Source: Bacteroidales bacterium (GTDB taxonomy: Bacteria; Bacteroidota; Bacteroidia; Bacteroidales; P3). Taken from it: a stretch of 64,000 bases of DNA. The stretch is taken from NCBI GenBank assembly GCA_031263015.1, contig JAISGN010000016.1, positions 1-64,000 of the forward strand, written 5' to 3'. Numbering within the stretch: the stretch's first letter is position 1; every line of letters begins with the position of its first letter. The notes beneath the pieces were generated by a model that ran no database searches, had not been told where the DNA came from, and was given only the letters and a program-made list of their open reading frames with translations. Below are positions 1-64,000 of this stretch, in pieces. The position numbers were made by a program, and so were the translations under genes.

Positions 1-418
1 ATGGTGCAGTCATAATAATGGGTTTCATAACGTAAAAGCCGTGATTATCCATAATAATATTATAAGTACCATTTGGATTTGTATATGCCAGCATTTTTGC
101 ATTTGTAATAGAATGCGGAACTTTAGCCTCATAAACAGCGGCATTAACAGGAGTAGCATTATTGAACACCTGTGCAGAAACACCTGAACTAAGTACAACA
201 AAAGCAATCAAAAGACTTGCAACACTATTTACAGACTTCTTTTGCTTAAATATGGTCTGCGATATATGTGTTTTGAGAACGATTTCAACAAATCGCATAC
301 CTCCTTTCCTATTTTCAAGATTTAGTAACTCATCTTTTGGTCGGCAATCATTGTTGTTGCCTTTGGCAGAAACAAAACCTTTGATTTTATTTCCGAGAAA
401 ACAAACTAAGTGTTTCAT
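1..418 (-). CDS. Secreted protein, N-terminal part only (runs off the left edge)
   Basis: A reading frame on the minus strand is open from an ATG at 418 to the window edge without a stop, so only about 139 N-terminal residues are visible. A second in-frame ATG at 298 sits one base after a GGAGG sequence and could be the true start; the promoter box at 457-464 fits either. Residues encoded around 230-170 form a hydrophobic stretch ending SSGVSA followed by Q, which looks like a signal peptide cleavage site, so export is likely. The visible mature part (QVFNNATPVNAAVYEAKVPH...) matches no family I recognise. The start is uncertain and function is unknown. Confidence 0.6.
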   Translation of the reverse strand, partial: MKHLVCFLGNKIKGFVSAKGNNNDCRPKDELLNLENRKGGMRFVEIVLKTHISQTIFKQKKSVNSVASLLIAFVVLSSGVSAQVFNNATPVNAAVYEAKVPHSITNAKMLAYTNPNGTYNIIMDNHGFYVMKPIIMTAP

Positions 419-456
419 GGCTAAAAAAGTTTTTGTTAAACATTAAATTAATGCTG

Positions 457-464
457 CAAATATA
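457..464 (-). promoter_or_regulatory. -7 box TATATTTG for the left-edge secreted protein
   Basis: The minus strand reads TATATTTG, a match to the Bacteroidota -7 consensus TAnnTTTG, about 40 bases upstream of the ATG at 418. Confidence 0.5.
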
Positions 465-626
465 CACATTATTTTTATAAAACAATCAGATTTTCAAATA
501 TTTCTTCATTTTATATTCTCCAAACATTGAAAACCTACCGCAAAACAACACTCAATCTTTCACGGATTAGATTCGGATACTCATAGATAAACAATCCTAA
601 AACTATTGCTTGACAATCTGCAAATA

Positions 627-689
627 AAAGGCTGTTTCGTTTTAACGAAATCAAGGAATATTTTTGAAAAACGGCGTTTTGAGGCGTTG
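627..689. repeat. 21-bp-phased modular repeat, locus A (3 units)
   Basis: Three consecutive 21-base units each consist of an 11-base word (AAAGGCTGTTT, AAATCAAGGAA, AAACGGCGTTT) and a 10-base word. It lies in the 417-bp divergent gap 419-835, which otherwise holds only the two promoters. A 76-codon frame across it (535-765, minus) is not convincing as a gene. Confidence 0.75.
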
Positions 690-801
690 AAATGAGGTTG
701 AATTTTTTCTGTAAGTTGCTTTCGTGAGTTTTTTCTGTAATTTCCGCATCGCCAAAGCCCTTCATAATAATTTCTTATAGCATTATATAATTATTTTTTC
801 G

Positions 802-809
802 TACCTTTG
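802..809 (+). promoter_or_regulatory. -7 box TACCTTTG for the decarboxylase gene
   Basis: TACCTTTG matches TAnnTTTG and ends 26 bases before the GTG start at 836, giving a short leader. Confidence 0.6.
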
Positions 810-835
810 CCGCCTCTAAATCAAAACACAAGAAC

Positions 836-1783
836 GTGAAACGAATATTAGTAACGGGTGGAGCGGGCTTCATCGGCAGCCATCTTTGCGAACGGCTCAT
901 TAAAGACGGAAATGACGTCATTTGTATGGACAATTATTTCACCGGAACCAAACAAAACGTTGTCCATCTGATGGATAATCCTTATTTTGAACTGGTTCGC
1001 CACGATGTATGCACGCCTTACTTCGCTGAAGTGGAGGAAATATACAATCTTGCTTGCCCTGCGTCCCCTATTCACTACCAATATAATGGTATAAAGACCG
1101 TTAAGACCTCTATTATGGGAGCGCTGAATATGCTTGGCTTGGCTAAAAGAGTTAAAGCAAAGATTTTGCAGGCTTCTACTTCGGAAGTGTATGGCGACCC
1201 TTTGATTCATCCCCAGCCGGAGACGTATTGGGGCAACGTTAATTGCATTGGAGAGCGTTCTTGCTATGATGAAGGCAAGCGATGTGCCGAAACATTGTGC
1301 GTAAATTATCATAAGCAGAACGGAGTCCGCACAAAGATTATACGCATCTTTAATACCTATGGTCCGAAAATGCATCCTAATGACGGCAGAGTTGTTAGTA
1401 ATTTCATCGTACAGGCATTGCAGAATAAGGATATCACGGTTGCCGGCGACGGAATGCAGACTCGCAGTTTCCAATTCATAGATGATTTGATTGAAGGGAT
1501 GATTAGGATGATGGATACTGAGGATAGCTTCTACGGACCTTTGAATATAGGCAATCCGGGCGAATTTACGATTCTGGATTTGGCTAAAAAAATTATTGAG
1601 ATGACTGGTTCAAAATCCCGAATCGTCTTTATACCCCTTCCAAGTGATGACCCGACTCAACGAAAGCCCGATATTTCGCTGGCAAAGCAGAAACTTGACT
1701 GGCAACCTAAGATTGCATTGGAAGAAGGCTTGAAGAAAACGATATGTTACTTTGATTCATTACTGCAAAATCAAAAGATATAA
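836..1783 (+). CDS. uxs: UDP-glucuronate decarboxylase (UDP-xylose synthase), SDR family
   Basis: The 315-residue product is an extended short-chain dehydrogenase that would oxidise and decarboxylate UDP-glucuronate to UDP-xylose in the cytoplasm. The NAD-binding motif [10 protein letters not shown] is at residues 7-16, D32 ends the second strand, TSEVYG at 115-120 supplies the catalytic Thr/Ser and Glu, and the YxxxK pair is Y144/K148. Segments such as [13 protein letters not shown] and [19 protein letters not shown] are characteristic of the UXS branch rather than of UDP-galactose epimerase. The start is GTG. Its stop overlaps the coaE start (TAATG), so the two are probably co-transcribed. 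Its substrate could come from the UDP-glucose dehydrogenase encoded at 5933-7249. Confidence 0.9.
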
Positions 1784-2388
1784 TGACAAAAGCAACTCTT
1801 AGCATAGGATTAACAGGAGGCATCGGCAGCGGAAAAAGCCTTATCGCCGGCGTATTTGAATCCATCGGCGTGCCTGTTTTTTTTGCTGACGACTATGCAA
1901 AGAAGAGTTATGAGGATTGGGATTTTGTGCAGGAGATAGCAAGAGTTATTTCGCCCAAAGTAATAGTTGGCGGCAAGTTTTCAAAGACCGAACTGGCGAA
2001 CGTTATTTTTACCGACCGCAAAAAGCGATTGATGCTCAATTCTCTTGTTCATCCAAAAGTGTTATCGGCATACAATGAGTGGTTATCGGAACAGGAGACG
2101 CCGTATGCTCTAATGGAAAGCGCCATCATTTATGAGATAGGCTGGCAAGGGCGTTTTGCAAAAACGATATGCGTCAATACGCCGCTGAATATTGTGATTG
2201 ACAGAATAATGAAGCGAGATAAAATAACCAAAGAGCAGGCTATGGAGAGGATACAGGCACAGATGGCAACCGAAGAGAAGGTTGCTCTTGCCGATTACGT
2301 CATTCAGCACGATAATATGACGATGCTCCTGCCTCAAATCTTAGAAATTGACAGCGATATAAGAAAACTAACGACTAATAACAAATAA
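1783..2388 (+). CDS. coaE: Dephospho-CoA kinase
   Basis: The 201-residue protein performs the last step of coenzyme A synthesis, ATP-dependent phosphorylation of dephospho-CoA. A P-loop (GGIGSGKS, residues 12-19) opens the protein and is followed by the FADDYAKK segment typical of CoaE, where the Asp is the catalytic base. The LVHPKV segment and a C-terminal lid region rich in charged residues also fit. Length is normal for the family. Translation starts within the stop codon of the upstream decarboxylase gene. The pairing does not by itself suggest a shared pathway. Confidence 0.93.
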   Translation: MTKATLSIGLTGGIGSGKSLIAGVFESIGVPVFFADDYAKKSYEDWDFVQEIARVISPKVIVGGKFSKTELANVIFTDRKKRLMLNSLVHPKVLSAYNEWLSEQETPYALMESAIIYEIGWQGRFAKTICVNTPLNIVIDRIMKRDKITKEQAMERIQAQMATEEKVALADYVIQHDNMTMLLPQILEIDSDIRKLTTNNK

Positions 2389-2418
2389 TATAAAATCAAA
2401 ATAAGATACCGAAAGATT

Positions 2419-4056
2419 ATGAAGAGATTAAGTGTGATTACATTGATGATTCTCTTGCCTGTAATGGCTTTTTCACAATTGAGAATAGAGAAACAACCCC
2501 GTTCTTTCTCCTTAAAAGAGGATGTAAAGTACTTACAAATAAATAATATCCCAAAACCCGATATGGATAAGATATATCAGGAGGACGAAACTAACGATAC
2601 GCTGTTTAAAATAAGGAGATTCGGCGTTATTTTGCCCGTTGGAAAGGATTTGATTGCCGATTCAAAGCAATTAAAGACCGATGAAGGAACTATTTACTTG
2701 ATGAGGTTTGCCGCAGAGGACGCAGAAGCGCTGGCATTGTACTCAAGCAATTTTTATAGTCCCGAAGGCGGCGAATTATATCTTTATACCGCTGACAAAT
2801 ATCAGGTAATCGGAGCATTTACAGCCCTTAACAATAATGAGGAACGAACTTTCGCAACCGAATTGCTTCTTAACGATGATATTGTTGTTGAATATTTTCA
2901 GCCATCATGGCAATCCGAAATGCCGACAATTGAGATAACCGAAATAGGATATGCTTACAGAGATATGGATGAAATGAAAGCGGCGTCGGGGTCTTGCAAT
3001 GTTAATATCAATTGCCCCGAAGGAAATAATTATCGCAACCAACAGAGAGCGGTATGCAAGATTACCGTTTATTTAGGCTCATTTATGGGCTGGTGTAGCG
3101 GCACTCTTATGAATAATACGGCGTTGGATAAAAGTCCTCTGGTTCTTTCTGCCGCCCATTGCATATATGACGACTACGGAACGCTATCAAATAAATTTAG
3201 TCAGTTCGTTTTTTACTTTAATTACGCATCTGCAAGTTGTACGGGCACATATTCTTCTTACAAAACACTTACCGGCGCCACTCTTAAAGCAAAAGACAGC
3301 ACTGTTGGTGAGGATGGTTCTGATTTTTGCCTGATGCTGTTGAACGATCAAATACCTGACAGTTATAATCCTTACTGGTGCGGCTGGACAAGAAGCACTG
3401 ATGCCGCTACATCAGGCGTTGGCATCCATCATCCCAACGGAGATATAATGAAAATCTCAACTTATACCACTCCTCTTTCAAGTACGTCTATTTGGACAGG
3501 CAACAGCAACACGCATTGGCTGGTAAGTTGGAAGCAAACGCAGAGTGGTTATGGCATTACCGAAGAAGGCTCGTCCGGTTCGGCTTTATTTAATCAGAAT
3601 GGCTTAGTTGTGGGCACGCTTAGCGGCGGTTGGTCGGGTTGTTATTCGTCTGACAAAACGGATTGCTACGGTAAAATTTCTTATTCTTGGGCTTCCAACG
3701 GCACGACAAGCAATAGCAGGCTTAAACCTTGGCTTGACCCGGCGAATACCAACGTTACGCAATTATCAGGCAGCGATTTCAAAGTATCTTTGCACAATCC
3801 GATTAGCGGAGACAACAACAGATTAATTTTATACCCTAATCCGGCTAACGATAACCTCACAATATCGCTTTTAGATGACGATGCGAGGCAAGGGAGGCTT
3901 AATATTATCAACGCACAAGGCAGGATTATTTACTCCTCATCAGTTAATACGAACCGCATATCACTTTCAACGGCAACAATACCTGATGGTCTGTATTTAA
4001 TACAACTGATTGCGGAGAGCAAATACTACATCGGCAAGATTTCTATTGCTCATTAG
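2419..4056 (+). CDS. Secreted trypsin-like serine protease with type IX sorting domain
   Basis: A signal peptide covers residues 1-19 (hydrophobic, ending AFS before Q). The middle carries a chymotrypsin-fold protease: LSAAHC puts the catalytic His at 247, SDFCLMLL puts Asp at 302, and EEGSSGSAL puts the nucleophile Ser near 386. The loop is GSSGS rather than the usual GDSGG, as in lysyl-endopeptidase-like enzymes. Paired cysteines (193/199, 213/226, 248/274 and others) suggest disulphides. The C-terminal 80 residues begin LYPNPAND (471-478) and end GKISIAH, a type A T9SS sorting domain, so the enzyme should cross the outer membrane through the Por system and be anchored or released. The target is unknown. 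It follows coaE by 30 bases. Confidence 0.85.
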   Translation: MKRLSVITLMILLPVMAFSQLRIEKQPRSFSLKEDVKYLQINNIPKPDMDKIYQEDETNDTLFKIRRFGVILPVGKDLIADSKQLKTDEGTIYLMRFAAEDAEALALYSSNFYSPEGGELYLYTADKYQVIGAFTALNNNEERTFATELLLNDDIVVEYFQPSWQSEMPTIEITEIGYAYRDMDEMKAASGSCNVNINCPEGNNYRNQQRAVCKITVYLGSFMGWCSGTLMNNTALDKSPLVLSAAHCIYDDYGTLSNKFSQFVFYFNYASASCTGTYSSYKTLTGATLKAKDSTVGEDGSDFCLMLLNDQIPDSYNPYWCGWTRSTDAATSGVGIHHPNGDIMKISTYTTPLSSTSIWTGNSNTHWLVSWKQTQSGYGITEEGSSGSALFNQNGLVVGTLSGGWSGCYSSDKTDCYGKISYSWASNGTTSNSRLKPWLDPANTNVTQLSGSDFKVSLHNPISGDNNRLILYPNPANDNLTISLLDDDARQGRLNIINAQGRIIYSSSVNTNRISLSTATIPDGLYLIQLIAESKYYIGKISIAH

Positions 4057-4083
4057 AGATTAAATCCGCATTATCTAAAAACG

Positions 4084-4167
4084 AAAGGCTGTTTGGTGAA
4101 AATCAAACAGCCTTTTGTTAAAATATTCCTTGATTTCATTTTAATGAAGTAGCCTTTCGCCGACAGA
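4084..4167. repeat. 21-bp-phased modular repeat, locus B (4 units)
   Basis: Four 21-base units run in register: AAAGGCTGTTT, its reverse complement AAACAGCCTTT, TTCCTTGATTT (reverse complement of the AAATCAAGGAA word) and a degenerate AAGTAGCCTTT. The first two form an inverted pair that could fold. It occupies the 318-bp gap after the protease, which otherwise holds only the promoter at 4320. Confidence 0.75.
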
Positions 4168-4319
4168 TTGTCTAGCAAGACGTTGAGCATTGTTGAGATG
4201 TGGTTCAGGAAAGCAATATTTAGTATTTTGAAAAGGCATTCGGATACGATTTTCCTTTGTTTGAGTGGAATAAAATGAAAGAATATTTTGACTTTTGTTT
4301 GTTTTAGAAAAATAATTTG

Positions 4320-4327
4320 TATATTTG
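4320..4327 (+). promoter_or_regulatory. -7 box TATATTTG upstream of the 90-residue membrane protein
   Basis: TATATTTG fits TAnnTTTG and lies 47 bases upstream of the ATG at 4375. Confidence 0.55.
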
Positions 4328-4374
4328 CAACGTCAAATTTTGATAAAACAACAAGCAAATAAGAAAACAGAGAT

Positions 4375-4647
4375 ATGGAAACTCATAAAAACCGAAGCAT
4401 ACGGGATATAATCGGCGGCAAAACAATAAATAAACGGAGAAAATTTGCACTTAAACATCCGATATGGTATGTTATATTAAGTTCTTCAATGATGGCATTA
4501 CTCTTATTTTTGTTACGGGATGCCTCCTTTTCTTTTAATACTATAATAGAGGATTACGTTATAGGAATATTTACTTCGCTTGTTGTATTATTTAATTTAC
4601 GTAAAAGCAGTTTAGTTAATAGAAAAGATTACTCGGCAAATAATTAA
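4375..4647 (+). CDS. Small two-helix membrane protein of unknown function
   Basis: The 90-residue product has a basic N-terminal 28 residues, a hydrophobic segment at about 30-47, a short acidic loop, and a second hydrophobic segment at about 60-75 followed by a basic tail. This predicts two inner-membrane helices with both ends in the cytoplasm. It has its own promoter box at 4320 and is closed by a strong hairpin at 4663, so it is probably a stand-alone transcription unit and a real gene. I recognise no family, and the neighbours on either side run in separate units, so context does not assign a role. Confidence 0.6.
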   Translation: METHKNRSIRDIIGGKTINKRRKFALKHPIWYVILSSSMMALLLFLLRDASFSFNTIIEDYVIGIFTSLVVLFNLRKSSLVNRKDYSANN

Positions 4648-4662
4648 ATCAATTGAGATATT

Positions 4663-4706
4663 AAAAAAGCAAGCCTTATGATTAAAATTGTAAGGCTTGC
4701 TTTTTT
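4663..4706. terminator. Strong bidirectional hairpin terminator
   Basis: A 16-base perfect stem (AAAAAAGCAAGCCTTA and its complement) surrounds a 12-base loop, with A-tracts and T-tracts on both sides. It lies between convergent genes and can end both. Confidence 0.85.
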
Positions 4707-4738
4707 AATATGCAATGCAGAAATGAAAATAATGAGAT

Positions 4739-5827
4739 TTATTCTGTGAATGTTTTTGCTTGGTAAGGAAACTCGTCAAGCAATTCTCCTGAATAATAAA
4801 AGTTGAATCCGATAACGCCAAAGGTGTATATCTTGCCGCCAACGTTGATATGCGAGCCACCGCATTCGGGATTAGCGTTCGGATGGCTTTCACTGAATCC
4901 GATATTAAAAAGAGTTGTGAGAATATCAGGGCGATCGTCAATCGGGAAACCTGCTTTTCGCCATTGCATAGCAGTCTGATGCAAAATGAAACCTGTATAT
5001 AAGAACGAATAAAAGTGATTGCGATAATTTACAAGCCTGCTTATGCGTTCCGAAGTGGGATCAGAGGTTGCGAAATCAAGAATATGTTCAAATCTTTTGC
5101 TGATATAAAATGGTGAAGTGCTGTCTTTGAGATTGTGTTCCACAGCCATAGCCGTGAAATCTTTGATTCCATTGACACCAAGCGAGAATTGTGATTGCAC
5201 ATTCAGCACTTTCATAGGTTCAATGTAGCGTTTGTAAGATTCCCTGTTGCTATTGAAAAGACGTATCTGCTCTCCAACCAAACAACTTACTATAAGACGC
5301 GGCTCAACTCCCGATAATTTCCCTGCGGAATCAATTAATGCTTTGTCTTTTACAATAGCCTGTTTCAAAACTTGCCATTCCGGCGTATTCATCCATTCAA
5401 TTGCGTTAGATTTTTCTTGCCTTTCGTGCAATGTAAGCATATTATAATATTTCTTAACCGTGCTTTGATATGTTTTATTGTTCTGTAAGCCGATTTCGCA
5501 CGCCGAAATCATTTTGCCGATGTCGGCATTAGTGTCTCCGAATGCACGAGTAATCAAATGAGCATTCAAAGGGTAAAATCTGCTTAGGGCTGCCAGTCGC
5601 ACCAAGTTTTCACTTAATTTTTCATCCACGCTAATCTTTCCGGCACTTGCATCTATCTGTGAAATATCTGCAAGATATCTATTGTTCTTATCAACACCGC
5701 CATTGTTTTTTGTCCAACCCATTTGATAGACTCCGTAAGCGGCAAGGACACAAAAGCCGAATAATGCAAATCCATAAAGGAATATTTTACCGATTATGCG
5801 TATTATCTTATTGTTTTTCAATCTCAT
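4739..5827 (-). CDS. Membrane-anchored lysozyme-like protein (DUF1402-like), putative
   Basis: The 362-residue product has one N-terminal membrane helix (about residues 12-34) and an extracytoplasmic domain. Residues 174-190 read VEPRLIVSCLVGEQIRL, which resembles the helix carrying the catalytic Glu of lytic transglycosylase-like folds (here E186). The segments LGVNGIKDF and LTTLFNIGF near the middle and end fit the same fold. I infer a peptidoglycan-facing role in the periplasm, but the resemblance is short and no activity is certain. It is transcribed alone from the box at 5856 and ends at the shared terminator at 4663. Confidence 0.55.
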   Translation of the reverse strand: MRLKNNKIIRIIGKIFLYGFALFGFCVLAAYGVYQMGWTKNNGGVDKNNRYLADISQIDASAGKISVDEKLSENLVRLAALSRFYPLNAHLITRAFGDTNADIGKMISACEIGLQNNKTYQSTVKKYYNMLTLHERQEKSNAIEWMNTPEWQVLKQAIVKDKALIDSAGKLSGVEPRLIVSCLVGEQIRLFNSNRESYKRYIEPMKVLNVQSQFSLGVNGIKDFTAMAVEHNLKDSTSPFYISKRFEHILDFATSDPTSERISRLVNYRNHFYSFLYTGFILHQTAMQWRKAGFPIDDRPDILTTLFNIGFSESHPNANPECGGSHINVGGKIYTFGVIGFNFYYSGELLDEFPYQAKTFTE

Positions 5828-5855
5828 CTGTTTAATTTAATTTAAAATAAGCCCA

Positions 5856-5863
5856 CAAAGGTA
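5856..5863 (-). promoter_or_regulatory. -7 box TACCTTTG for the lysozyme-like gene
   Basis: The minus strand reads TACCTTTG, 28 bases upstream of the start at 5827. It sits back to back with the ugd promoter. Confidence 0.55.
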
Positions 5864-5901
5864 AGAAAATATCACAAAAGTAAGAAATGCAGGATTTTTT
5901 G

Positions 5902-5909
5902 TACTTTTG
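5902..5909 (+). promoter_or_regulatory. -7 box TACTTTTG for ugd
   Basis: TACTTTTG matches TAnnTTTG and ends 23 bases before the ATG at 5933. Confidence 0.55.
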
Positions 5910-5932
5910 CCTTCTCTAAATTCAAACTAATT

Positions 5933-7249
5933 ATGAATATAACAATAGTAGGCACAGGTTATGTAGGGCTTGTTACCGGCACTTGCTTTGCAGAAACAGG
6001 CGTAAATGTGGTTTGTGTCGATGTGGATAAAGAAAAAATAGCGAATTTGCAAAAAGGAATATCTCCGATTTTTGAACCGGGATTAGATGAGTTGATTGTA
6101 AAAAATATCAATAATGGCAGGCTAAAATTTTCAACTGATTTGTCACAATGTATCTATGATAGTGAAGTGATTTTTTCTGCTGTCGGCACGCCACCTGATG
6201 AAGACGGTTCGGCAGATTTGCAATATGTTTTGGATGTTGCCCGTACCATTGGTCGCAATATGAAAAAATATGTGTGTGTAGTTACGAAAAGTACAGTTCC
6301 TGTCAATACTGCAAAGAAAGTTCGCAAGGCTATTGAGGATGAATTGGCAAAGCGTGGAGAGAATATAGAGTTTGACGTTTGCAGTAACCCCGAATTTTTG
6401 AAGGAGGGCAGTGCTGTTAGAGACTTTCTTTTTCCTGATAGAGTTGTAGTCGGGGTAGAGAGTGAGAGAGCAAAGGATGTGATGTGTCGTCTTTATCGTC
6501 CTTTTACTCTTAACAACCATAATGTTATTTTTATGGATGTTCCTTCTGCCGAAATGACAAAATATGCTGCTAATGCAATGCTCGCCGTGCGTATAAGTTT
6601 TATGAATGAAATTGCAAACCTGTGTGATAAGGTTGGAGCAGATGTTCATTCTGTTAGAAATGGTATTGGCAGCGATAATAGGATAGGAAATAAATTTCTT
6701 TATTCAGGTATTGGTTATGGAGGCTCGTGTTTCCCTAAGGATGTAAAGGCTTTGTATCATACGGGATTAGATTATGGTTGTCCAATGAAAGTTGTACGTG
6801 CTGCCGAAGAAGTAAATAATGAGCAGAAGTTAATTATTTATCATAAACTCAAAACAAAAATTAATGATTTGAAGAATAAAACAATTTGTCTTTGGGGATT
6901 AAGCTTCAAACCTGACACTGACGATATGCGAGAAGCACCTTCGCTTTATATTATCCAAGCCTTGTCAAAAGAAGATTGCATTATAAAAGCATACGACCCT
7001 ATTGCTATGAATGAAACAAAAAGACGTTTGCCCGATATAGACGTTAAATATTGCAACAATATGTATGAGGCTGCCGAAGATGCTGATGCCATATTGCTTT
7101 TGACCGAATGGAAAGAATTTCGCTTGCCTGATTGGCATAAAATCAAGAATTCTATAAAAGGAAATTTGCTTTTGGACGGACGAAACATATATGAAGCAAG
7201 ACAATTATGTGAATTAGGATTTGAATACGAAGGAATAGGAACGAGATAA
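5933..7249 (+). CDS. ugd: UDP-glucose 6-dehydrogenase
   Basis: The 438-residue enzyme oxidises UDP-glucose twice to UDP-glucuronate using NAD. The Rossmann motif GTGYVGL is at residues 7-13 and D30/D32 end the second strand. The substrate site NPEFLKEGSA is at 152-161, the conserved Lys is K210 (TKYAANAMLA), and the catalytic Cys is C266 in GGSCFPKD. The C-terminal third has the LWGLSFKPDTDDMREAPS signature of the UDP-binding domain. Its product is the substrate of the decarboxylase at 836, so the window encodes a route to UDP-xylose. It is followed after six bases by rfbD and is probably the first gene of an operon. Confidence 0.95.
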   Translation: MNITIVGTGYVGLVTGTCFAETGVNVVCVDVDKEKIANLQKGISPIFEPGLDELIVKNINNGRLKFSTDLSQCIYDSEVIFSAVGTPPDEDGSADLQYVLDVARTIGRNMKKYVCVVTKSTVPVNTAKKVRKAIEDELAKRGENIEFDVCSNPEFLKEGSAVRDFLFPDRVVVGVESERAKDVMCRLYRPFTLNNHNVIFMDVPSAEMTKYAANAMLAVRISFMNEIANLCDKVGADVHSVRNGIGSDNRIGNKFLYSGIGYGGSCFPKDVKALYHTGLDYGCPMKVVRAAEEVNNEQKLIIYHKLKTKINDLKNKTICLWGLSFKPDTDDMREAPSLYIIQALSKEDCIIKAYDPIAMNETKRRLPDIDVKYCNNMYEAAEDADAILLLTEWKEFRLPDWHKIKNSIKGNLLLDGRNIYEARQLCELGFEYEGIGTR

Positions 7250-7255
7250 AAGGTT

Positions 7256-8116
7256 ATGAATAAGCAGATAGTTTTAGTAACCGGTGCAAATGGGCAATTA
7301 GGGCGTTGTATTCAAAAGTTAAGCGTTCAATACGAACAATACAACTTCATTTTTACTGATATAGAACAATTAGACATTACTAGTTTGCAGAATATTGAGG
7401 AATTTTTGGCTGCAAATAAGGTAGAGATAATTGTAAATGCTGCTGCATATACTGCTGTTGATAAAGCGGAGACAGATTATGAGAAGGCGGATTTAGTAAA
7501 TAATGTTGCAGTGCAAAATTTAGTGAAAGCAATTCATCAAACTGACATAAAACTGATTCACATTTCAACTGATTATGTTTTTAACGGCGATAAAAACACT
7601 CCATATTCTCATAATGATGCCACCGACCCGCAATCCGTTTATGGTTTAACAAAATTAAAAGGAGAAAATGCCGCATTACAACATTCCAATACCTTGATTA
7701 TTCGCACGTCATGGCTATATAGCGAATACGGAACTAATTTCGTTAAGACAATGCTTAGATTAGGACAGGAGAAAGAAAGTTTGAATGTCGTTTTTGACCA
7801 AACAGGGACGCCTACTTATGCTATGGATTTGGCGGAATTCATTCTAAACGGCATCAATAAAACACATGGGCAGATGATTGTTAATTATAGCAATGAAGGA
7901 GTATGTTCATGGTATGACTTTGCAAGAAAAATTATGCAAATGGCTAATCTTAACTGCAAGGTGTTGCCAATCCTTTCATCTCTTTATCCATCTATTGCAA
8001 AAAGACCTAATTATAGCGTTTTAGATAAAACAAATACTAAATCAATATTTGATATAGATATACCACATTGGGAAGATAGTTTAAGCAAATGTATTGATAA
8101 TATAACCAAATGTTAA
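7256..8116 (+). CDS. rfbD: dTDP-4-dehydrorhamnose reductase (RmlD-like)
   Basis: The 286-residue SDR reductase has the NAD(P)-binding motif TGANGQLG (residues 9-16), the STDYVFNG segment at 104-111 and the YxxxK pair Y129/K133. The layout matches RmlD, which makes dTDP-L-rhamnose for surface polysaccharide. No rmlA, rmlB or rmlC gene is present in the window, so the rest of the pathway must lie elsewhere if this is a true RmlD. It sits six bases after ugd and overlaps the next gene by seven bases, which suggests one transcript of envelope genes. Confidence 0.88.
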   Translation: MNKQIVLVTGANGQLGRCIQKLSVQYEQYNFIFTDIEQLDITSLQNIEEFLAANKVEIIVNAAAYTAVDKAETDYEKADLVNNVAVQNLVKAIHQTDIKLIHISTDYVFNGDKNTPYSHNDATDPQSVYGLTKLKGENAALQHSNTLIIRTSWLYSEYGTNFVKTMLRLGQEKESLNVVFDQTGTPTYAMDLAEFILNGINKTHGQMIVNYSNEGVCSWYDFARKIMQMANLNCKVLPILSSLYPSIAKRPNYSVLDKTNTKSIFDIDIPHWEDSLSKCIDNITKC

Positions 8117-8655
8117 TGCAAATAAAGTATTATGTCTTATTACTGTGTGCATCATTGATTTTGGTTAGTTGTTCCGCAACCAAACCAAAATCAAATAAGC
8201 CATCACATCGTTTAAATCAGATTACAATAAAACCAAACGAAGAAACAATAAAACAAAATGACGCTTTATTTAAATATTATCAACAATGGCTCGGCACACC
8301 TTACAAATTAGGGGGACTAACCAAAGAAGGTGTGGATTGTTCCGGTTTCGTATATAATGTATATCTTGATTTATACGGAATAACCTTGCCCAGACGTTCA
8401 TCCGATATGATTTCCGCAGTATTAATCATTGATTCAAAAGATTCTTTGCAAAGAGGAGATATTGTTTTCTTTCAAAACAGCAAAAAAAGAATAAATCATG
8501 TAGGAATATATCTGCAAGACAAACGTTTTATTCACTCTTCCTCATCCAATGGAGTAATCATCTCAAGTATTGAAGAGACATATTGGAAACAACATTACCG
8601 TTGTGGCGGCAGATTAAAAACAAAAGGTATAAATAAAATAAAACAAAAAGATTAG
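8110..8655 (+). CDS. NlpC/P60 peptidoglycan hydrolase lipoprotein
   Basis: The 181-residue product starts with a lipoprotein signal ending LVSC (lipidated Cys near residue 21). The C-terminal NlpC/P60 domain has the nucleophile in GVDCSGFVYN (C77), the GDIVFF strand, RINHVGIYL (H130), and FIHSSSSNGV (H142) as the third polar residue. This is a D,L-endopeptidase fold that cuts peptide cross-links in the cell wall. Two in-frame ATGs occur at 8110 and 8116; both overlap the rfbD stop or abut it, implying coupled translation. A tethered periplasmic location is expected. Confidence 0.88.
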   Translation: MLMQIKYYVLLLCASLILVSCSATKPKSNKPSHRLNQITIKPNEETIKQNDALFKYYQQWLGTPYKLGGLTKEGVDCSGFVYNVYLDLYGITLPRRSSDMISAVLIIDSKDSLQRGDIVFFQNSKKRINHVGIYLQDKRFIHSSSSNGVIISSIEETYWKQHYRCGGRLKTKGINKIKQKD

Positions 8656-8690
8656 CGTTTGCTTTTTTGGAATATAATAATAATTGAAAT

Positions 8691-9746
8691 ATGAAATTAT
8701 CACAATTTAAGTACAATTTACCTAAGGAATTAATAGCATCAGTGCCATCAAAAGAAAGAGATGATGCTCGTTTATTGGTAGTTAATCGTAAGACTAAACT
8801 TTTTGAGCACTTAGAATTTAAAGATGTTATTAATTTCTTTGATGAAGGGGATGCATTTATAATGAATGACACTAAAGTTTTTCCGGCAAGACTTTATGGT
8901 AAGAAAGAAAAAACATCGGCAGACATAGAAGTTTTCTTATTAAGAGAAATAAATGCTGACACAAGACTTTGGGACGTATTGGTAGAGCCGGCTCGTAAGA
9001 TACGCATCGGCAACAAGATTTTCTTTGGAGACAACAATGAGATTGTTGGAGAAGTGATAGACAACACTACATCAAGAGGAAGGACTATGAGATTTCTATT
9101 TGACGGCACCAATGACGAATTTCACACTTTAATACATAAGATGGGTGTTACTCCATTGCCTGACGATGTACTTATGCAGAGAAAAGTTACGCCGGAAGAT
9201 ACGGAACGTTATCAGACATTGTTTGCTAAAACAGTAGGAGCAGTTGCTGCCCCTACTGCAGGAATGCATTTCAGTAAAATATTATTAAAAAAGATGGAAG
9301 TAAAAGGCATAAATACTGCTATGATTACTCTTCATAATGGTTTGGGAAATTTTCGTCCGATAGAAGTTGAAGATTTGACTAAGCACAAATCGGATTCCGA
9401 AGAAATGTTCATATCACCTGCTACTGCAGAAATAATTAATAAGACAAAAGAAGCTAAGAAGAAGATTTGCGCGGTAGGCACCACCTCTATGAAAGCCATA
9501 GAAACAGCCGTATCAATAGGAGAAAAAGTTACGCCGTATTCAGGCTGGACAAACAAATTCATATTCCCTCCTTACGAATTTTCAATTGCCGATGCTATGA
9601 TAACAAACTTCCATGCACCATTGTCTTCAATGCTTATGATGGTTGCAGCCTTTGGAGGATATGATTTAATAATGGAAGCATACAAAGAGGCTATCAAAGA
9701 AAAATACAAATTTCTTACTTACGGCGACGCTATGTTGATAATATAA
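8691..9746 (+). CDS. queA: S-adenosylmethionine:tRNA ribosyltransferase-isomerase
   Basis: The 351-residue protein transfers and isomerises the ribosyl part of SAM onto 7-aminomethyl-deazaguanine in tRNA to give epoxyqueuosine. Family hallmarks visible are the N-terminal [18 protein letters not shown] and [15 protein letters not shown], the central TAGMHF (residues 195-200 or so), [12 protein letters not shown] and the C-terminal [21 protein letters not shown]. Length is standard. It lies 35 bases after the NlpC gene and six bases before ispD, so the three are probably co-transcribed although their functions differ. Confidence 0.95.
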
Positions 9747-9752
9747 TTCTTT

Positions 9753-10451
9753 ATGCCTACTTCAAAGCAGCATTATGCGGTTATAGTAGCAGCAGGTCAA
9801 GGAAAAAGAATGCAAAGCAGCATTCCAAAACAATTTATGCCCCTTAAAGGCAAACCGATACTTATGCATACTATCACCAATCTGCATTCCATAGATTCAT
9901 CACTTAGATTCATATTGGTATTATCAAAAGAGCATATTCCGTTATGGCAAAAACTTTGTTCGGAATATGCTTTTAATTTGCCGATAACAATAGTTGAGGG
10001 AGGGAAAGAACGTTTTGATTCCGTAAAGAGAGGTTTGGCGGAAGTGGAAAACGATTCCATTGTTGCTATTCACGATGGCGTCCGACCATTTGTTGGTAAA
10101 AATGTGTGGAAACAATGTTTTGATATGGCGGAATCAGCATCTAATGCCGTTCCTGCTTTGATTGCGAAAGATTCTATCAGACTTCGCTGCAAGGAAACGA
10201 CAAAAACCTTCAATCGCAACGATGTTTATCTGATTCAAACGCCGCAATGCTTTCATTCAAACCTTATAAAATCAGCCTACAATCAACCTTTCAACCCATT
10301 ATTCACCGATGACATTCAGGTATTTGAATCAATCTATGACAACAAAATAAATATCATTGAAGGCAATGCTGAAAACATAAAAATAACAACTCCTTTTGAC
10401 GTTTTAATTGCTGATTCCATTGCTGCCGAATGGCGTAAAGAAAGTAGTTAA
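9753..10451 (+). CDS. ispD: 2-C-methyl-D-erythritol 4-phosphate cytidylyltransferase
   Basis: The 232-residue nucleotidyltransferase makes CDP-methylerythritol in the non-mevalonate isoprenoid pathway. The N-terminal AAGQGKRMQSSIPKQF (residues 13-28) is the CTP-binding signature, followed by the AIHDGVRPF segment, and the C-terminal TDDIQVFE binds substrate. Length is normal. It closes the run that began at ugd and is followed by a hairpin terminator at 10508. The presence of IspD means isoprenoid precursors come from the MEP route, relevant to the prenyltransferase at 61234. Confidence 0.93.
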   Translation: MPTSKQHYAVIVAAGQGKRMQSSIPKQFMPLKGKPILMHTITNLHSIDSSLRFILVLSKEHIPLWQKLCSEYAFNLPITIVEGGKERFDSVKRGLAEVENDSIVAIHDGVRPFVGKNVWKQCFDMAESASNAVPALIAKDSIRLRCKETTKTFNRNDVYLIQTPQCFHSNLIKSAYNQPFNPLFTDDIQVFESIYDNKINIIEGNAENIKITTPFDVLIADSIAAEWRKESS

Positions 10452-10507
10452 AGTATATTTGGAAATCCATCTGCTTAATATCAATAATTACATTTCAATA
10501 AAAACAG

Positions 10508-10536
10508 AAAAGACTGCCGTTTTGCAGCAGTCTTTT
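10508..10536. terminator. Hairpin terminator after ispD
   Basis: A 10-base perfect stem (AAAAGACTGC / GCAGTCTTTT) with a nine-base loop lies between the convergent ispD and beta-barrel genes and can serve both. Confidence 0.8.
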
Positions 10537-10568
10537 CTTGGTTTCTCTGTTTTTATCGTTGCTTCTTG

Positions 10569-11225
10569 TTAGAAGTAACAGCGTAATCCTATTGTAAAAC
10601 CTGTGTTTAATGTAAGATTAAAGTCAGATGTGGCGGTTTCGTATGTTCCAGCTCCATTAGTTATTTTGCTTTGAGCAAAGCTAATCTCTCCTATACTAAG
10701 ATTGATTCCTAAATGATCGTTGATATGAAAGTCAAAACTCAACGGACGTAAGCCAAGACCCCAACCAAATATGTCAGATGTATATTCTGCAACGTTACCT
10801 CCACTATTCTGTTCTGATGTATAAGAGCCAAAGCCAAATCCAACATAGAAATTAGGCGTCCAAACGAATTGCTCGCTTATCGGAAGCATAAATGTTACAC
10901 GAGGAGCAACACTAAATACATTTTGAACATCACGTAATTGTTCGCTATCCTGCCCATTAAGCCAACCGGTGAAGCTACTGCTTCTGTTGAAACCGAGTTC
11001 CAAACCAACAGCCCATTGTTCCGTTAAACAATAGTTAGCTCCCAAGTTAATACCTAAGGCTCTGGCAGCAGGAGTGTTTGTAGTTGTTGATGTACTGCCA
11101 CCATTAATTGTAGTAGAATAACTACTGCTGCTAAAAGCCGCATCAGCAGAGAAAAACCATTTTGATTGAGAGAAACCAAGCGTAGAAAACGCCATAATAG
11201 CCGTAAAAATAAAAATCTTCTTCAT
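10569..11225 (-). CDS. Outer membrane beta-barrel protein
   Basis: The 218-residue product has a signal peptide (residues 1-19, ending GFSQ) and then alternating polar and aromatic strands, for example WAVGLELGFNRS, VAPRVTFMLPI, FYVGFGFGSYTS and FDFHINDHLGINLSIGEI, ending in TIGLRCYF. A terminal Phe and eight or so amphipathic strands point to a small OMP_b-brl type barrel. These proteins usually have a structural or adhesive role; no specific function can be given. The leader is long (about 100 bases) from the promoter box at 11324. Confidence 0.8.
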   Translation of the reverse strand: MKKIFIFTAIMAFSTLGFSQSKWFFSADAAFSSSSYSTTINGGSTSTTTNTPAARALGINLGANYCLTEQWAVGLELGFNRSSSFTGWLNGQDSEQLRDVQNVFSVAPRVTFMLPISEQFVWTPNFYVGFGFGSYTSEQNSGGNVAEYTSDIFGWGLGLRPLSFDFHINDHLGINLSIGEISFAQSKITNGAGTYETATSDFNLTLNTGFTIGLRCYF

Positions 11226-11323
11226 CGTTTTTAATTTTTAAGTTAGCAGAGTCTTCCTTATCTGCATTTTATTAATTGAACCGCACGGAAGATATGCGGT
11301 TATCTTTCAAGCAAAAGACGCCG

Positions 11324-11331
11324 CAAAGATA
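11324..11331 (-). promoter_or_regulatory. -7 box TATCTTTG for the beta-barrel gene
   Basis: The minus strand reads TATCTTTG, 98 bases upstream of the start at 11225, so the mRNA leader would be about 90 bases. Confidence 0.45.
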
Positions 11332-11480
11332 CATCTTTTTTATTTAATTCATTCTTTCTTGCGTATTTTTCACACTTTTCAAGATTCCAAATCCTGTTCC
11401 TTGCCTAAAAATTTGAACATTCCATAAATAAATTACTGATTAGGCATATTGCTATAACGTTATAAGTTACCATTTTACGC

Positions 11481-11585
11481 AAACGCCGTTTTATTTTCAC
11501 CAAAGGCTGTTTGGTGAGAACGAAAGGCTGTTTTATTTTAACCAAACAGCCTTTGGTGAAAATATTGTCAGTGCGACACGCACCA
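11481..11585. repeat. 21-bp-phased modular repeat, locus C (5 units) with hairpin module
   Basis: Five 21-base units in register: AAACGCCGTTT, AAAGGCTGTTT twice, AAACAGCCTTT, and a last unit carrying the hairpin module GTCAGTGCGACACGCAC (11567-11583). The gap 11226-11684 is divergent and otherwise contains only two promoter boxes. Confidence 0.8.
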
Positions 11586-11632
11586 AAATAAGAAAAAATC
11601 ATTCTGATTCGCTGGTTGAGCCTAATTTTTAG

Positions 11633-11640
11633 TAATTTTG
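11633..11640 (+). promoter_or_regulatory. -7 box TAATTTTG for asnS
   Basis: TAATTTTG matches TAnnTTTG and lies 44 bases before the ATG at 11685. Confidence 0.5.
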
Positions 11641-11684
11641 CACGCTCGGAATATTAGTTTATAATGATAAATCGCATATAAAAA

Positions 11685-13082
11685 ATGACAAGAAAAGAAA
11701 TAGTAACTTTGTTTTCGGACGATGTTAAGGAATTTGTTGGAAAGGATGTCTGCATTAAAGGTTGGGTGAGGACAAAAAGAGGCAACAAGAACGTGGCTTT
11801 TATCGCTATTAACGACGGAAGCATAATTCATAATATTCAGGTAGTGGCTGATGTAGCCAAATTTGATGAAGATTTACTGCGAAACATCACAACAGGTGCC
11901 TGTCTCTGCATTTGCGGGAAATTAGTTGAGAGTTTGGGCAAAGGACAAAGCGTTGAGATAGTTGCGGAAAGCATAGAAATTTATGGAAATGCCAATCCCG
12001 AAACATATCCTTTGCAAAAGAAAGGTCATAGTCTTGAATTCCTGCGTGAAATAGCCCATTTAAGACCAAGAACCAATACATTTGGGGCAGTTTTTCGTCT
12101 TCGTCATGCGATGGCATTTGCTATCCATAAATATTTTAATGATAATGGTTTTTTCTATTGGCATTCGCCTTTGATAACAGCATCAGATGCCGAAGGCGCA
12201 GGGGAAATGTTTCGCGTAACAACGTTAGATATGGAAAATTTACCTAAGACTGCCGATGGGAAGATTGATTTTGCGGAAGATTTCTTTGGTAAAGAAACAT
12301 CATTAACTGTTTCCGGGCAATTGGAAGGTGAATTGGGAGCGATGGCATTAGGTAAGATTTATACCTTTGGTCCTACTTTCAGAGCAGAAAACTCTAACAC
12401 TCCGCGGCATCTTTCTGAATTTTGGATGATTGAGCCTGAGATGGCGTTCTATGAACTTGAGGATAATATGAATTTAGCGGAGGACTTTATCAAATATCTT
12501 ATTGGCTATGCGTTAGAGCATTGCATGAGCGACATAGAGTTCCTTAATAATATGTATGATAATTCCCTCATTGAAAGATTAAGGTTTGTGGTAGAGAATC
12601 AGTTTGTGCGGCTACGCTATGAGCAAGCTATTGAAATACTCAAAGCATCCAAGCAAAAATTTGAGTTTCCTGTCGATTGGGGAGTTGATTTGCAGTCCGA
12701 ACATGAGCGTTATCTTGTTGAGAAACACTTCAAATGTCCTGTTATTTTGATAGATTATCCGAAGGAAATAAAGGCTTTCTATATGAAACAGAACGATGAC
12801 GGCAAGACTGTAAAGGCTATGGATATTTTGTTCCCGACTATAGGTGAGATAATAGGAGGTTCGCAAAGGGAAGACAATATTGATAAACTTATTACAAGAA
12901 TGGGCGAGGTTGGAATCAAGCCTGAGGATATGGATTGGTATTTGGATACGAGGCGTTTCGGCTCTGCTCCTCACAGTGGCTTTGGTCTGGGCTTTGAAAG
13001 GCTGTTGCTTTTTGTTACGGGTATGAGTAATATTCGTGATGTGATACCTTTCCCTCGTTTTCCAAAGAATGCGACATTCTAA
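11685..13082 (+). CDS. asnS: Asparaginyl-tRNA synthetase
   Basis: The 465-residue class II synthetase charges tRNA-Asn. An N-terminal OB-fold (residues 15-100, beginning [12 protein letters not shown]) binds the anticodon. Motif 2 is seen in [22 protein letters not shown] and motif 3 in [15 protein letters not shown] near the C terminus, followed by [12 protein letters not shown], which marks AsnRS rather than AspRS. Length equals the usual Bacteroidota enzyme. It is transcribed alone from the promoter at 11633 and ends at the repeat-derived hairpin at 13123. Confidence 0.95.
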
Positions 13083-13122
13083 TTAGCGTATCGGAAAAAT
13101 ATTGCTTCATTTGGTAAAAACC

Positions 13123-13164
13123 AAACGGCGTTTTAAGAAAATAAAACGCCGTTTTATTTTTAGC
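13123..13164. terminator. Terminator-like hairpin formed by two units of the 21-bp repeat (locus D)
   Basis: The words AAACGGCGTTT (13123) and AAACGCCGTTT (13144) are reverse complements spaced exactly 21 bases apart. Together they form a 13-base stem followed by a T-rich tract, between the convergent asnS and nhaD genes. It belongs to the dispersed repeat family and probably works as a terminator. Confidence 0.7.
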
Positions 13165-13239
13165 ATCAGGCATAAAAAAACGGCACGAACTACAAAAGTC
13201 CGCACCGAAACCAATATCATTTAATAATTAAAAAGGATG

Positions 13240-14544
13240 CTATGTATGAAGTATATAATGCGAGAGAAGATAGAACGTTCCTGCTCCTGCAAGATAGCCT
13301 ACCAATGCCCAGATGCTAATCTTCTTCAAATACCAGATAAAGTCTATTTTTTCCATGCCCATTACCGCAACTCCGGCAGCAGAACCAATGATAAGGATAC
13401 TTCCTCCTGTTCCGGCGCAATAAGCCAACATTTCCCAGAATGCACCATCTACTGCGAAATGAACTAATTCCGGATTTGCCGCAACGTCTGCTATCGGATA
13501 CATACCCATTGCCGCTGCAACCAAAGGCACATTATCAACAATGGAAGAAAGCATACCGATAATGATGTTTATAATATAAATGTTTCCTATCTTGTCAAGA
13601 TTCTCCGCAAGCAGTTTCAAATGTCCTGCTTCCTGCAAAGCGGCAACCGCCATCAATATACCTAAAAAGAAAAGCACGCTTGGAGTATCTACTTTTTGCA
13701 ATATGGATGATACATTAAGGCGAGAGTATTTTGTAGAATTGTTTTTGTGCATAATCTCGGTAACTACCCACAATGTTCCCAAGCCTAACAATATTCCTAA
13801 GTAAGGAGGCAAATGTGTTATGGTCTTAAATATCGGTGTGAAAAGCAATGAACCTACTCCTATAAAGAATACTATGTTACGTTGAAGGTTTGAAGTAAGC
13901 ATTCCTTCGCTCTTCTCATTTACAACAGGACGCTCCACATTTCCTTTCATAGTTAAAGAAATTATTATCAAAGGAACTAACATTGAAACAAGAGATGGGA
14001 CAAATGTTTCTTTGATAATCATTGAAGCGGTGATGTTTCCTTTTATCCAAAGCATAATTGTCGTTACGTCTCCGATAGGCGACCACGCTCCACCTGCATT
14101 AGCAGCCAGAATGACCATACCTGCAAAAAACCATCTCTCCTTCTTGTCGGATATAAGCTTCCTTAGCAATGCCACCATAACGATTGAAGTCGTAAGATTA
14201 TCAAGCACTGCCGACATAAAGAAGGTTAATATGGCTATGACCCACAAAAGTTTCCGTTTATTAGTAGTTTTGATTTTGTCGGTAATGATTGCAAACCCGC
14301 CGTGCTTATCTACCGTTTCTACAATGGTCATTGCTCCCAATAAGAAGAAAAGAATTTCCGACGTTTCCCCTAAATGGACTATTAAATGTTCGGAATCAAT
14401 ATGCGGTCCGAGCAATGCATAAATCGACCACATAAATACTGCCAACAGCAAAGCCGTTGCCGACTTATTAACCTTCAAAGGATGCTCCAATGCAATGCAT
14501 GCATATCCTAAAATGAAGATAACAATCATTAATGTGAAGTACAT
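13240..14544 (-). CDS. nhaD: Na+/H+ antiporter, NhaD family
   Basis: The 434-residue polytopic inner-membrane protein has about twelve hydrophobic segments and the ion-transporter signatures LDNLTTSIVMVALLRKL and GGAWSPIGDVTTIMLWI in the first half. SIVDNVPLVAAAMGM and GTGGSILIIGSAAGVAVMG occur in the second half, the inverted-repeat arrangement of the NhaD/IT superfamily. It exports Na+ in exchange for protons. It ends toward asnS and starts near the left edge of the dnd island; before that island arrived it would have been divergent from rocD. Confidence 0.9.
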   Translation of the reverse strand: MYFTLMIVIFILGYACIALEHPLKVNKSATALLLAVFMWSIYALLGPHIDSEHLIVHLGETSEILFFLLGAMTIVETVDKHGGFAIITDKIKTTNKRKLLWVIAILTFFMSAVLDNLTTSIVMVALLRKLISDKKERWFFAGMVILAANAGGAWSPIGDVTTIMLWIKGNITASMIIKETFVPSLVSMLVPLIIISLTMKGNVERPVVNEKSEGMLTSNLQRNIVFFIGVGSLLFTPIFKTITHLPPYLGILLGLGTLWVVTEIMHKNNSTKYSRLNVSSILQKVDTPSVLFFLGILMAVAALQEAGHLKLLAENLDKIGNIYIINIIIGMLSSIVDNVPLVAAAMGMYPIADVAANPELVHFAVDGAFWEMLAYCAGTGGSILIIGSAAGVAVMGMEKIDFIWYLKKISIWALVGYLAGAGTFYLLSHYILHT

Positions 14545-14589
14545 AATTTTTTTGTTTTGTTAGAAAATATTTATCTCTATTAAAGTCTG

Positions 14590-14597
14590 CAAAAGTA
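14590..14597 (-). promoter_or_regulatory. -7 box TACTTTTG for nhaD
   Basis: The minus strand reads TACTTTTG, 46 bases upstream of the nhaD start at 14544. Confidence 0.5.
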
Positions 14598-14649
14598 CGA
14601 AAAGAATTCCTATTAAATGTACATTATTCAGTATGAATGTAAATTTTCA

Positions 14650-14657
14650 TACCTTTG
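14650..14657 (+). promoter_or_regulatory. Duplicated rocD promoter (-7 box TACCTTTG), pointing into the dnd island
   Basis: The box and at least 34 bases after it are identical to the intact rocD promoter at 19962. If active it would transcribe rightward, antisense to the 3' end of the dndE-herA gene. Confidence 0.55.
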
Positions 14658-14691
14658 CATCAACAAATTAAAACACAAAACATATCTAAAT

Positions 14692-14777
14692 ATGACAAAA
14701 TCAGAACAATTAATGGAAATGGAGCACCATTATAGTGCCCATAATTATAATTAGTTGCCGGTAATGCTATCAAAAGG
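14692..14777 (+). pseudogene. Dead 5' fragment of rocD
   Basis: The copied ATG at 14692 is followed by 20 codons that match RocD except G15S and H20N, then a TAG at 14752 where the intact gene has CCG. Homology stops at 14777. The fragment cannot make an aminotransferase. The nonsense change shows the left copy has drifted while the right copy has stayed functional. Confidence 0.9.
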
Positions 14778-14803
14778 GATATTTTATTACTGTTCCATAA
14801 ATT

Positions 14804-16384
14804 TTATTTTTCTTTATAAAACTGTTTGATTTCGAATAATTCTCCTTTTGGAAATTCCTTAATATTGGAGATTGCTTGTCCTTTTTGTATTTTTTCTAAA
14901 CTGCGATATGCTTTTGTTCCGTCTTTATCACTAAAACCCAAAAATCGGTTGATTGCTTTCGTGTTGTTTTTATCCTTTACATCTAATAAAAACGACATTT
15001 CACACATACTCGAAAAATCAAAATTTGATTGATTAAATTCTTCTATACCTTGCGATAACAAAATAACAGAAACTCCTTTTGAGCGAATTTCACGCAATAT
15101 TTTTTCCAAAATATCTTGATATTTTTTTTCTTTGAAAATTACGTGAGCTTCGTCAATCAACAACACATAACGCATTGCACGACATCCGTTTTCTGTCGGC
15201 GAGCTTTCCATATTCATAAACACATTGTAAATGTAATTTATAATTAAAAATAAAGAAGTAAAACGCACTGAATTTGACAAGTCTCCTGATAAAGACAGAT
15301 AAATATTCTGATTTAGGAAATTTCCTGTTTTTTTGTCTTCTTTAAAAATATTGAACCGACTCAACTCGTCAATTATTTCGGTTAATGTATCACGCTTGTC
15401 TCCAACAATTTCTAAAAGCTGTTCGTTAATCTCCGATAAGCTTGGATATTCTCCCGGACGTTTTGTTATAAACGCTTCATTAGTTGCCTCGCGTAATTTA
15501 CCTCTCTGTTTTATTCCAATATTTGAATATTTGCAAATTATATCTACAAATTTGTCAATTCCCATTTGCTTATTGACATCGTTAATACTGTCTATAAATG
15601 AAAGTGGATTTATTGGAAAAGGCGTTCTGGGAGCATCAATAAACTGTGCTTTTGTTTTATCAAAAAAAGGCTTAAATTCAATTAGATCATCATCTTTAAG
15701 ACCCTTAAAATCCAAATATATAAAATTGACATGTTGATTGGATTTTTCTGAAATTTCACGTAAAAGTTGTAATGCAAATTGAGTTTTACCTGTACCCGAA
15801 CTTCCTGCAATTGCAATATGATTATTATTATAATTTATTGTATCGTTGAAATTTAGCGTAATTTCATCACTTACTAATCCTATTTTATTTCCAACAGTCA
15901 ATTTTATTGGCTCGCTAAAATAAGTTTTTTCAATATTTTGATTGTTATTTTTAACAGCATCTAAACTTACTTTTACGGTGTCTAACATTGCAATTCCTTT
16001 GTCTAAATGCTCTGTCAAAAAATCTAAAAATGTATAATTATTATTGTTGTTAAATAAGTTATCCATCAACAATAAACCATGGTCAATATGTAGTTTTATG
16101 TAGCGAGGAATGTTCTCATCTGACTTGTAAATTCCGTAATACTGACAAATCAAAGCAATATAAAAATCACGATATTTTTCGTCAAAAAGAATATGGTCTT
16201 TGTATTCTTTTCCTTTTGAATCATAAATATTGAACTCTGAAGTGGAAAATTTTTTCCCACTTTGTAACGAATACCCTAATGCAATTCTCGCAATAACATT
16301 TTCCTTTGTACCAAGGGGGAGTTTGGCTGTGAGTTGCCTAACAATATCTTGATTTGCTTCTGAAGTTCTTATATTAATTTGCAT
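14804..16384 (-). CDS. DndE domain fused to a HerA/FtsK-type ATPase
   Basis: From the ATG at 16384 the product has 526 residues. The first 110 or so (INIRTSEANQDIV... through DENIPRYIKLHIDHGL) match the small DNA-binding protein DndE of phosphorothioation systems, normally a stand-alone protein of about 110 residues. After a 70-residue linker comes a P-loop ATPase with Walker A GSSGTGKT (194-201), LDFKG, Walker B YVLLIDEA (406-413) and a sensor strand VSVILLSQG, the pattern of HerA-like DNA translocases. An upstream TTG at 16405 is less likely as a start. The ATG overlaps the dndD stop by 11 bases. I infer that DNA binding and DNA pumping are joined in one protein; whether it serves modification or restriction is open. 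Confidence 0.82.
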   Translation of the reverse strand: MQINIRTSEANQDIVRQLTAKLPLGTKENVIARIALGYSLQSGKKFSTSEFNIYDSKGKEYKDHILFDEKYRDFYIALICQYYGIYKSDENIPRYIKLHIDHGLLLMDNLFNNNNNYTFLDFLTEHLDKGIAMLDTVKVSLDAVKNNNQNIEKTYFSEPIKLTVGNKIGLVSDEITLNFNDTINYNNNHIAIAGSSGTGKTQFALQLLREISEKSNQHVNFIYLDFKGLKDDDLIEFKPFFDKTKAQFIDAPRTPFPINPLSFIDSINDVNKQMGIDKFVDIICKYSNIGIKQRGKLREATNEAFITKRPGEYPSLSEINEQLLEIVGDKRDTLTEIIDELSRFNIFKEDKKTGNFLNQNIYLSLSGDLSNSVRFTSLFLIINYIYNVFMNMESSPTENGCRAMRYVLLIDEAHVIFKEKKYQDILEKILREIRSKGVSVILLSQGIEEFNQSNFDFSSMCEMSFLLDVKDKNNTKAINRFLGFSDKDGTKAYRSLEKIQKGQAISNIKEFPKGELFEIKQFYKEK

Positions 16385-18491
16385 ATAATTCGTTGTATTT
16401 ATCAATTAAACTTTCTGGTGGTATTTCCACAAATTTAGAGGCATCAGTATTAAAATTATCAATAATGTAGGCTTTACTGACATTTGGCTTTAATAATTCA
16501 AATTCACTTTCTGTCAGCTCTTTATGTATAAGTGGAAATAATATTACTTGTTTTGAAACATTAGGATAAAACTCCTTTATAACATTCTCTGCATGGTCTT
16601 TGTCGAATTTCTGCATAGGCGAATCAATAAACACGGGGAAATCAATATCAGATTCATCAACCAAGGATTTTAACAAGGCAGAAGCATACATCTGACGCTC
16701 TCCCATAGAAAGCGATCCTTTGTCAATTTTTTCATTTCTTACATCAAAAAGATTTATATCCACGTCGTCTCCTGCTTGGTTAATATCCACGACTACTCTA
16801 TGTATGAAATTCTTTTTGTGCATTAAGATATTTAATTCATTCAATATATTTTCTTCCAACTTCTTTTTCGTTGTAATTTTGAACTCTTTGATAAATTCTT
16901 TTAACTGAGATATAAGTTCCTGTGTTTTCTTGTCTTTTTCCGAATAACGCCTTGAATCATCTATCTTTTTTCTCAATTCCTCCTGTCTTTGTTTCAGCGT
17001 TTTTATCTCATTTTTCAACCCACCGATTTTTTCTCCTAAATCATAAATGTCTTTGTCTATGTTAAATATACGGTCATCTAAACGTTTCTTTTCTGCTCGC
17101 ATGTTTGCAATATACTCATCTTCCGCATCTTTCTCTGCCATGCGTATTTTTCTGCGAATGGAATCAATATCACTTTTTGCACGCAAATAATTATCATTAA
17201 GACGAGTAAAGGCATCTTTAAAAGTATGTTTCAAATGATTAACCAAAGTGTTTAATTCATTTGTTTGCGTGTCAGAAAAATCGTGTAATACATTGAAAAT
17301 AGAAGGCAAATCCGGTACATCAGAAAAAAAGTGCTTTTTTATCAGTTTTTTTATTTGTTCTTCGTAAAAATCACGGACTTCAACTTCAATAACGCCTTTA
17401 AACTGTTTTTTTTCTTTTTCAATATCATCAAGAATAAGTATCGTTTTTTCTTTTACATCTTCTTGTTTATACTTATTGTCTTTATAATTTTTCTCATTTT
17501 CTAATTGAGTAGAAACATCCATTAAAGTTTCGCCAGCTAAGCCAAACGGAATTAAATCAAATAAATCTTTTAACTCATTTTGCAGACTTAAAATTTTTTC
17601 ATTAAGTTCTCTTTCTTTTGCTTTCAATTCATTCAGTTGTTCCAGAGTCATCATATTGCCCTCTTGGACTAATTTCATTTGAATATCATTTGATTCACTT
17701 TGTTTTTCAATTTTTTCTTGATTCAATTCTTGAATTTGATCGTCAATGTCATCAATATTGATCTGTTTATTGTTTATATCAGCTTCTATCTGATTGAATT
17801 CCGCTCTTTCTTGCGGTTTTGCTGATTTTTTGCGATATTCGTCTTGAATATTCTCTAATTGGTCTTTTAAATCTTCATATTTTTTTATTCCTAAAACTTC
17901 GGTGTATGCTTTACTCAAAATTCTTCTTTGTTCCGGCGAATTTATTTCAGCAAGAGAAACTATTTTTTCAGCATCAAAAAAGAAAAATTTTGCAATTTCA
18001 ATCGGTAAAATAAAATCACGTATAAATATTTCCTCTCCGTCTTGTTTTCCATCTGTTGTTAAATCTTGAATTAATTGATTTTGATAGCCGTCTATTAAAA
18101 CTTCAACTTTATCATTTGTGCTTGTTATGGTATCAAATGTTCGAGTTATTTTTACTTCATTACAAGATATTTCTGGAATTTTCACATCTTTGAATGTTAC
18201 GGAAACAGAAAACTTTGTTTCCCCTTCATTTTTTGCTAATCTATTGAGTGTATTCCCAATATATTTACCATAACCACCTTTGTCGGCAATTTCTTTTTGA
18301 TATAATTCATCAACTTTATCCATTTGCCGACCATACAAGCACCAAACTAATGACATTAGAAATGTTGTTTTGCCAAACCCATTTTTGCCACTCACAACAA
18401 TAATATTTTTATTGTCATCAGGTAACAGATTAATAGCATTGTTTCCTTTATAAATTCGGAAATTGTTTAATGTAATTTCTTTAATCAGCAT
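16374..18491 (-). CDS. dndD: DndD, SMC/Rad50-like ATPase of DNA phosphorothioation
   Basis: The 705-residue protein has an N-terminal Walker A GKNGFGKT (residues 35-42), long coiled-coil arms at about 205-560 rich in E, K and Q, and a C-terminal half-ATPase. That half has the ABC signature LSMGERQMYAS (594-604) and Walker B FPVFIDSP followed by the D-loop-like QKFDKDH. This is the DndD layout; DndD is an ATPase required for sulfur insertion in the DNA backbone. A plain Rad50/SbcC relative is the alternative, but the dndC gene directly upstream and the DndE domain downstream decide it. Start and stop each overlap the neighbouring gene by 11 bases, indicating coupled translation. Confidence 0.88.
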   Translation of the reverse strand: MLIKEITLNNFRIYKGNNAINLLPDDNKNIIVVSGKNGFGKTTFLMSLVWCLYGRQMDKVDELYQKEIADKGGYGKYIGNTLNRLAKNEGETKFSVSVTFKDVKIPEISCNEVKITRTFDTITSTNDKVEVLIDGYQNQLIQDLTTDGKQDGEEIFIRDFILPIEIAKFFFFDAEKIVSLAEINSPEQRRILSKAYTEVLGIKKYEDLKDQLENIQDEYRKKSAKPQERAEFNQIEADINNKQINIDDIDDQIQELNQEKIEKQSESNDIQMKLVQEGNMMTLEQLNELKAKERELNEKILSLQNELKDLFDLIPFGLAGETLMDVSTQLENEKNYKDNKYKQEDVKEKTILILDDIEKEKKQFKGVIEVEVRDFYEEQIKKLIKKHFFSDVPDLPSIFNVLHDFSDTQTNELNTLVNHLKHTFKDAFTRLNDNYLRAKSDIDSIRRKIRMAEKDAEDEYIANMRAEKKRLDDRIFNIDKDIYDLGEKIGGLKNEIKTLKQRQEELRKKIDDSRRYSEKDKKTQELISQLKEFIKEFKITTKKKLEENILNELNILMHKKNFIHRVVVDINQAGDDVDINLFDVRNEKIDKGSLSMGERQMYASALLKSLVDESDIDFPVFIDSPMQKFDKDHAENVIKEFYPNVSKQVILFPLIHKELTESEFELLKPNVSKAYIIDNFNTDASKFVEIPPESLIDKYNELYAN

Positions 18492-19833
18492 TTTCCTGTT
18501 CTTTTTTTATGTATTCTTCAATACGTGTTTCAATATCATCTTTTAACCCTCTTTTTTTGTTCAGAAGAGATTTATTTTTTTGAAGAGTTAAAAGCTCTTG
18601 AATTAGATTAAAATTTTGCGGTTTTTTGTCGCAAGATTTTTTTAATAATTCTAATTCTTTCTCCTTTTTCTTGTTATGTTCGTCCATATTCAAATTGGAT
18701 TTATATGCGTTAGTATAAATTTCGGATACTTTATAGTCAAAAACAAAATCTCTATACCATATTGTTTGAATAGCAATAAGTTCTTGATTGGTTATTAACT
18801 CTATATTTGACTTGTTTTCTTGTATTTTTTTCTGGGTTTTTAACAATCGCTCTAAAATTGAAGCCCTGTAAGAAGGATAATACGAACCCATATCATTCAC
18901 GGCTTTTGTTCCGTTTCTACGAAGTGGCATTCGATTTTTTATATCATTTCTTTCTGCAACAATTTCGTCTCTGAACTCTAAAAGAGGTTTCAACCACGAA
19001 AAACCGTTATTAATCAACGCTCCCATTGATTTATCTTCTTTTACAACCGTACACATCCAACAACCAAAACGACTTTGTCCACAGGATTTATGTTTTGTAT
19101 CCGTTACAACCACGGGACATTCATAATCATCAGCACTCGCGTTTGCATATATCTGAAATAATTCTTCATTGCTTGCACCCCAAGGCGAAGACATTGTGTT
19201 AATAATGTACCAAACTTGTTCTAATTGTAAATGTCTTATTGGTGCATACATATAAGTATTTGGCTGTAATGGGTGTTTTGTTAATCGCTTTCCTTTTATA
19301 GCGTGTTTGTTCATTGACCTTGCGCGATTTGCACTTTCACTCATTCTTGTACCAATTAGGATTATTGCTTCTCCAAATTCATTAACCTGTTCTGTAATAA
19401 ATCTCGAAGTTGGCTTAATTTTAAGCCGTTCCGTACACCAACGAAATGCGTTGTTTGGAGCGGGATACCCACGTCCAATCATATTGACCCATAAAGAATC
19501 TTCCAGTCTTGGTAAAGTTTTTACAACTCTAATTGGTAAATCTTGCTCGCGAGCAGCAATTTCAATTTTATCTAAAACACGATAAACATATTCGGTAATT
19601 ACAGGATTTTCCACCATAGTATCATTACATACAACATAAATATCACGACCAACAAAACCGTGAAGATTTTTATTTGCTTTGTTGATTTGCGATAACGCTT
19701 CCCATACCAACTGCAACATTACTGTAGAATCCTTTCCCCCGCTAAAACCAATTATCCACGGACGTTTAGAGTTGTCCGCAAACATATATTGGTCTATAAT
19801 TTCATCTACAATATTTTGTACAAATTCTGTCAT
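18481..19833 (-). CDS. dndC: DndC, PAPS-reductase-like sulfurtransferase of DNA phosphorothioation
   Basis: From the ATG at 19833 the product has 450 residues. The ATP-pyrophosphatase loop SGGKDS is at 31-36. Four cysteines expected to hold an iron-sulfur cluster are at about C133 (FRWCTE) and C251, C258 and C261 (SCGQSRFGCWMC), followed by the DndC-typical TVVKEDKSM. DndC activates the DNA phosphate and passes sulfur delivered by a cysteine desulfurase. No dndA desulfurase is encoded here, so a chromosomal IscS-type enzyme would have to serve. A TTG six bases upstream falls at the expected transcription start and was rejected. It is the first gene of the operon. Confidence 0.9.
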   Translation of the reverse strand: MTEFVQNIVDEIIDQYMFADNSKRPWIIGFSGGKDSTVMLQLVWEALSQINKANKNLHGFVGRDIYVVCNDTMVENPVITEYVYRVLDKIEIAAREQDLPIRVVKTLPRLEDSLWVNMIGRGYPAPNNAFRWCTERLKIKPTSRFITEQVNEFGEAIILIGTRMSESANRARSMNKHAIKGKRLTKHPLQPNTYMYAPIRHLQLEQVWYIINTMSSPWGASNEELFQIYANASADDYECPVVVTDTKHKSCGQSRFGCWMCTVVKEDKSMGALINNGFSWLKPLLEFRDEIVAERNDIKNRMPLRRNGTKAVNDMGSYYPSYRASILERLLKTQKKIQENKSNIELITNQELIAIQTIWYRDFVFDYKVSEIYTNAYKSNLNMDEHNKKKEKELELLKKSCDKKPQNFNLIQELLTLQKNKSLLNKKRGLKDDIETRIEEYIKKEQENAD

Positions 19834-19847
19834 TTTCAATAAAAATG

Positions 19848-19855
19848 CAAAGATA
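19848..19855 (-). promoter_or_regulatory. -7 box TATCTTTG for the dnd operon
   Basis: The minus strand reads TATCTTTG only 15 bases before the dndC ATG, giving a nearly leaderless mRNA. A second TATCTTTG lies at 19892-19899 on the same strand and may be an alternative start. Confidence 0.5.
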
Positions 19856-19954
19856 CGATTTTTAAATTAGAATTCTCATTATTTCTGGACACAAAGATAG
19901 TGATTTAAATCAATTCACCATACATTAGTAACGTTTTTGCTTTTCATAACATAG

Positions 19955-20089
19955 ATTTTCATACCTTTGCATCAACAAATTAAAACACAAAACATATCTA
20001 AATATGACAAAATCAGAACAATTAATGGAAATGGAGCATCATTATGGTGCCCATAATTATCATCCGTTGCCGGTAGTGCTATCAAAAGG
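19955..20089 (+). repeat. Right 135-bp direct repeat: intact rocD promoter and 5' end
   Basis: This is the functional copy of the sequence duplicated at 14643-14777. Homology starts five bases before the promoter-proximal ATACC and ends within codon 29 of rocD. Confidence 0.95.
19962..19969 (+). promoter_or_regulatory. -7 box TACCTTTG for rocD
   Basis: TACCTTTG ends 34 bases before the rocD ATG at 20004. Confidence 0.6.
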
Positions 20090-21224
20090 TAAAGGAGCTT
20101 TTGTTTGGGATGTTGAAGGGAAAAAATACTTTGATTTTCTTTCAGCTTATTCGGCAGTTAATCAAGGACACTGCCATCCTAAAATCGTACAAGCCTTGTG
20201 TGATCAGGCTCAAACGCTCACTCTTACTTCAAGAGCATTTTATAACGACACATTAGGTCCTTATGAAAAGTATGTAACGGAATATTTCGGCTATGACAAG
20301 GTACTTCCTATGAATACGGGAGCAGAAGCCGATGAAACAGCCTTGAAATTGGCACGCCGCTGGGGATATAAAGTTAAGGGAATACCTGAAAACGAAGCCA
20401 TCATAGTTTGTTGTGACGGAAACTTTCACGGACGCACTATTTCTATTGTTTCAATGTCTAATGACCCTGAAAGTTATAGCCAATATGGTCCATTTACTCC
20501 AGGTTTCGTACGCATACCTTATAATGACAGCAAGGCGTTAGCAGATGTACTTGCAAAATGTGGCGATAAGGTTGCAGCGTTTCTTTTAGAGCCTATACAG
20601 GGAGAGGCTGGTGTATTCGTGCCTGATGAAGGCTATCTGAAAAAATGCTACGATATTTGCAAGAAACATAATGTGCTATTTATAGCAGACGAAGTGCAAA
20701 CAGGCATTGCTCGTACAGGAAAGTTATTGGCTTGCGATCATGAAGGAATTCGTCCTGATATTTTGATACTCGGCAAGGCTCTTTCCGGCGGTATTATTCC
20801 TATTTCGGCTGTTCTGGCAGACGATGAGATAATGCTTACCATAGGACCCGGTGAGCACGGCTCCACATTTGGCGGTTTCTGCTTGGCAGGTAAGGTTGCT
20901 ATTGCTGCTTTGGAAGTTGTGAAGGAAGAAAAACTTGCGGAGAAGGCTGAATATCTTGGAAAGATTTTTCGTGATGAGATTTCCAAAATCAAGAGTAATA
21001 TGATAGAATTAGTAAGAGGTAAAGGTTTGTTGAATGCTGTCGTAATCCGTCCTCACAACGGCAAAGAAGCATGGGATGTCTGCTTAAAGATGAGAGATTT
21101 GGGCGTCCTTGCAAAACCAACTCACAAACACATAATTCGTTTTGCTCCTCCTTTGGTTATAACTGAGAATGAGTTACGTGAAGCAATTGAAATCATCAAA
21201 CAAGCAATTATTTCATTTGAATAA
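20004..21224 (+). CDS. rocD: Ornithine--oxo-acid aminotransferase
   Basis: The 406-residue class III PLP enzyme interconverts ornithine and glutamate semialdehyde. Markers are the N-terminal [55 protein letters not shown], the cofactor Asp in [15 protein letters not shown], the Schiff-base Lys in LGKALSGG, and [11 protein letters not shown]. These favour OAT over acetylornithine or GABA aminotransferases. Its first 86 bases and promoter also exist as a dead copy left of the dnd island, so the island was inserted in or beside this gene without destroying it. A hairpin terminator follows at 21244. Confidence 0.93.
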
Positions 21225-21243
21225 CTAAGCCATTCATTAAAAG

Positions 21244-21285
21244 AAAAAGAACTTGTAGTCAATTAAGATTACAAGTTCTTTTTTT
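21244..21285. terminator. Hairpin terminator between rocD and tRNA-Arg
   Basis: A 14-base perfect stem (AAAAAGAACTTGTA and complement) with a T-tract follows rocD; the opposite strand can end the tRNA transcript. Confidence 0.85.
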
Positions 21286-21291
21286 ATTTTG

Positions 21292-21365
21292 TGACCTCGG
21301 CGGGATTCAAACCCACAACCTTCTGATCCGTAGTCAGATGCTCTATTCAGTTGAGCCACGAGGCC
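21292..21365 (-). tRNA. tRNA-Arg (anticodon ACG)
   Basis: On the minus strand 74 bases fold as a full cloverleaf. The acceptor stem is GGCCTCG/CGAGGTC with one G-U pair, the D-stem GCTC/GAGC, and the anticodon stem TCTGA/TCAGA with loop CTACGGA, giving anticodon ACG. The T-arm is GTGGG/CCCGC with loop TTTGAAT. A discriminator A follows; CCA is not encoded. Confidence 0.93.
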
Positions 21366-21380
21366 TCTCGTTTGAGGTTG

Positions 21381-21388
21381 CAAAGGTA
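21381..21388 (-). promoter_or_regulatory. -7 box TACCTTTG for tRNA-Arg
   Basis: The minus strand reads TACCTTTG about 15 bases before the tRNA 5' end. Confidence 0.6.
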
Positions 21389-21441
21389 CGATATTTTTTC
21401 AAACAAACAAAATTTATCCCTTTTTTCATTTCCACAAAATA

Positions 21442-21525
21442 AAAGGCTGTTTCGTGCTGACCAAACAGCCTTTGGCAAAGATATTCCTTGATTTCATAAA
21501 AACAAAACAGCCTTTTGATAATTTA
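21442..21525. repeat. 21-bp-phased modular repeat, locus E (4 units)
   Basis: Four 21-base units: AAAGGCTGTTT, AAACAGCCTTT, TTCCTTGATTT and AAACAGCCTTT, each with a 10-base spacer. It sits in the divergent gap between tRNA-Arg and the thioredoxin-like gene. Confidence 0.8.
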
Positions 21526-21551
21526 TTTTATTCTAATAAAGAAATAATTTG

Positions 21552-21559
21552 TACATTTG
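21552..21559 (+). promoter_or_regulatory. -7 box TACATTTG for the thioredoxin-like gene
   Basis: TACATTTG lies 27 bases before the ATG at 21587. Confidence 0.55.
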
Positions 21560-21586
21560 CAGCGATAATTGCTAATAAAATAATCT

Positions 21587-22138
21587 ATGTATAAGAAAAT
21601 ACTTTTAATAGTTTTGATATCCTTAACCTTTGTTTTTGCTTGCTCTGATGGAGTTAAAACAGACGGGGAAATTAAGGATATTAAAAATAATGGCGTTTTT
21701 GCTCAAAACATAACTATTGATGAAATAGATTCATTAGTTCTTTGTAATAAATACACCATTATTTATTGTTGGGGAGTTTGGTGCAAGCCTTGTTTATCCC
21801 ATTTACAGAATGAAATAAGCAGTTATTTGGATGCAAAAACTAATGATAGCATAGCATTTCTGCCTATTTGTATCGGTGGAAGTGAAGATAAAGTTTTGAG
21901 TGTTTTACATTCAATTAATTTTAAGTATGGCTCATACATTTTTTCTTCTAAAAACACTGCTTTGGATAAATATATCATCAACAATAAGTTTAATAAGTTA
22001 TTTAATTCTTACAAGAAGGTTGATTATGTTCCTTTTGTTGTTTTACTCAATAACAACAAGGATGTATTAAATTATAATATTAAAGAAAAACGATACTATT
22101 CACTTTCAGAGACATTAGAAATGCTTAATAATATTTAA
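21587..22138 (+). CDS. Thioredoxin-like lipoprotein
   Basis: The 183-residue product begins with a lipoprotein signal ending FVFAC (lipidated C19). The mature part is a TlpA/ResA-like thioredoxin fold with the active site WCKPC at residues 65-69 preceded by the strand YTIIYCWGV, and a later cis-Pro region in VDYVPFVVLLNN. It should act in the periplasm, facing the inner or outer membrane, in thiol-disulphide exchange, for example reducing cytochrome c or cargo cysteines. It is a single-gene unit between a promoter at 21552 and a hairpin at 22194. Confidence 0.8.
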   Translation: MYKKILLIVLISLTFVFACSDGVKTDGEIKDIKNNGVFAQNITIDEIDSLVLCNKYTIIYCWGVWCKPCLSHLQNEISSYLDAKTNDSIAFLPICIGGSEDKVLSVLHSINFKYGSYIFSSKNTALDKYIINNKFNKLFNSYKKVDYVPFVVLLNNNKDVLNYNIKEKRYYSLSETLEMLNNI

Positions 22139-22193
22139 AATTAATTCTGAACAAATTGTAATATTCTAATGTTAAAATATAAAAATACTTTAT

Positions 22194-22230
22194 GAAAGCC
22201 TGATGACGAAAGTTGTTAGGCTTTCGCTTT
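22194..22230. terminator. Hairpin terminator
   Basis: The arms GAAAGCCT and AGGCTTTC surround a 16-base loop between the convergent thioredoxin-like gene and ssb. Confidence 0.6.
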
Positions 22231-22250
22231 ATCAATAACACCAAAACACA

Positions 22251-22658
22251 TTAAGGCAATGTGTCAAAAGAAGATATATCTTCATTTCCCGAAAGAATAG
22301 AGCGGATATCAGGTTCTAATAATTTTTCTCTTTGTTTGCTGTCAATTATTTGAAGATTCTCCGTAACGATTTCTGCTTCCAAACGTGCTCTACCTTCCTT
22401 GTCTGTCCATTTATTATAATGTAAGTAGCCTTCAACATACAAAAGAGAACCTTTTTTCACAAATTGCTCGGCTGTATCTGCCGTCTTATCCCAACAAACA
22501 ATGTGATGCCATTGTCTTTCCTCATTTGAGATAGTATTATTGTTGGTTTTAAGCGAAGTACAAAGTGAAAAAGTCGCTCTCTTATGTGCATTGAACATCA
22601 TTATATCAGGTTCCGAACCTGCATTACCAATCAACATTACTTTATTTATTCCTGCCAT
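22251..22658 (-). CDS. ssb: Single-stranded DNA-binding protein
   Basis: From the ATG at 22658 the product has 135 residues. The OB-fold starts MAGINKVMLIGNAGSEPDI and continues with the WHHIVCWDKTADTAEQFVKKGSLLYVEGYL strand set and a further strand ending in TENLQIID; these are the core SSB elements that bind ssDNA and protect replication intermediates. The C-terminal tail (RSILSGNEDISSFDTLP) is acidic and ends hydrophobic, but lacks the canonical DDDIPF, so it may be a secondary or lineage-specific SSB. An upstream TTG at 22667 is less likely as start. Confidence 0.85.
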   Translation of the reverse strand: MAGINKVMLIGNAGSEPDIMMFNAHKRATFSLCTSLKTNNNTISNEERQWHHIVCWDKTADTAEQFVKKGSLLYVEGYLHYNKWTDKEGRARLEAEIVTENLQIIDSKQREKLLEPDIRSILSGNEDISSFDTLP

Positions 22659-22728
22659 TGCTATCAAGTTTAAGACAGCAAAAATAATTTTTTTTCTGAT
22701 AGTAAGATTTGTATGTCAGATTTTTTTG

Positions 22729-22736
22729 TACCTTTG
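22729..22736 (+). promoter_or_regulatory. -7 box TACCTTTG for the HU gene
   Basis: TACCTTTG lies 70 bases upstream of the ATG at 22807. Confidence 0.5.
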
Positions 22737-22806
22737 CAAACTGAAAATCATTTGAGTAATGATAGTTAGAATTGAATAATTTAATAAATTAAAAGTAGAA
22801 ATTTAT

Positions 22807-23097
22807 ATGACAAAAGCAGAAGTTGTTGCGATAATCGCAAAGAAAACAGGAGTAGAAAGAGCAAGTGTTGCTGCTTCGGTAGAGATGTTTATGGAAGTAT
22901 TAAAGGATTCGCTAAGCAAAGGAGAATCTGTTTATTTAAGAGGCTTTGGCAGTTTCATTATCAAGAAAAGGGCGGCAAAAACAGGTCGTAACATTTCTAA
23001 GAACACTACAATCAAAATACCTGCACACAACGTTCCTGCATTCAAACCTGCAAAATCATTCGTGGCAGAGGTTAAAAGTAAAGTAACGGTAAAATAA
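22807..23097 (+). CDS. HU/IHF-family DNA-bending protein
   Basis: The 96-residue basic protein matches the HU/IHF fold: N-terminal helices TKAEVVAIIAKKTGVERASVAASVEMFMEVLKDSL, then the beta-arm with GESVYLRGFGSFIIKKRAAKTGRN and the PAHNVPAFKPAKSF end. The Pro in the arm tip (KIPAHNVPAFKP) is the DNA-intercalating residue of the family. It would compact and bend chromosomal DNA. The next gene follows after nine bases and is surely co-transcribed. Confidence 0.93.
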   Translation: MTKAEVVAIIAKKTGVERASVAASVEMFMEVLKDSLSKGESVYLRGFGSFIIKKRAAKTGRNISKNTTIKIPAHNVPAFKPAKSFVAEVKSKVTVK

Positions 23098-23106
23098 GGA
23101 GATATT

Positions 23107-23196
23107 ATGCCAAGCGGAAAGAAAAGAAAAGGACACAAAATGGCTACCCACAAACGTAAAAAACGTTTGCGTAAGAATAGACATAAGAAGAAATAA
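23107..23196 (+). CDS. 29-residue basic ribosome-type protein (AURKAIP1/COX24, bS22-like)
   Basis: The short frame encodes MPSGKKRKGHKMATHKRK and an equally basic tail, with 19 Lys, Arg or His residues of 29. This pattern matches the tiny conserved Bacteroidota protein annotated with an AURKAIP1/COX24 (mS38-like) domain, thought to be a small-subunit ribosomal component. An AGGAG site lies seven bases upstream of the ATG, unusual here where Shine-Dalgarno sites are rare. It follows HU directly. Family assignment is by recall of the sequence pattern. Confidence 0.8.
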   Translation: MPSGKKRKGHKMATHKRKKRLRKNRHKKK

Positions 23197-23256
23197 ACAT
23201 TGAATACAAAGACAAAAAGATGTTTTTTGTTTGTTGTTCAATGGAATAATTTCAAT

Positions 23257-23298
23257 GCGAAGCTTTGATTTGGAATATAGTTATTGCTTCGCTTTTTT
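23257..23298 (+). terminator. Probable terminator after the HU operon
   Basis: GCGAAGC and GCTTCGC pair across a 22-base loop and are followed by six Ts. Confidence 0.5.
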
Positions 23299-23323
23299 AT
23301 TAACTTAATTAAACAAAACTCCA

Positions 23324-24862
23324 ATGGATAAAGATTTAATTATAGATGTAAGTGATTCCGGAGTTGAAATAGCCTTACTTGAAGACAAACAACTTGTAGA
23401 GTTTCATCAGGAAAAGGTAGATAAACACCATTTGGTAGGTGATATTTATCTTGGTATCGTCAAGAAAGTTATGCCTGCTCTAAATGCTGCATTTGTAGAC
23501 GTTGGGCATGAAAAAGAAGGCTTTTTGCATTATCTTGATTTGGGAATAAAATTCAATAGTATTGCTAAATTCACTCGAAATGCACTAAACTCCAATACTG
23601 ACAACAATATAAAAGAACCTAATTTAGAAAAGAACGGTCTTATTAGTAATGTTCTAAAACCGGGACAAATTATAATGGTTCAAATAACCAAAGAAGCTAT
23701 TTCTACCAAAGGTCCGCGACTATCGGGAGAAATATCTTTTGCCGGAAGATATCTTGTTTTAGTTCCTTTTTCAAATGCAATATCAATATCAAAAAAGGTA
23801 AAAGAATCATCTGAAAGAGACAGACTTAAACGTCTTATTAACAGCATTAAGAGTCCTGATACCGGAATAATAATAAGAACTACAGCCGAAGGGAAAAGTG
23901 TTGCCGAATTGGATGCAAGCCTGAAAGATATCTCAAACAAATGGGATAGCGTAAAAAAGAAACTCCCTAAAACGTTACCACCCGCAAAACTTATTTCGGA
24001 AGTAGATAAATCCACTGCTATTTTAAGAGATTTTCTATCTGATGAATTCAATAATATTTATGTAAATAACCAAGATACATACGAAGAATTACGTCAATAC
24101 ATTCATAGCATATCTCCTGAAAAGGAAAACATAATAAAATATTACAAAAACAACGCTCCGATATTTGAAAACTTCGGTATTGCCAATCAAATCCGCAGTT
24201 CTTTCGGCAAAGTTGTTACCGTACGCAGCGGAATCTACATTGTAATAGAGCAAACAGAAGCAATGTGCGTGATAGACGTCAATAGCGGTAACAAGGTTAA
24301 AGATTCCAACAATCAGGATGAGAATTTATTCAGTGTAAATTGCGAAGCGGCTGTTGCGATTGCAAGACAATTAAGGTTAAGAGATATTGGCGGTATAATA
24401 GTTGTTGATTTCATTGACATGACATCTATAGAGCATAGAAAACTGCTTTACAACAAAATGGAGGAAGAAATGCGTAAAGACAAGGCACGCCATACTATTC
24501 TTCCATTAAGCAAATTCGGGCTTATGCAAATAACACGTCATCGTGTCAAACCGATAATAGAAGTCAATGTTTCGGAAGTTTGCCCAATGTGTGAAGGCAC
24601 AGGAAAAGTCAAATCTTCCCTTACGGTCATAAGCGATATTGAACACGATTTACGATACCTTGTACAGGAACAAAACGAAAAGCAATTGACGCTAACAACA
24701 CATCCTTTCATCAATGCTTATATCACAAAAGGATTGCTCAATTCCTTGCGTAAGCAGTGGGCAAAGACGTATGGTGTTAAGATTAAAGTAGAAAAAGCAG
24801 ACTCATTCGGCTTATTTGAATACCAATTCAGCAATAAAGATAAAGAAATCATAAAATTATAG
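23324..24862 (+). CDS. rng: Ribonuclease G/E family endoribonuclease
   Basis: The 512-residue protein cuts single-stranded RNA in rRNA and mRNA processing. An S1 domain covers about residues 35-130 (GDIYLGIVKKVMPALNAAFVDVGHEKEGFLH). The catalytic metal site is in AMCVIDVNSGNKV and GGIIVVDFIDM, and the zinc-link cysteines are in VCPMCEGTGK. There is no long C-terminal scaffold, so it is of RNase G size. Loss of the HU-operon readthrough by the hairpin at 23257 suggests independent expression, though no clear -7 box was found close to the start. Confidence 0.93.
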   Translation: MDKDLIIDVSDSGVEIALLEDKQLVEFHQEKVDKHHLVGDIYLGIVKKVMPALNAAFVDVGHEKEGFLHYLDLGIKFNSIAKFTRNALNSNTDNNIKEPNLEKNGLISNVLKPGQIIMVQITKEAISTKGPRLSGEISFAGRYLVLVPFSNAISISKKVKESSERDRLKRLINSIKSPDTGIIIRTTAEGKSVAELDASLKDISNKWDSVKKKLPKTLPPAKLISEVDKSTAILRDFLSDEFNNIYVNNQDTYEELRQYIHSISPEKENIIKYYKNNAPIFENFGIANQIRSSFGKVVTVRSGIYIVIEQTEAMCVIDVNSGNKVKDSNNQDENLFSVNCEAAVAIARQLRLRDIGGIIVVDFIDMTSIEHRKLLYNKMEEEMRKDKARHTILPLSKFGLMQITRHRVKPIIEVNVSEVCPMCEGTGKVKSSLTVISDIEHDLRYLVQEQNEKQLTLTTHPFINAYITKGLLNSLRKQWAKTYGVKIKVEKADSFGLFEYQFSNKDKEIIKL

Positions 24863-25202
24863 ACACCGACTATGTCTTGCATTAAAAGAACACTGATGGT
24901 ATTTGAAATTTTTAAGAGCTTTAACGTTTTTACTTAGTCTTATGGAGTAATATTTGGATCAGTTTTTGACTTGGTTTTTCCTACCTTTGTCTACATAAAA
25001 TTACATTGCAAAGGTATTATTTTATTTTAAAATCTGAAGATAGTGATTTGTTGCAAAACAGCAACGTACAAGATTTAAAATATCATTTTCCCAAATAACC
25101 TATACTTCATTTACGTGTTTTGTGGTTTATTTTTTTACTGCAAAGTGTATTATATTGTTAGAAATTAAAAAATATTCAAACTTATTACTAAACATAATTT
25201 TT
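24863..25202. other. 340-bp gene-free gap with two promoter-like boxes facing each other
   Basis: The AT-rich gap after rng contains TACCTTTG on the plus strand at 24982-24989 and the same eight bases on the minus strand at 25009-25016. They point at each other only 19 bases apart, and neither leads to a recognisable gene. The longest short frame (ATG at 24874, 21 codons) is not convincing. Confidence 0.5.
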
Positions 25203-26189
25203 TCAAATCTCTTCTTTAAACTCTATGGTTGAAATAAAACTATTTATAAGATTATTCGCATTCTGGCTTAGGTTAGCAAGTTTGTTACCTTCCCGGTGCG
25301 CTAATTTTATAATTATGCATGCTACATTGTTAAATGTTATTTGTATTTTTTCTTTTTTCCCCTTCTTACCCTTAATATAGTATTTTTCTTGAGCAAGTCC
25401 ATTTATAAATTTTGTTCTATTATATTCATAAATAACTTTTGCCAACTCATGCTCTTCATTTAAAAGATTTATTATATTGGTATCCATAGACTCATTTGAA
25501 AATGTCAATCTATACTTCATTCTCATCATTGTTTCCCACTTTTTGTTCATATAATGTTTATGCGAGAGTTCATTAAATAATGCATTAAGAGACATGTCAT
25601 GAGATTCTATCGCACCAAGAATACCATTTAACATTCTATCTTCATTTGGGAATGGTTCCCAATCATTTTTATTTTTATATCTAAGAAAATGTTCTATTTC
25701 ATGCCATCCATCCGAAAGAGCTGTTCTAAATTGAACTTCATAAGTAGTATCTACCATTAAATATATATAGTTTAAATTATTCAATACTTTTTGAAATTCT
25801 TCTTTCCCTTCATTCGACATATTGAAAACAAGATTATTTCTACGAGGTTTAAAAGTATAAGGTGTAACATCATCAACAGAAGAAGATTCTGTTATACATT
25901 TAGACTTGAAAAATTGAACACAGATATTTACATCATCTGCAAAATAAGTCAAAACTTTAATTCCTATTAAATCTTGTATTTTTTTACCGTTAATAGAGTA
26001 ATAATCCGGTTGAATTTCATTTTTAGATTTTATTTTCGTTATTAAAGATTCTTTACTTTTTAGTCGTGATATAATTTTATACTGAATTCCCATCTTATCC
26101 AATTCAGCCTGAACAGATTTTTCTATTTGCTGTCTTATTTTATGTAAAGCCTTCCAATTAGCCTTTTTATCTACTACGTTCATACTCAT
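25203..26189 (-). CDS. RelA/SpoT-domain protein (possible small alarmone synthetase or toxSAS-like)
   Basis: From the ATG at 26189 the product has 328 residues. Matches to the nucleotidyl pyrophosphokinase domain are SRLKSKESLITK (41-52), IQDLIGIKVLTYFADDV (71-87) and YEVQFRTALSDGWHEIEHFLRYK (150-172). There is no HD hydrolase, TGS or ACT domain, so it is a small single-domain synthetase. The GYxSxH segment usual before the EVQIRT motif is not evident (NYIYLMV instead), so activity may be changed or lost. Family members make (p)ppGpp or, as toxSAS, attack tRNA or nucleotides. The start overlaps the secreted-protein gene by 23 bases. Confidence 0.7.
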   Translation of the reverse strand: MSMNVVDKKANWKALHKIRQQIEKSVQAELDKMGIQYKIISRLKSKESLITKIKSKNEIQPDYYSINGKKIQDLIGIKVLTYFADDVNICVQFFKSKCITESSSVDDVTPYTFKPRRNNLVFNMSNEGKEEFQKVLNNLNYIYLMVDTTYEVQFRTALSDGWHEIEHFLRYKNKNDWEPFPNEDRMLNGILGAIESHDMSLNALFNELSHKHYMNKKWETMMRMKYRLTFSNESMDTNIINLLNEEHELAKVIYEYNRTKFINGLAQEKYYIKGKKGKKEKIQITFNNVACIIIKLAHREGNKLANLSQNANNLINSFISTIEFKEEI

Positions 26190-26526
26190 ACTCCGCAAAT
26201 TTTCCAACTAAATTAAGTTCTCTTGAGTAATAATTAAGTTCTTTTTCACTAAATTGATTCATTCGTGAACCTGTTTCACAAGATAAGTATCCAACTAATC
26301 TTTTTCGTGTCCATTTTTCGCCACTGGATTTTTTTACTAATTCTACTTTAATAACAATAATTCGGCTCCAACCACCTCCATCGCATGTATGTCCTATTGG
26401 GTCTTGCTTCATTATTTCTTTACTTTTTATTACGATTGGAGATTCTTCAATATACATTTGCTGTGTTTGTGCATTCACACTAATTCCCATAGCAATAATT
26501 GCTATTAAAACCATTATTTTCTTCAT
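26167..26526 (-). CDS. Small secreted protein of unknown function
   Basis: The 119-residue product has a signal peptide (1-19, ending VNAQ) and a mature domain with two cysteines (HTCDGGGW and YLSCETG) that may form a disulphide, followed by charged strands. No family is recognised. It overlaps the RelA/SpoT-domain gene, which starts inside its 3' end, so the two are probably co-expressed although one product is exported and the other cytoplasmic. That odd pairing argues against a classic toxin-antitoxin pair. Confidence 0.6.
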   Translation of the reverse strand: MKKIMVLIAIIAMGISVNAQTQQMYIEESPIVIKSKEIMKQDPIGHTCDGGGWSRIIVIKVELVKKSSGEKWTRKRLVGYLSCETGSRMNQFSEKELNYYSRELNLVGKFAEYEYERSR

Positions 26527-26583
26527 ACTTTTTTAAAGTTTTACGTCCGCTCCTTTTTCGGACTTTTGTTAATATTGTATTTT

Positions 26584-27270
26584 TTAATTTATAATAGCGT
26601 TAAAGATTTCCGTCCAGGCACCCATTTCACCTTTTGAATTGCTCCAGCAGGCAGCATAATAGACCGTCTTCCCTTTCATATCCTGCGTGAATTGAAGCGT
26701 GAAATGAGAATCGCTCGTCAGCAAAAGATGCTTCAAATCCTCATAATTGACAGGAGGCTTCTCCGACACATCCCAACGAACGACAGCCAACGCAACACCT
26801 TTTGGTCGTTTTTGCTTCCTTTTCTTCTCGCCAACAAACGTATTCGTCCAAAGTGAGCCTTGATGAACGCCCTTCTGTGAAAAATCTATCGCAAGAAACG
26901 GAATATCCTTCGGCGGCTCCACAGGCGTCGGGGTCGTATCCTTCACCGTCAAGCCCAAATCAACTCTGGTACTGTTACTTATGTTGTCGTTGCCGAAGAT
27001 ATACTTATTGACCATACTGCGAAGGAATTTCGTGTATTCTTTCCTCGCATCGTCCTTATTCTTAACACTTACCGTCGTTTTCGTGGAAGGATTTACCACC
27101 AACGCATAACCCTCAATCCAAGCCTTTTGCAACCTTGCCCCTTCGGTCTTTTCGTCCGCAGTCGGCGCAAATGCTAACTGCTTTGTGTCAAATAGATACG
27201 CAAACAACTTTGACTGAAAATTGTTGTAATTCGCATCCGCAGCGTTGAAACTATTTTTTGTCGTCGCCAT
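26584..27270 (-). CDS. Unrecognised 228-residue two-part protein
   Basis: There is no signal peptide. Residues 1-110 are mainly helical and include ARLQKAWIEGYALVVNP and KEYTKFLRSMVNKYIFGNDNISNSTRVDLGL. A Pro/Thr-rich linker (TTPTPVEPP, 112-120) leads to a C-terminal part rich in beta-strand patterns (FLAIDF, GVALAVVRWDV, FTLQFTQDMKGKTVYYAACWSNSKGEMGAWTE), which resembles a fibronectin-like sandwich. The base composition is visibly richer in G and C than its neighbours at 25-26.5 kb. It lies just downstream of a 21-bp tandem repeat. I cannot name the family. Confidence 0.6.
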   Translation of the reverse strand: MATTKNSFNAADANYNNFQSKLFAYLFDTKQLAFAPTADEKTEGARLQKAWIEGYALVVNPSTKTTVSVKNKDDARKEYTKFLRSMVNKYIFGNDNISNSTRVDLGLTVKDTTPTPVEPPKDIPFLAIDFSQKGVHQGSLWTNTFVGEKKRKQKRPKGVALAVVRWDVSEKPPVNYEDLKHLLLTSDSHFTLQFTQDMKGKTVYYAACWSNSKGEMGAWTEIFNAIIN

Positions 27271-27330
27271 ATTATTTTTGTCGTTTATATGATTTATGAT
27301 TAAAATCCGGAGAATAGAACTTTTTTTCTT

Positions 27331-27575
27331 GGGAAGAAAAGTTCCCGTCTATGGAAGAAAAGTTCCCGTCTGTGGAAGAAAAGTTCCCGTCTGTGGAAGA
27401 AAAGTTCTCGTCCGTGGAAGAAAAGTTCTCGTCTGTGGAAGAAAAGTTCTCGTCCGTGGAAGAAAAGTTCTCAACGTGTGCAGGAAAGTTTCCAACGTAT
27501 GCAGAAAAGTTTCCGTCCATAGAAAAAAAGTTCTCGTCTGTGGAAGAAAGGTTCTCGTCTGTGGAAAAAATGTTA
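27331..27575. repeat. Tandem repeat, 21-bp period, about 11.5 copies
   Basis: Units such as TGGAAGAAAAGTTCTCGTCCG repeat every 21 bases from 27331. Variation is mostly C/T changes at two positions, with a more diverged stretch at 457-520 of the same kilobase. Both strands stay open through it (VEEKFSS heptads on one, DENFSST on the other), but I see no sign of a real gene. The rest of the 900-bp gap 27271-28171 holds the inverted repeat at 27925 and otherwise nothing recognisable. Confidence 0.9.
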
Positions 27576-27924
27576 TTTTCGGAAGTATAAAACAGATATT
27601 CGCAAGCCGCAACTCTGTATTCACAGAGTTTTAAACCATTGAAAGTAAGGCTTTTACCCCCCCACTGACAAAATGTCAGCAGCGATGATATGGTATCTTG
27701 CTATTATGAAATCCGTTTCTTTATACATAAGGTTATTATACTGTGCTTTTTCTCTTATTAAGAGACTGCAAAGATAAGCAAATTATCTAAAACACAAATA
27801 AAATTGCTAAAAAATAAATAAAAAATATGCTTTTAATCGGTAGTCTAATACAATTCAGCATTTGGAGTTATAAAACGTTTAACGGTCATTGCTGACTTTT
27901 CCATCGTCATTGCGGCTTGCTACT

Positions 27925-28009
27925 CGTCATTGCGGGCTTGACCCGCAATCCCCTTTTTTCATGGTGCAAAAGGTATTATTGGGGATTGCGGGTCAAGCCC
28001 GCAATGACG
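27925..28009. repeat. Perfect 29-bp inverted repeat with 27-bp loop
   Basis: Bases 27925-27953 and 27981-28009 are exact reverse complements. Each arm also contains its own palindrome (TTGCGGG CTTG ACCCGCAA). A partial third copy (CGTCATTGCGGCTTG) lies at 27905. GC content is far above the surroundings. Similar CATTGCGGGCTTGACCCGCAATG repeats are scattered in many bacterial genomes. Confidence 0.9.
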
Positions 28010-28171
28010 TGTTACAAACAAACAACAATGACCAACACACAAAAGTCAAATATGAAGAAAATGAGGTGTAAATAAAGTTTTTTATAATTTTACAGAAAAT
28101 GCATGTATTTATGATTACTGGAAGTATAGAGATAATAATAATATGGTTTTTCCTCTTTTTTGTTTTTCATT

Positions 28172-29401
28172 CTATTTTTTGCCTATATAAGACAGGAATT
28201 CCAAATCCAAAGACAAAGATATAAACGGCGTAACCTTCCATTGCTTCTTAAATTGCATTGCAAAACCATCCGGAAGCTGCATTCCAACCTTATAATCATC
28301 AGCTAAAAGTTGATATTGTGCAACATTGACTCCAACGGTCAGATGAAAGAAATCAAGGAATTTGTAGTTTGCGCCGAAATAAAAGTTCTTAAACAGGTTC
28401 TGACCGCCGAATCCTACATACAAACCCAAGTCGTGCGAGAATCTTGCGTCCTTCTTTGTAAAATCAAACAGCATAACAGAGGCACCGGTTATAAAATCAA
28501 ATTCCACAAAGCCGTCATTGCGATTGATAATCTTATTATGCAAGGCGCCATCATCACCTCTAAACGGCATAATATCCCATTCCGGAATAGGATAAAAACG
28601 CATCGATATACCCTGAATAACTCTTACCTTTTTTTTCCTGCTGGTTGCCTGCGCAATCTTTGCTTCCGCTTCATCGGCACGCTTCTTTGTATATTTCAAT
28701 TCTTCGTTTATTTTCAGCAACTCCTTCTCTGCCGTAACTAATTTCTCTCTTAACGTATCGGTCATTTGAGAATATTTATCCTTTTCGCTCATTGCAAGCG
28801 AGAGTTGCTTGTCTTTATTTGAAATATCCTTCTCTTTATCATTAATATTCTTTGCCAAATATGCAATCTCCTTTTCTTTGCCGGCAATGCTTTCATTCTT
28901 GGCGTTAAGCAAACCTTCAATCTTTGCCCTATCTACATTAGATGTGCTGATAGCATCTTTATACACCTGCTCCTTCTCTGCAAAGAGAATCTCCTTTTGC
29001 TGCAAAATCTTTATCTTTTCCTCCAAAAGCCTGTTCTTATCATTGAGTTGCGTGCGAAATTCCTCATTTATCTTCTGCAAAGTATCGTTCAACTGCTCCA
29101 AAGACAACTTCTCATCTTCCATATCCTCAATACGTTCTGCCAAACTCAAAGAATCCGCCGCATACTGCTGCTTCAACGCTACTATCTCTTGATTTAATTC
29201 GTTTATTGCTTGCTTTTGTAAAATTATTTCTTGATTCTGTGCGGCTATAATCAAGGTTAAGGAATCCATTCCCTGTGATAGTAATTCTCCTTGCGAGGAA
29301 AAAAAATCTCTTTCTATGATTAAATCTGTGTCTGTTTGAGCTTGTGCGATGCTTACGCACATTAAAAAAGTTAGTGTGAAATATCCGAAAATCCTTATCA
29401 T
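28172..29401 (-). CDS. Exported coiled-coil protein with a C-terminal beta-rich (barrel-like) domain
   Basis: The 409-residue product has a signal peptide (about 1-21, ending AQAQ) and a long coiled coil from about 45 to 255 with clear heptads and many E, K and Q. A basic hinge SRKKKVRVIQG comes at about 260. The last 140 residues show amphipathic strands with aromatic ends (FVEFDFITGASVMLFDF, LGLYVGFGGQNLFKNFYFGANYKF, FISLSLDLEFLSYIGKK). I infer an outer membrane beta-barrel with a periplasmic coiled-coil stalk. Its partner is unknown. It is divergent from ogt. Confidence 0.65.
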   Translation of the reverse strand: MIRIFGYFTLTFLMCVSIAQAQTDTDLIIERDFFSSQGELLSQGMDSLTLIIAAQNQEIILQKQAINELNQEIVALKQQYAADSLSLAERIEDMEDEKLSLEQLNDTLQKINEEFRTQLNDKNRLLEEKIKILQQKEILFAEKEQVYKDAISTSNVDRAKIEGLLNAKNESIAGKEKEIAYLAKNINDKEKDISNKDKQLSLAMSEKDKYSQMTDTLREKLVTAEKELLKINEELKYTKKRADEAEAKIAQATSRKKKVRVIQGISMRFYPIPEWDIMPFRGDDGALHNKIINRNDGFVEFDFITGASVMLFDFTKKDARFSHDLGLYVGFGGQNLFKNFYFGANYKFLDFFHLTVGVNVAQYQLLADDYKVGMQLPDGFAMQFKKQWKVTPFISLSLDLEFLSYIGKK

Positions 29402-29414
29402 AAATGCAAAATAC

Positions 29415-29422
29415 TATCTTTG
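29415..29422 (+). promoter_or_regulatory. -7 box TATCTTTG for ogt
   Basis: TATCTTTG lies 37 bases before the ATG at 29460. Confidence 0.5.
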
Positions 29423-29459
29423 AGGCGGCAAAAATAAATAAAATATTTAATTTCGTCTT

Positions 29460-29936
29460 ATGAAACAAGAGATTATTGAATACGGGTATGCCGATTCCAA
29501 ATGGGGCTATGCTTACGGCGAAATAAGCCAAAAAGGCATTAGAAGGCTGATTCTGATTAGCGAAAAGGGAGCACAACACCCGCTTAACGGCATCCGTAAC
29601 GATGAAGCGATAGAAAAACTTACTCAAGCAATGATTTGCAGAGATTTTACGCCGAAAGACCTGCAATTTGATTTGACAGGAACGGATTTTCAGCAGAAAG
29701 TATGGCGAGAACTTCTGAATATACCGCTCGGAAAGACTGCCTCATACTCCGAAATCGCTGCAAGAATCGGCACAAAAGCCGTTAGAGCAGTCGGAACGGC
29801 GATAAAAAACAATCCAATCTTCTATATAATTCCCTGTCATCGCATTATACGCAGCAACGGCGAAGTAGGAAATTATTTTTACGGCACGCAAATAAAACAA
29901 GACATCTTAAAATACGAGCAAAGTCTCATTAAATAA
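29460..29936 (+). CDS. ogt: Methylated-DNA--protein-cysteine methyltransferase
   Basis: The 158-residue protein removes alkyl groups from O6-alkylguanine by transfer to its own Cys. The acceptor is C126 in IIPCHRIIRSNG, with the DNA-binding helix FQQKVWRELLNIPLGKTASYSEIAARIG just before and VRAVGTAIKNNP between. It is of Ogt length without the Ada N-terminal regulatory domain. It converges with the rlmI-like gene, with only 10 bases between them. Confidence 0.93.
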   Translation: MKQEIIEYGYADSKWGYAYGEISQKGIRRLILISEKGAQHPLNGIRNDEAIEKLTQAMICRDFTPKDLQFDLTGTDFQQKVWRELLNIPLGKTASYSEIAARIGTKAVRAVGTAIKNNPIFYIIPCHRIIRSNGEVGNYFYGTQIKQDILKYEQSLIK

Positions 29937-29946
29937 TCCTCTTCCC

Positions 29947-31140
29947 TTATTCCACATAAGCCAAATAGCCTTTCAGATATTCGCCTTCTGGATGGAAAAT
30001 ACTATGAGGATGATCGGTTGCGGCTTGAAGGCGAGTTATGATTCTGATGTTGCGTTTCGCCAAAGCGGATGCTGAAAAAAGCATAGTAGTAAAGTCATCC
30101 ATGCTAACGGATTGCGAACACGAGAAAGTGAAAAGCAGTCCGCCGCCGGCAATCCTTTCTATCGCCTTCCTGTTTATTTGTCTGTAACCCTTCAAAGCAT
30201 TCTTCACGTCTCTGCGATGCTTTGCGAATGCAGGCGGGTCAAGCACTATCATATCAAACTCATCTTTGCCGATAGTATTAAGATATTCCGTAACATCGGC
30301 AACAACAGACGTATGATTATTCGTTGCGAAATTCAAAGCGATATTGCGTTCGCATATTTCAATAGCCCGTTTGGACACATCCACACTTGTTACGCTTGCC
30401 GCATTGCCTGATAAGGCTGCAACCGAAAAGCCTCCCGTGTAAGAGAAAGCATTCAATACTCTTCTGTTTGCCGCATATCGCTGCAACAACATCCTGTTTT
30501 GTTTCTGGTCAATGAAGAATCCTGTTTTTTGACCCTGATTATAATCTATCAAAAACCTGTTTCCGTTTTCCAAAACAACGCAATCCTCATCCATTGTCTC
30601 AAAAAGAAATTTGTCTTCCGCACGATAAGAATTATTATTGGGCAAAGTAGAAGAAGATTTGTTGAAAATAGCCCTGCATTTGCCGCTTAAAGAATTTTTG
30701 ATTGCCTCACAAATGGCATCTTTATGGCGAAACATCCCAACGGAATGAAATTGCAGAACCACCAAACCATCATAAAAATCGGCAATGAGAGACGGCATAA
30801 AATCGCCTTCGCCGTTTATTAACCTGAAAACATTTGTGGCGTCATCCGAAAGAAGCCCCAACGTTTTCCTGTAAGCAACAGCCGCTGCAATCCTTGCATT
30901 CCAAAAATCAAAATCAATTTCCTCATCTTTGAAACTAAGTATCTTAACGGCAATGCTATCATTCTGCCAAAAGCCTTTTGCCAAAAATTCATTTCTGTCA
31001 TTGAATACGCTGACCGTATCCCCTTCCGCAATGTCGTTATCCCGCTTTGCAACAGCCCCTGAAAATATCCACGGATGCAGTCTTAATACCGATTTGTCCT
31101 TATCTGGTTTAAGGACGATGTGTTTTGGTTTAGTTGTCAT
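29947..31140 (-). CDS. rlmI: Class I rRNA methyltransferase, RlmI-like (PUA plus SAM domain)
   Basis: From the ATG at 31140 the product has 397 residues. An N-terminal PUA domain (KHIVLKPDKDKSVLRLHPWIFSGAV...) is followed by a central RlmI-type domain and a SAM-binding Rossmann fold with VLNAFSYTGGFSVAALSGNAASVTSVDVS and the motif IV DMIVLDPPAFAK. The family methylates C1962 of 23S rRNA (m5C). A more upstream start at 31185 would precede the natural MTTKPK start and lacks support. The promoter-like TAATTTTG at 31195-31202 (minus) is close upstream. Confidence 0.88.
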   Translation of the reverse strand: MTTKPKHIVLKPDKDKSVLRLHPWIFSGAVAKRDNDIAEGDTVSVFNDRNEFLAKGFWQNDSIAVKILSFKDEEIDFDFWNARIAAAVAYRKTLGLLSDDATNVFRLINGEGDFMPSLIADFYDGLVVLQFHSVGMFRHKDAICEAIKNSLSGKCRAIFNKSSSTLPNNNSYRAEDKFLFETMDEDCVVLENGNRFLIDYNQGQKTGFFIDQKQNRMLLQRYAANRRVLNAFSYTGGFSVAALSGNAASVTSVDVSKRAIEICERNIALNFATNNHTSVVADVTEYLNTIGKDEFDMIVLDPPAFAKHRRDVKNALKGYRQINRKAIERIAGGGLLFTFSCSQSVSMDDFTTMLFSASALAKRNIRIITRLQAATDHPHSIFHPEGEYLKGYLAYVE

Positions 31141-31288
31141 AAAGTCAAATATCACGGACGATTTAGCCCATAAAATCGTCATCAATCTTTGTTACAAAAT
31201 TATAAAATATCTTTTACTTTGGTTTTTCCTGCGTTTGCGTCTTATACTAATGCGTCTCAGTGCGTGCATCTTTGACATCATTTTCACC

Positions 31289-31414
31289 AAAGGCTGTTTC
31301 ATTGAAATAAAAGGCTGTTTCGTTCGGACGAAAGGCTGTTTCATTTCAACCAAACAGCCTTTCATTTTCGCCAAGCAGTGTTTCATAAAAAAATAAAGTC
31401 AGTGCGACACGCAC
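31289..31414. repeat. 21-bp-phased modular repeat, locus F (6 units) with hairpin module
   Basis: Six units in exact register: AAAGGCTGTTT three times, AAACAGCCTTT, AAGCAGTGTTT, and the unit TAAAGTCAGTGCGACACGCA(C) with the hairpin at 31398-31414. It lies in the divergent gap 31141-31499, which otherwise holds only promoter sequence. Confidence 0.85.
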
Positions 31415-31467
31415 AAAGGCAGAAAGGGCGGGGCAATAGCAGATTTGAACAGAACAAAATAAAGTAT

Positions 31468-31475
31468 TACCTTTG
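31468..31475 (+). promoter_or_regulatory. -7 box TACCTTTG for lgt
   Basis: TACCTTTG ends 24 bases before the ATG at 31500. A TTG-started frame at 31473 would begin inside this box, which rules it out as the start of lgt. Confidence 0.65.
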
Positions 31476-31499
31476 CAGATACTAAAAAAGAAGAATTTT

Positions 31500-32366
31500 A
31501 TGTTGAATTTGTTGGCATATATTGAGTGGAACGTGTCCCCTACCATCTTTTCCGTATTCGGAATAGACATAAACTGGTACGGATTGCTCTTTGTTACGGC
31601 GTTTATCGTTGGTTTCTATTTTATGAAACGGCGTTTTAAGGAAGCGAATGTACCTCAAATGTATTTGGAATCGCTGGCTTTGTACGTTTTTCTCGGCACT
31701 TTTATCGGTGCAAGGCTGGGTCATTGTCTTTTTTACGAGCCTTCGTATTATTTAAACAACCCTTTGGAAATGTTTTTGCCGATAAAACATTACGAAGACG
31801 GCTGGAAATTTATAGGATACAGGGGATTGGCGTCGCATGGTGCGGCAATAGGAATACAAATTGCCGTTATTATGCACGCTTATAAGACAAAACTGCCCGC
31901 CTTATGGTCTTTGGACAGATTAGTTATGGTGATTGCGCTGGCAGGGCTTTTTATCCGTACCGGCAATCTTTTCAATTCCGAAATATACGGAGATGCTACG
32001 ACTATGCCATGGGGCTTTATCTTTGTCAGAACGGGCGAAACAATCCCTAAACACCCTACTCAAATTTATGAAGCATTAGCATATTTTCTAATTTTCATCC
32101 TTTTATTTATCGTTTTTCGCAAAACAAAAGGCAGACGTGGCGTTGTATTCTCGTTATTCCTCATAATCCTGTTCTCAATGAGGTTTCTGATTGAATTTAT
32201 CAAAGAACCGCAGGTAGATTTTGAGCAAAGCATGGCATTAGATATGGGACAAATTCTCAGCATACCGCTTATTATTGAAGGCATCGTAATCCTTGTTATG
32301 GTTTTAACAGGTAAAATAAACAATTCTCTGGACTTAAAGAAATTAAAACATAAAGACAAAAAATGA
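31500..32366 (+). CDS. lgt: Prolipoprotein diacylglyceryl transferase
   Basis: From the ATG at 31500 the product has 288 residues and about seven membrane helices. It attaches diacylglycerol to the lipobox Cys of lipoproteins such as those encoded at 8110, 21587 and 39009. The family signature appears as YRGLASHGAAIGI with its Arg and His, and RTGNLFNSEIYG and PTQIYEAL are also conserved. The start was chosen because the promoter box precludes an earlier one. It overlaps gpmA by four bases (ATGA), suggesting one transcript. Confidence 0.93.
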   Translation: MLNLLAYIEWNVSPTIFSVFGIDINWYGLLFVTAFIVGFYFMKRRFKEANVPQMYLESLALYVFLGTFIGARLGHCLFYEPSYYLNNPLEMFLPIKHYEDGWKFIGYRGLASHGAAIGIQIAVIMHAYKTKLPALWSLDRLVMVIALAGLFIRTGNLFNSEIYGDATTMPWGFIFVRTGETIPKHPTQIYEALAYFLIFILLFIVFRKTKGRRGVVFSLFLIILFSMRFLIEFIKEPQVDFEQSMALDMGQILSIPLIIEGIVILVMVLTGKINNSLDLKKLKHKDKK

Positions 32367-33106
32367 ACAACTTGATTTTAGTACGACATGGTCAAAGTAA
32401 ATGGAACGAATTGAACTTATTCACCGGCTGGACTGACGTTGATTTGACACAAAACGGCATTGAAGAAGCATATAATGCAGGAAAGAATTTGAAAGAGAAA
32501 GGATTTAACCCTCAATTGTGCTTTACTTCTTACTTGAAAAGAGCGATAAAAACACTGAATATAGTACTTGATGCAATGGATTTGGATTATTTGCCGATTG
32601 AAAAGACGTGGCGATTGAACGAAAAGCATTATGGCATTCTGCAAGGGAAGAATAAGAAAGCGATGGTTGAGGAGTTTGGCAACGAAATGGTGCAAAAATG
32701 GAGACGAGGCTTTGATTGCCCGCCTCCTGTACTTGATAAAGAAGAGCAGATGAAGCAAAGAAACGACCCAAGATACAATTCAATCCCCGATAATCAAATG
32801 CCATACACCGAAAGTTTGAAAGACTGCATTGAAAGGCTAATGCCGTTTTATCATAGTTGCATAGAAAAAGAATTAAAAGCAGGAAAGGATATTTTAGTTG
32901 TTGCTCATGGTAATTCTTTAAGAGGGATTGTTAAACACTTAAAAGGTATTAGTGATGACGAAATAGCATCTTTGAATATTCCGACAGCCATTCCTTATAT
33001 TTTTGAGTTTGATGACGGGCTGAATCTCAAAAAAGATTATTTTCTTGCCGACCAAGCGACATTAGAATCCGCACAACAGGCAGTAGCAAATCAAAGCAAA
33101 AAATAA
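32363..33106 (+). CDS. gpmA: 2,3-bisphosphoglycerate-dependent phosphoglycerate mutase
   Basis: The 247-residue glycolytic enzyme interconverts 3- and 2-phosphoglycerate. The phosphohistidine is H9 in LVRHGQSKWN, followed by LFTGWTDVDLTQNG. The second His is in VVAHGNSLRGIVKHL, and the ERxxPFYHSCI and PRYNSIPDNQMPYTESL segments fit dPGM. Length is standard. It is downstream of lgt on an overlapping start, and 33 bases upstream of the metallo-hydrolase gene. Confidence 0.94.
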   Translation: MNNLILVRHGQSKWNELNLFTGWTDVDLTQNGIEEAYNAGKNLKEKGFNPQLCFTSYLKRAIKTLNIVLDAMDLDYLPIEKTWRLNEKHYGILQGKNKKAMVEEFGNEMVQKWRRGFDCPPPVLDKEEQMKQRNDPRYNSIPDNQMPYTESLKDCIERLMPFYHSCIEKELKAGKDILVVAHGNSLRGIVKHLKGISDDEIASLNIPTAIPYIFEFDDGLNLKKDYFLADQATLESAQQAVANQSKK

Positions 33107-33139
33107 CTTAGTGAAATATTATTTTCAAATATCGGGGTT

Positions 33140-33775
33140 ATGATACAATTATTTGAGCAAAATCATTTCGGAGTTAATACTTGCATTTGTTATGACGGCG
33201 GAGAGTGCGTATTAATTGATGTTGCTTCGCAGAATGATGAGGAGCGGCAGGCAATAAAAGACTTTATTTCAAACCATAACTTGAAACCCGTGCGGCTTCT
33301 TATCACTCACCCACACGTTGATCACATTTGCGGAGCAGCATGGGCAAGCAAAGAATTCGGATTAACGCTTTTTATGCACCCGGATGCAGAGAAAATGATT
33401 AGTATATCAGAGCAAAGTTCGGCGAATCTGCTTGGTTTTGATTGCGGAGATATTGCTGCTGTGCCGAAAGGCTTCATTAAGGAGAATGAACCGATATATT
33501 ACGGAAATTCTTGCCTTATTCCTCTTGATACATCTGGACATTGCGCCGGCAGCTTCTCATATTATAATAATGGAGAGGGCTTTGTGATAACAGGAGATGC
33601 GTTATTTTACGATTCAATCGGCAGAACAGATTTACCTTCTGCCGACTATGAATTGTTAATTAAGAACATAAAGCAAAAACTCTTAACCTTACCGCCGCAA
33701 ACCATTGTTTATCCTGGTCATGGTGAGCAAACAACAATAGGCTTTGAGGTTAAAAATAATCCGTTTCTTGTATGA
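33140..33775 (+). CDS. Metallo-beta-lactamase-fold hydrolase (glyoxalase II-like)
   Basis: The 211-residue cytoplasmic protein has the metal motif THPHVDH (56-62; H57, H59, D61, H62), a later metal His in TSGHCAGSFSYY, the bridging Asp in VITGDALFYDSIGRTDLP, and the last His in VYPGHGEQTTIG. These define the glyoxalase II-like branch of the MBL superfamily, hydrolysing thioesters such as lactoylglutathione analogues. The exact substrate cannot be told. Its stop overlaps the start of the GtrA gene (ATGA). Confidence 0.85.
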   Translation: MIQLFEQNHFGVNTCICYDGGECVLIDVASQNDEERQAIKDFISNHNLKPVRLLITHPHVDHICGAAWASKEFGLTLFMHPDAEKMISISEQSSANLLGFDCGDIAAVPKGFIKENEPIYYGNSCLIPLDTSGHCAGSFSYYNNGEGFVITGDALFYDSIGRTDLPSADYELLIKNIKQKLLTLPPQTIVYPGHGEQTTIGFEVKNNPFLV

Positions 33776-34203
33776 AAATACCAAATCTAAGGTATTTATT
33801 TATAAACAACACCAATAACGTGTGGTTGCAGTTGTTCCGTTACACTTTCGTTGGTGGTTCTGCATTTGTTGTTGATTTTCTATTGCTTTGGCTTTTGACT
33901 GATTTCTGCGGACTTAATTACCTTATCTCGGCAACAATATCTTTTATTGTCGGGCTTTGTGTTAATTATTTTATAAGCGTTAGGGTTGTGTTTTTTCAGT
34001 CAAAAGTTGATGACAAAAGGCTGGAGTTTTTGTATGTTGCTTTGATTGGTGGCGTTGGAGTGGGATTAAATGATTTGTTTATATGGCTTCTGACCGCTAA
34101 AGTCGGTATTTATTATATGCTTTCAAAGATTCTGACCGCCGTTGTAGTGTATCTTTATAATTTTTTTGCACGTCGCTATCTTATTTATGTAAAAAAGAAA
34201 TAA
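33772..34203 (+). CDS. GtrA-family membrane protein
   Basis: The 143-residue protein has four hydrophobic segments and the GtrA signatures FRYTFVGGSAFVVDFLLLWLL near the N terminus and KILTAVVVYLYNFFARRYLIY at the C terminus. GtrA proteins are thought to flip polyprenyl-phosphate-linked sugars across the inner membrane for glycan decoration. The GT-C-like membrane protein and FAD oxidoreductase that follow support a glycan role. It overlaps the MBL gene, so it shares its transcript. Confidence 0.85.
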   Translation: MKIPNLRYLFINNTNNVWLQLFRYTFVGGSAFVVDFLLLWLLTDFCGLNYLISATISFIVGLCVNYFISVRVVFFQSKVDDKRLEFLYVALIGGVGVGLNDLFIWLLTAKVGIYYMLSKILTAVVVYLYNFFARRYLIYVKKK

Positions 34204-34244
34204 TTCTTTTCATAAAATACTATCATTCTTTCTCAAAAATATTG

Positions 34245-34252
34245 TACCTTTG
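34245..34252 (+). promoter_or_regulatory. -7 box TACCTTTG upstream of a long leader
   Basis: TACCTTTG stands about 190 bases before the ATG at 34446, much farther than other boxes in this window. Transcription would begin near 34259, before the short frame at 34286. Confidence 0.5.
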
Positions 34253-34285
34253 CATCTTAATATGATATTCTTTAATTGCGAAATT

Positions 34286-34387
34286 ATGTTATATATTAAA
34301 AAATCACTATTATCTCATTACAACATTAATGAATGCAAGAATTATCTTCGGGAAACAACCGTTAAGAATAACGAATTCAAATTATAA
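34286..34387 (+). CDS. Possible 33-residue leader or small protein
   Basis: The frame starts with ATG 27 bases after the presumed transcription start and encodes MLYIKKSLLSHYNINECK and a further 15 residues ending KL. It ends 58 bases before the gene at 34446. The position is what a small gene or translated leader would have, but there is no family match or Shine-Dalgarno site. Confidence 0.25.
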   Translation: MLYIKKSLLSHYNINECKNYLRETTVKNNEFKL

Positions 34388-34445
34388 AATTCACATTTCA
34401 ACTCACATCTTATAATTTGTATATATCATAGTTATTTAATGAATC

Positions 34446-35903
34446 ATGAAGCAAGACAAATCAATTAAAATAAAATTCCGTCAATTTATTTTTCAAAAGC
34501 AGCAACTATCCGACCTCATAATTATTGCTGCTATTTGTTTATTAGGATACATTGCAATAAAATACTTTTATCCGTATCCGTGGACAATGTCAGACAGCGG
34601 CGGATATGTTATTTGTGCAATGGACAACGCTTGGAGTTTCTATCGCCCTTTTGGTTATTCTAAATTTTTACAAATACTACATGCAATATCTCCTACTATT
34701 TCATTCCTGACACTTGTTCAAATGCTATTATATCTTGTATCTACAAGTATTTTTGCTTTAACCGTTAAATTCTTCTTTACTCCTAATAGAAAATGGCTTT
34801 GGTATTCTCTTTTATGTTTTTTATCTTTTAGTCCGTTGGCTTTTTATATGATTAACTCTATTATGAGTGATTTATTATTTTGCACTTTGATTTATTTTAT
34901 ACTAACAGGTTTTCTATTCATTGTAAATCGTAATTGGACGGGAGTAATTATTTTCTCTCTGGCTCTTTATTTTTCACTGCATGTACGTTATTCTGCAATC
35001 ATTTTCCCTTTCTTGTTCATTCCATTTTTATTTTTTATCAAAGGTAATATACGTTGGGTATCCATTTTAGCATCATTAGCAATATCCTTTATCTTTTACA
35101 ATCAGATTAAGTCTAATATGAAGGAAACGATGAACCTTAATCAATTTTCAACAGGCTTTGACGGTTGGCAGTATGCAAATAACGCTATGCACATAGTTCC
35201 TTTTATTGATGTAAAACCTGAAGAAATAAAAGACGAACAAATAAGAGGCTTGCATAAATTCATATTACAATATAATGATTCCATATTAGCAAGAACCAAA
35301 AACGGAACTGGTGTATCGGCAAGGTTTATTTGGGAAAATACATTGCCGCTAAAGAAATATATGTTCTTAACCATGCAACAAAATTATCTGACTTATCCTC
35401 ATGCATGGGTTAATTTGGGGTCAGGTCTCTATAAAGATTACGGCAAATATTTAATGATACACTATCCTTTTGCTTTTATGCGGTATTATTTATTGCCAAA
35501 TATGGTTAATATTGTGCATCCTAATTTTTGGGTTGAATACAAAAATATAGAAATCAAAGAAATCAAGGAATGGTACAACATTGATGAGAAAAAAGATTTG
35601 AGTTGCAGAGCCAATATTTATGACTCATTCCTCTACAATCTTATATCCATATCACATATCTTCATTTGGATAGGAATTATCATCGTTAGCATAATAGCAA
35701 TAATAAAAAGGAAACGAATAAAGTTCAATAAAAATGAGCGAATAGCATTCTGGGCTTTGTTTTGCTTTGGAGCAATATATTACGCTTCTACCGTATTTGC
35801 TTCACCGATAGAATTAAGATATTGGCTTCCTATGGCAGCAATCCAATTTGCCTTTTGCTATATTTTATTGAACAAGTTAAGCGTTAAAACACAAACTAAA
35901 TAA
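34446..35903 (+). CDS. Polytopic membrane protein, possible GT-C glycosyltransferase
   Basis: The 485-residue protein has about ten to eleven hydrophobic segments. After the first one comes a loop with TMSDSGGY (about residues 51-58); an acidic residue there is typical for GT-C enzymes that use lipid-linked sugars. A larger extracytoplasmic region at about 215-365 is followed by three more helices. No specific family is recognised. Its stop overlaps the start of the next gene (TAATGG), tying it to the FAD oxidoreductase. A role in sugar transfer onto envelope glycans is inferred from the GtrA gene upstream. Confidence 0.6.
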
Positions 35904-37489
35904 TGGACAAGAAAGAAATAGTTATAATAGGAGCAGGTCCTGCCGGACTGACAGCAGGCTATGAATTAACAAAACTTGACAATTGTATTGTTAAAGTCTT
36001 TGAACAGGACAGCCAAGTGGGAGGCATTTCAAAAACTATCAAATATAAAGGCAACAGAATGGATATTGGGGGACATAGGTTCTTCTCTAAAAATGATTGG
36101 GTAATGCAATGGTGGGCTAATATATTTCATTTGCAAAACAGACCTTCTATTGATGAAATTCTAAACAATGATATACATAGCACAGAAGCAGCAATAAATC
36201 AACCTATATCAGATCCCCAAACAATGGATAGGGTCATGCTCATTCGCAAAAGAATTTCCCGCATATTTTATCTTAAAAAATTCTTCTCCTACCCTATTTC
36301 GCTAAGCATAGAAACATTCCGCAATATGGGATTATGGCGTACCATTAAAGCAGGATGCGGTTATGTCCGTTCGGTTCTTTGCAAAAAGAAAGAAACATCG
36401 CTCGAAAATTTTTACATCAATCGTTTCGGCAAGCCATTATATAAGATGTTTTTTGAGAATTATACGGAAAAAGTCTGGGGAGTTCATCCTTCCAAACTCG
36501 GAGCAGATTGGGGTTCGCAAAGAGTAAAAGGGCTTTCAATAATAGCAATTTTGAAAGATGTTATAACAAAACCTTTCAAACACAATGGCTCAATAGACCA
36601 AAAGAATGTAGAGACTTCTTTGATTGAAACTTTCATTTATCCTAAATATGGACCTGGTCAATTATGGGAAGCAGTGGCAGATGATATTAGTTCCAGACAA
36701 AATGGCGTTGTATCCTTAAATAGTAATGTTAAAAAGATAAACATAGCAAATAATCGTGTGATTTCGGTCGTTGTAGAAAAGGATGGTCAATACCAAACAA
36801 TAGAATGTGATGCTCTTCTTTCAACAATGCCTATTAAAGACCTTATTGAGGCTATTGAAGGCATAGAAATACCAACGGAAGTAAAGCAAATTGCTCAAAC
36901 ATTGCCTTACAGGGATTTTATAACAGTAGGATTACTGCTTGACAAGTTGCTTATAACCAATAAAACAAAGATTAAAACCGTTGCCAACATCGTTCCCGAC
37001 ACATGGATATACATTCAGGAAAGCAATGTCAAACTTGGTCGCTTGCAAATCTTCAATAACTGGTCGCCTTATATGGTTACGGATTTGGAGAACAATGTTT
37101 GGATAGGATTGGAATACTTTTGTAATGAAGGAGATGAACTTTGGAATATGTCTGACGAGAATTTCATAAAATTTGCCGTTGATGAATTGGCATCAATCGG
37201 TATCATAAACAAAGAAAACGTCAAAGATGCTGTGCGAGTAAAGATAAAAAAAGCCTACCCTGCCTATTACGGCTCATATTATAAACTTCCGAAAGTGATA
37301 GAATTTCTTAATACGATAGAGAACCTTTATTGTATCGGACGCAATGGGCAACATCGTTACAATAATATGGACCATTCTATGCTTACTGCCCTTGAAGCGG
37401 TAAATAATATCACAGGAAAAACTTCCGACAAGAGAGCAATTTGGGATGTGAATACGGAAAAAGATTATCACGAGACAAAAAAATCATAA
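35903..37489 (+). CDS. FAD-dependent oxidoreductase (UDP-galactopyranose mutase / protoporphyrinogen-oxidase-like)
   Basis: The 528-residue protein has an N-terminal FAD-binding [13 protein letters not shown] (9-21) followed by [14 protein letters not shown] and [10 protein letters not shown], the pattern of the amine-oxidase/UGM superfamily. The middle and end carry [24 protein letters not shown] and [19 protein letters not shown]. Such long versions occur in glycan gene clusters and are often annotated as UDP-galactopyranose mutase-like; the precise reaction is unknown. Its overlap with the GT-C-like gene and proximity to gtrA suggest sugar-nucleotide or lipid-linked-sugar chemistry. Confidence 0.75.
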
Positions 37490-37496
37490 AACACAA

Positions 37497-38102
37497 ATGA
37501 AGAAACTAATAATTACCTTATTCGTTAGTATATTATGCCTTACCATTCAGGCACAAAGTTTTAAAGCCGGCATATTTGGCGGCATTGTGCCTTCGCAAGT
37601 AGATGGTGATGATCAGGGAGGATTTAATAAACTCGGTTTCACTGCCGGCGTGTTCATAAACAAAGAACTCAAAACAGGGAAACTGCAAGGGGAACTGGCA
37701 TTCACAACAAAGGGTAGCCGCCCATCAAACAACGCTGCAACTATGCCTATGAAACTTTCATTCTCTTACATAGATATTTCTATATATTATAGTATCGGCA
37801 TTTGGAATAACCTTTCGGCTCGCGCGGGACTTGTTCCGTCTGTGCTCATCTATGGTTCGGAAAGTATGAGTGGTGTTGTCGCTAATTCGGGAGATGATTC
37901 CTTTCCTTACAGACGATTTTCCACTGAAATATCTGCTGGTTTGGATTATGCTTTTACCAAGCATTGGAGTATCGGTGCGACATATAATTATTCTATTTTC
38001 AGCATTCGTAAGGGGGATTTAAGATTTTTCGGAATCAGACCCTCAGAAACAAACGGACAATACAACAATTATATCAAAATATTCCTTTCATACCAATTTT
38101 AA
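37497..38102 (+). CDS. Outer membrane beta-barrel protein (PorT-like fold)
   Basis: The 201-residue product has a signal peptide (1-19, ending IQAQ). The mature part has alternating strands such as FKAGIFGGIVPSQ, FTAGVFINKEL, KLQGELAFTTKG, SFSYIDISIYYSIG, LSARAGLVPSVLIYG and WSIGATYNYSIF, ending FLSYQF. This is the small barrel fold common in Bacteroidota. It begins seven bases after the oxidoreductase gene, so it may be on the same transcript and perhaps insert in the outer membrane with products of that pathway, but no function is established. Confidence 0.75.
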   Translation: MKKLIITLFVSILCLTIQAQSFKAGIFGGIVPSQVDGDDQGGFNKLGFTAGVFINKELKTGKLQGELAFTTKGSRPSNNAATMPMKLSFSYIDISIYYSIGIWNNLSARAGLVPSVLIYGSESMSGVVANSGDDSFPYRRFSTEISAGLDYAFTKHWSIGATYNYSIFSIRKGDLRFFGIRPSETNGQYNNYIKIFLSYQF

Positions 38103-38132
38103 ACGGCATTTCATCATAATGCAAGTCTGCTA

Positions 38133-38891
38133 TTAGTCCATGAATCCCTGTTCTTTTATAAATTCAAGGTAGTTTCCGCCGAATAAAAGGCTGTCTTCTT
38201 TTTTGTAACGGCAATTTGTAAAAACCTGAGCAAGGTTTTCCTGCTTGTTTTCTTCAACATAACGCTTGGATTGCGGCAATTGCTCCAATTCTCCGTAGAT
38301 TTGCTCAATATCTTCTTCGGAATAATCCTTATAAACCTCATTATGCACAACCGCATTCAAAGCAAGGCGCTCGGTTAAGGAAGGATTCTCGGCAGGATAG
38401 CCTATTGTAATGGTAGTAATAGGCACAACGCCTTTGGGCAAATGCAGAAACTCCGCTATCTCCTTTGCAAAATACATCACCGTACCAAGATAACATATTC
38501 CCAAACCAAGACCCTCCGCCGCAGAACACATTGCCTGCGTAGCAATCGTTGCATCGACGGTCGCAATGTTAAACCATAAAAAATTGGAATAAGATTCCGC
38601 ATCGGCTTTTCTCTGATTACACCACTTTCCGAATCTATTTACATCGGCACAAATCGTCATAACCACAGGTGCTTGTGTTACCATAGGCTGTCCAAAGTGG
38701 AATTTGGCGAGGTCTTTCTTCCTCTGCTCATCACGAGTTATGACAATACTATAAACTTGCATATTCCCACAATTTGAAGCCCTTATTCCGGCTTCAAGAA
38801 TCGTGTTCAGAACCTCATCATCTATCTGTTTATCAGTATATTTCCTTATAGTCTTGCGATTAAGCAAAGTCTCAATCAATTTATCTTGCAT
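38133..38891 (-). CDS. Nitroreductase-family FMN oxidoreductase
   Basis: From the ATG at 38891 the product has 252 residues. The N-terminal LLNRKTIRKYTDKQIDDEVL and GIRASNCGNMQVYSIVI place it in the nitroreductase family, with the helix ATQAMCSAAEGLGLGICYLG and PITTITIGYPAENPSLTERL typical of the NfsA/FRP branch. It would reduce flavins or nitro compounds with NAD(P)H. The start at 38921 would lie inside the -7 box and was rejected. It ends close to the convergent barrel gene. Confidence 0.88.
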   Translation of the reverse strand: MQDKLIETLLNRKTIRKYTDKQIDDEVLNTILEAGIRASNCGNMQVYSIVITRDEQRKKDLAKFHFGQPMVTQAPVVMTICADVNRFGKWCNQRKADAESYSNFLWFNIATVDATIATQAMCSAAEGLGLGICYLGTVMYFAKEIAEFLHLPKGVVPITTITIGYPAENPSLTERLALNAVVHNEVYKDYSEEDIEQIYGELEQLPQSKRYVEENKQENLAQVFTNCRYKKEDSLLFGGNYLEFIKEQGFMD

Positions 38892-38910
38892 ATCAATTTT
38901 TTCTTTTCTG

Positions 38911-38918
38911 CAAAGATA
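38911..38918 (-). promoter_or_regulatory. -7 box TATCTTTG for the nitroreductase gene
   Basis: The minus strand reads TATCTTTG 19 bases before the ATG at 38891. Confidence 0.55.
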
Positions 38919-38931
38919 CAATTTTTCCCTT

Positions 38932-38985
38932 ATTTCATTTTTATAAGGCTTGATTTCAAATTTATAAGGCTTGATTTCGTGAGCG
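38932..38985. repeat. Short 21-bp tandem repeat (2.5 copies)
   Basis: Two units with TATAAGGCTTG and the shared block ATTTCA repeat every 21 bases, plus a partial third. The word GGCTTGATTT resembles the TTCCTTGATTT word of the larger arrays and the array at 63126. Confidence 0.75.
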
Positions 38986-39008
38986 TATTACTTTGTTTTA
39001 TAAAAATC

Positions 39009-39902
39009 TTACTTCGTATGAATAATGTCGGAAATGGTTTCAATCATCCGAACCGAGCGAGCAGTCTGACAATCCATCAATCGGCTATCCACAGGAAAGA
39101 CTTTGTGATTGCGAACGGCGGCAAGAGTGCTGTATGGCTTTGTATGAATAAATTGATTGTAGTCCTCCTTGCGTATAAATATGAAATCAGGATTTTTAGC
39201 AAAGAGTTCCTCGCGGCTAAACGACCAATTAACCGATGATTTGGCTATATTATCCCCACCGGCAAGCGTTAGAATATCGTCAATGTAGGTATTAGCCCCC
39301 GCAGAGAAGTCTCCGCCCGCACCAAAGCCCACTACATAATAAACTTTCGGGCGTTTGGTCTGCTTATTGTCTGAATTGCGTTTGGTTATTGCTTCAATCC
39401 GTTGCTTCATATCGGCTATAATCTTTGTTGAAAGCACCTCTCGGTCAAGTATTCTGCCCAATATCGCTATTGTTTGAAAGACTCCTTCCACCGTTGTGCG
39501 TTCCGGTAATGATATTATCGCAATTCCCGCCCGTTCTATCTGCTCCAATTTTGATTTTGACAGCATTGATGATGCTATAACAACATCGGGATGAAGGGAA
39601 ACTATCTTCTCCACGTTGGCATCAGCGATTCCGCCGATTGAAGTTATGTTTTGCACTTGCGGAGGATAGGTACAATAATTTGTTCTGCCTATCAATTTGT
39701 CTCCGCTCTGCAAATCAAAAATCAATTCCGTAATTCCCGGCGACAAAGAGACTATTGTATGCAAATCTTTCTTGATTTGCACCTTACGATTGTGGTAATC
39801 GGTGATTTCTATTGAGGTTTGGTTTTTATCTTGCTTGGTTTGCCTGCCGCAGGAGCAAAAAAAAATGAAAGGAAATAAGGCAAGAATAATGTATTTCTTC
39901 AT
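39009..39902 (-). CDS. ABC transporter substrate-binding lipoprotein (siderophore/cobalamin type)
   Basis: The 297-residue product has a lipoprotein signal ending FFCSC (lipidated Cys near residue 18). The mature part is a BtuF/FhuD-type binding protein: HNRKVQIKKDLHTIVSLSPGITELIFDLQSGDKLIGRTNYCTYP, then the VEKIVSLHPDVVIASS helix and the C-terminal lobe with GGDNIAKSSVNWSFSREELFAKNPDFI. It would hand a metal-chelate or cobalamin to the permease. It is the last gene of a three-gene operon; whether iron or B12 is carried cannot be told. Confidence 0.88.
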   Translation of the reverse strand: MKKYIILALFPFIFFCSCGRQTKQDKNQTSIEITDYHNRKVQIKKDLHTIVSLSPGITELIFDLQSGDKLIGRTNYCTYPPQVQNITSIGGIADANVEKIVSLHPDVVIASSMLSKSKLEQIERAGIAIISLPERTTVEGVFQTIAILGRILDREVLSTKIIADMKQRIEAITKRNSDNKQTKRPKVYYVVGFGAGGDFSAGANTYIDDILTLAGGDNIAKSSVNWSFSREELFAKNPDFIFIRKEDYNQFIHTKPYSTLAAVRNHKVFPVDSRLMDCQTARSVRMIETISDIIHTK

Positions 39903-40669
39903 TATTGGAAAATGATATAAGGTTGTGATTGGTTGTTGTCAATTATTGAGGAATTTACATTAAAGACCTTCTTAATATTGTCAGATGTCAGAAATTCTTT
40001 AGTTGGTTTGTCTGCAATAAGGCAGCCATCCCGAATGACAAGAAGATGATTGGTATATTTGAGAGCAAGATTAAGGTCATGGATAACAATGATTATTGTC
40101 TTTTTATGCTCTTTGTTAATATCCGAAAGCAGATTCATCACCTCAAATTGATGTTTTATGTCAAGATTTGAAACAGGCTCGTCAAGCAAAATAAGAGGTG
40201 TGTTTTGCGATAAGGCTCTTGCGATGATTACTCTTTGCAACTCTCCTCCTGAAAGCACCTTTACCGATGTGTTTCTCAAATGCCACGTTGATGTTTGCCT
40301 CATTGACTGCTCTACTATTTGCAAATCTTGCTCGCTATCGGCACATAAACGTTTTTGATACGGCGATCGTCCCATCATAACAATCTGATGAGCCGAGAAA
40401 TCAAAGAGAAAATCCGTATGTTGCGGCACAACGGCAATTTGTTTCGCCACTTGACGAATGGAATACGAAGTTATATCTTTATGGTTTAAGAAAACGCTGC
40501 CGCCATCTATGTTAAGAGTGTTGGATAAACAACGCAGAAGAGTGGTTTTGCCCGATCCGTTATTGCCAATGATGCCATAAAATCCGCCGTCCTTTATTTC
40601 AAAATTCAAATCCGAAAGCAGAATCTTTTTATTTCTCGTTTTATATGTCAAATGCTTTACCTCTATCAT
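39902..40669 (-). CDS. ABC transporter ATP-binding protein (FecE/BtuD-type)
   Basis: The 255-residue ATPase has Walker A GNNGSGKTT (35-43), the Q-loop in VVPQH, the signature LSGGELQRVIIARAL and Walker B LILLDEPVSNLD, followed by the H-loop in IVIHDLNLAL. The LKYTNHLLVIRDG segment fits the iron-siderophore/cobalamin group. It powers uptake across the inner membrane with the permease encoded just upstream; start and stop overlap its neighbours by a few bases, so all three are translated as one unit. Confidence 0.92.
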   Translation of the reverse strand: MIEVKHLTYKTRNKKILLSDLNFEIKDGGFYGIIGNNGSGKTTLLRCLSNTLNIDGGSVFLNHKDITSYSIRQVAKQIAVVPQHTDFLFDFSAHQIVMMGRSPYQKRLCADSEQDLQIVEQSMRQTSTWHLRNTSVKVLSGGELQRVIIARALSQNTPLILLDEPVSNLDIKHQFEVMNLLSDINKEHKKTIIIVIHDLNLALKYTNHLLVIRDGCLIADKPTKEFLTSDNIKKVFNVNSSIIDNNQSQPYIIFQ

Positions 40670-41682
40670 CCGTTAAGGCGTTTTTTGGCATTAAACAATA
40701 GATATATAAAAACAGGAGCACCTATCAATGACGTAATACTGCCTATCGGTAATTCGGAAGGAGGTATTACCGTTCTGCAAACAATATCCGCAGAGAGCAT
40801 AAAAAGCATCCCGCCCAGCAAAGCATAAGGCAATATTCTACGATTATCACTGCCGACAATCAAACGAACAATATGAGGAACGACAAGACCTATAAATCCT
40901 ATAACTCCTGTGAATGACACGATAACAGCAATCATTAGAGTGGATGAAACAAGTATTATTTTTTTAGTACGTTCTACATTTACACCCATAGTGCGTGCCG
41001 AGCTGCTGCCAAGCAACATTGTATTTAAATCTCTTGCATATAAGGCGACTATCATTACTCCTATGAAAACAAAACAAGCAGTTATGGCAACACTTTCATA
41101 ATTTGCTGATGCCAAAGAGCCCATTGTCCAAAAGATTATTTTATCCATTTCCTGCTTATTTAATATCATCAAAACGGAAATAAGAGCCGATATGAGAAAG
41201 TTTATGCTTATGCCGGCTAAAAGAAGAGTTGTCGTATGCAAACGATTACCTATTGACGAGATACCTATGATAAGTATAACAGTAAGCAATGCCGTGAGAA
41301 AAGAAAGAGCACTTATGCCCAGAAAAGCCCCATCCAAAGCGATGATAATTGCTATTGCCGCTCCCAAAGATGCTCCCGACGAAACACCAAGCACATACGG
41401 GTCGCTCAAAGGATTTCTGAAAATAGCCTGATAAGCAACGCCGCAAACAGAAAGCCCTCCGCCCGTAACAACAGCAAGCAATACTCGCGGCAAACGAAGA
41501 TTGAGTATAATATAATAAGTGCTTTCGGGAATATTAGCAGAATTCTCACCGCCAAAAACAGACATCAACACTTGTAAAGCATCTTTCAATCCGATATTTG
41601 CCGTTCCTACAATACAGCCGACAAGCATCATTGCAAGAAGAGCAACGATTAGTAAAATGATTATTATCGTTTGGCGTTTCAC
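40666..41682 (-). CDS. ABC transporter permease, FecCD family
   Basis: The 338-residue protein has about ten membrane helices. NLRLPRVLLAVVTGGGLSVCGVAYQAIFRNPLSDPYVLGVSSGASLGAA is the FecCD signature, and GFIGLVVPHIVRLIVGSDNRRILPYALLGGMLFMLSADIVCRT contains the loop that contacts the ATPase. The first codon is GTG; no better start was seen. It begins the operon that ends with the binding protein. No TonB-dependent receptor gene is within the window. Confidence 0.92.
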   Translation of the reverse strand: MKRQTIIIILLIVALLAMMLVGCIVGTANIGLKDALQVLMSVFGGENSANIPESTYYIILNLRLPRVLLAVVTGGGLSVCGVAYQAIFRNPLSDPYVLGVSSGASLGAAIAIIIALDGAFLGISALSFLTALLTVILIIGISSIGNRLHTTTLLLAGISINFLISALISVLMILNKQEMDKIIFWTMGSLASANYESVAITACFVFIGVMIVALYARDLNTMLLGSSSARTMGVNVERTKKIILVSSTLMIAVIVSFTGVIGFIGLVVPHIVRLIVGSDNRRILPYALLGGMLFMLSADIVCRTVIPPSELPIGSITSLIGAPVFIYLLFNAKKRLNG

Positions 41683-41710
41683 TTTGAGGTTTTGCAGTTA
41701 TTGTCGGCTG

Positions 41711-41718
41711 CAAAAATA
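41711..41718 (-). promoter_or_regulatory. -7 box TATTTTTG for the ABC transporter operon
   Basis: The minus strand reads TATTTTTG 28 bases upstream of the GTG start at 41682. The 60-bp gap is too short for a cobalamin riboswitch. Confidence 0.5.
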
Positions 41719-41742
41719 ATACATTTCTTTATTTTGAAGCCT

Positions 41743-43797
41743 CTAATCAACCAATACGACCGTTCCTCGCCTGACTTGCTTCGCCTCTTTGCTGTTTGTA
41801 AATTCTATAAGATAAATATATGTGCCGGGATTCACTCTTTGTCCTTCGTATGTCCCATCCCATCCTTGCGAAATGTCGTTCGTGTAAAATAAAACCTGAC
41901 CATAACGATTATAAATCCTCATTTGGTAACTACCTTCTTTGATAAAAGCCAGCGAAGGCTTGAAAACAGTATTCTGTTCTCCGTCAGGAGTAAAAGCATT
42001 CGGTATCCAGCAAAGAGATTCCTTCCTTATATCGGCATAAGACGAAGAAGCCGTAGCCTGTTTGCCGTCAGCACCGACACCACTCTCCGTTGCAACAACA
42101 TTATACCTCAATCCATATCCGCCAACAGCCATATCCGCCGAATTATCATCAAAGGTCGTCATATAAGAACTGCCTATCGCTGCATCGGAACGATAGATAT
42201 CGTAATTATTTACCGCATTCCATCCGTCATAAGCATTCCATGTCAATTTGTTTGTTTGGTCTGACACTTGCGAAACGCTCAATCGCATACTTGAAACGAC
42301 ATTTGAATTTACGCTGTCAAGATAACAAAAATCCCATGCAGTCAATAAATAGGTATAAACCTTCTCCGCAGCCGAAGCAGGCACAGCATCAACGTATGAA
42401 AATGAGCCTTCGCCGCTAAAAGACAAAGTTGCAATGTCGGCAAAGCGTGTTCCGTCTTCACTTCTTCGGAGTTTATAATTAGGAACTCTCGTAAGAGAAT
42501 CCACAAAGAAAGAAATATCAATATGTTTGTTGTCTTCCCTTACGGAAACCGAACGAATATACATATATTGAGGCATATCGGCAGAAGAAACGCTCAATTT
42601 AACAATATTGGACGTTGATTCATAACCGAGATTGCCTGTCGCCTTAACATAAAAGTAGTGATTGGCAGCAGAGGTGTTGATATGAACCATTGCAGACGTG
42701 TCATAAGAAAAAACATGTGCCGCAAGAGCAAAATTAATGCTGTCTTCGGATGAATATATATTGTATTCCTTCAAACCTTGCGTCATATTATTATACGGAT
42801 TCCAAGTAATCCTTACGCTATCCGAGCATTGCTCACGTTTAGCATTGACAACAATATTATTATGCTTGTCCGTAAGCAGAGAAGTGTTCCAACAAGAATC
42901 ATAACTCTCTATTGCAATATCATAAATCTTTGTCGCATCGCAGGTATCGCAAACAAAATAGGTACTGTCTCTGCCTTCAATCGTATCAAGCGGCGTACAA
43001 GGATAGCCCGAACAAAGAACATAGCCGGCAACATCGGTATCATTTGACGCAATCCAACTTATACCGACTTTTTGTGTTGCAATATCCGTTGAAGCCGAAG
43101 CAACAACGGGAGAAGAAGGCTTATCATTATCCCCGATGACTACCCTGCTCTTATTAGAGCGGCTTGTGCAACCGTAAGAGTCGTCAATAGTAATATAATA
43201 CGTCAATGTATCATTGCATGAAGGCAGAATATTATCCACAAATCTCAATTGCGATTGATTTTCATTGAAAAGGATGCTGTCAATCAACTCATAATTTATT
43301 CCGTTGCTCATTCGGTTGCGATAAATCTTGAAATACTGACCCTCATTACCCTTTAAGGTCGGATTATAATCAGGATTTAAATGAGGATTGTTCCATTCCA
43401 GCAAAATATTTGTTGAATTTGTTTGCGTAACTCTTACATAAATAGTGTTTATCTCTGCTGTCAGGAAATTATTAGGGCTAAATGACGCCGTGATAACAAA
43501 GTTTATTATTCCGTTATTAGGGTTGTTGTAATTACTTGCAGCATTTGTGGTATTAATATCAGGTATCGTATCGGTTATAACGATGTTCCCGTTTGATGAT
43601 TTCACTCCTATGAGATAATAATTAAAGGTTTGATAATTCGGAGAGCCCAAAGCAGCGAGTGCGTTGCTGTTATCCCATGTCAAGGTAACACTTCCGTCAT
43701 CGCCTACAAAGGAACACAGCAAGGAAACGCTGTCTCCCTGAGCCGAAGCATTGAAAGAGGCGAATAAAACAGCCAAAAACAAGAGCCTTTTTCTCAT
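41743..43797 (-). CDS. Large secreted protein with fibronectin-like repeats and type B T9SS sorting domain
   Basis: From the ATG at 43797 the product has 684 residues. A signal peptide covers 1-20 (ending ASAQ). Several repeating modules carry SWIASNDTDVAGYVLC-, TWNPYNNMTQGLKEYNIY- and LTWNAYDGWNAVNNYDIY-type strands, as in fibronectin type III domains. The C terminus is a type B T9SS signal: CWIPNAFTPDGEQNTVFKP, MRIYNRYGQVLFYTND, GWDGTYEGQRVNPGTYIYLIEF and a final VRRGTVVLVD. Type B cargo such as SprB-like adhesins is exported by the Por system. It may be a surface adhesin or gliding-associated protein. The start at 43869 would precede the natural MRKRLLF signal start. Confidence 0.85.
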   Translation of the reverse strand: MRKRLLFLAVLFASFNASAQGDSVSLLCSFVGDDGSVTLTWDNSNALAALGSPNYQTFNYYLIGVKSSNGNIVITDTIPDINTTNAASNYNNPNNGIINFVITASFSPNNFLTAEINTIYVRVTQTNSTNILLEWNNPHLNPDYNPTLKGNEGQYFKIYRNRMSNGINYELIDSILFNENQSQLRFVDNILPSCNDTLTYYITIDDSYGCTSRSNKSRVVIGDNDKPSSPVVASASTDIATQKVGISWIASNDTDVAGYVLCSGYPCTPLDTIEGRDSTYFVCDTCDATKIYDIAIESYDSCWNTSLLTDKHNNIVVNAKREQCSDSVRITWNPYNNMTQGLKEYNIYSSEDSINFALAAHVFSYDTSAMVHINTSAANHYFYVKATGNLGYESTSNIVKLSVSSADMPQYMYIRSVSVREDNKHIDISFFVDSLTRVPNYKLRRSEDGTRFADIATLSFSGEGSFSYVDAVPASAAEKVYTYLLTAWDFCYLDSVNSNVVSSMRLSVSQVSDQTNKLTWNAYDGWNAVNNYDIYRSDAAIGSSYMTTFDDNSADMAVGGYGLRYNVVATESGVGADGKQATASSSYADIRKESLCWIPNAFTPDGEQNTVFKPSLAFIKEGSYQMRIYNRYGQVLFYTNDISQGWDGTYEGQRVNPGTYIYLIEFTNSKEAKQVRRGTVVLVD

Positions 43798-43829
43798 ATC
43801 AAAACTTTTTTCTTTGATTTTTATAAATG

Positions 43830-43837
43830 CAAATTTA
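43830..43837 (-). promoter_or_regulatory. -7 box TAAATTTG for the type B cargo gene
   Basis: The minus strand reads TAAATTTG 32 bases upstream of the ATG at 43797. Confidence 0.5.
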
Positions 43838-43935
43838 ATAAAAAGGTTTGGTTTTCTAATAACAGACACTTTTTAGCCTTGTTTAATTACACAAATACCC
43901 GTATAAAACCGACAACACCTCATCTGCCGAAAATG

Positions 43936-44019
43936 AAACAGCGTTCGGTTAAAATAAAACATTGTTTGGTTAAAATAAAACAGCGTTTTATTTTAACAGA
44001 ACAGCCTTTCATTTTAGCC
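43936..44019. repeat. 21-bp-phased modular repeat, locus G (4 units)
   Basis: Four units (AAACAGCGTTC, AAACATTGTTT, AAACAGCGTTT, GAACAGCCTTT) with the spacers GGTTAAAATA twice, TATTTTAACA and CATTTTAGCC. It sits between recO and the type B cargo gene. Confidence 0.75.
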
Positions 44020-44071
44020 ATTGTTGATTTATCTGTATTCAAAAGGGATATGGCAGCCCTGTTATGTGATT

Positions 44072-44713
44072 TTAATTTAATATTTCGTGAAGAATGTGAT
44101 GCGAAACGACTTTTCGTCCCGCCGTTATGTGCTGTTCATAAAACGAAACAAGCGACATAAGCACCGAAAGGCGGTCGGATTTGGAGCAATTGAGATGCGG
44201 ATTGTTTATAAACGCCGTAACAGCCGATTGAGAGCCTGTTTCCCAATCATAATTCGTGATATTGAAGCCGAGAATGTTGGCAAAATCAATCATAAACCTG
44301 ATATGAAAGTCAGCCAAAGCCGCTTTCGGAGCATCATTAAGGCGTTTTATTTTATCCGAAAGAAACTCAAACATTTGCTTATCGGGATTCTCGTCTCTGA
44401 TGCTAAGGGTTATTATTTCGGTAAGAAACATCGTCAGCGTAGATTTAACTATGTCCATACGCAAATCGGACAATGATTCGGTTATTGTTGCATTTCGCAA
44501 AATCTGAAGGCTTTGCTTTTGATTATTACATACCTCCGCCTCAATGATTTGAAGAGGCTGGAAAATGGAAGCCGATAATGAATTGCGGTTTCTTCGTATG
44601 CCTTTGATGATATAGCCTTTTAAGCCGCAGGATTGAGTGTAAAGTTTGGTGATAAGGCTGGTTTCGTTGTATGGAAAGGCGTTTAAGACTATTGCAAGCG
44701 TGGTTTGTTGCAT
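44072..44713 (-). CDS. recO: DNA repair protein RecO
   Basis: The 213-residue protein has an N-terminal OB-fold (TLAIVLNAFPYNETSLITKLYTQSCGLKGYIIKG) and a helical C-terminal part. RecO loads RecA onto SSB-coated DNA during gap repair. The CxxC zinc site of many RecO proteins is not seen, as is common in Bacteroidota. Its start overlaps the stop of the upstream PorZ-like gene (TAATG); the porZ-recO pairing is a recurring arrangement in this phylum and supports both calls. Confidence 0.85.
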   Translation of the reverse strand: MQQTTLAIVLNAFPYNETSLITKLYTQSCGLKGYIIKGIRRNRNSLSASIFQPLQIIEAEVCNNQKQSLQILRNATITESLSDLRMDIVKSTLTMFLTEIITLSIRDENPDKQMFEFLSDKIKRLNDAPKAALADFHIRFMIDFANILGFNITNYDWETGSQSAVTAFINNPHLNCSKSDRLSVLMSLVSFYEQHITAGRKVVSHHILHEILN

Positions 44714-47079
44714 TATCTTATGATTAGAATCTTGCCGACAGCGTTTTGAGTGCCGTCTTGTGCAGAACCGAAAACCAGATAGACGCCACTGCTGACTTTT
44801 TCCTTATTCATATTGCAGCCATTCCAAACAGCCTGCCCACCGATTGACTGAAGATGAGCCACAATGTTGCCTCCGACATCGGTAATCTTCACATCACTAT
44901 CGGCAACGAAGCCATTGATTGCAATATCGCCCGTATAATCAGGACGAACTGGGTTAGGATAAACCGTAAGTGAGCCTGCCTTTTCCGCTCCTTTGGTAGA
45001 TTCGGCTTTATAGGACACAATGCCGAATCCGGTCGCAATAAAAACCTCTCCAGTTAAAGGATTCTGAGCCATAGAGGTAACATTGTTGGAAAGAAGCGGG
45101 CTATTCTCCGCCGTAAAGTGCAGAATTTCCTTGCTTCCGTTAGGAGAATAAACATAGATGCCGCTTCTCTCGGTGCCAATCCACTTTCTGTTCCCACCAT
45201 CCACCATTATGCAGTTAATATTGTCAAAGTTAAGGAGATATTGCAGCACTCCGTTATCGTCATATACTATATTATTACATTCTATCGTTGCATTCTGCCC
45301 GATATTTGTTGAGAAAGCATCCAGCAAAGAGTATATCACCTTAATGCCTTTTTCTGTCCCGAGCCATATTTCGCCATCCATATCCTGCACAGCACAATTA
45401 ATTTGAAACGTTCGGTCTTTTGCGCCGGTATTAGGGCTTATCAATAGTCGCCCGCCTTCATTATTGAGCAGTATTAGCCTGTTATTGCCTGTCCAAACGA
45501 GCTTATAGTTGGTCAAAGTGTCAATAACAAAGCCCAATATCTCTGCTCCGTCAGTCAAATCGGCAGTATAAAAACCTCCCCATTGGTTATTGTTGGTATA
45601 ATACGCCAATCCATAATCTCCAAGCGAATTAGTAACAAGCAGATTGTTGAATTTATCATATTCTATCCAACTGCTGCGAACACCATACGTGTTTTGCAAA
45701 ATACCATCTGTGTTATTAGTATCCCAAACCTTCACAATCTTATTATCTTTCACCTCTAAAACGCCGTTCCACCAAGAAGCAAGCATAAGATGAGAAGCAT
45801 CACGCGGATCAATAGCCACATCACAAACAGATTTCAAGCTATCAACATTCCAATCATTAGGAAAAGTTAAACTACTCCAAGTTTGACCGTCAAAAATGAA
45901 GACATTAGCCATTTCAAAACCCTTAAAAGCAGTCGGAGCTACGTATATAGTGCCGTCTTTGCCTGCTCTAATCCTGTAAGAAGAAGTTACAAGCGGACCA
46001 TTAGGGTAATACTCATTTGCTTTCTGCCATGTAGCAAGATAATTGTCTATTTCAATTAAACCAAGATCCTGATGAGCAAACCAAATCTTTGAACCATCAA
46101 TCACAGCGTCATTAACATTCATTTCCAACACCTCTCCGTTATAACGAAAAGAAGGATTCCATTGAGGGTCTGTGCTAAAAACATTCAATTGGTTGAATTG
46201 GTCGTCATAAACATTGACAGCCTGCCAAGCAATCTTGACAACCTTATTTTCGGATAAGAAAATCTTATGAATATACTCATTCTTAAAAATGCTATCCAGC
46301 GTTGTACCGTTATAACGAAAGACATTGGTATAGTCAGAGCTCGTTTTCTTTAATCCAATCACAAGATCGTTATTGGGAAGAGTAAATATGGTTTTAATAT
46401 TAAGAGTATCTATTGAAGTGGATGTGTCGCCTGCGTAAATCGGAACGGCAGATAAATTTTTCCAACTCTCACTCATGGCGAGCATATTGCTGTATCGTGG
46501 AGCGTAAAGGACACCATAATTTTCTGTTGCGGCGAAAATGGACGTGTCATTCAAGGCTACTTGATTTATTTTGATAGTAGAAGAATTTTCTCCGATGAAA
46601 TACGTATCGTAAATCTCATGTCGTAAGAGGTTAAGCACCACTATACCGAAGCCACACGCCAAAAAAGCCTTTCCTTCGGCGAAAGTAATGTTATTAATCT
46701 CCTTACTGCCCTCTATTGTCTTGAGTCTAAGGTCGGAGATGTTATAAACATTTTCGCCTTGCACTATATCTATGTTCGCATTCGTATAAACAATTACCGA
46801 AGTCTTCGTTTGCGGGTCATAAGCCAAAAGATGAACGCCGGCATCCGACAATCCGCCAACCTTAGAGAAGCGTTCCATCTGATGAGTCTTCTTATTAAAA
46901 TAGAAAAGCGAACTTTGGGCGGATACCAACATCCTGTCGCCCAAATCAGCAACGTTATTAGCAGAATAATACGCCAAATGTTCCCGCCACTTTCCGATTG
47001 CAACATCCTGACTTGCCTGAGAATATGCTCCGAAGGCTGCAAAAACAAGAAGCAAGATAACAATAGTCTTCTTTATCAT
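44713..47079 (-). CDS. porZ: PorZ-like T9SS component (beta-propeller protein with type A sorting domain)
   Basis: From the ATG at 47079 the product has 788 residues. A signal peptide (ending GAYSQ) precedes WREHLAYYSANNVADLGDRMLVSAQSSLFYFNKKTHQMERFSKVGGLSD, the start of the PorZ propeller pair. Later blades include IYVAPTAFKGFEMANVFIFDGQTW and GEIWLGTEKGIKVIYS. The last 80 residues (LTVYPNPVRPDYTGDIAING through VGKILIIR) form a type A CTD. PorZ sits on the cell surface with the PorU sortase and delivers A-LPS for cargo anchoring. The downstream recO agrees with the call. Confidence 0.85.
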   Translation of the reverse strand: MIKKTIVILLLVFAAFGAYSQASQDVAIGKWREHLAYYSANNVADLGDRMLVSAQSSLFYFNKKTHQMERFSKVGGLSDAGVHLLAYDPQTKTSVIVYTNANIDIVQGENVYNISDLRLKTIEGSKEINNITFAEGKAFLACGFGIVVLNLLRHEIYDTYFIGENSSTIKINQVALNDTSIFAATENYGVLYAPRYSNMLAMSESWKNLSAVPIYAGDTSTSIDTLNIKTIFTLPNNDLVIGLKKTSSDYTNVFRYNGTTLDSIFKNEYIHKIFLSENKVVKIAWQAVNVYDDQFNQLNVFSTDPQWNPSFRYNGEVLEMNVNDAVIDGSKIWFAHQDLGLIEIDNYLATWQKANEYYPNGPLVTSSYRIRAGKDGTIYVAPTAFKGFEMANVFIFDGQTWSSLTFPNDWNVDSLKSVCDVAIDPRDASHLMLASWWNGVLEVKDNKIVKVWDTNNTDGILQNTYGVRSSWIEYDKFNNLLVTNSLGDYGLAYYTNNNQWGGFYTADLTDGAEILGFVIDTLTNYKLVWTGNNRLILLNNEGGRLLISPNTGAKDRTFQINCAVQDMDGEIWLGTEKGIKVIYSLLDAFSTNIGQNATIECNNIVYDDNGVLQYLLNFDNINCIMVDGGNRKWIGTERSGIYVYSPNGSKEILHFTAENSPLLSNNVTSMAQNPLTGEVFIATGFGIVSYKAESTKGAEKAGSLTVYPNPVRPDYTGDIAINGFVADSDVKITDVGGNIVAHLQSIGGQAVWNGCNMNKEKVSSGVYLVFGSAQDGTQNAVGKILIIR

Positions 47080-47179
47080 AAGAATTAAAAGATTAAATTT
47101 TGCATTTACCAAACGCAGAAGCAGATTGATTATTGTATAAAGCCCATAAATTTATTGTTTTTATGCATTGATGAAAATA

Positions 47180-47347
47180 AAAGGCTATTTCGTGCGAACG
47201 AAATCAAGGAATATTTTTACAAAAGGCTGTTTTATTTTAACCAAACAGTGTTTCATTTTAGGCAAACAACCTCTAATAAAAAAATAAAGTCAGTGCGACA
47301 CGCACAAACAGCGTTTCATTTTAACCAAAGGCTGTTTCATTTTTGCC
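47180..47347. repeat. 21-bp-phased modular repeat, locus H (8 units) with hairpin module
   Basis: Eight units in exact register include AAAGGCTATTT, AAATCAAGGAA, AAAGGCTGTTT twice, AAACAGTGTTT and AAACAGCGTTT. The unit with GTCAGTGCGACACGCAC lies at 47289-47305. It fills most of the 340-bp gap between the porZ start and the OmpA-like gene; I see nothing else there. Confidence 0.85.
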
Positions 47348-47419
47348 GAACAAAGAGTAAGAATGATTAAGCCTTATAATCAAAGGTCAAAAGCAAGCCA
47401 TACGGCAATAAATCAATGT

Positions 47420-48619
47420 TTAGAAATACAAAATGCTGAATTCCACCCTGCGATTCTTTGCCCTACCCTCATCAGTGTTGTTATCGGCAATCGGAATCTT
47501 GGCTCCGTAACCTTTATACGACAATCTTGATTTATCAATGCCGTGAGCAATCAAATAATCATAAACAGCAGCGGCTCGTCTTTGGGAAAGCGGCAAATTA
47601 TAGGCGTCCGTACCATAATTATCCGTGTGTCCCCTGAGCTCAATCGTCATTTGAGGATATTTATTGAGCACATCCAGCAAATTATTCAGTTCAATGTATG
47701 ATTGAGGCAGCAGAATACTTTTATCAAAATCAAAGAATATGTCCTTCAAAACCACTACCTGACCCACCTCATAAGGCTTCTTTTCCTTCTGTTTTGTGAT
47801 TGTTATCGGCGAACCGCCTTCCGAAACGGCGGCAATTTGCTTCGGCATCCCGCAAGTGAGGCAAACGAGGCTTACATCGTCAATATAATAATATGCACCG
47901 GGCAATAAATATGTTAAATCGGCAATATCTACTACGTTACTCTTATCTGAGGGATAGAAATTGCCGATTGTGAGATATTGTTCGCCGCCTTGTGCCACGA
48001 ATTCCCCTTCTATTTTCATCCATTGTTGAGTATTGGTCAATGGTTTCTCAAAAGGATTTACTACTTGGGGCTTAAAATATGTTGTTCGCTTCTCTTTGAC
48101 ATTGAAATCGTGCATTGTACGTTCGTTTATAGCCAACATTTCACGCACGGTGTCGCTTAATTTATATGTAGTAAAGAGTCCGCCTATTGTTGCTATTGCT
48201 CCCGATGAGTATTCCGACAAAGAGACATAGAAAGTCAGTTTATATTTTTCTCCTTTGAGCAACTTTTCCTTCAATTGCGTCTGAATATATTCGCGATAAG
48301 TCGTTTTGGAAGTATAGATGCCTACCATACCGACACCAGAGCGGGGCATCTGAATGCCGAGTTTGTTTTTAGGAACAGAAGTCTGCTTTTTACCGCATTT
48401 ATTGTAATAATCAGAACTTCCTCCCGTAGGTTGCCACCATCCTAACACCTCCGTCATCTCTCCATACGCCTCTATCTTGTTCGGACATGTGAGATGCTCC
48501 TCAAAAGACGGGTTATAAATAAGATCATTTGTGTCTTGCCCAAAAGCATTGCTGATTAGGAAAACGTTTATCGCCGTAATGACAATACAAAACTTCACAA
48601 AACAACAATTAATCCACAT
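47420..48619 (-). CDS. OmpA-family outer membrane lipid/peptidoglycan-linking protein
   Basis: From the ATG at 48619 the product has 399 residues. A signal segment (1-27, ending NAFGQ) is followed by a beta-sandwich-like domain starting NPSFEEHLTCPNKIEAYGEMTEVLGWWQPT. The C-terminal 110 residues are an OmpA domain: KDIFFDFDKSILLPQS, LDVLNKYPQMTIELRGHTDNYGTDAYNLPLSQRRAAAVYDYL and a final RAKNRRVEFSIL. The OmpA domain binds peptidoglycan non-covalently. The N-terminal module may bind glycans. It overlaps the miaA stop by 11 bases; the coupling seems accidental. Confidence 0.85.
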   Translation of the reverse strand: MWINCCFVKFCIVITAINVFLISNAFGQDTNDLIYNPSFEEHLTCPNKIEAYGEMTEVLGWWQPTGGSSDYYNKCGKKQTSVPKNKLGIQMPRSGVGMVGIYTSKTTYREYIQTQLKEKLLKGEKYKLTFYVSLSEYSSGAIATIGGLFTTYKLSDTVREMLAINERTMHDFNVKEKRTTYFKPQVVNPFEKPLTNTQQWMKIEGEFVAQGGEQYLTIGNFYPSDKSNVVDIADLTYLLPGAYYYIDDVSLVCLTCGMPKQIAAVSEGGSPITITKQKEKKPYEVGQVVVLKDIFFDFDKSILLPQSYIELNNLLDVLNKYPQMTIELRGHTDNYGTDAYNLPLSQRRAAAVYDYLIAHGIDKSRLSYKGYGAKIPIADNNTDEGRAKNRRVEFSILYF

Positions 48620-49490
48620 AAAGTTCCTCCTTATCCAAGTCAAACCAGCGTATTTCTTTGTCTTTTCTGAACCATGTCATTTGGCGTTTTGCGTATTGGC
48701 GGGTATTGGTTTTTATATTCTCTATTGCTTTTTGCAAAGTGGCTTTCCCTTCAAAGAAATCAAAGAGTTCTTTATATCCGACAGTGTTTAAGGCTTGCAG
48801 ATACCTCACATCATAAAACTCTTTTGCCTCTTCAATCAAACCATTCTTCACCATCTCATCTACTCTTTGGTTTATCCTTTGAATAAGACTTTCTCTTGAA
48901 CGCATAATACCTACTTTCTCTATATCAAACCAATGTTTTGTTTTGGTATTAAGCCGAAAAGATGAATATGGTTTGCCAGTTGAACGGCATACTTCCAACG
49001 CTCGTATCAGTCTTATATAATTATTGGTATCCACTATGGCAAAATATGACGGGTCTTTCTGCTTTAATTCCTCTTGCAGCGGCTTAATTCCTTCTTTTGC
49101 ATACAAATTATTCAACTCTTCACGGATTTGCGGATTTGCATCGGGCATTATATCTATTCCATCGCAAAGAGCCTTGATATACATCCCCGAACCGCCGGTA
49201 AGAACTATCGTATCATGTGTTTTAAATAATTCCTCAATAGTTTGCAAAGCCTCTTCGGCATAAGTAGCCGCATTATAAGAATCATAGATTGAGATATTGC
49301 CGACAAAATGGTGCTTAACCTCTGCCTGTTCCTCCTTTGTAGGAGATGCAACGCCTATTTTCAATTCCTTATACACCTGTCGGCTATCGGCAGATACGAT
49401 TTCGGTATTAAATTGTTTGGCAATCTCTATGGCTTTCTTCGTTTTGCCAACGGCTGTTGAGCCTGCAAGAACTATTAATCGCTTTTTCAT
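48609..49490 (-). CDS. miaA: tRNA dimethylallyltransferase
   Basis: The 293-residue enzyme adds dimethylallyl to A37 of tRNAs reading U-codons. The P-loop GSTAVGKTKKAIEIA (10-24), SADSRQVYKELKIGVASPT, GNISIYDSYNAATYAEEA, VLTGGSGMYIKALCDGID and the C-terminal RQYAKRQMTWFRKDKEIRWFD are all MiaA hallmarks. Length is normal. It starts four bases after the stop of cca, so two tRNA-processing genes are on one transcript. Confidence 0.95.
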   Translation of the reverse strand: MKKRLIVLAGSTAVGKTKKAIEIAKQFNTEIVSADSRQVYKELKIGVASPTKEEQAEVKHHFVGNISIYDSYNAATYAEEALQTIEELFKTHDTIVLTGGSGMYIKALCDGIDIMPDANPQIREELNNLYAKEGIKPLQEELKQKDPSYFAIVDTNNYIRLIRALEVCRSTGKPYSSFRLNTKTKHWFDIEKVGIMRSRESLIQRINQRVDEMVKNGLIEEAKEFYDVRYLQALNTVGYKELFDFFEGKATLQKAIENIKTNTRQYAKRQMTWFRKDKEIRWFDLDKEELYVD

Positions 49491-49494
49491 CTGC

Positions 49495-50922
49495 CTATAC
49501 CCTCTTTAATCCTAATTTTTCTGCCTCCTTATACATCAAATCAAGGGCTTGCTCACGCTCATTGGCTATTTTGCCATCCAGAATTGCGTCTTTGATAGCC
49601 GTTTTTATTATTCCTATTTCACGACATGGGCTTATGGCAAAAATATTCATTATATCTTCTCCGCTAATTGGAGGTTGAAAATTGCGGATTCGGTCTTTTT
49701 CTTCCAATTCAACAAGCTTTCCGCTTACTATTTTGAAGTTTTGCAGATAGCGTTCTACCTTTTGCTGATTTTTACTCGTAATATCGGCTTCGCAAAGCAA
49801 CATTAAATCATCAGTATCATTGCCCGCATCAAACAAAAGCCTCCTTACGGCAGAATCCGTTACCTTATCCTCAACCAAAGCAATAGGACGCAAGTGCAGA
49901 TATACCATTTTCTCAACATATCTCATGCTTTCATTCTGCGGCAACCTCATTTTGACGAAAATACCCTTAACCATCCTTGCACCCTTAACCTCATGCCCGT
50001 GAAAGGAAAAGCCGATTCCGGGTTCAAAACGCTTACATCTCGGCTTGGCAATATCATGCAGCACGGCAGACCAGCGTAACCACAAATTATTACTGCGTTT
50101 GGCGACATTATCAAGCACTTTCAGCGTATGCCAAAACACATCTTTATGTTTTTTATCGCCAACCTGTTCTACACCTTTCAAGACCTGAAACTCCGGAAAG
50201 ATATATTGTAACAGCCCTGTCTTGTCAAGCAACCTGAAACCGATAGAAGGTTTGGGCGAAAGAATGATTTTGTTTAATTCTTCGGTGATTCGTTCTTTTG
50301 TAATGATGTTTATCCGCTCCGCATTACGCTTTATGGCGTCCAAAGTGTCGTTATCCAACGAAAAATTCAACTGTGAGGCAAACCGAACGGCTCTCATCAT
50401 CCTCAAAGGGTCGTCGGAAAAAGTTATATCAGGGTTTGTATTTGTCCGAATGATGCCGTTCCGAATTGCTTCCAAACCATTAAAAGGGTCAATGAGCGTT
50501 CCGTAATCTTCTTTGTTCAAACTGATGTAAAGAGAGTTGATAGTAAAGTCCCGCCTCAGTTCATCGTCCTCCATAGTGCCGTCTTCCACAACCGGATTGC
50601 GGCTATCGTGAGAATAACTCTCCTTTCTGGCACCGATAAACTCTATCTGAAATATCTCATCGCTCTGTTTATACCAAAGAGACGCCGTTCCGAAAGTCTT
50701 AAAAACAGATATCCTCGTACCCTTACCAAGTTTCGCCGCCACATTTTCAGCCAACAAAATTCCGCTACCAATCGTTACGATATCAATATCTTTGGATGGT
50801 CGCTGCATAATAAGGTCTCGCACATATCCTCCAACGACATAACTCTTCAAATTCAAGTTTGCCGACACTTCGGATATGATTTCAAATATTTTTAATCCTA
50901 TTTTATCTTTCAGATTCGCCAT
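49495..50922 (-). CDS. cca: CCA tRNA nucleotidyltransferase with HD domain
   Basis: The 475-residue protein has the class II nucleotidyltransferase head (YVVGGYVRDLIMQRPSKDIDIVTIG, residues 28-52; catalytic DxD in KDIDIV), the RRDFTINSLYISL neck, and ERITEELNKI. After about 250 comes an HD phosphohydrolase (FWHTLKVLDNV... LHDIAKPRC). It builds or repairs the CCA 3' end of tRNA, needed since the tRNA-Arg gene at 21292 does not encode CCA. The promoter box is at 50933. Confidence 0.93.
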   Translation of the reverse strand: MANLKDKIGLKIFEIISEVSANLNLKSYVVGGYVRDLIMQRPSKDIDIVTIGSGILLAENVAAKLGKGTRISVFKTFGTASLWYKQSDEIFQIEFIGARKESYSHDSRNPVVEDGTMEDDELRRDFTINSLYISLNKEDYGTLIDPFNGLEAIRNGIIRTNTNPDITFSDDPLRMMRAVRFASQLNFSLDNDTLDAIKRNAERINIITKERITEELNKIILSPKPSIGFRLLDKTGLLQYIFPEFQVLKGVEQVGDKKHKDVFWHTLKVLDNVAKRSNNLWLRWSAVLHDIAKPRCKRFEPGIGFSFHGHEVKGARMVKGIFVKMRLPQNESMRYVEKMVYLHLRPIALVEDKVTDSAVRRLLFDAGNDTDDLMLLCEADITSKNQQKVERYLQNFKIVSGKLVELEEKDRIRNFQPPISGEDIMNIFAISPCREIGIIKTAIKDAILDGKIANEREQALDLMYKEAEKLGLKRV

Positions 50923-50932
50923 AAACTAACTG

Positions 50933-50940
50933 CAAAAATA
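50933..50940 (-). promoter_or_regulatory. -7 box TATTTTTG for cca-miaA
   Basis: The minus strand reads TATTTTTG only ten bases before the cca ATG at 50922, implying an almost leaderless mRNA. Confidence 0.45.
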
Positions 50941-50955
50941 CTAAAAATTAAAATA

Positions 50956-51173
50956 TTAGTCCGTGTCGGACTGACATTACTTTGTTAAACCAAAATAAAA
51001 GGCTGTTTGTGCGTGTCGCACTGACTTTATTTTTTTATGAGAGGATGTTTGGTGAAAATGAAAGGCTGTTTCATCCGAACGAAAGGCTGTTTGGTTAAAA
51101 TAAAACAGCCTTTCATTTTCACCAAACAGCCTTTGGTTTTGGGCAAAAGAAATAATGTCAGCCCGACACGGGC
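50956..51173. repeat. 21-bp-phased modular repeat, locus I (about 10 units) bounded by inverted hairpin modules
   Basis: The most complete element. A hairpin GTCCGTGTCGGACTGAC lies at 50959-50975 and its inverted counterpart GTCAGCCCGACACGGGC at 51157-51173. Between them are in-register units AAAGGCTGTTT (three), AAACAGCCTTT (two), AGAGGATGTTT and an internal inverted hairpin at 51009-51025. It fills the divergent gap between cca and folE. Confidence 0.85.
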
Positions 51174-51223
51174 TTAGGTGATTGTTATACGGCGATTCAA
51201 TGGGCTGATTCAAATAAAAATAC

Positions 51224-51231
51224 TAATTTTG
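51224..51231 (+). promoter_or_regulatory. -7 box TAATTTTG for folE
   Basis: TAATTTTG lies 14 bases before the ATG at 51246. Confidence 0.5.
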
Positions 51232-51245
51232 CGGCTCAAATTAAA

Positions 51246-51878
51246 ATGGAAATGAACTCAGAAGACAGAATACCGCAGCATGGATACGAGAAACTTGAAA
51301 GATATAATAATGAAATCCTGCAAAAAATGGCGGAACACTACAAAGCAATCCTTGAACTCATAGGTGAAGATACCGAACGTGAGGGATTAAAGGATTCTCC
51401 TATGAGAATATCGCGAGCAATGCAGTTCTTTACGCACGGATACGACCTTAACCCGTCGTCCATTATTGCTTCCGCTGTTTTCAAAGAGGATTACAGGCAA
51501 ATGGTGCTTGTGAAGGATATAGAGATATACTCTATGTGCGAACACCATCTTTGTCCCATTGTAGGCAAGGCTCATATTGCGTATATTCCAAATGGTAAGA
51601 TTGTAGGATTAAGCAAGATTCCCCGCATAGTAGATTGTTTTGCACGCCGCTTACAGGTTCAGGAAAGGATGACAAGGCAGATAAAAGATTGCTTACAGGA
51701 GAATCTGAATCCGTTAGGGGTTGCCGTTGTAATCGAAGCACAGCATCTCTGTATGTCTATGCGTGGCGTTCAAAAACAAAACTCTCTCACTACAACATCT
51801 GACTTTACCGGAGTATTTTTAAGAGATATGAAAACGCGGGAAGAGTTTATGCACCTGATAGGAGTTAAACTTTCTTAA
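51246..51878 (+). CDS. folE: GTP cyclohydrolase I
   Basis: The 210-residue enzyme opens GTP to dihydroneopterin triphosphate, the first step of folate or pterin synthesis. Zinc ligands are the Cys and His in [11 protein letters not shown] and the Cys in [51 protein letters not shown] and TTSDFTGVF are further family signatures. Length is normal. It is monocistronic, in front of a gene with its own promoter box. Confidence 0.95.
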
Positions 51879-51906
51879 CAATCTGTTGCTTATAGAAAAA
51901 AAAGCG

Positions 51907-51914
51907 TAAATTTG
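51907..51914 (+). promoter_or_regulatory. -7 box TAAATTTG
   Basis: TAAATTTG lies 31 bases before the ATG at 51946, just after the folE stop. Confidence 0.5.
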
Positions 51915-51945
51915 CACCCAATTAAAACCGAATACAACAAGAGAT

Positions 51946-52602
51946 ATGAAAAGAATAATTTATTTTGCAGCATTTATGCTTATATTTGTCGGCAATCTAA
52001 AAGCACAGGAAGACTTGAAACCTTGGACGGATGTCATTGTAGATTCACGAAATCCTTCCGATTGGAAATGGAACAAGACAGAGAGTTCGCGTTTTATGAT
52101 TCGTGGTGATTTTGATGGGGACGGATTTGAGGAAAACCTCTATGAATCGCCTACAAAACTCTTTTCCGACAACAAAGACATTACAGACCTGCAATTAGAC
52201 GGCGATCTCGGAGTATATTTTCTCATTAACGAAGGTGATTTGGACGGAGACGGAACAGACGAGATTTCTTTTATGACTGTTAATCGCGATTTTTCTAATC
52301 TGAATGTATTCCGTATCTGGACATACACGGGTCATAAATGGAAAGAACTTTTTCAGATACCCGTACATGAATGGGACTGTCCTAATTTTCGCCCTCGCAC
52401 ACCTATGGAATCTTTTACGCATCAATGGAAAAAAAAGAATGGTTATGATATGGGCAAGGTGGTATTAAAATTACACGATGGCGTAATAGACGTTATTGGT
52501 ATCCATCCTTGCGAACGTTATGCCATAGAGCAAATCAAAATAGTTAATAAATCGGTTGCAAAGCGCGAATGGACAACTATTATTCAGCCTCGCAACGATT
52601 AA
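51946..52602 (+). CDS. Secreted protein with EF-hand-like calcium loops, function unknown
   Basis: The 218-residue product has a signal peptide (1-20, ending LKAQ). Two acidic loops, DFDGDGFEEN (about 51-60) and DLDGDGTDE (about 93-101), match the DxDxDG calcium-binding pattern seen in VCBS/FG-GAP and EF-hand-like secreted proteins. The rest has strands such as FRIWTYTGHKWKELF. No enzyme motif is evident. ldcA starts five bases after its stop, so they form one transcript. Confidence 0.65.
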   Translation: MKRIIYFAAFMLIFVGNLKAQEDLKPWTDVIVDSRNPSDWKWNKTESSRFMIRGDFDGDGFEENLYESPTKLFSDNKDITDLQLDGDLGVYFLINEGDLDGDGTDEISFMTVNRDFSNLNVFRIWTYTGHKWKELFQIPVHEWDCPNFRPRTPMESFTHQWKKKNGYDMGKVVLKLHDGVIDVIGIHPCERYAIEQIKIVNKSVAKREWTTIIQPRND

Positions 52603-52606
52603 ACAA

Positions 52607-53524
52607 ATGACAAAACGACCGCCTTTCTTAAAAAAAGGAGACAAGATTGCTATTGTTGCACCTGCGAGAAAAATAAGTTTAGATGAGATTTCAGCTGCAC
52701 AAAAGGTTTTTGAATCATGGGGATTGAATGTAATTATCGGCAAAACTATTAACACAAATTCGCATACTCAACTATCCGCAGACGATAATAAACGTGCAGA
52801 AGACTTACAGACATTTTTAGACCGGGAAGACATTGCTGCAATTGTTTGTGCGAGGGGTGGATATGGCTGTGTTAAGATAATAGACAGATTAGACTTCACT
52901 TCATTTATCAAATATCCTAAATGGCTTATCGGATATAGCGACTTCACCATATTTTTATCTCATCTGTATTACTGCAATGCTTATCAATCTCTGCACGCTA
53001 CTATGCCCATAAACATTTTATCCGATACGCAGAAAAATTGCTGTGCATTAACGAGCCTTAAAGAAACTCTTTTCGGAATAAATACACCTGTCATCAATTG
53101 GAAAAGCAATTATATTATTGAAGGAAAGGCTTCCGCCGAAGTTATTTGCGGCAACCTGTCAGTGCTTTATTCCCTCATCGGGTCAAAAAGTTTTCTTTCA
53201 ACAACAGGAAAAATTCTTCTGATTGAGGATTTGGATGAGTATCTTTACCATATTGACAGGATGATTACAGCACTTGACAGAGCGGGTAAATTAGCACATC
53301 TTTCCGGCTTGATAGTCGGGTCATTTACTCAAATGCACGATAACGATACTCCGTTCGGAAAGAATGTTTATGAAATAATATCAGACATTGTAGCAAAATA
53401 CGGATATCCTCTTGCGTTTGACATTCCGGTTGGTCATATAGGAGAAAATAATCACGCAATAATCAACGGTGCTCATACGGTAATAGAAATCACTTCCCGC
53501 GTATGCACTTTTACTCAATTTTAA
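52607..53524 (+). CDS. ldcA: LD-carboxypeptidase (S66 family)
   Basis: From the ATG at 52607 the product has 305 residues. The S66 pattern is clear: PPFLKKGDKIAIVAPARKIS at the N terminus, VCARGGYGCVKIIDRLDF, WLIGYSDFTIFLSHL with the catalytic Ser just after GY, LHATMPIN, and in the second half ILLIEDLDEYLYHIDRM and a late FDIPVGHIGENNHAI carrying the catalytic Glu and His. It trims the terminal D-Ala from murein tetrapeptides in recycling. A start at 52556 would overlap the upstream gene and is not needed. Confidence 0.88.
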   Translation: MTKRPPFLKKGDKIAIVAPARKISLDEISAAQKVFESWGLNVIIGKTINTNSHTQLSADDNKRAEDLQTFLDREDIAAIVCARGGYGCVKIIDRLDFTSFIKYPKWLIGYSDFTIFLSHLYYCNAYQSLHATMPINILSDTQKNCCALTSLKETLFGINTPVINWKSNYIIEGKASAEVICGNLSVLYSLIGSKSFLSTTGKILLIEDLDEYLYHIDRMITALDRAGKLAHLSGLIVGSFTQMHDNDTPFGKNVYEIISDIVAKYGYPLAFDIPVGHIGENNHAIINGAHTVIEITSRVCTFTQF

Positions 53525-53548
53525 GCGCTATTATTATTATTTAAGCAC

Positions 53549-53719
53549 TTCCACGAATAAAAACTGGGAAATTTAGACCGTGGAAGACCTTCCACGATTA
53601 GAAGATGATAAATTTAGACTGTGGAAGACCTTTCACGATTAGAAAATGATAAATTTAGACTGTGAAAGACCTTTCACGATTAGAAAATGGGAAATTTAGA
53701 CCGTGGAAGACCTTTCACG
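53549..53719. repeat. 41-bp tandem repeat with a hairpin in each unit (four units plus end)
   Basis: The block TTTCACG recurs at 53549, 53590, 53631, 53672 and 53713, exactly 41 bases apart. Each junction contains an inverted repeat such as CGTGGAAG-AC-CTTCCACG. Between hairpins runs an AT-rich segment with AAATTTAGAC. It lies between convergent ldcA and pyrG and may end both transcripts. Confidence 0.85.
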
Positions 53720-53756
53720 AATTAAAAACCGGAAAAGAACTCATCTGCAAAACAAT

Positions 53757-55383
<1,627 letters not shown>

Positions 55384-55401
55384 TTATATTTTAACGGGAG
55401 G

Positions 55402-55409
55402 CAAAATTA
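55402..55409 (-). promoter_or_regulatory. -7 box TAATTTTG for pyrG
   Basis: The minus strand reads TAATTTTG 36 bases upstream of the ATG at 55365. Confidence 0.5.
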
Positions 55410-55431
55410 CAAAAAGATATTAACATAGTAA

Positions 55432-57486
55432 TTACTCTTGTGGCGTAAATGGTAAAGGATTTGCAGCGAGAAAATCGCTAAACAACGGATATTTTTCATA
55501 CTCCTCACGAAGCATAGAGCAGTTTGAAGAGTTTAGGGCATTGTTATGCACATCATAAATATCGTATGTCTTGCGTATTAGCTTATTTTCCGGATTCCAA
55601 TAGTATTTTGAGTGTTCAAAAGCAACCTCTGTGCAACCTGAATTAAAGGTATTGAATTTGCGAGAGAAAAAAATCAATTTTCCATCATTGTATATGCGTT
55701 CGTAAATAAAGTCCCATGCTTGATTATCGTTATAAATCGTTTCTCTTATATAAGTAATCTTGTCGTCTTCAGGGTATTTATACACCTCATATAGCGTTTC
55801 TATTTTATGATTGTCTCTTTGCTCATCATAAGGCATTATTTTTGATGAATCATCTTCATAACGAACAAAACGATTGTAAGATTCCGGAGCGGCCTCCTTT
55901 GCCTGCCTTATATTTTCCTCAATAATGTTATACAAATCATCCGTTTCATTAATCTTATACCAAGCCTCTTCCGAATCATCTTCATAAGCAGAAGATTCAT
56001 CGTCCGTTAAACTTGTGGTCTCATTAGGTTTCTCTTCATCCGAATCGTCATTAATTAAACCGGAAGGAATTAATGTGCTGTCCGGTTCATTATCCGACAT
56101 AAACATAGGGTCCCATGGCGGCAACATAATAGGTTTCTGGTTAAGCAAATCAAGTATCTTGGCACTGCAATACTTCTTATCCACTACCAAACGAAACATA
56201 TATTCGTTAAACCATTCATCCGTAATAATCAAATGCCCTTGATAGCCTGCCGAAGCCCCCCAAGAATTTTCCACAAGCCATTTTTTCGGTTTGCTATTCT
56301 TATCCAAATCAACGGCACACAAGGTCATGGCGTGTGAAGAGCCACTTGAAAGCGTCTGAATGCGTTGTTTTTTATCCATTGGAAAGGTTGTGCTGAATAA
56401 AGAGCCGTAATCGTATTCGTTTATATCCAAAAGACCCTTCTCTCTACTGAAAAATTTGCCTACATCACAGGAAAAATACATCATAGTAGAGTCTTTGATG
56501 GATGCAATAGCCGCTTCCTTTATATCTTCTATCGGAAGATTGATATATTTCCAGTTTTTGCCGTCCATAACGTGCCTGTCATTCTCTATTTCATACACCT
56601 TATAATAATCACGTGAAGGGTCGTTCATCAACATCACATAATCATCGGACAGATTCTTGTTTATATATTCCTGATAGAACGATTTAGGAGTATAAGTCTT
56701 TGTTGAAATCTCTTTACCTGCAGCATCCCTTAAAGTATATGTAAATTCCGTAACGGGTTCTCCATAAGCCAGCACAAGCATACGATATATTGTTGAAAGC
56801 ATATCTATTTTGCGATTTTCCAAAGCCTCATTCTTTGCATTCTTTGCGTACATATCACGCAACTCCAACGCATATTCCTTTAATTTTAATGTGATAAGGT
56901 CGTTGATTTTGCCCGTATTGTCGGAATTATATGTTTCAGGCTGAACGGAAGAAGGCACAAGCCCATATTTCATCACCAAATCGGAAACACCGGTGAATTG
57001 TCCGCCGTCCGATAACGTGTTTTTGAGCAACCATTCGTTGTTCTTGCTGTCAAGAGGCTCCTTTATATGGTCAATAATCAGCGAAAGGAACAAATTAGAC
57101 TTCTCCAACTGGTCATAAAAGAAAAGATAATCCTGCGAAAAGTAGAAAGGACCGAGATTATACTTGGCAATCATTTCCGCTCTCAACACATTAAAACCCG
57201 TAAATAGCCAACAACGACCGGAAGACTTCTGGTCGGTGATACCTCTGCTCATAACACGATTGGAAAAGTAGGTATCGTAGTTGGCAGCGTTGTCTAAATT
57301 TAACGCAAGGCTCGTAATCCTGCCGTTAGCGATAGCATTCCTGAGTGCTTTGTCTTCTTTCGTGTTCTTAAAACCTGCTTTGATTTTGTTTAATTGCGTT
57401 TCGTTTAGCCCCTGATTTTGTGAAAAAACGGCAGAACCGCAAATCATTAAGGCTAAACCAAATAATACTTTTAGTTTTACTTGCAT
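55432..57486 (-). CDS. Exported C1-family (bleomycin-hydrolase-like) peptidase with C-terminal extension
   Basis: The 684-residue product has a signal peptide (1-22, ending VFSQ). The papain-like C1B core has the nucleophile C92 in QKSSGRCWLFTGFNVLRAE, H385 in SSHAMTLCAVDLD and N407 in WLVENSWGASAGYQGHLI. The core ends near 460; a further 220 residues follow with an acidic stretch (about 465-530) and a domain ending LAANPLPFTPQE. Bleomycin-hydrolase relatives are usually about 450 residues, so the tail is an added module. It should act in the periplasm or outside; the substrate is unknown. Confidence 0.85.
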   Translation of the reverse strand: MQVKLKVLFGLALMICGSAVFSQNQGLNETQLNKIKAGFKNTKEDKALRNAIANGRITSLALNLDNAANYDTYFSNRVMSRGITDQKSSGRCWLFTGFNVLRAEMIAKYNLGPFYFSQDYLFFYDQLEKSNLFLSLIIDHIKEPLDSKNNEWLLKNTLSDGGQFTGVSDLVMKYGLVPSSVQPETYNSDNTGKINDLITLKLKEYALELRDMYAKNAKNEALENRKIDMLSTIYRMLVLAYGEPVTEFTYTLRDAAGKEISTKTYTPKSFYQEYINKNLSDDYVMLMNDPSRDYYKVYEIENDRHVMDGKNWKYINLPIEDIKEAAIASIKDSTMMYFSCDVGKFFSREKGLLDINEYDYGSLFSTTFPMDKKQRIQTLSSGSSHAMTLCAVDLDKNSKPKKWLVENSWGASAGYQGHLIITDEWFNEYMFRLVVDKKYCSAKILDLLNQKPIMLPPWDPMFMSDNEPDSTLIPSGLINDDSDEEKPNETTSLTDDESSAYEDDSEEAWYKINETDDLYNIIEENIRQAKEAAPESYNRFVRYEDDSSKIMPYDEQRDNHKIETLYEVYKYPEDDKITYIRETIYNDNQAWDFIYERIYNDGKLIFFSRKFNTFNSGCTEVAFEHSKYYWNPENKLIRKTYDIYDVHNNALNSSNCSMLREEYEKYPLFSDFLAANPLPFTPQE

Positions 57487-57566
57487 TTTTCTTATCTAAT
57501 CTTGATTTATATTTCCGAAACATAGTTTGCTTATAATTTTAGCAAACAAGTTTTTTTATTAAGGGG

Positions 57567-57574
57567 CAAAAGTA
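57567..57574 (-). promoter_or_regulatory. -7 box TACTTTTG for the C1 peptidase gene
   Basis: The minus strand reads TACTTTTG about 80 bases upstream of the ATG at 57486. From here to the array at 57812 I see no gene or other signal. Confidence 0.45.
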
Positions 57575-57811
57575 CAAAATTATTTTTATTGTACGTGCCT
57601 CGAACTGCATTTTATCATTCCGAATGCCTGAAAGAAATTCAAGATTGCAGGTTTCGCTCCGACCACATCGCCTTACGCAGCAAGCAATGCCTATTAAAAA
57701 TCACTGATTCCTCTCATTGCTGTTTTAGTTCGCTGATTAATGAATTTTATTTATACAAAAAGCCGCTTCAAATCACACAAAAACAACTGCATACGCCCTT
57801 TCATCGCCACC

Positions 57812-58021
57812 AAAGGCTGTTTGTGCGTGTCGGTGTGTCTCACACAGAGATTAATTTGACATTATGTTTTATTAAAAGACTGTTTCGTTTTAACGAAATC
57901 AAGGAATATTTTTACGAAAGGCTGTTTGGTTAAAATAAAACAGCCTTTCATTTTAACCGAACGCTGTTTTATAAAAAAATAAAGTCAGTGCGACACGCAC
58001 AAAGGCTGTTTCATTTTCGGC
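57812..58021. repeat. 21-bp-phased modular repeat, locus K (10 units) with hairpin module
   Basis: Ten units in register: AAAGGCTGTTT (three), AAAGACTGTTT, AAATCAAGGAA, AAACAGCCTTT, GAACGCTGTTT and the hairpin unit with GTCAGTGCGACACGCAC at 57984-58000. A damaged inverted hairpin and a small extra one (GTGTG TCT CACAC) lie at 57823-57845. It sits in the 667-bp divergent gap before lysS. Confidence 0.85.
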
Positions 58022-58108
58022 TTCTTTTGCTTTGATTTCATCATACCTTAATTTGATGCGGCAAAGGCAGGAAAAAATTTCGGCAATTCTCATTTGCAAT
58101 TGTTTTTG

Positions 58109-58116
58109 TAACTTTG
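58109..58116 (+). promoter_or_regulatory. -7 box TAACTTTG for lysS
   Basis: TAACTTTG lies 37 bases before the ATG at 58154. Confidence 0.55.
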
Positions 58117-58153
58117 CACGCTAATCAACTAACAAAATTAATCATTAAAACAA

Positions 58154-59683
58154 ATGGCTGAACTATCGGAACAAGAGATTTTAAGGCGCCGGGCTGTGGA
58201 AAATTTACGCTCTTTGGGCATTGAACCTTATCCTGCACCATTATATGAAGTCAATGCAAAGACTAACGAAATTTTAGAGAACTTTCCAAAAGATAATACG
58301 CTGTATCAACAAGTTAGTATAGCGGGTCGCATTATGAGCAGAAGGATTATGGGGGCGGCTTCCTTTGCAGTAATTCAGGATAGTGTAGGAAAGATTCAAT
58401 TATATATCAAAAGAGATGAAATTTGTCCTGATGAGGATAAAACATTATATAATACGGTTTTTAAGAAACTGCTTGATATCGGCGATATAATCGGAGTTAA
58501 GGGCTATGTATTCATAACTCAAATGGGCGAAATCTCTATTCACGTTAAGGAATTGGTGGTTTTGAGTAAAAGTGTGAGACCTTTGCCGATTGTTAAGGAG
58601 AAAGACGGCGTTGTTTATGACGCTTTCACCAATCCGGAGCAGAGATACAGACAGCGTTATTTGGATTTGATAGTCAATCCTCAATATAGAGAGACGTTTG
58701 TCAAGCGTACCAAAATGGTAAATACGATGAGAAATTTTCTTGATGAGAAAGGATATTTGGAAGTTGAGACTCCGATACTGCAACCTTTGTATGGAGGTGC
58801 GGCAGCCCGCCCTTTCAAGACGTATCATAATACCTTAGATACTACACTCTACCTTAGAATAGCAAATGAGTTGTATTTAAAACGACTAATCGTAGGAGGA
58901 TATGACGGAGTGTATGAGTTCTCAAAAGATTTCCGCAATGAAGGAATGGATCGCTTCCATAACCCGGAATTTACTCAAATGGAATTATACGTAGCGTACA
59001 AAGACTATTTTTGGATGATGGATTTGGTGGAAGAAATGGTTGAGCGGATTGCATTAGACTTGCATGGAGACACAAAAATCAAGGTTGGAGAAAATGTAAT
59101 AGACTTCAAACGTCCTTGGAAACGCTATACAATGTACGAAGCCATTGAACACTTCACATCTATTGATATTTCAGCGATGGATGAAGACGCATTAAGAGAT
59201 GTTTGTCGCAAATTACATATAGAAACCGACTCTTCTATGGGCAAAGGCAAGTTAATAGATGAGATTTTTGGCGAAACTTGCGAAGGAAAACTTATTCAAC
59301 CTACATTTATATATGATTACCCTGTTGAAATGTCTCCTCTTGCTAAAAAACATCGTAGTAAGGAAGGACTGGTTGAGCGGTTTGAAGCAATATGCAACTG
59401 TAAGGAGATTTGTAATGCATATTCCGAATTGAATGATCCGATGGATCAGCGTCAGCGTTTTGAGAAACAGTTGGAACTTGGCAAGCGTGGAGATACCGAA
59501 TCAATGGTTTTGGATGAGGATTTCTTACGTGCATTGGAGTATGGTATGCCTCCTACCTCTGGCTTAGGCATAGGCATTGACAGATTGGCAATGATGATGA
59601 CCGATTCGCACTCTATACAAGATGTATTGTTCTTTCCTCAAATGAAACCCGAAGTAACCCAAAGCATAGAAGCAAACGAATAA
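58154..59683 (+). CDS. lysS: Lysyl-tRNA synthetase, class II
   Basis: The 509-residue enzyme charges tRNA-Lys. An OB-fold anticodon domain at about 50-155 ([36 protein letters not shown]) precedes the class II core with motif 1 near [33 protein letters not shown], motif 2 in [24 protein letters not shown] and motif 3 in [15 protein letters not shown]. It is a single gene with its own promoter and is normal in length. Confidence 0.96.
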
Positions 59684-59734
59684 GCCTTAATGCTGATTTA
59701 TGGATATTTATTTGGCAGTTAGGATTAAAAAACT

Positions 59735-59742
59735 TAACTTTG
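59735..59742 (+). promoter_or_regulatory. -7 box TAACTTTG for tnaA
   Basis: TAACTTTG lies 54 bases before the ATG at 59797. No TnaC-like leader peptide with a Trp codon was seen between them. Confidence 0.5.
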
Positions 59743-59796
59743 CAGACTTGAATTCAGAAGAAAATATTAGTAAAATAAATTAAATTTTAATAGATT

Positions 59797-61173
59797 ATGG
59801 AATTACCTTTTGCAGAATCTTGGAAGATAAAAATGGTTGAGCCTATTAGGAAATCAACTCGTGAAGAACGCGAACGCTGGCTTGCAGAAGCCAACAATAA
59901 TGTTTTCCTTCTCAAAGCCGAAAACGTATATATTGATTTGATAACCGATTCCGGCACCGGTGCTATGAGCGATAGACAATGGGCGGAATTAATGCTTGGG
60001 GATGAAAGTTACGCCGGCGCAACTTCTTTCTTCAAAATGAAAAAGATGATAAAGAAAATTACAGGCTTTGATTACGTTATTCCAACTCATCAGGGACGTG
60101 CGGCAGAAAATGTATTGTTTTCTTATCTTGTAAAGGCTGGTAATATCGTTCCTGGCAACTCTCATTTTGATACAACCAAAGGACATATTGAATCAAGGCA
60201 CGCTGTTGCGTTGGATTGCACAATAGATGAAGCAAAAGACACACAATTGGAAGTTCCTTTTAAGGGTAATGTTGATTTGAATAAATTAGATAAGGCGTTA
60301 GCAGAGAATAAAGGAAATGTTCCTTTCGTTGTCGTAACCATAACCAATAATACAGCCGGTGGTCAGCCTGTTTCTATGGAGAATATAAAAGGGGCAAAGG
60401 CTGTATGCAATAAATACGGCATAAAAATGCTGTTAGATTCTGCACGTTTTGCTGAAAACGCATACTTTATTAAGACAAGAGAAAAAGGATATGAGAATAA
60501 AACCATAAAAGAAATTTGTTTGGAGATGTTCTCTTATGCTGACGGCATGACGATGAGTGCAAAGAAAGACGCCATTGTTAATATGGGAGGCTTTATAGCA
60601 ACTCGGCATGAAGAATGGTATGAAGGGGCAAAAGCATTCTGCATACCTTTTGAAGGCTTTCTTACTTACGGCGGAATGAATGGAAGAGATATGAATGCTC
60701 TTGCAGCAGGTCTTGATGAGAATACGGAGTTTGATAATCTTGAAACAAGAATTAAACAGGTTCAATACTTGGCAAGCCGTCTTGATGAATTCGGAATACC
60801 TTATCAACGTCCTGCCGGCGGACACGCAATCTTCATTGACGCTCCGAAAATCTTAACTCACGTTCCGAAAGAAGAGTTTCCGGCACAGACATTGACTTGT
60901 GAATTGTATTTGGAAGCAGGTATCAGAGGTTGCGAAATAGGTTATCTTTTAGCCGATAGAGATCCTGTTACAAGGGAAAATCGTTTTAACGGAAATGATT
61001 TCTTACGTCTTGCCATTCCTCGCAGAGTTTATACCAACAATCATATGGATGTGATTGCCGTTGCTTTGAAAAACGTTTTTGATCGCAGAGAAAAAATCAC
61101 TCGTGGCGTAGAAATAACTTGGGAAGCCGAGCTTATGCGCCATTTTACGGTTAAACTAAAACGATTACAATAA
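59797..61173 (+). CDS. tnaA: Tryptophanase
   Basis: The 458-residue PLP enzyme splits tryptophan to indole, pyruvate and ammonia. The PLP lysine is in MSAKKDAIVNMGG; other signatures are YIDLITDSGTGAMSDRQW, PTHQGRAAENVLF, TITNNTAGGQPVSMENI and LDSARFAENAYFIK. The close relative tyrosine phenol-lyase is excluded by the C-terminal CELYLEAGIRGCEIG, where that enzyme has an Arg in SMERG. A hairpin terminator follows at 61189. Indole production would be the expected phenotype. Confidence 0.9.
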   Translation: MELPFAESWKIKMVEPIRKSTREERERWLAEANNNVFLLKAENVYIDLITDSGTGAMSDRQWAELMLGDESYAGATSFFKMKKMIKKITGFDYVIPTHQGRAAENVLFSYLVKAGNIVPGNSHFDTTKGHIESRHAVALDCTIDEAKDTQLEVPFKGNVDLNKLDKALAENKGNVPFVVVTITNNTAGGQPVSMENIKGAKAVCNKYGIKMLLDSARFAENAYFIKTREKGYENKTIKEICLEMFSYADGMTMSAKKDAIVNMGGFIATRHEEWYEGAKAFCIPFEGFLTYGGMNGRDMNALAAGLDENTEFDNLETRIKQVQYLASRLDEFGIPYQRPAGGHAIFIDAPKILTHVPKEEFPAQTLTCELYLEAGIRGCEIGYLLADRDPVTRENRFNGNDFLRLAIPRRVYTNNHMDVIAVALKNVFDRREKITRGVEITWEAELMRHFTVKLKRLQ

Positions 61174-61188
61174 ACAATATTAATATTA

Positions 61189-61227
61189 AATCAGGTTACA
61201 AGCAATTGTAGCCTGATTTATTTTTTA
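61189..61227 (+). terminator. Hairpin terminator after tnaA
   Basis: AATCAGGTTACA pairs with TGTAGCCTGATT (one G-T mismatch) around a six-base loop and is followed by a T-run. It lies only seven bases before the next start codon. Confidence 0.7.
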
Positions 61228-61233
61228 TAATAT

Positions 61234-62232
61234 ATGAAGTGGTTAGGTTTTTGGTTGAAAAATTCCCGCTATGTTGCCCTTCCGCAAAGTGTAATGCCTG
61301 CAATAGTGGCATTATCTATGGCTTTGCCGAGCGGGCATTTTGATTTCGTACAAGCGTTACTTGCTTTTGCGGGAGTGATATTTGCTCATCTTGGAATGAA
61401 CCTTGCTGATGATTATTTTGATTACAGGAATAAATCCGATGTTGTTCGCAACAGACTCCATCATCAAGGTTTCAGGGCAAGGATAGCAAAGTGCGATTAT
61501 CTGACATCAGGTAAGGCTACATCCAAACAACTCCTTGTTGCAGTAATTGCTTTTTTACTTATCGCAGCATCTTTCGGCACGATAATATTGCTTTATAGAG
61601 GTATAACTATTCTTGTCCTCGCATTTGCGGGGCTTGCTCTCGGGCTGTTTTATTCCTGTCCGCCGCTGAAATTGTCTTATTACGGCTTGGGAGAAATAGT
61701 TATCGGTATAATGTTCGGACCTTTGCTAATGACAGGTGTTTATTTTGCCGCCTGCGGACAAATAGACGGCACAATAATCTTTACTTCCATCCCAATAGGA
61801 CTGCTTGTTATGAATATTATCTTTACTCATTCGGTTATGGACCAGCATGCCGATAAAGCCATATCAAAGATGACATTCGCCATACTGCTTAACAAAAAAT
61901 CATACATTCGTTTTGCGGCATTTCTGTTTAACTTCCTGCCGTTTATCATTCTTCTTGTCGGTGTATTGCTTGGCATGGTGCATTGGTTATATCTCATTGC
62001 ATTTCTAACTCTTCCTCATGCAATATGGTTGTTTGATTCCATTTCTCTGTTTCTTGACAACGACAAAGCGAAACAAAGTCCTAAAAAATGGCTTGGACGA
62101 ATGGAAAACTGGCAAGCAATAAAAGATGCGGGGCTTGACTGGTTTATGATTCGCTGGTACGCATCCCGAAATCTTATAACTTCATTTTGTATTATTATTA
62201 TCTTAATAAATATTATCCTTGCCTTATGTTAA
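61234..62232 (+). CDS. UbiA-family prenyltransferase
   Basis: The 332-residue protein has about nine membrane helices. The first aspartate motif is NLADDYFDY (about 57-65) and the second VMDQHADK (about 207-214), the metal sites of UbiA/MenA enzymes that attach a prenyl chain to an aromatic acceptor. The long loop between the first motif and helix 3 (KSDVVRNRLHHQGFRARIAKCDYLTSGKA) is larger than in typical MenA. It might be menaquinone-related or belong to another prenylation route. The radical SAM gene starts inside its stop codon region, so they are coupled. Confidence 0.8.
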   Translation: MKWLGFWLKNSRYVALPQSVMPAIVALSMALPSGHFDFVQALLAFAGVIFAHLGMNLADDYFDYRNKSDVVRNRLHHQGFRARIAKCDYLTSGKATSKQLLVAVIAFLLIAASFGTIILLYRGITILVLAFAGLALGLFYSCPPLKLSYYGLGEIVIGIMFGPLLMTGVYFAACGQIDGTIIFTSIPIGLLVMNIIFTHSVMDQHADKAISKMTFAILLNKKSYIRFAAFLFNFLPFIILLVGVLLGMVHWLYLIAFLTLPHAIWLFDSISLFLDNDKAKQSPKKWLGRMENWQAIKDAGLDWFMIRWYASRNLITSFCIIIILINIILALC

Positions 62233-63125
62233 TAAAAAGAATGTTGTATTTGATGTGGTGGTTTGTGAAAGTGAAATTTTTTCATAAGCAAATACCGCTG
62301 CAAAGTGTCATTTTCATATCCGACAAATGCAATTTGCAGTGTCGCCATTGCAGTGTCTATAATTTGGAACATCCAAACGTGAAAACTTTTGACCAAATAC
62401 GTGAAGAATTGCAGTATTGTTATGATTTGGGCTCACGTTTTGTTGATTTTGAAGGCGGAGAACCCTTCATCTGGTCTGATAACGGCAAAACGATAAACGA
62501 TTTAATCCGCATGGCAAAAGAAGAAATCGGCTTCTTCTCTTGTACCGTTACCACTAATGCCCAGTTACATTTTGATACAATAGCGGATAGCGTTTGGGTT
62601 AGCTTGGATGGAATAGGTGAATATCACGAAAAAATACGCGGAAACGGCACTTTCTCACTTTTAGAGCAGAATGTAGCCTCATCAAACCATAAAGCATTGT
62701 CGGCAAATATGGCAATAAACACCCTAAACCACGAAGCCGTAGCACAAACCATTGAATATGTGAAACGAAATCCTCATTTTAAATCCATATCTCTTAATTT
62801 CCACACGCCCTTTCAAGGTACGGAATATTTGGCATTAGACAAGGCAACCCGCATACAAATAATTGATTTGATAATTGACTATAAACGCAGAGGCTATCCA
62901 ATAATGAATTCAATATCTGCCTTAAAGAAAATGAAACATCTTGATTTCAAAAAACAATGTTGGGTTACGAATTTCATCTTCTCAGACGGCACGAAAGCAA
63001 TGCAATGCATCGGTGATCAGCAAGGTGTTTGCGATGAATGCGGATTTTGTATGGCTGCCGAGATGAATAGTGTCTTCAATTTTTGCCCTGATACCATTTT
63101 GGCAGGACTTAGTCTTAGAGTATAG
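62226..63125 (+). CDS. Radical SAM protein
   Basis: From the ATG at 62226 the product has 299 residues. The 4Fe-4S triad is C35, C39 and C42 in SDKCNLQCRHC, followed by the SAM-binding VDFEGGEPFIW (GGEP motif). The C-terminal part has a cysteine cluster (KKQCWVTNF, MQCIGDQQGVCDECGFCMAA, FNFCPD) resembling a second cluster-binding or twitch domain. Two hydrophobic runs near the N terminus (1-17) may contact the membrane. The partner is the UbiA prenyltransferase; the substrate cannot be inferred. Confidence 0.82.
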   Translation: MLIKRMLYLMWWFVKVKFFHKQIPLQSVIFISDKCNLQCRHCSVYNLEHPNVKTFDQIREELQYCYDLGSRFVDFEGGEPFIWSDNGKTINDLIRMAKEEIGFFSCTVTTNAQLHFDTIADSVWVSLDGIGEYHEKIRGNGTFSLLEQNVASSNHKALSANMAINTLNHEAVAQTIEYVKRNPHFKSISLNFHTPFQGTEYLALDKATRIQIIDLIIDYKRRGYPIMNSISALKKMKHLDFKKQCWVTNFIFSDGTKAMQCIGDQQGVCDECGFCMAAEMNSVFNFCPDTILAGLSLRV

Positions 63126-63204
63126 AAACTTGATTTCATTTTCACAGAACTTGATTTCATTTTCACAGAACCTGATTTCATTTTTACGAAACCTGATTCT
63201 GTCA
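63126..63204. repeat. 21-bp tandem repeat, nearly four copies
   Basis: Units AAACTTGATTT + CATTTTCACA, GAACTTGATTT + CATTTTCACA, GAACCTGATTT + CATTTTTACG and a partial fourth repeat every 21 bases between the stop codons of two convergent genes. The 11+10 layout matches the larger arrays. Confidence 0.85.
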
Positions 63205-64000
63205 TCATTCTTTAACGTTCATTGCGCTGCGTAAGCCGCTACCGACCATCATAAAGGCGAAAACCAGCAACATTATCGCAATTCCCGGAATTATTGCCAT
63301 ATAAGCCGCATCCAAAATGATGTATCCGTAATTTTCTTTAATCATTGTTCCCCATGAAGGCATTGGCGGCTGCACTCCTATCCCAAGAAAACTTAATCCT
63401 GCTTCCTGTAAAATTGCCGTAGCAAAGTTTGACGCTGTTATAACGGTAACCGCACCCACTACATTAGGCAATATATGTCTGAAAATAATGCGATAGTCCG
63501 AGAAACCCAATGCTCGCCCGGCTTCAACAAACTCTTTTTCTTTTATTGACATCACTCGTCCTCTTACCATGCGGGCTAAATCTACCCACATAGTCAATCC
63601 CACCGCTACAAAGACCTGCCAGAATCCTTTTCCCAAAGCAAAGGTTATGGCAATGACCAATAAAATTGTCGGAATAGACCAAACAACATTTATTATCCAC
63701 ATTATAAGTTTGTCTATCCAGCCTCCGTAATATCCGGCAAGCGAACCCAACAATATTCCTATGAAAATGGCTATCACAACGGCTATTAAACCAACGGAAA
63801 GGCTGACCCGCGTACCTATAAGCAACTGCGACAACATATCTCTGCCGTATCTGTCGGTGCCAAGCAAGAATCTGCGTTTTTCTATTTTATAATCATTGGT
63901 TTTTATCTCCATTACTTGTCCTTCATTAGGATTATCGCCGGTGTAAGCCTCAACATACATCACTCCCCTATCTTTCCAATGCCTGTAAATCGGAATTGCC
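63205..64000 (-). CDS. ABC transporter permease, DppC/OppC type (partial, runs off the right edge)
   Basis: The visible 265 residues are the C-terminal part of a dipeptide/oligopeptide-type permease. The family entry motif is RRFLLGTDRYGRDMLSQLLIGTRVSLSVGL, and the EAA loop is in EAGRALGFSDYRIIFRHILPNVVGAV, which contacts the ATPase. About five membrane helices remain. The frame continues without a stop to 64000 (IPIYRHWKDRGVM...), so the start is outside. A GTG at 63963 is not needed as a start. Peptide or nickel uptake is likely. Confidence 0.88.
   Translation of the reverse strand, partial: AIPIYRHWKDRGVMYVEAYTGDNPNEGQVMEIKTNDYKIEKRRFLLGTDRYGRDMLSQLLIGTRVSLSVGLIAVVIAIFIGILLGSLAGYYGGWIDKLIMWIINVVWSIPTILLVIAITFALGKGFWQVFVAVGLTMWVDLARMVRGRVMSIKEKEFVEAGRALGFSDYRIIFRHILPNVVGAVTVITASNFATAILQEAGLSFLGIGVQPPMPSWGTMIKENYGYIILDAAYMAIIPGIAIMLLVFAFMMVGSGLRSAMNVKE

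What the first reader, a model, noticed from the sequence alone, without database searches (positions are those of the whole stretch)
14804..16384. DndE fused to a HerA-like translocase ATPase
DndE is usually a separate protein of about 110 residues that binds DNA. Here its pattern covers the first 110 or so residues of a 526-residue protein whose rest is a P-loop ATPase with GSSGTGKT and YVLLIDEA. HerA-like ATPases are known from restriction modules of phosphorothioation systems (DptH), so the fusion may join modification and restriction or DNA scanning in one chain. I cannot say if the fusion is already described.
Basis: partly seen in the sequence, partly recalled or inferred. Interest (0 to 1): 0.7.

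Follow-up and report, generated by a model that had tools for sequence, protein, structure and literature searches.

The report
Known DndE–translocase fusion (DndEi), horizontally acquired
The protein really is a DNA-sulphur-modification factor (DndE) joined to a DNA-pumping motor, but this fusion was already described in 2016 as DndEi; what is new here is modest: an acquisition scar around this copy, swappable neighbour genes in its relatives, and a second, separately made fusion of DndE to a different motor in Proteobacteria.

Summary
Residues 5-112 of the 526-aa protein are a DndE domain (Pfam 5e-20) and residues ~157-506 a HerA/FtsK-type ATPase. Both halves match solved structures of the named proteins: DndE 7x4e and the DndH C-terminal domain 7es4, the latter also the best fold match. 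It is not a frameshift: about 40 other loci, mostly Bacteroidota, carry the same uninterrupted fusion. The interpretation needs correcting. The fusion is already known as DndEi (Zheng et al. 2016) and as 'clade-3 HerA/FtsK fused to DndE' (Rakesh et al. 2024), and the title of the 2016 paper calls the motor essential for modification. The operon is dndC-dndD-dndEi with no dndA or dndB; I found no DndF, DndB or relative-type cassette in the genome, so a link to restriction is unsupported. Beyond the literature I read: (i) this operon sits between 138-bp direct repeats of the 5' end of rocD, an acquisition scar; (ii) relatives carry one of several two-gene cassettes right after dndEi (ParB-like + an orphan family; GHKL ATPase + Methyltransf_35; GIY-YIG-like + DndB); (iii) Proteobacterial plasmids carry a separate DndE-FtsK fusion next to dndD, so DndE acquired a motor at least twice.

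The parts
14804..16384 (-). dndEi: DndE-HerA/FtsK ATPase fusion, 526 aa
16049..16372 (-). DndE domain (residues 5-112)
   Evidence: Pfam PF08870 5e-20; PDB 7x4e DndE 1.6e-8
14867..15916 (-). HerA/FtsK-type ATPase domain (about residues 157-506), related to the DndH C-terminal domain
   Evidence: PADLOC DndH 1.5e-24; 7es4 by sequence and fold
15782..15805 (-). Walker A GSSGTGKT (residues 194-201)
   Evidence: G194, G197, G199, K200, T201 invariant in 27 relatives
15146..15163 (-). Walker B LLIDEA (residues 408-413)
   Evidence: I410-H414 invariant
15050..15052 (-). sensor-1 Gln (Q445), with invariant R431/R434 as candidate arginine finger
   Evidence: criterion from PMC10853773
16374..18491 (-). 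dndD: ABC/SMC-like ATPase, 705 aa, no Cys hook in the coiled coil
   Evidence: TIGR03185 1.6e-84, 284.6 bits over cut-off 245.85; Cys only at 51 and 110
18481..19839 (-). dndC: PT sulfurtransferase (ATG at 19833, upstream TTG at 19839)
   Evidence: TIGR03183 2.4e-127, 425.5 bits over cut-off 290.4; SGGKDS at 33, Cys253/260/263
14640..14777 (+). left copy of the flanking direct repeat: decayed 5' end of rocD
   Evidence: 138 bp, 95% identical to 19952-20089
19952..20089 (+). right copy of the direct repeat: promoter and first 86 bp of intact rocD

Best explanation
This is a three-gene DNA phosphorothioation (PT) modification operon, dndC-dndD-dndEi, acquired horizontally at the 5' end of rocD. 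DndEi is one chain with two jobs. The N-terminal DndE part binds target DNA. The C-terminal HerA/FtsK-type motor, working with the DndD ATPase, moves along or opens the DNA so that DndC can place sulphur. Sulphur probably comes from the housekeeping SufS, because no DndA or IscS was found. Shown here: domain content, homology, conserved catalytic motifs, operon structure, and absence of DndB, DndF and the relatives' cassette-A protein by the searches run. Inferred: target binding by the DndE half, need of the motor for modification (by homology to R. anatipestifer DndEi), oligomer state, sulphur source. Not shown: that the genome carries PT.
For: Domains and folds. Invariant motor motifs. dndC and dndD over their equivalog cut-offs. 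The same three genes in the same order in most of the 44 related loci. DndB absent, with controls ringing. DndF absent, with positive controls G140 and NZ_LR721753. Only cysteine desulfurase found is SufS (542.8 bits over 475.1), the second full-length class-V hit being SerC. Acquisition: direct repeats and low GC. Prior work on DndEi (Zheng 2016), known here through its title and citation.
Against: PT has not been measured in this organism. The 2016 paper could not be read here, only its title and citation. Some fused relatives (L076, L078) sit beside DndD with no dndC, so the fusion may also serve non-PT systems. A subgroup closely related by DndD has stand-alone DndE, so the motor is not always needed. 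The DndE score is below the strict TIGR03184 equivalog cut-off (39.3 against 71.85).
Confidence: 0.85

Rival explanations
1. The HerA half is a restriction or defence motor: DndEi finds target sites with its DndE half and pumps or blocks unmodified invader DNA, with a nuclease supplied elsewhere.
For: Nearest motor relative is the DndH restriction ATPase. In relatives, cassettes with ParB-like, GIY-YIG-like or Mrr-HARE genes follow dndEi.
Against: No such cassette follows in the window and searches found no DndF, DndB or cassette-A protein in this genome. The published title puts the helicase in modification.
Confidence: 0.1
2. Assembly error or frameshift joining two separate genes.
For: Canonical DndE is a separate protein of about 110 aa.
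Against: The same full-length fusion occurs in 41 other loci at down to about 54% identity and, more diverged, at about 30% in L067-L069.
Confidence: 0.01
3. The fused protein serves a DndD-DndE scanning dyad that no longer makes PT and does another job.
For: L076 and L078 keep DndD and the fusion without dndC.
Against: The window keeps an intact dndC with P-loop and conserved cysteines.
Confidence: 0.04

Closest known systems
DndEi of Riemerella anatipestifer (Zheng et al. 2016, J Biol Chem 291:1492; cited in PMC7464106, which reports dndEi in Prevotella and Bacteroides)
   Same: DndE with an additional helicase/ATPase domain, in PT modification genes of Bacteroidota
   Different: No direct sequence comparison with the R. 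anatipestifer protein was possible; activity and target motif (GAAC/GTTC there) untested here. That the 2016 protein is from R. anatipestifer rests on my own knowledge
'Clade-3' HerA/FtsK domain fused to DndE beside a DndD-related ATPase (Rakesh, Aravind and Krishnan 2024, PMC10853773)
   Same: Same architecture, same gene neighbour, motor related to DndH
   Different: In my small sample the fused motors form one group (90/87) apart from five DndH motors
DndH/DptH C-terminal ATPase (PDB 7es4)
   Same: Closest solved fold and sequence for residues 159-480
   Different: DndH is a ~1,700-aa multidomain restriction protein; none of its other domains are present
IscS-DndBCDE-DndI (PMC11662687)
   Same: PT system with an extra ATPase
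   Different: DndI is an SspE-like PT sensor encoded separately; not this architecture

Membership tests
DndEi (DndE-helicase fusion) | N-terminal DndE domain | tested here: met
   PF08870 5e-20 over gathering cut-off; 7x4e DndE 1.6e-8
DndEi (DndE-helicase fusion) | additional ATPase/helicase domain in the same chain | tested here: met
DndEi (DndE-helicase fusion) | encoded with dndC and dndD | tested here: met
DndEi (DndE-helicase fusion) | helicase needed for PT modification; ATPase stimulated by target motif | not testable with these tools
   wet-lab assay
HerA/FtsK ATPase | Walker A, Walker B, sensor-1 Q at end of strand 4, Arg just upstream | tested here: met
   G194-T201, IDEA 410-413, Q445, R431/R434 invariant in 27 relatives
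HerA/FtsK ATPase | hexameric ring and DNA translocation | not testable with these tools
   monomer model only
DndE equivalog TIGR03184 | score over curated cut-off 71.85 | tested here: not met
   39.3 bits; it is a DndE-domain protein but not a canonical stand-alone DndE
DndE, two ribbon-helix-helix units | strand-helix-helix twice | tested here: inconclusive
   four helices in the expected order, but the strands are low-confidence (residues 1-5 and 55-60, pLDDT < 50)
DndH/DptH restriction protein | multidomain ~1,700 aa with REase domain | tested here: not met
   526 aa, only the motor part is shared
PbeC / CxC-clade ATPase (partner gene 16374-18491) | Zn-hook cysteines in the coiled coil | tested here: not met
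   only Cys51 and Cys110 in 705 aa, although PADLOC labels it PbeC; TIGR03185 DndD over cut-off

The most novel reading that the evidence does not exclude
DndE has repeatedly acquired a DNA-pumping motor: a HerA-type motor in the Bacteroidota lineage of the window, and, separately, an FtsK motor with the FtsK alpha domain in Proteobacterial plasmids (Rhizobium phaseoli, Aureimonas, Burkholderia glumae, Mesorhizobium amorphae). The HerA-fused systems carry an exchangeable two-gene slot directly behind dndEi, filled by ParB-like plus an orphan family, GHKL ATPase plus Methyltransf_35, or GIY-YIG-like plus DndB, likely alternative restriction or control modules.
Probability: 0.5. Interest if true: 0.45.

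Novelty: already known. Interest (0 to 1): 0.22.

Why it matters
How DndE takes part in placing sulphur on the DNA backbone is unsettled. A fusion of the DNA-binding part to a motor says that DNA movement or opening belongs to modification, not only to restriction, and two separate fusions to different motors make that point stronger. The exchangeable cassettes give named candidates for the missing restriction partner of these systems. The window copy itself is an ordinary, stripped-down member.

Tried and rejected
Frameshift or misassembly: rejected. PbeC identity of the partner: rejected for lack of hook cysteines. Homology to DndI: rejected from its description. Cassette protein A2 as a nuclease: considered because of invariant E150, GxD214 and QCACGK, but its confident model (pLDDT 83) has no PDB fold match (best E 0.31), no PDB sequence match and no Pfam, PADLOC or NCBIfam match; left unassigned. 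A clean empty site in same-genus genomes: not found, because nhaD and rocD are not neighbours there. Viral contigs: no relative. Plasmid and phage records: only motor-half matches to DndEi, no HerA fusion. One ancestral HerA fusion against two: undecided. All HerA-fused DndD partners as one clade is rejected (AU p 2.6e-5), but the 16 close ones as one clade is not (p 0.27).

Full report
OBSERVATION. The window holds one open frame at 14804-16384 on the minus strand (526 aa from ATG 16384; an upstream in-frame TTG would add 7 aa). It overlaps dndD by 11 bases. Pfam DndE covers residues 5-112 (E 5e-20, 72.3 bits, cut-off 25). The rest is a P-loop ATPase whose best library match is the C-terminal end of DndH (1.5e-24). 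A profile from 27 relatives searched against PDB sequences finds DptH 7es4 for residues 159-480 (2.3e-19) and DndE 7x4e for residues 23-113 (1.6e-8). The AlphaFold model (pLDDT 79.3) is two domains joined by a poorly predicted linker around residues 128-140; its best PDB fold match is DndH-C 7es4 (E 1.9e-19, TM 0.82 by target length), followed by VirB4 and HerA. Walker A, the IDEA box, Q445 and R431/R434 are invariant among the 27.

NOT AN ARTEFACT. A scan of GTDB genomes gave 44 loci; 41 carry a full-length fusion frame of 500 aa or more, most within dndC-dndD-dndEi. In a draw of 395 Bacteroidota genomes, ten have DndE (the window's own genome among them): five in frames of 511-542 aa and five in frames of 135-169 aa, so in this phylum the fusion is about as common as the stand-alone form in that sample.

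OPERON AND GENOME. dndC (18481-19839) and dndD (16374-18491) pass their equivalog cut-offs. DndD has only Cys51 and Cys110, so it is not a CxC/PbeC-type ATPase despite PADLOC's label; the CxC criterion is from PMC10853773. In the 1.87-Mb, 98.6% complete genome there is no DndB (controls ring), no DndF (two positive controls ring) and no A2 cassette protein (no positive control in that call). Two full-length class-V aminotransferases were found: SufS and SerC. Thus no DndA or IscS was seen, and SufS is the likely sulphur source (inference). Whether a PT-reading nuclease of another kind exists was not tested.

ACQUISITION SCAR. The operon lies between two direct repeats of 138 bp, 95% identical: 14640-14777 and 19952-20089. 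The right copy is the promoter region and the first 86 bp of rocD (ATG 20004); the left copy is a decayed duplicate with an in-frame stop (sequence). Operon GC is 30.8% against 37.7% for the rest of the window. Three same-genus genomes lack dndEi, and in the pieces of them examined both window copies match one and the same stretch, the 5' end of rocD. The simplest reading is insertion of about 5.2 kb at the rocD 5' end with duplication of that end. No integrase was seen beside it, so the mechanism is unknown. Among the other loci examined, only L023 (79 bp, 86%) and L031 (49 bp, 96%) show anything similar.

ALREADY KNOWN. [quoted passage not shown] The paper itself is not held. [quoted passage not shown] The fusion is therefore neither new nor first linked to DndH here.

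MECHANISM. Best reading: DndEi is the DNA-engaging subunit of a modification complex. The DndE half, which PMC10853773 describes as two ribbon-helix-helix units in all DndEs, recognises the site; the HerA half moves or opens DNA; DndD is the second ATPase; DndC places sulphur. Only the parts list, homology and conserved motifs are shown here. A direct restriction role is a weaker rival (0.1).

BEYOND THE FINDING, 1: SWAPPABLE CASSETTES. In relatives the genes directly behind dndEi fall into recurrent pairs, often overlapping or a few bases apart: A, ParB-like protein (PADLOC PD-Lambda-5_A 1.1e-25) plus an orphan family of about 330 aa, 12 loci; B, GHKL ATPase (PF13589 7.7e-14) plus Methyltransf_35 (PF20553 3.8e-89), 5 loci; C, GIY-YIG-like protein (weak, E 0.11) plus DndB (8.1e-32), 4 loci; also membrane protein plus DndB in L006 and L008, and a gene of the Mrr/HARE-HTH family further downstream in L022, L033 and L011. 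PMC10853773 covers GIY-YIG and REase-HARE neighbours; I did not find pairs A or B in its main text (supplements not readable). The nearest relative L002 (91%) lacks a cassette, L003 (91%) has pair A. The window has none: a sodium/proton-antiporter-like gene follows. The counts come from one search and share ancestry. The orphan A2 has a confident model without a PDB match.

BEYOND THE FINDING, 2: A SECOND MOTOR FUSION. On Rhizobium phaseoli, Aureimonas, Burkholderia glumae and Mesorhizobium amorphae plasmids the gene directly after dndD, annotated as FtsK, is about 500 aa with an N-terminal DndE domain (Pfam 4.2e-6 and 1.4e-8, over cut-off, in R. phaseoli and M. amorphae; 3.1e-4 and 0.073, below cut-off, in the other two, which align with R. 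phaseoli at 65% and 49%) followed by FtsK alpha and FtsK/SpoIIIE domains. The R. phaseoli motor matches SspH and FtsK, not the DndH HerA group. The motor differs in kind from the window's, so it is a separate capture. A full-text search for DndE with FtsK returned only PMC10853773 and one paper on archaeal proviruses; the main text of the former, as far as read, names only the clade-3 fusion. The library is incomplete, so novelty is provisional.

HISTORY OF THE HerA FUSION. On the DndD tree the stand-alone-DndE group L070-L072/L075 lies inside a 100/100 clade with 16 fused systems, while fused L076/L078 lie outside it. Holding all fused partners as one clade is rejected (p 2.6e-5), holding the 16 close ones is not (p 0.27). 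Either the motor was lost in the stand-alone group or HerA was captured twice; the fused HerA domains themselves form one group (90/87), which favours loss, weakly. Long branches are present.

VERDICT. Observation confirmed; interpretation partly right; the finding is already known. Interest 0.22 for the finding, with the second fusion and the cassettes as the leads worth following.

Noticed in passing
14640-14777 and 19952-20089: 138-bp direct repeats (95%) flank the whole dnd operon; they are the 5' end and promoter of rocD, the left copy decayed. Marks a 5.2-kb insertion; no integrase seen.
   Followed up: partly
L106:5567-7093, L114:5001-6524, L115:6001-7542, L116:5004-6494: DndE-FtsKalpha-FtsK fusions next to dndD on Proteobacterial plasmids: an independent DndE-motor fusion.
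   Followed up: partly
L003:5347-7396 and eleven other loci (alignments A2, A3): ParB-like gene plus an orphan ~330-aa family (invariant GxD ... QCACGK) right after dndEi; no Pfam, PADLOC or PDB match for the orphan.
   Followed up: partly
L004, L007, L040, L041, L045, directly after dndEi: GHKL ATPase plus Methyltransf_35 (PF20553) gene pair in the same slot.
   Followed up: partly
L076, L078: DndD plus DndE-HerA fusion without dndC, preceded by a large protein with sigma70 region-4-like HTH: possibly non-PT systems.
   Followed up: no
L079, L080: DndD-like ATPase paired with a HerA protein of 528-580 aa with no recognisable DndE domain, beside SF2 helicase genes (and a DNA methylase in L079).
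   Followed up: no
L037 (9,746-bp contig): Identical 141-bp contig ends suggest a circular ~9.6-kb plasmid carrying dndCDEi (or an assembly k-mer overlap).
   Followed up: no
whole genome G000 (L046, L047): Only one cysteine desulfurase, SufS, was found; the second full-length class-V aminotransferase is SerC.
   Followed up: partly
window 27296-27634: 112-aa ORF made of repeated GRKVxVCGRKV units; probably a non-genic tandem repeat.
   Followed up: no
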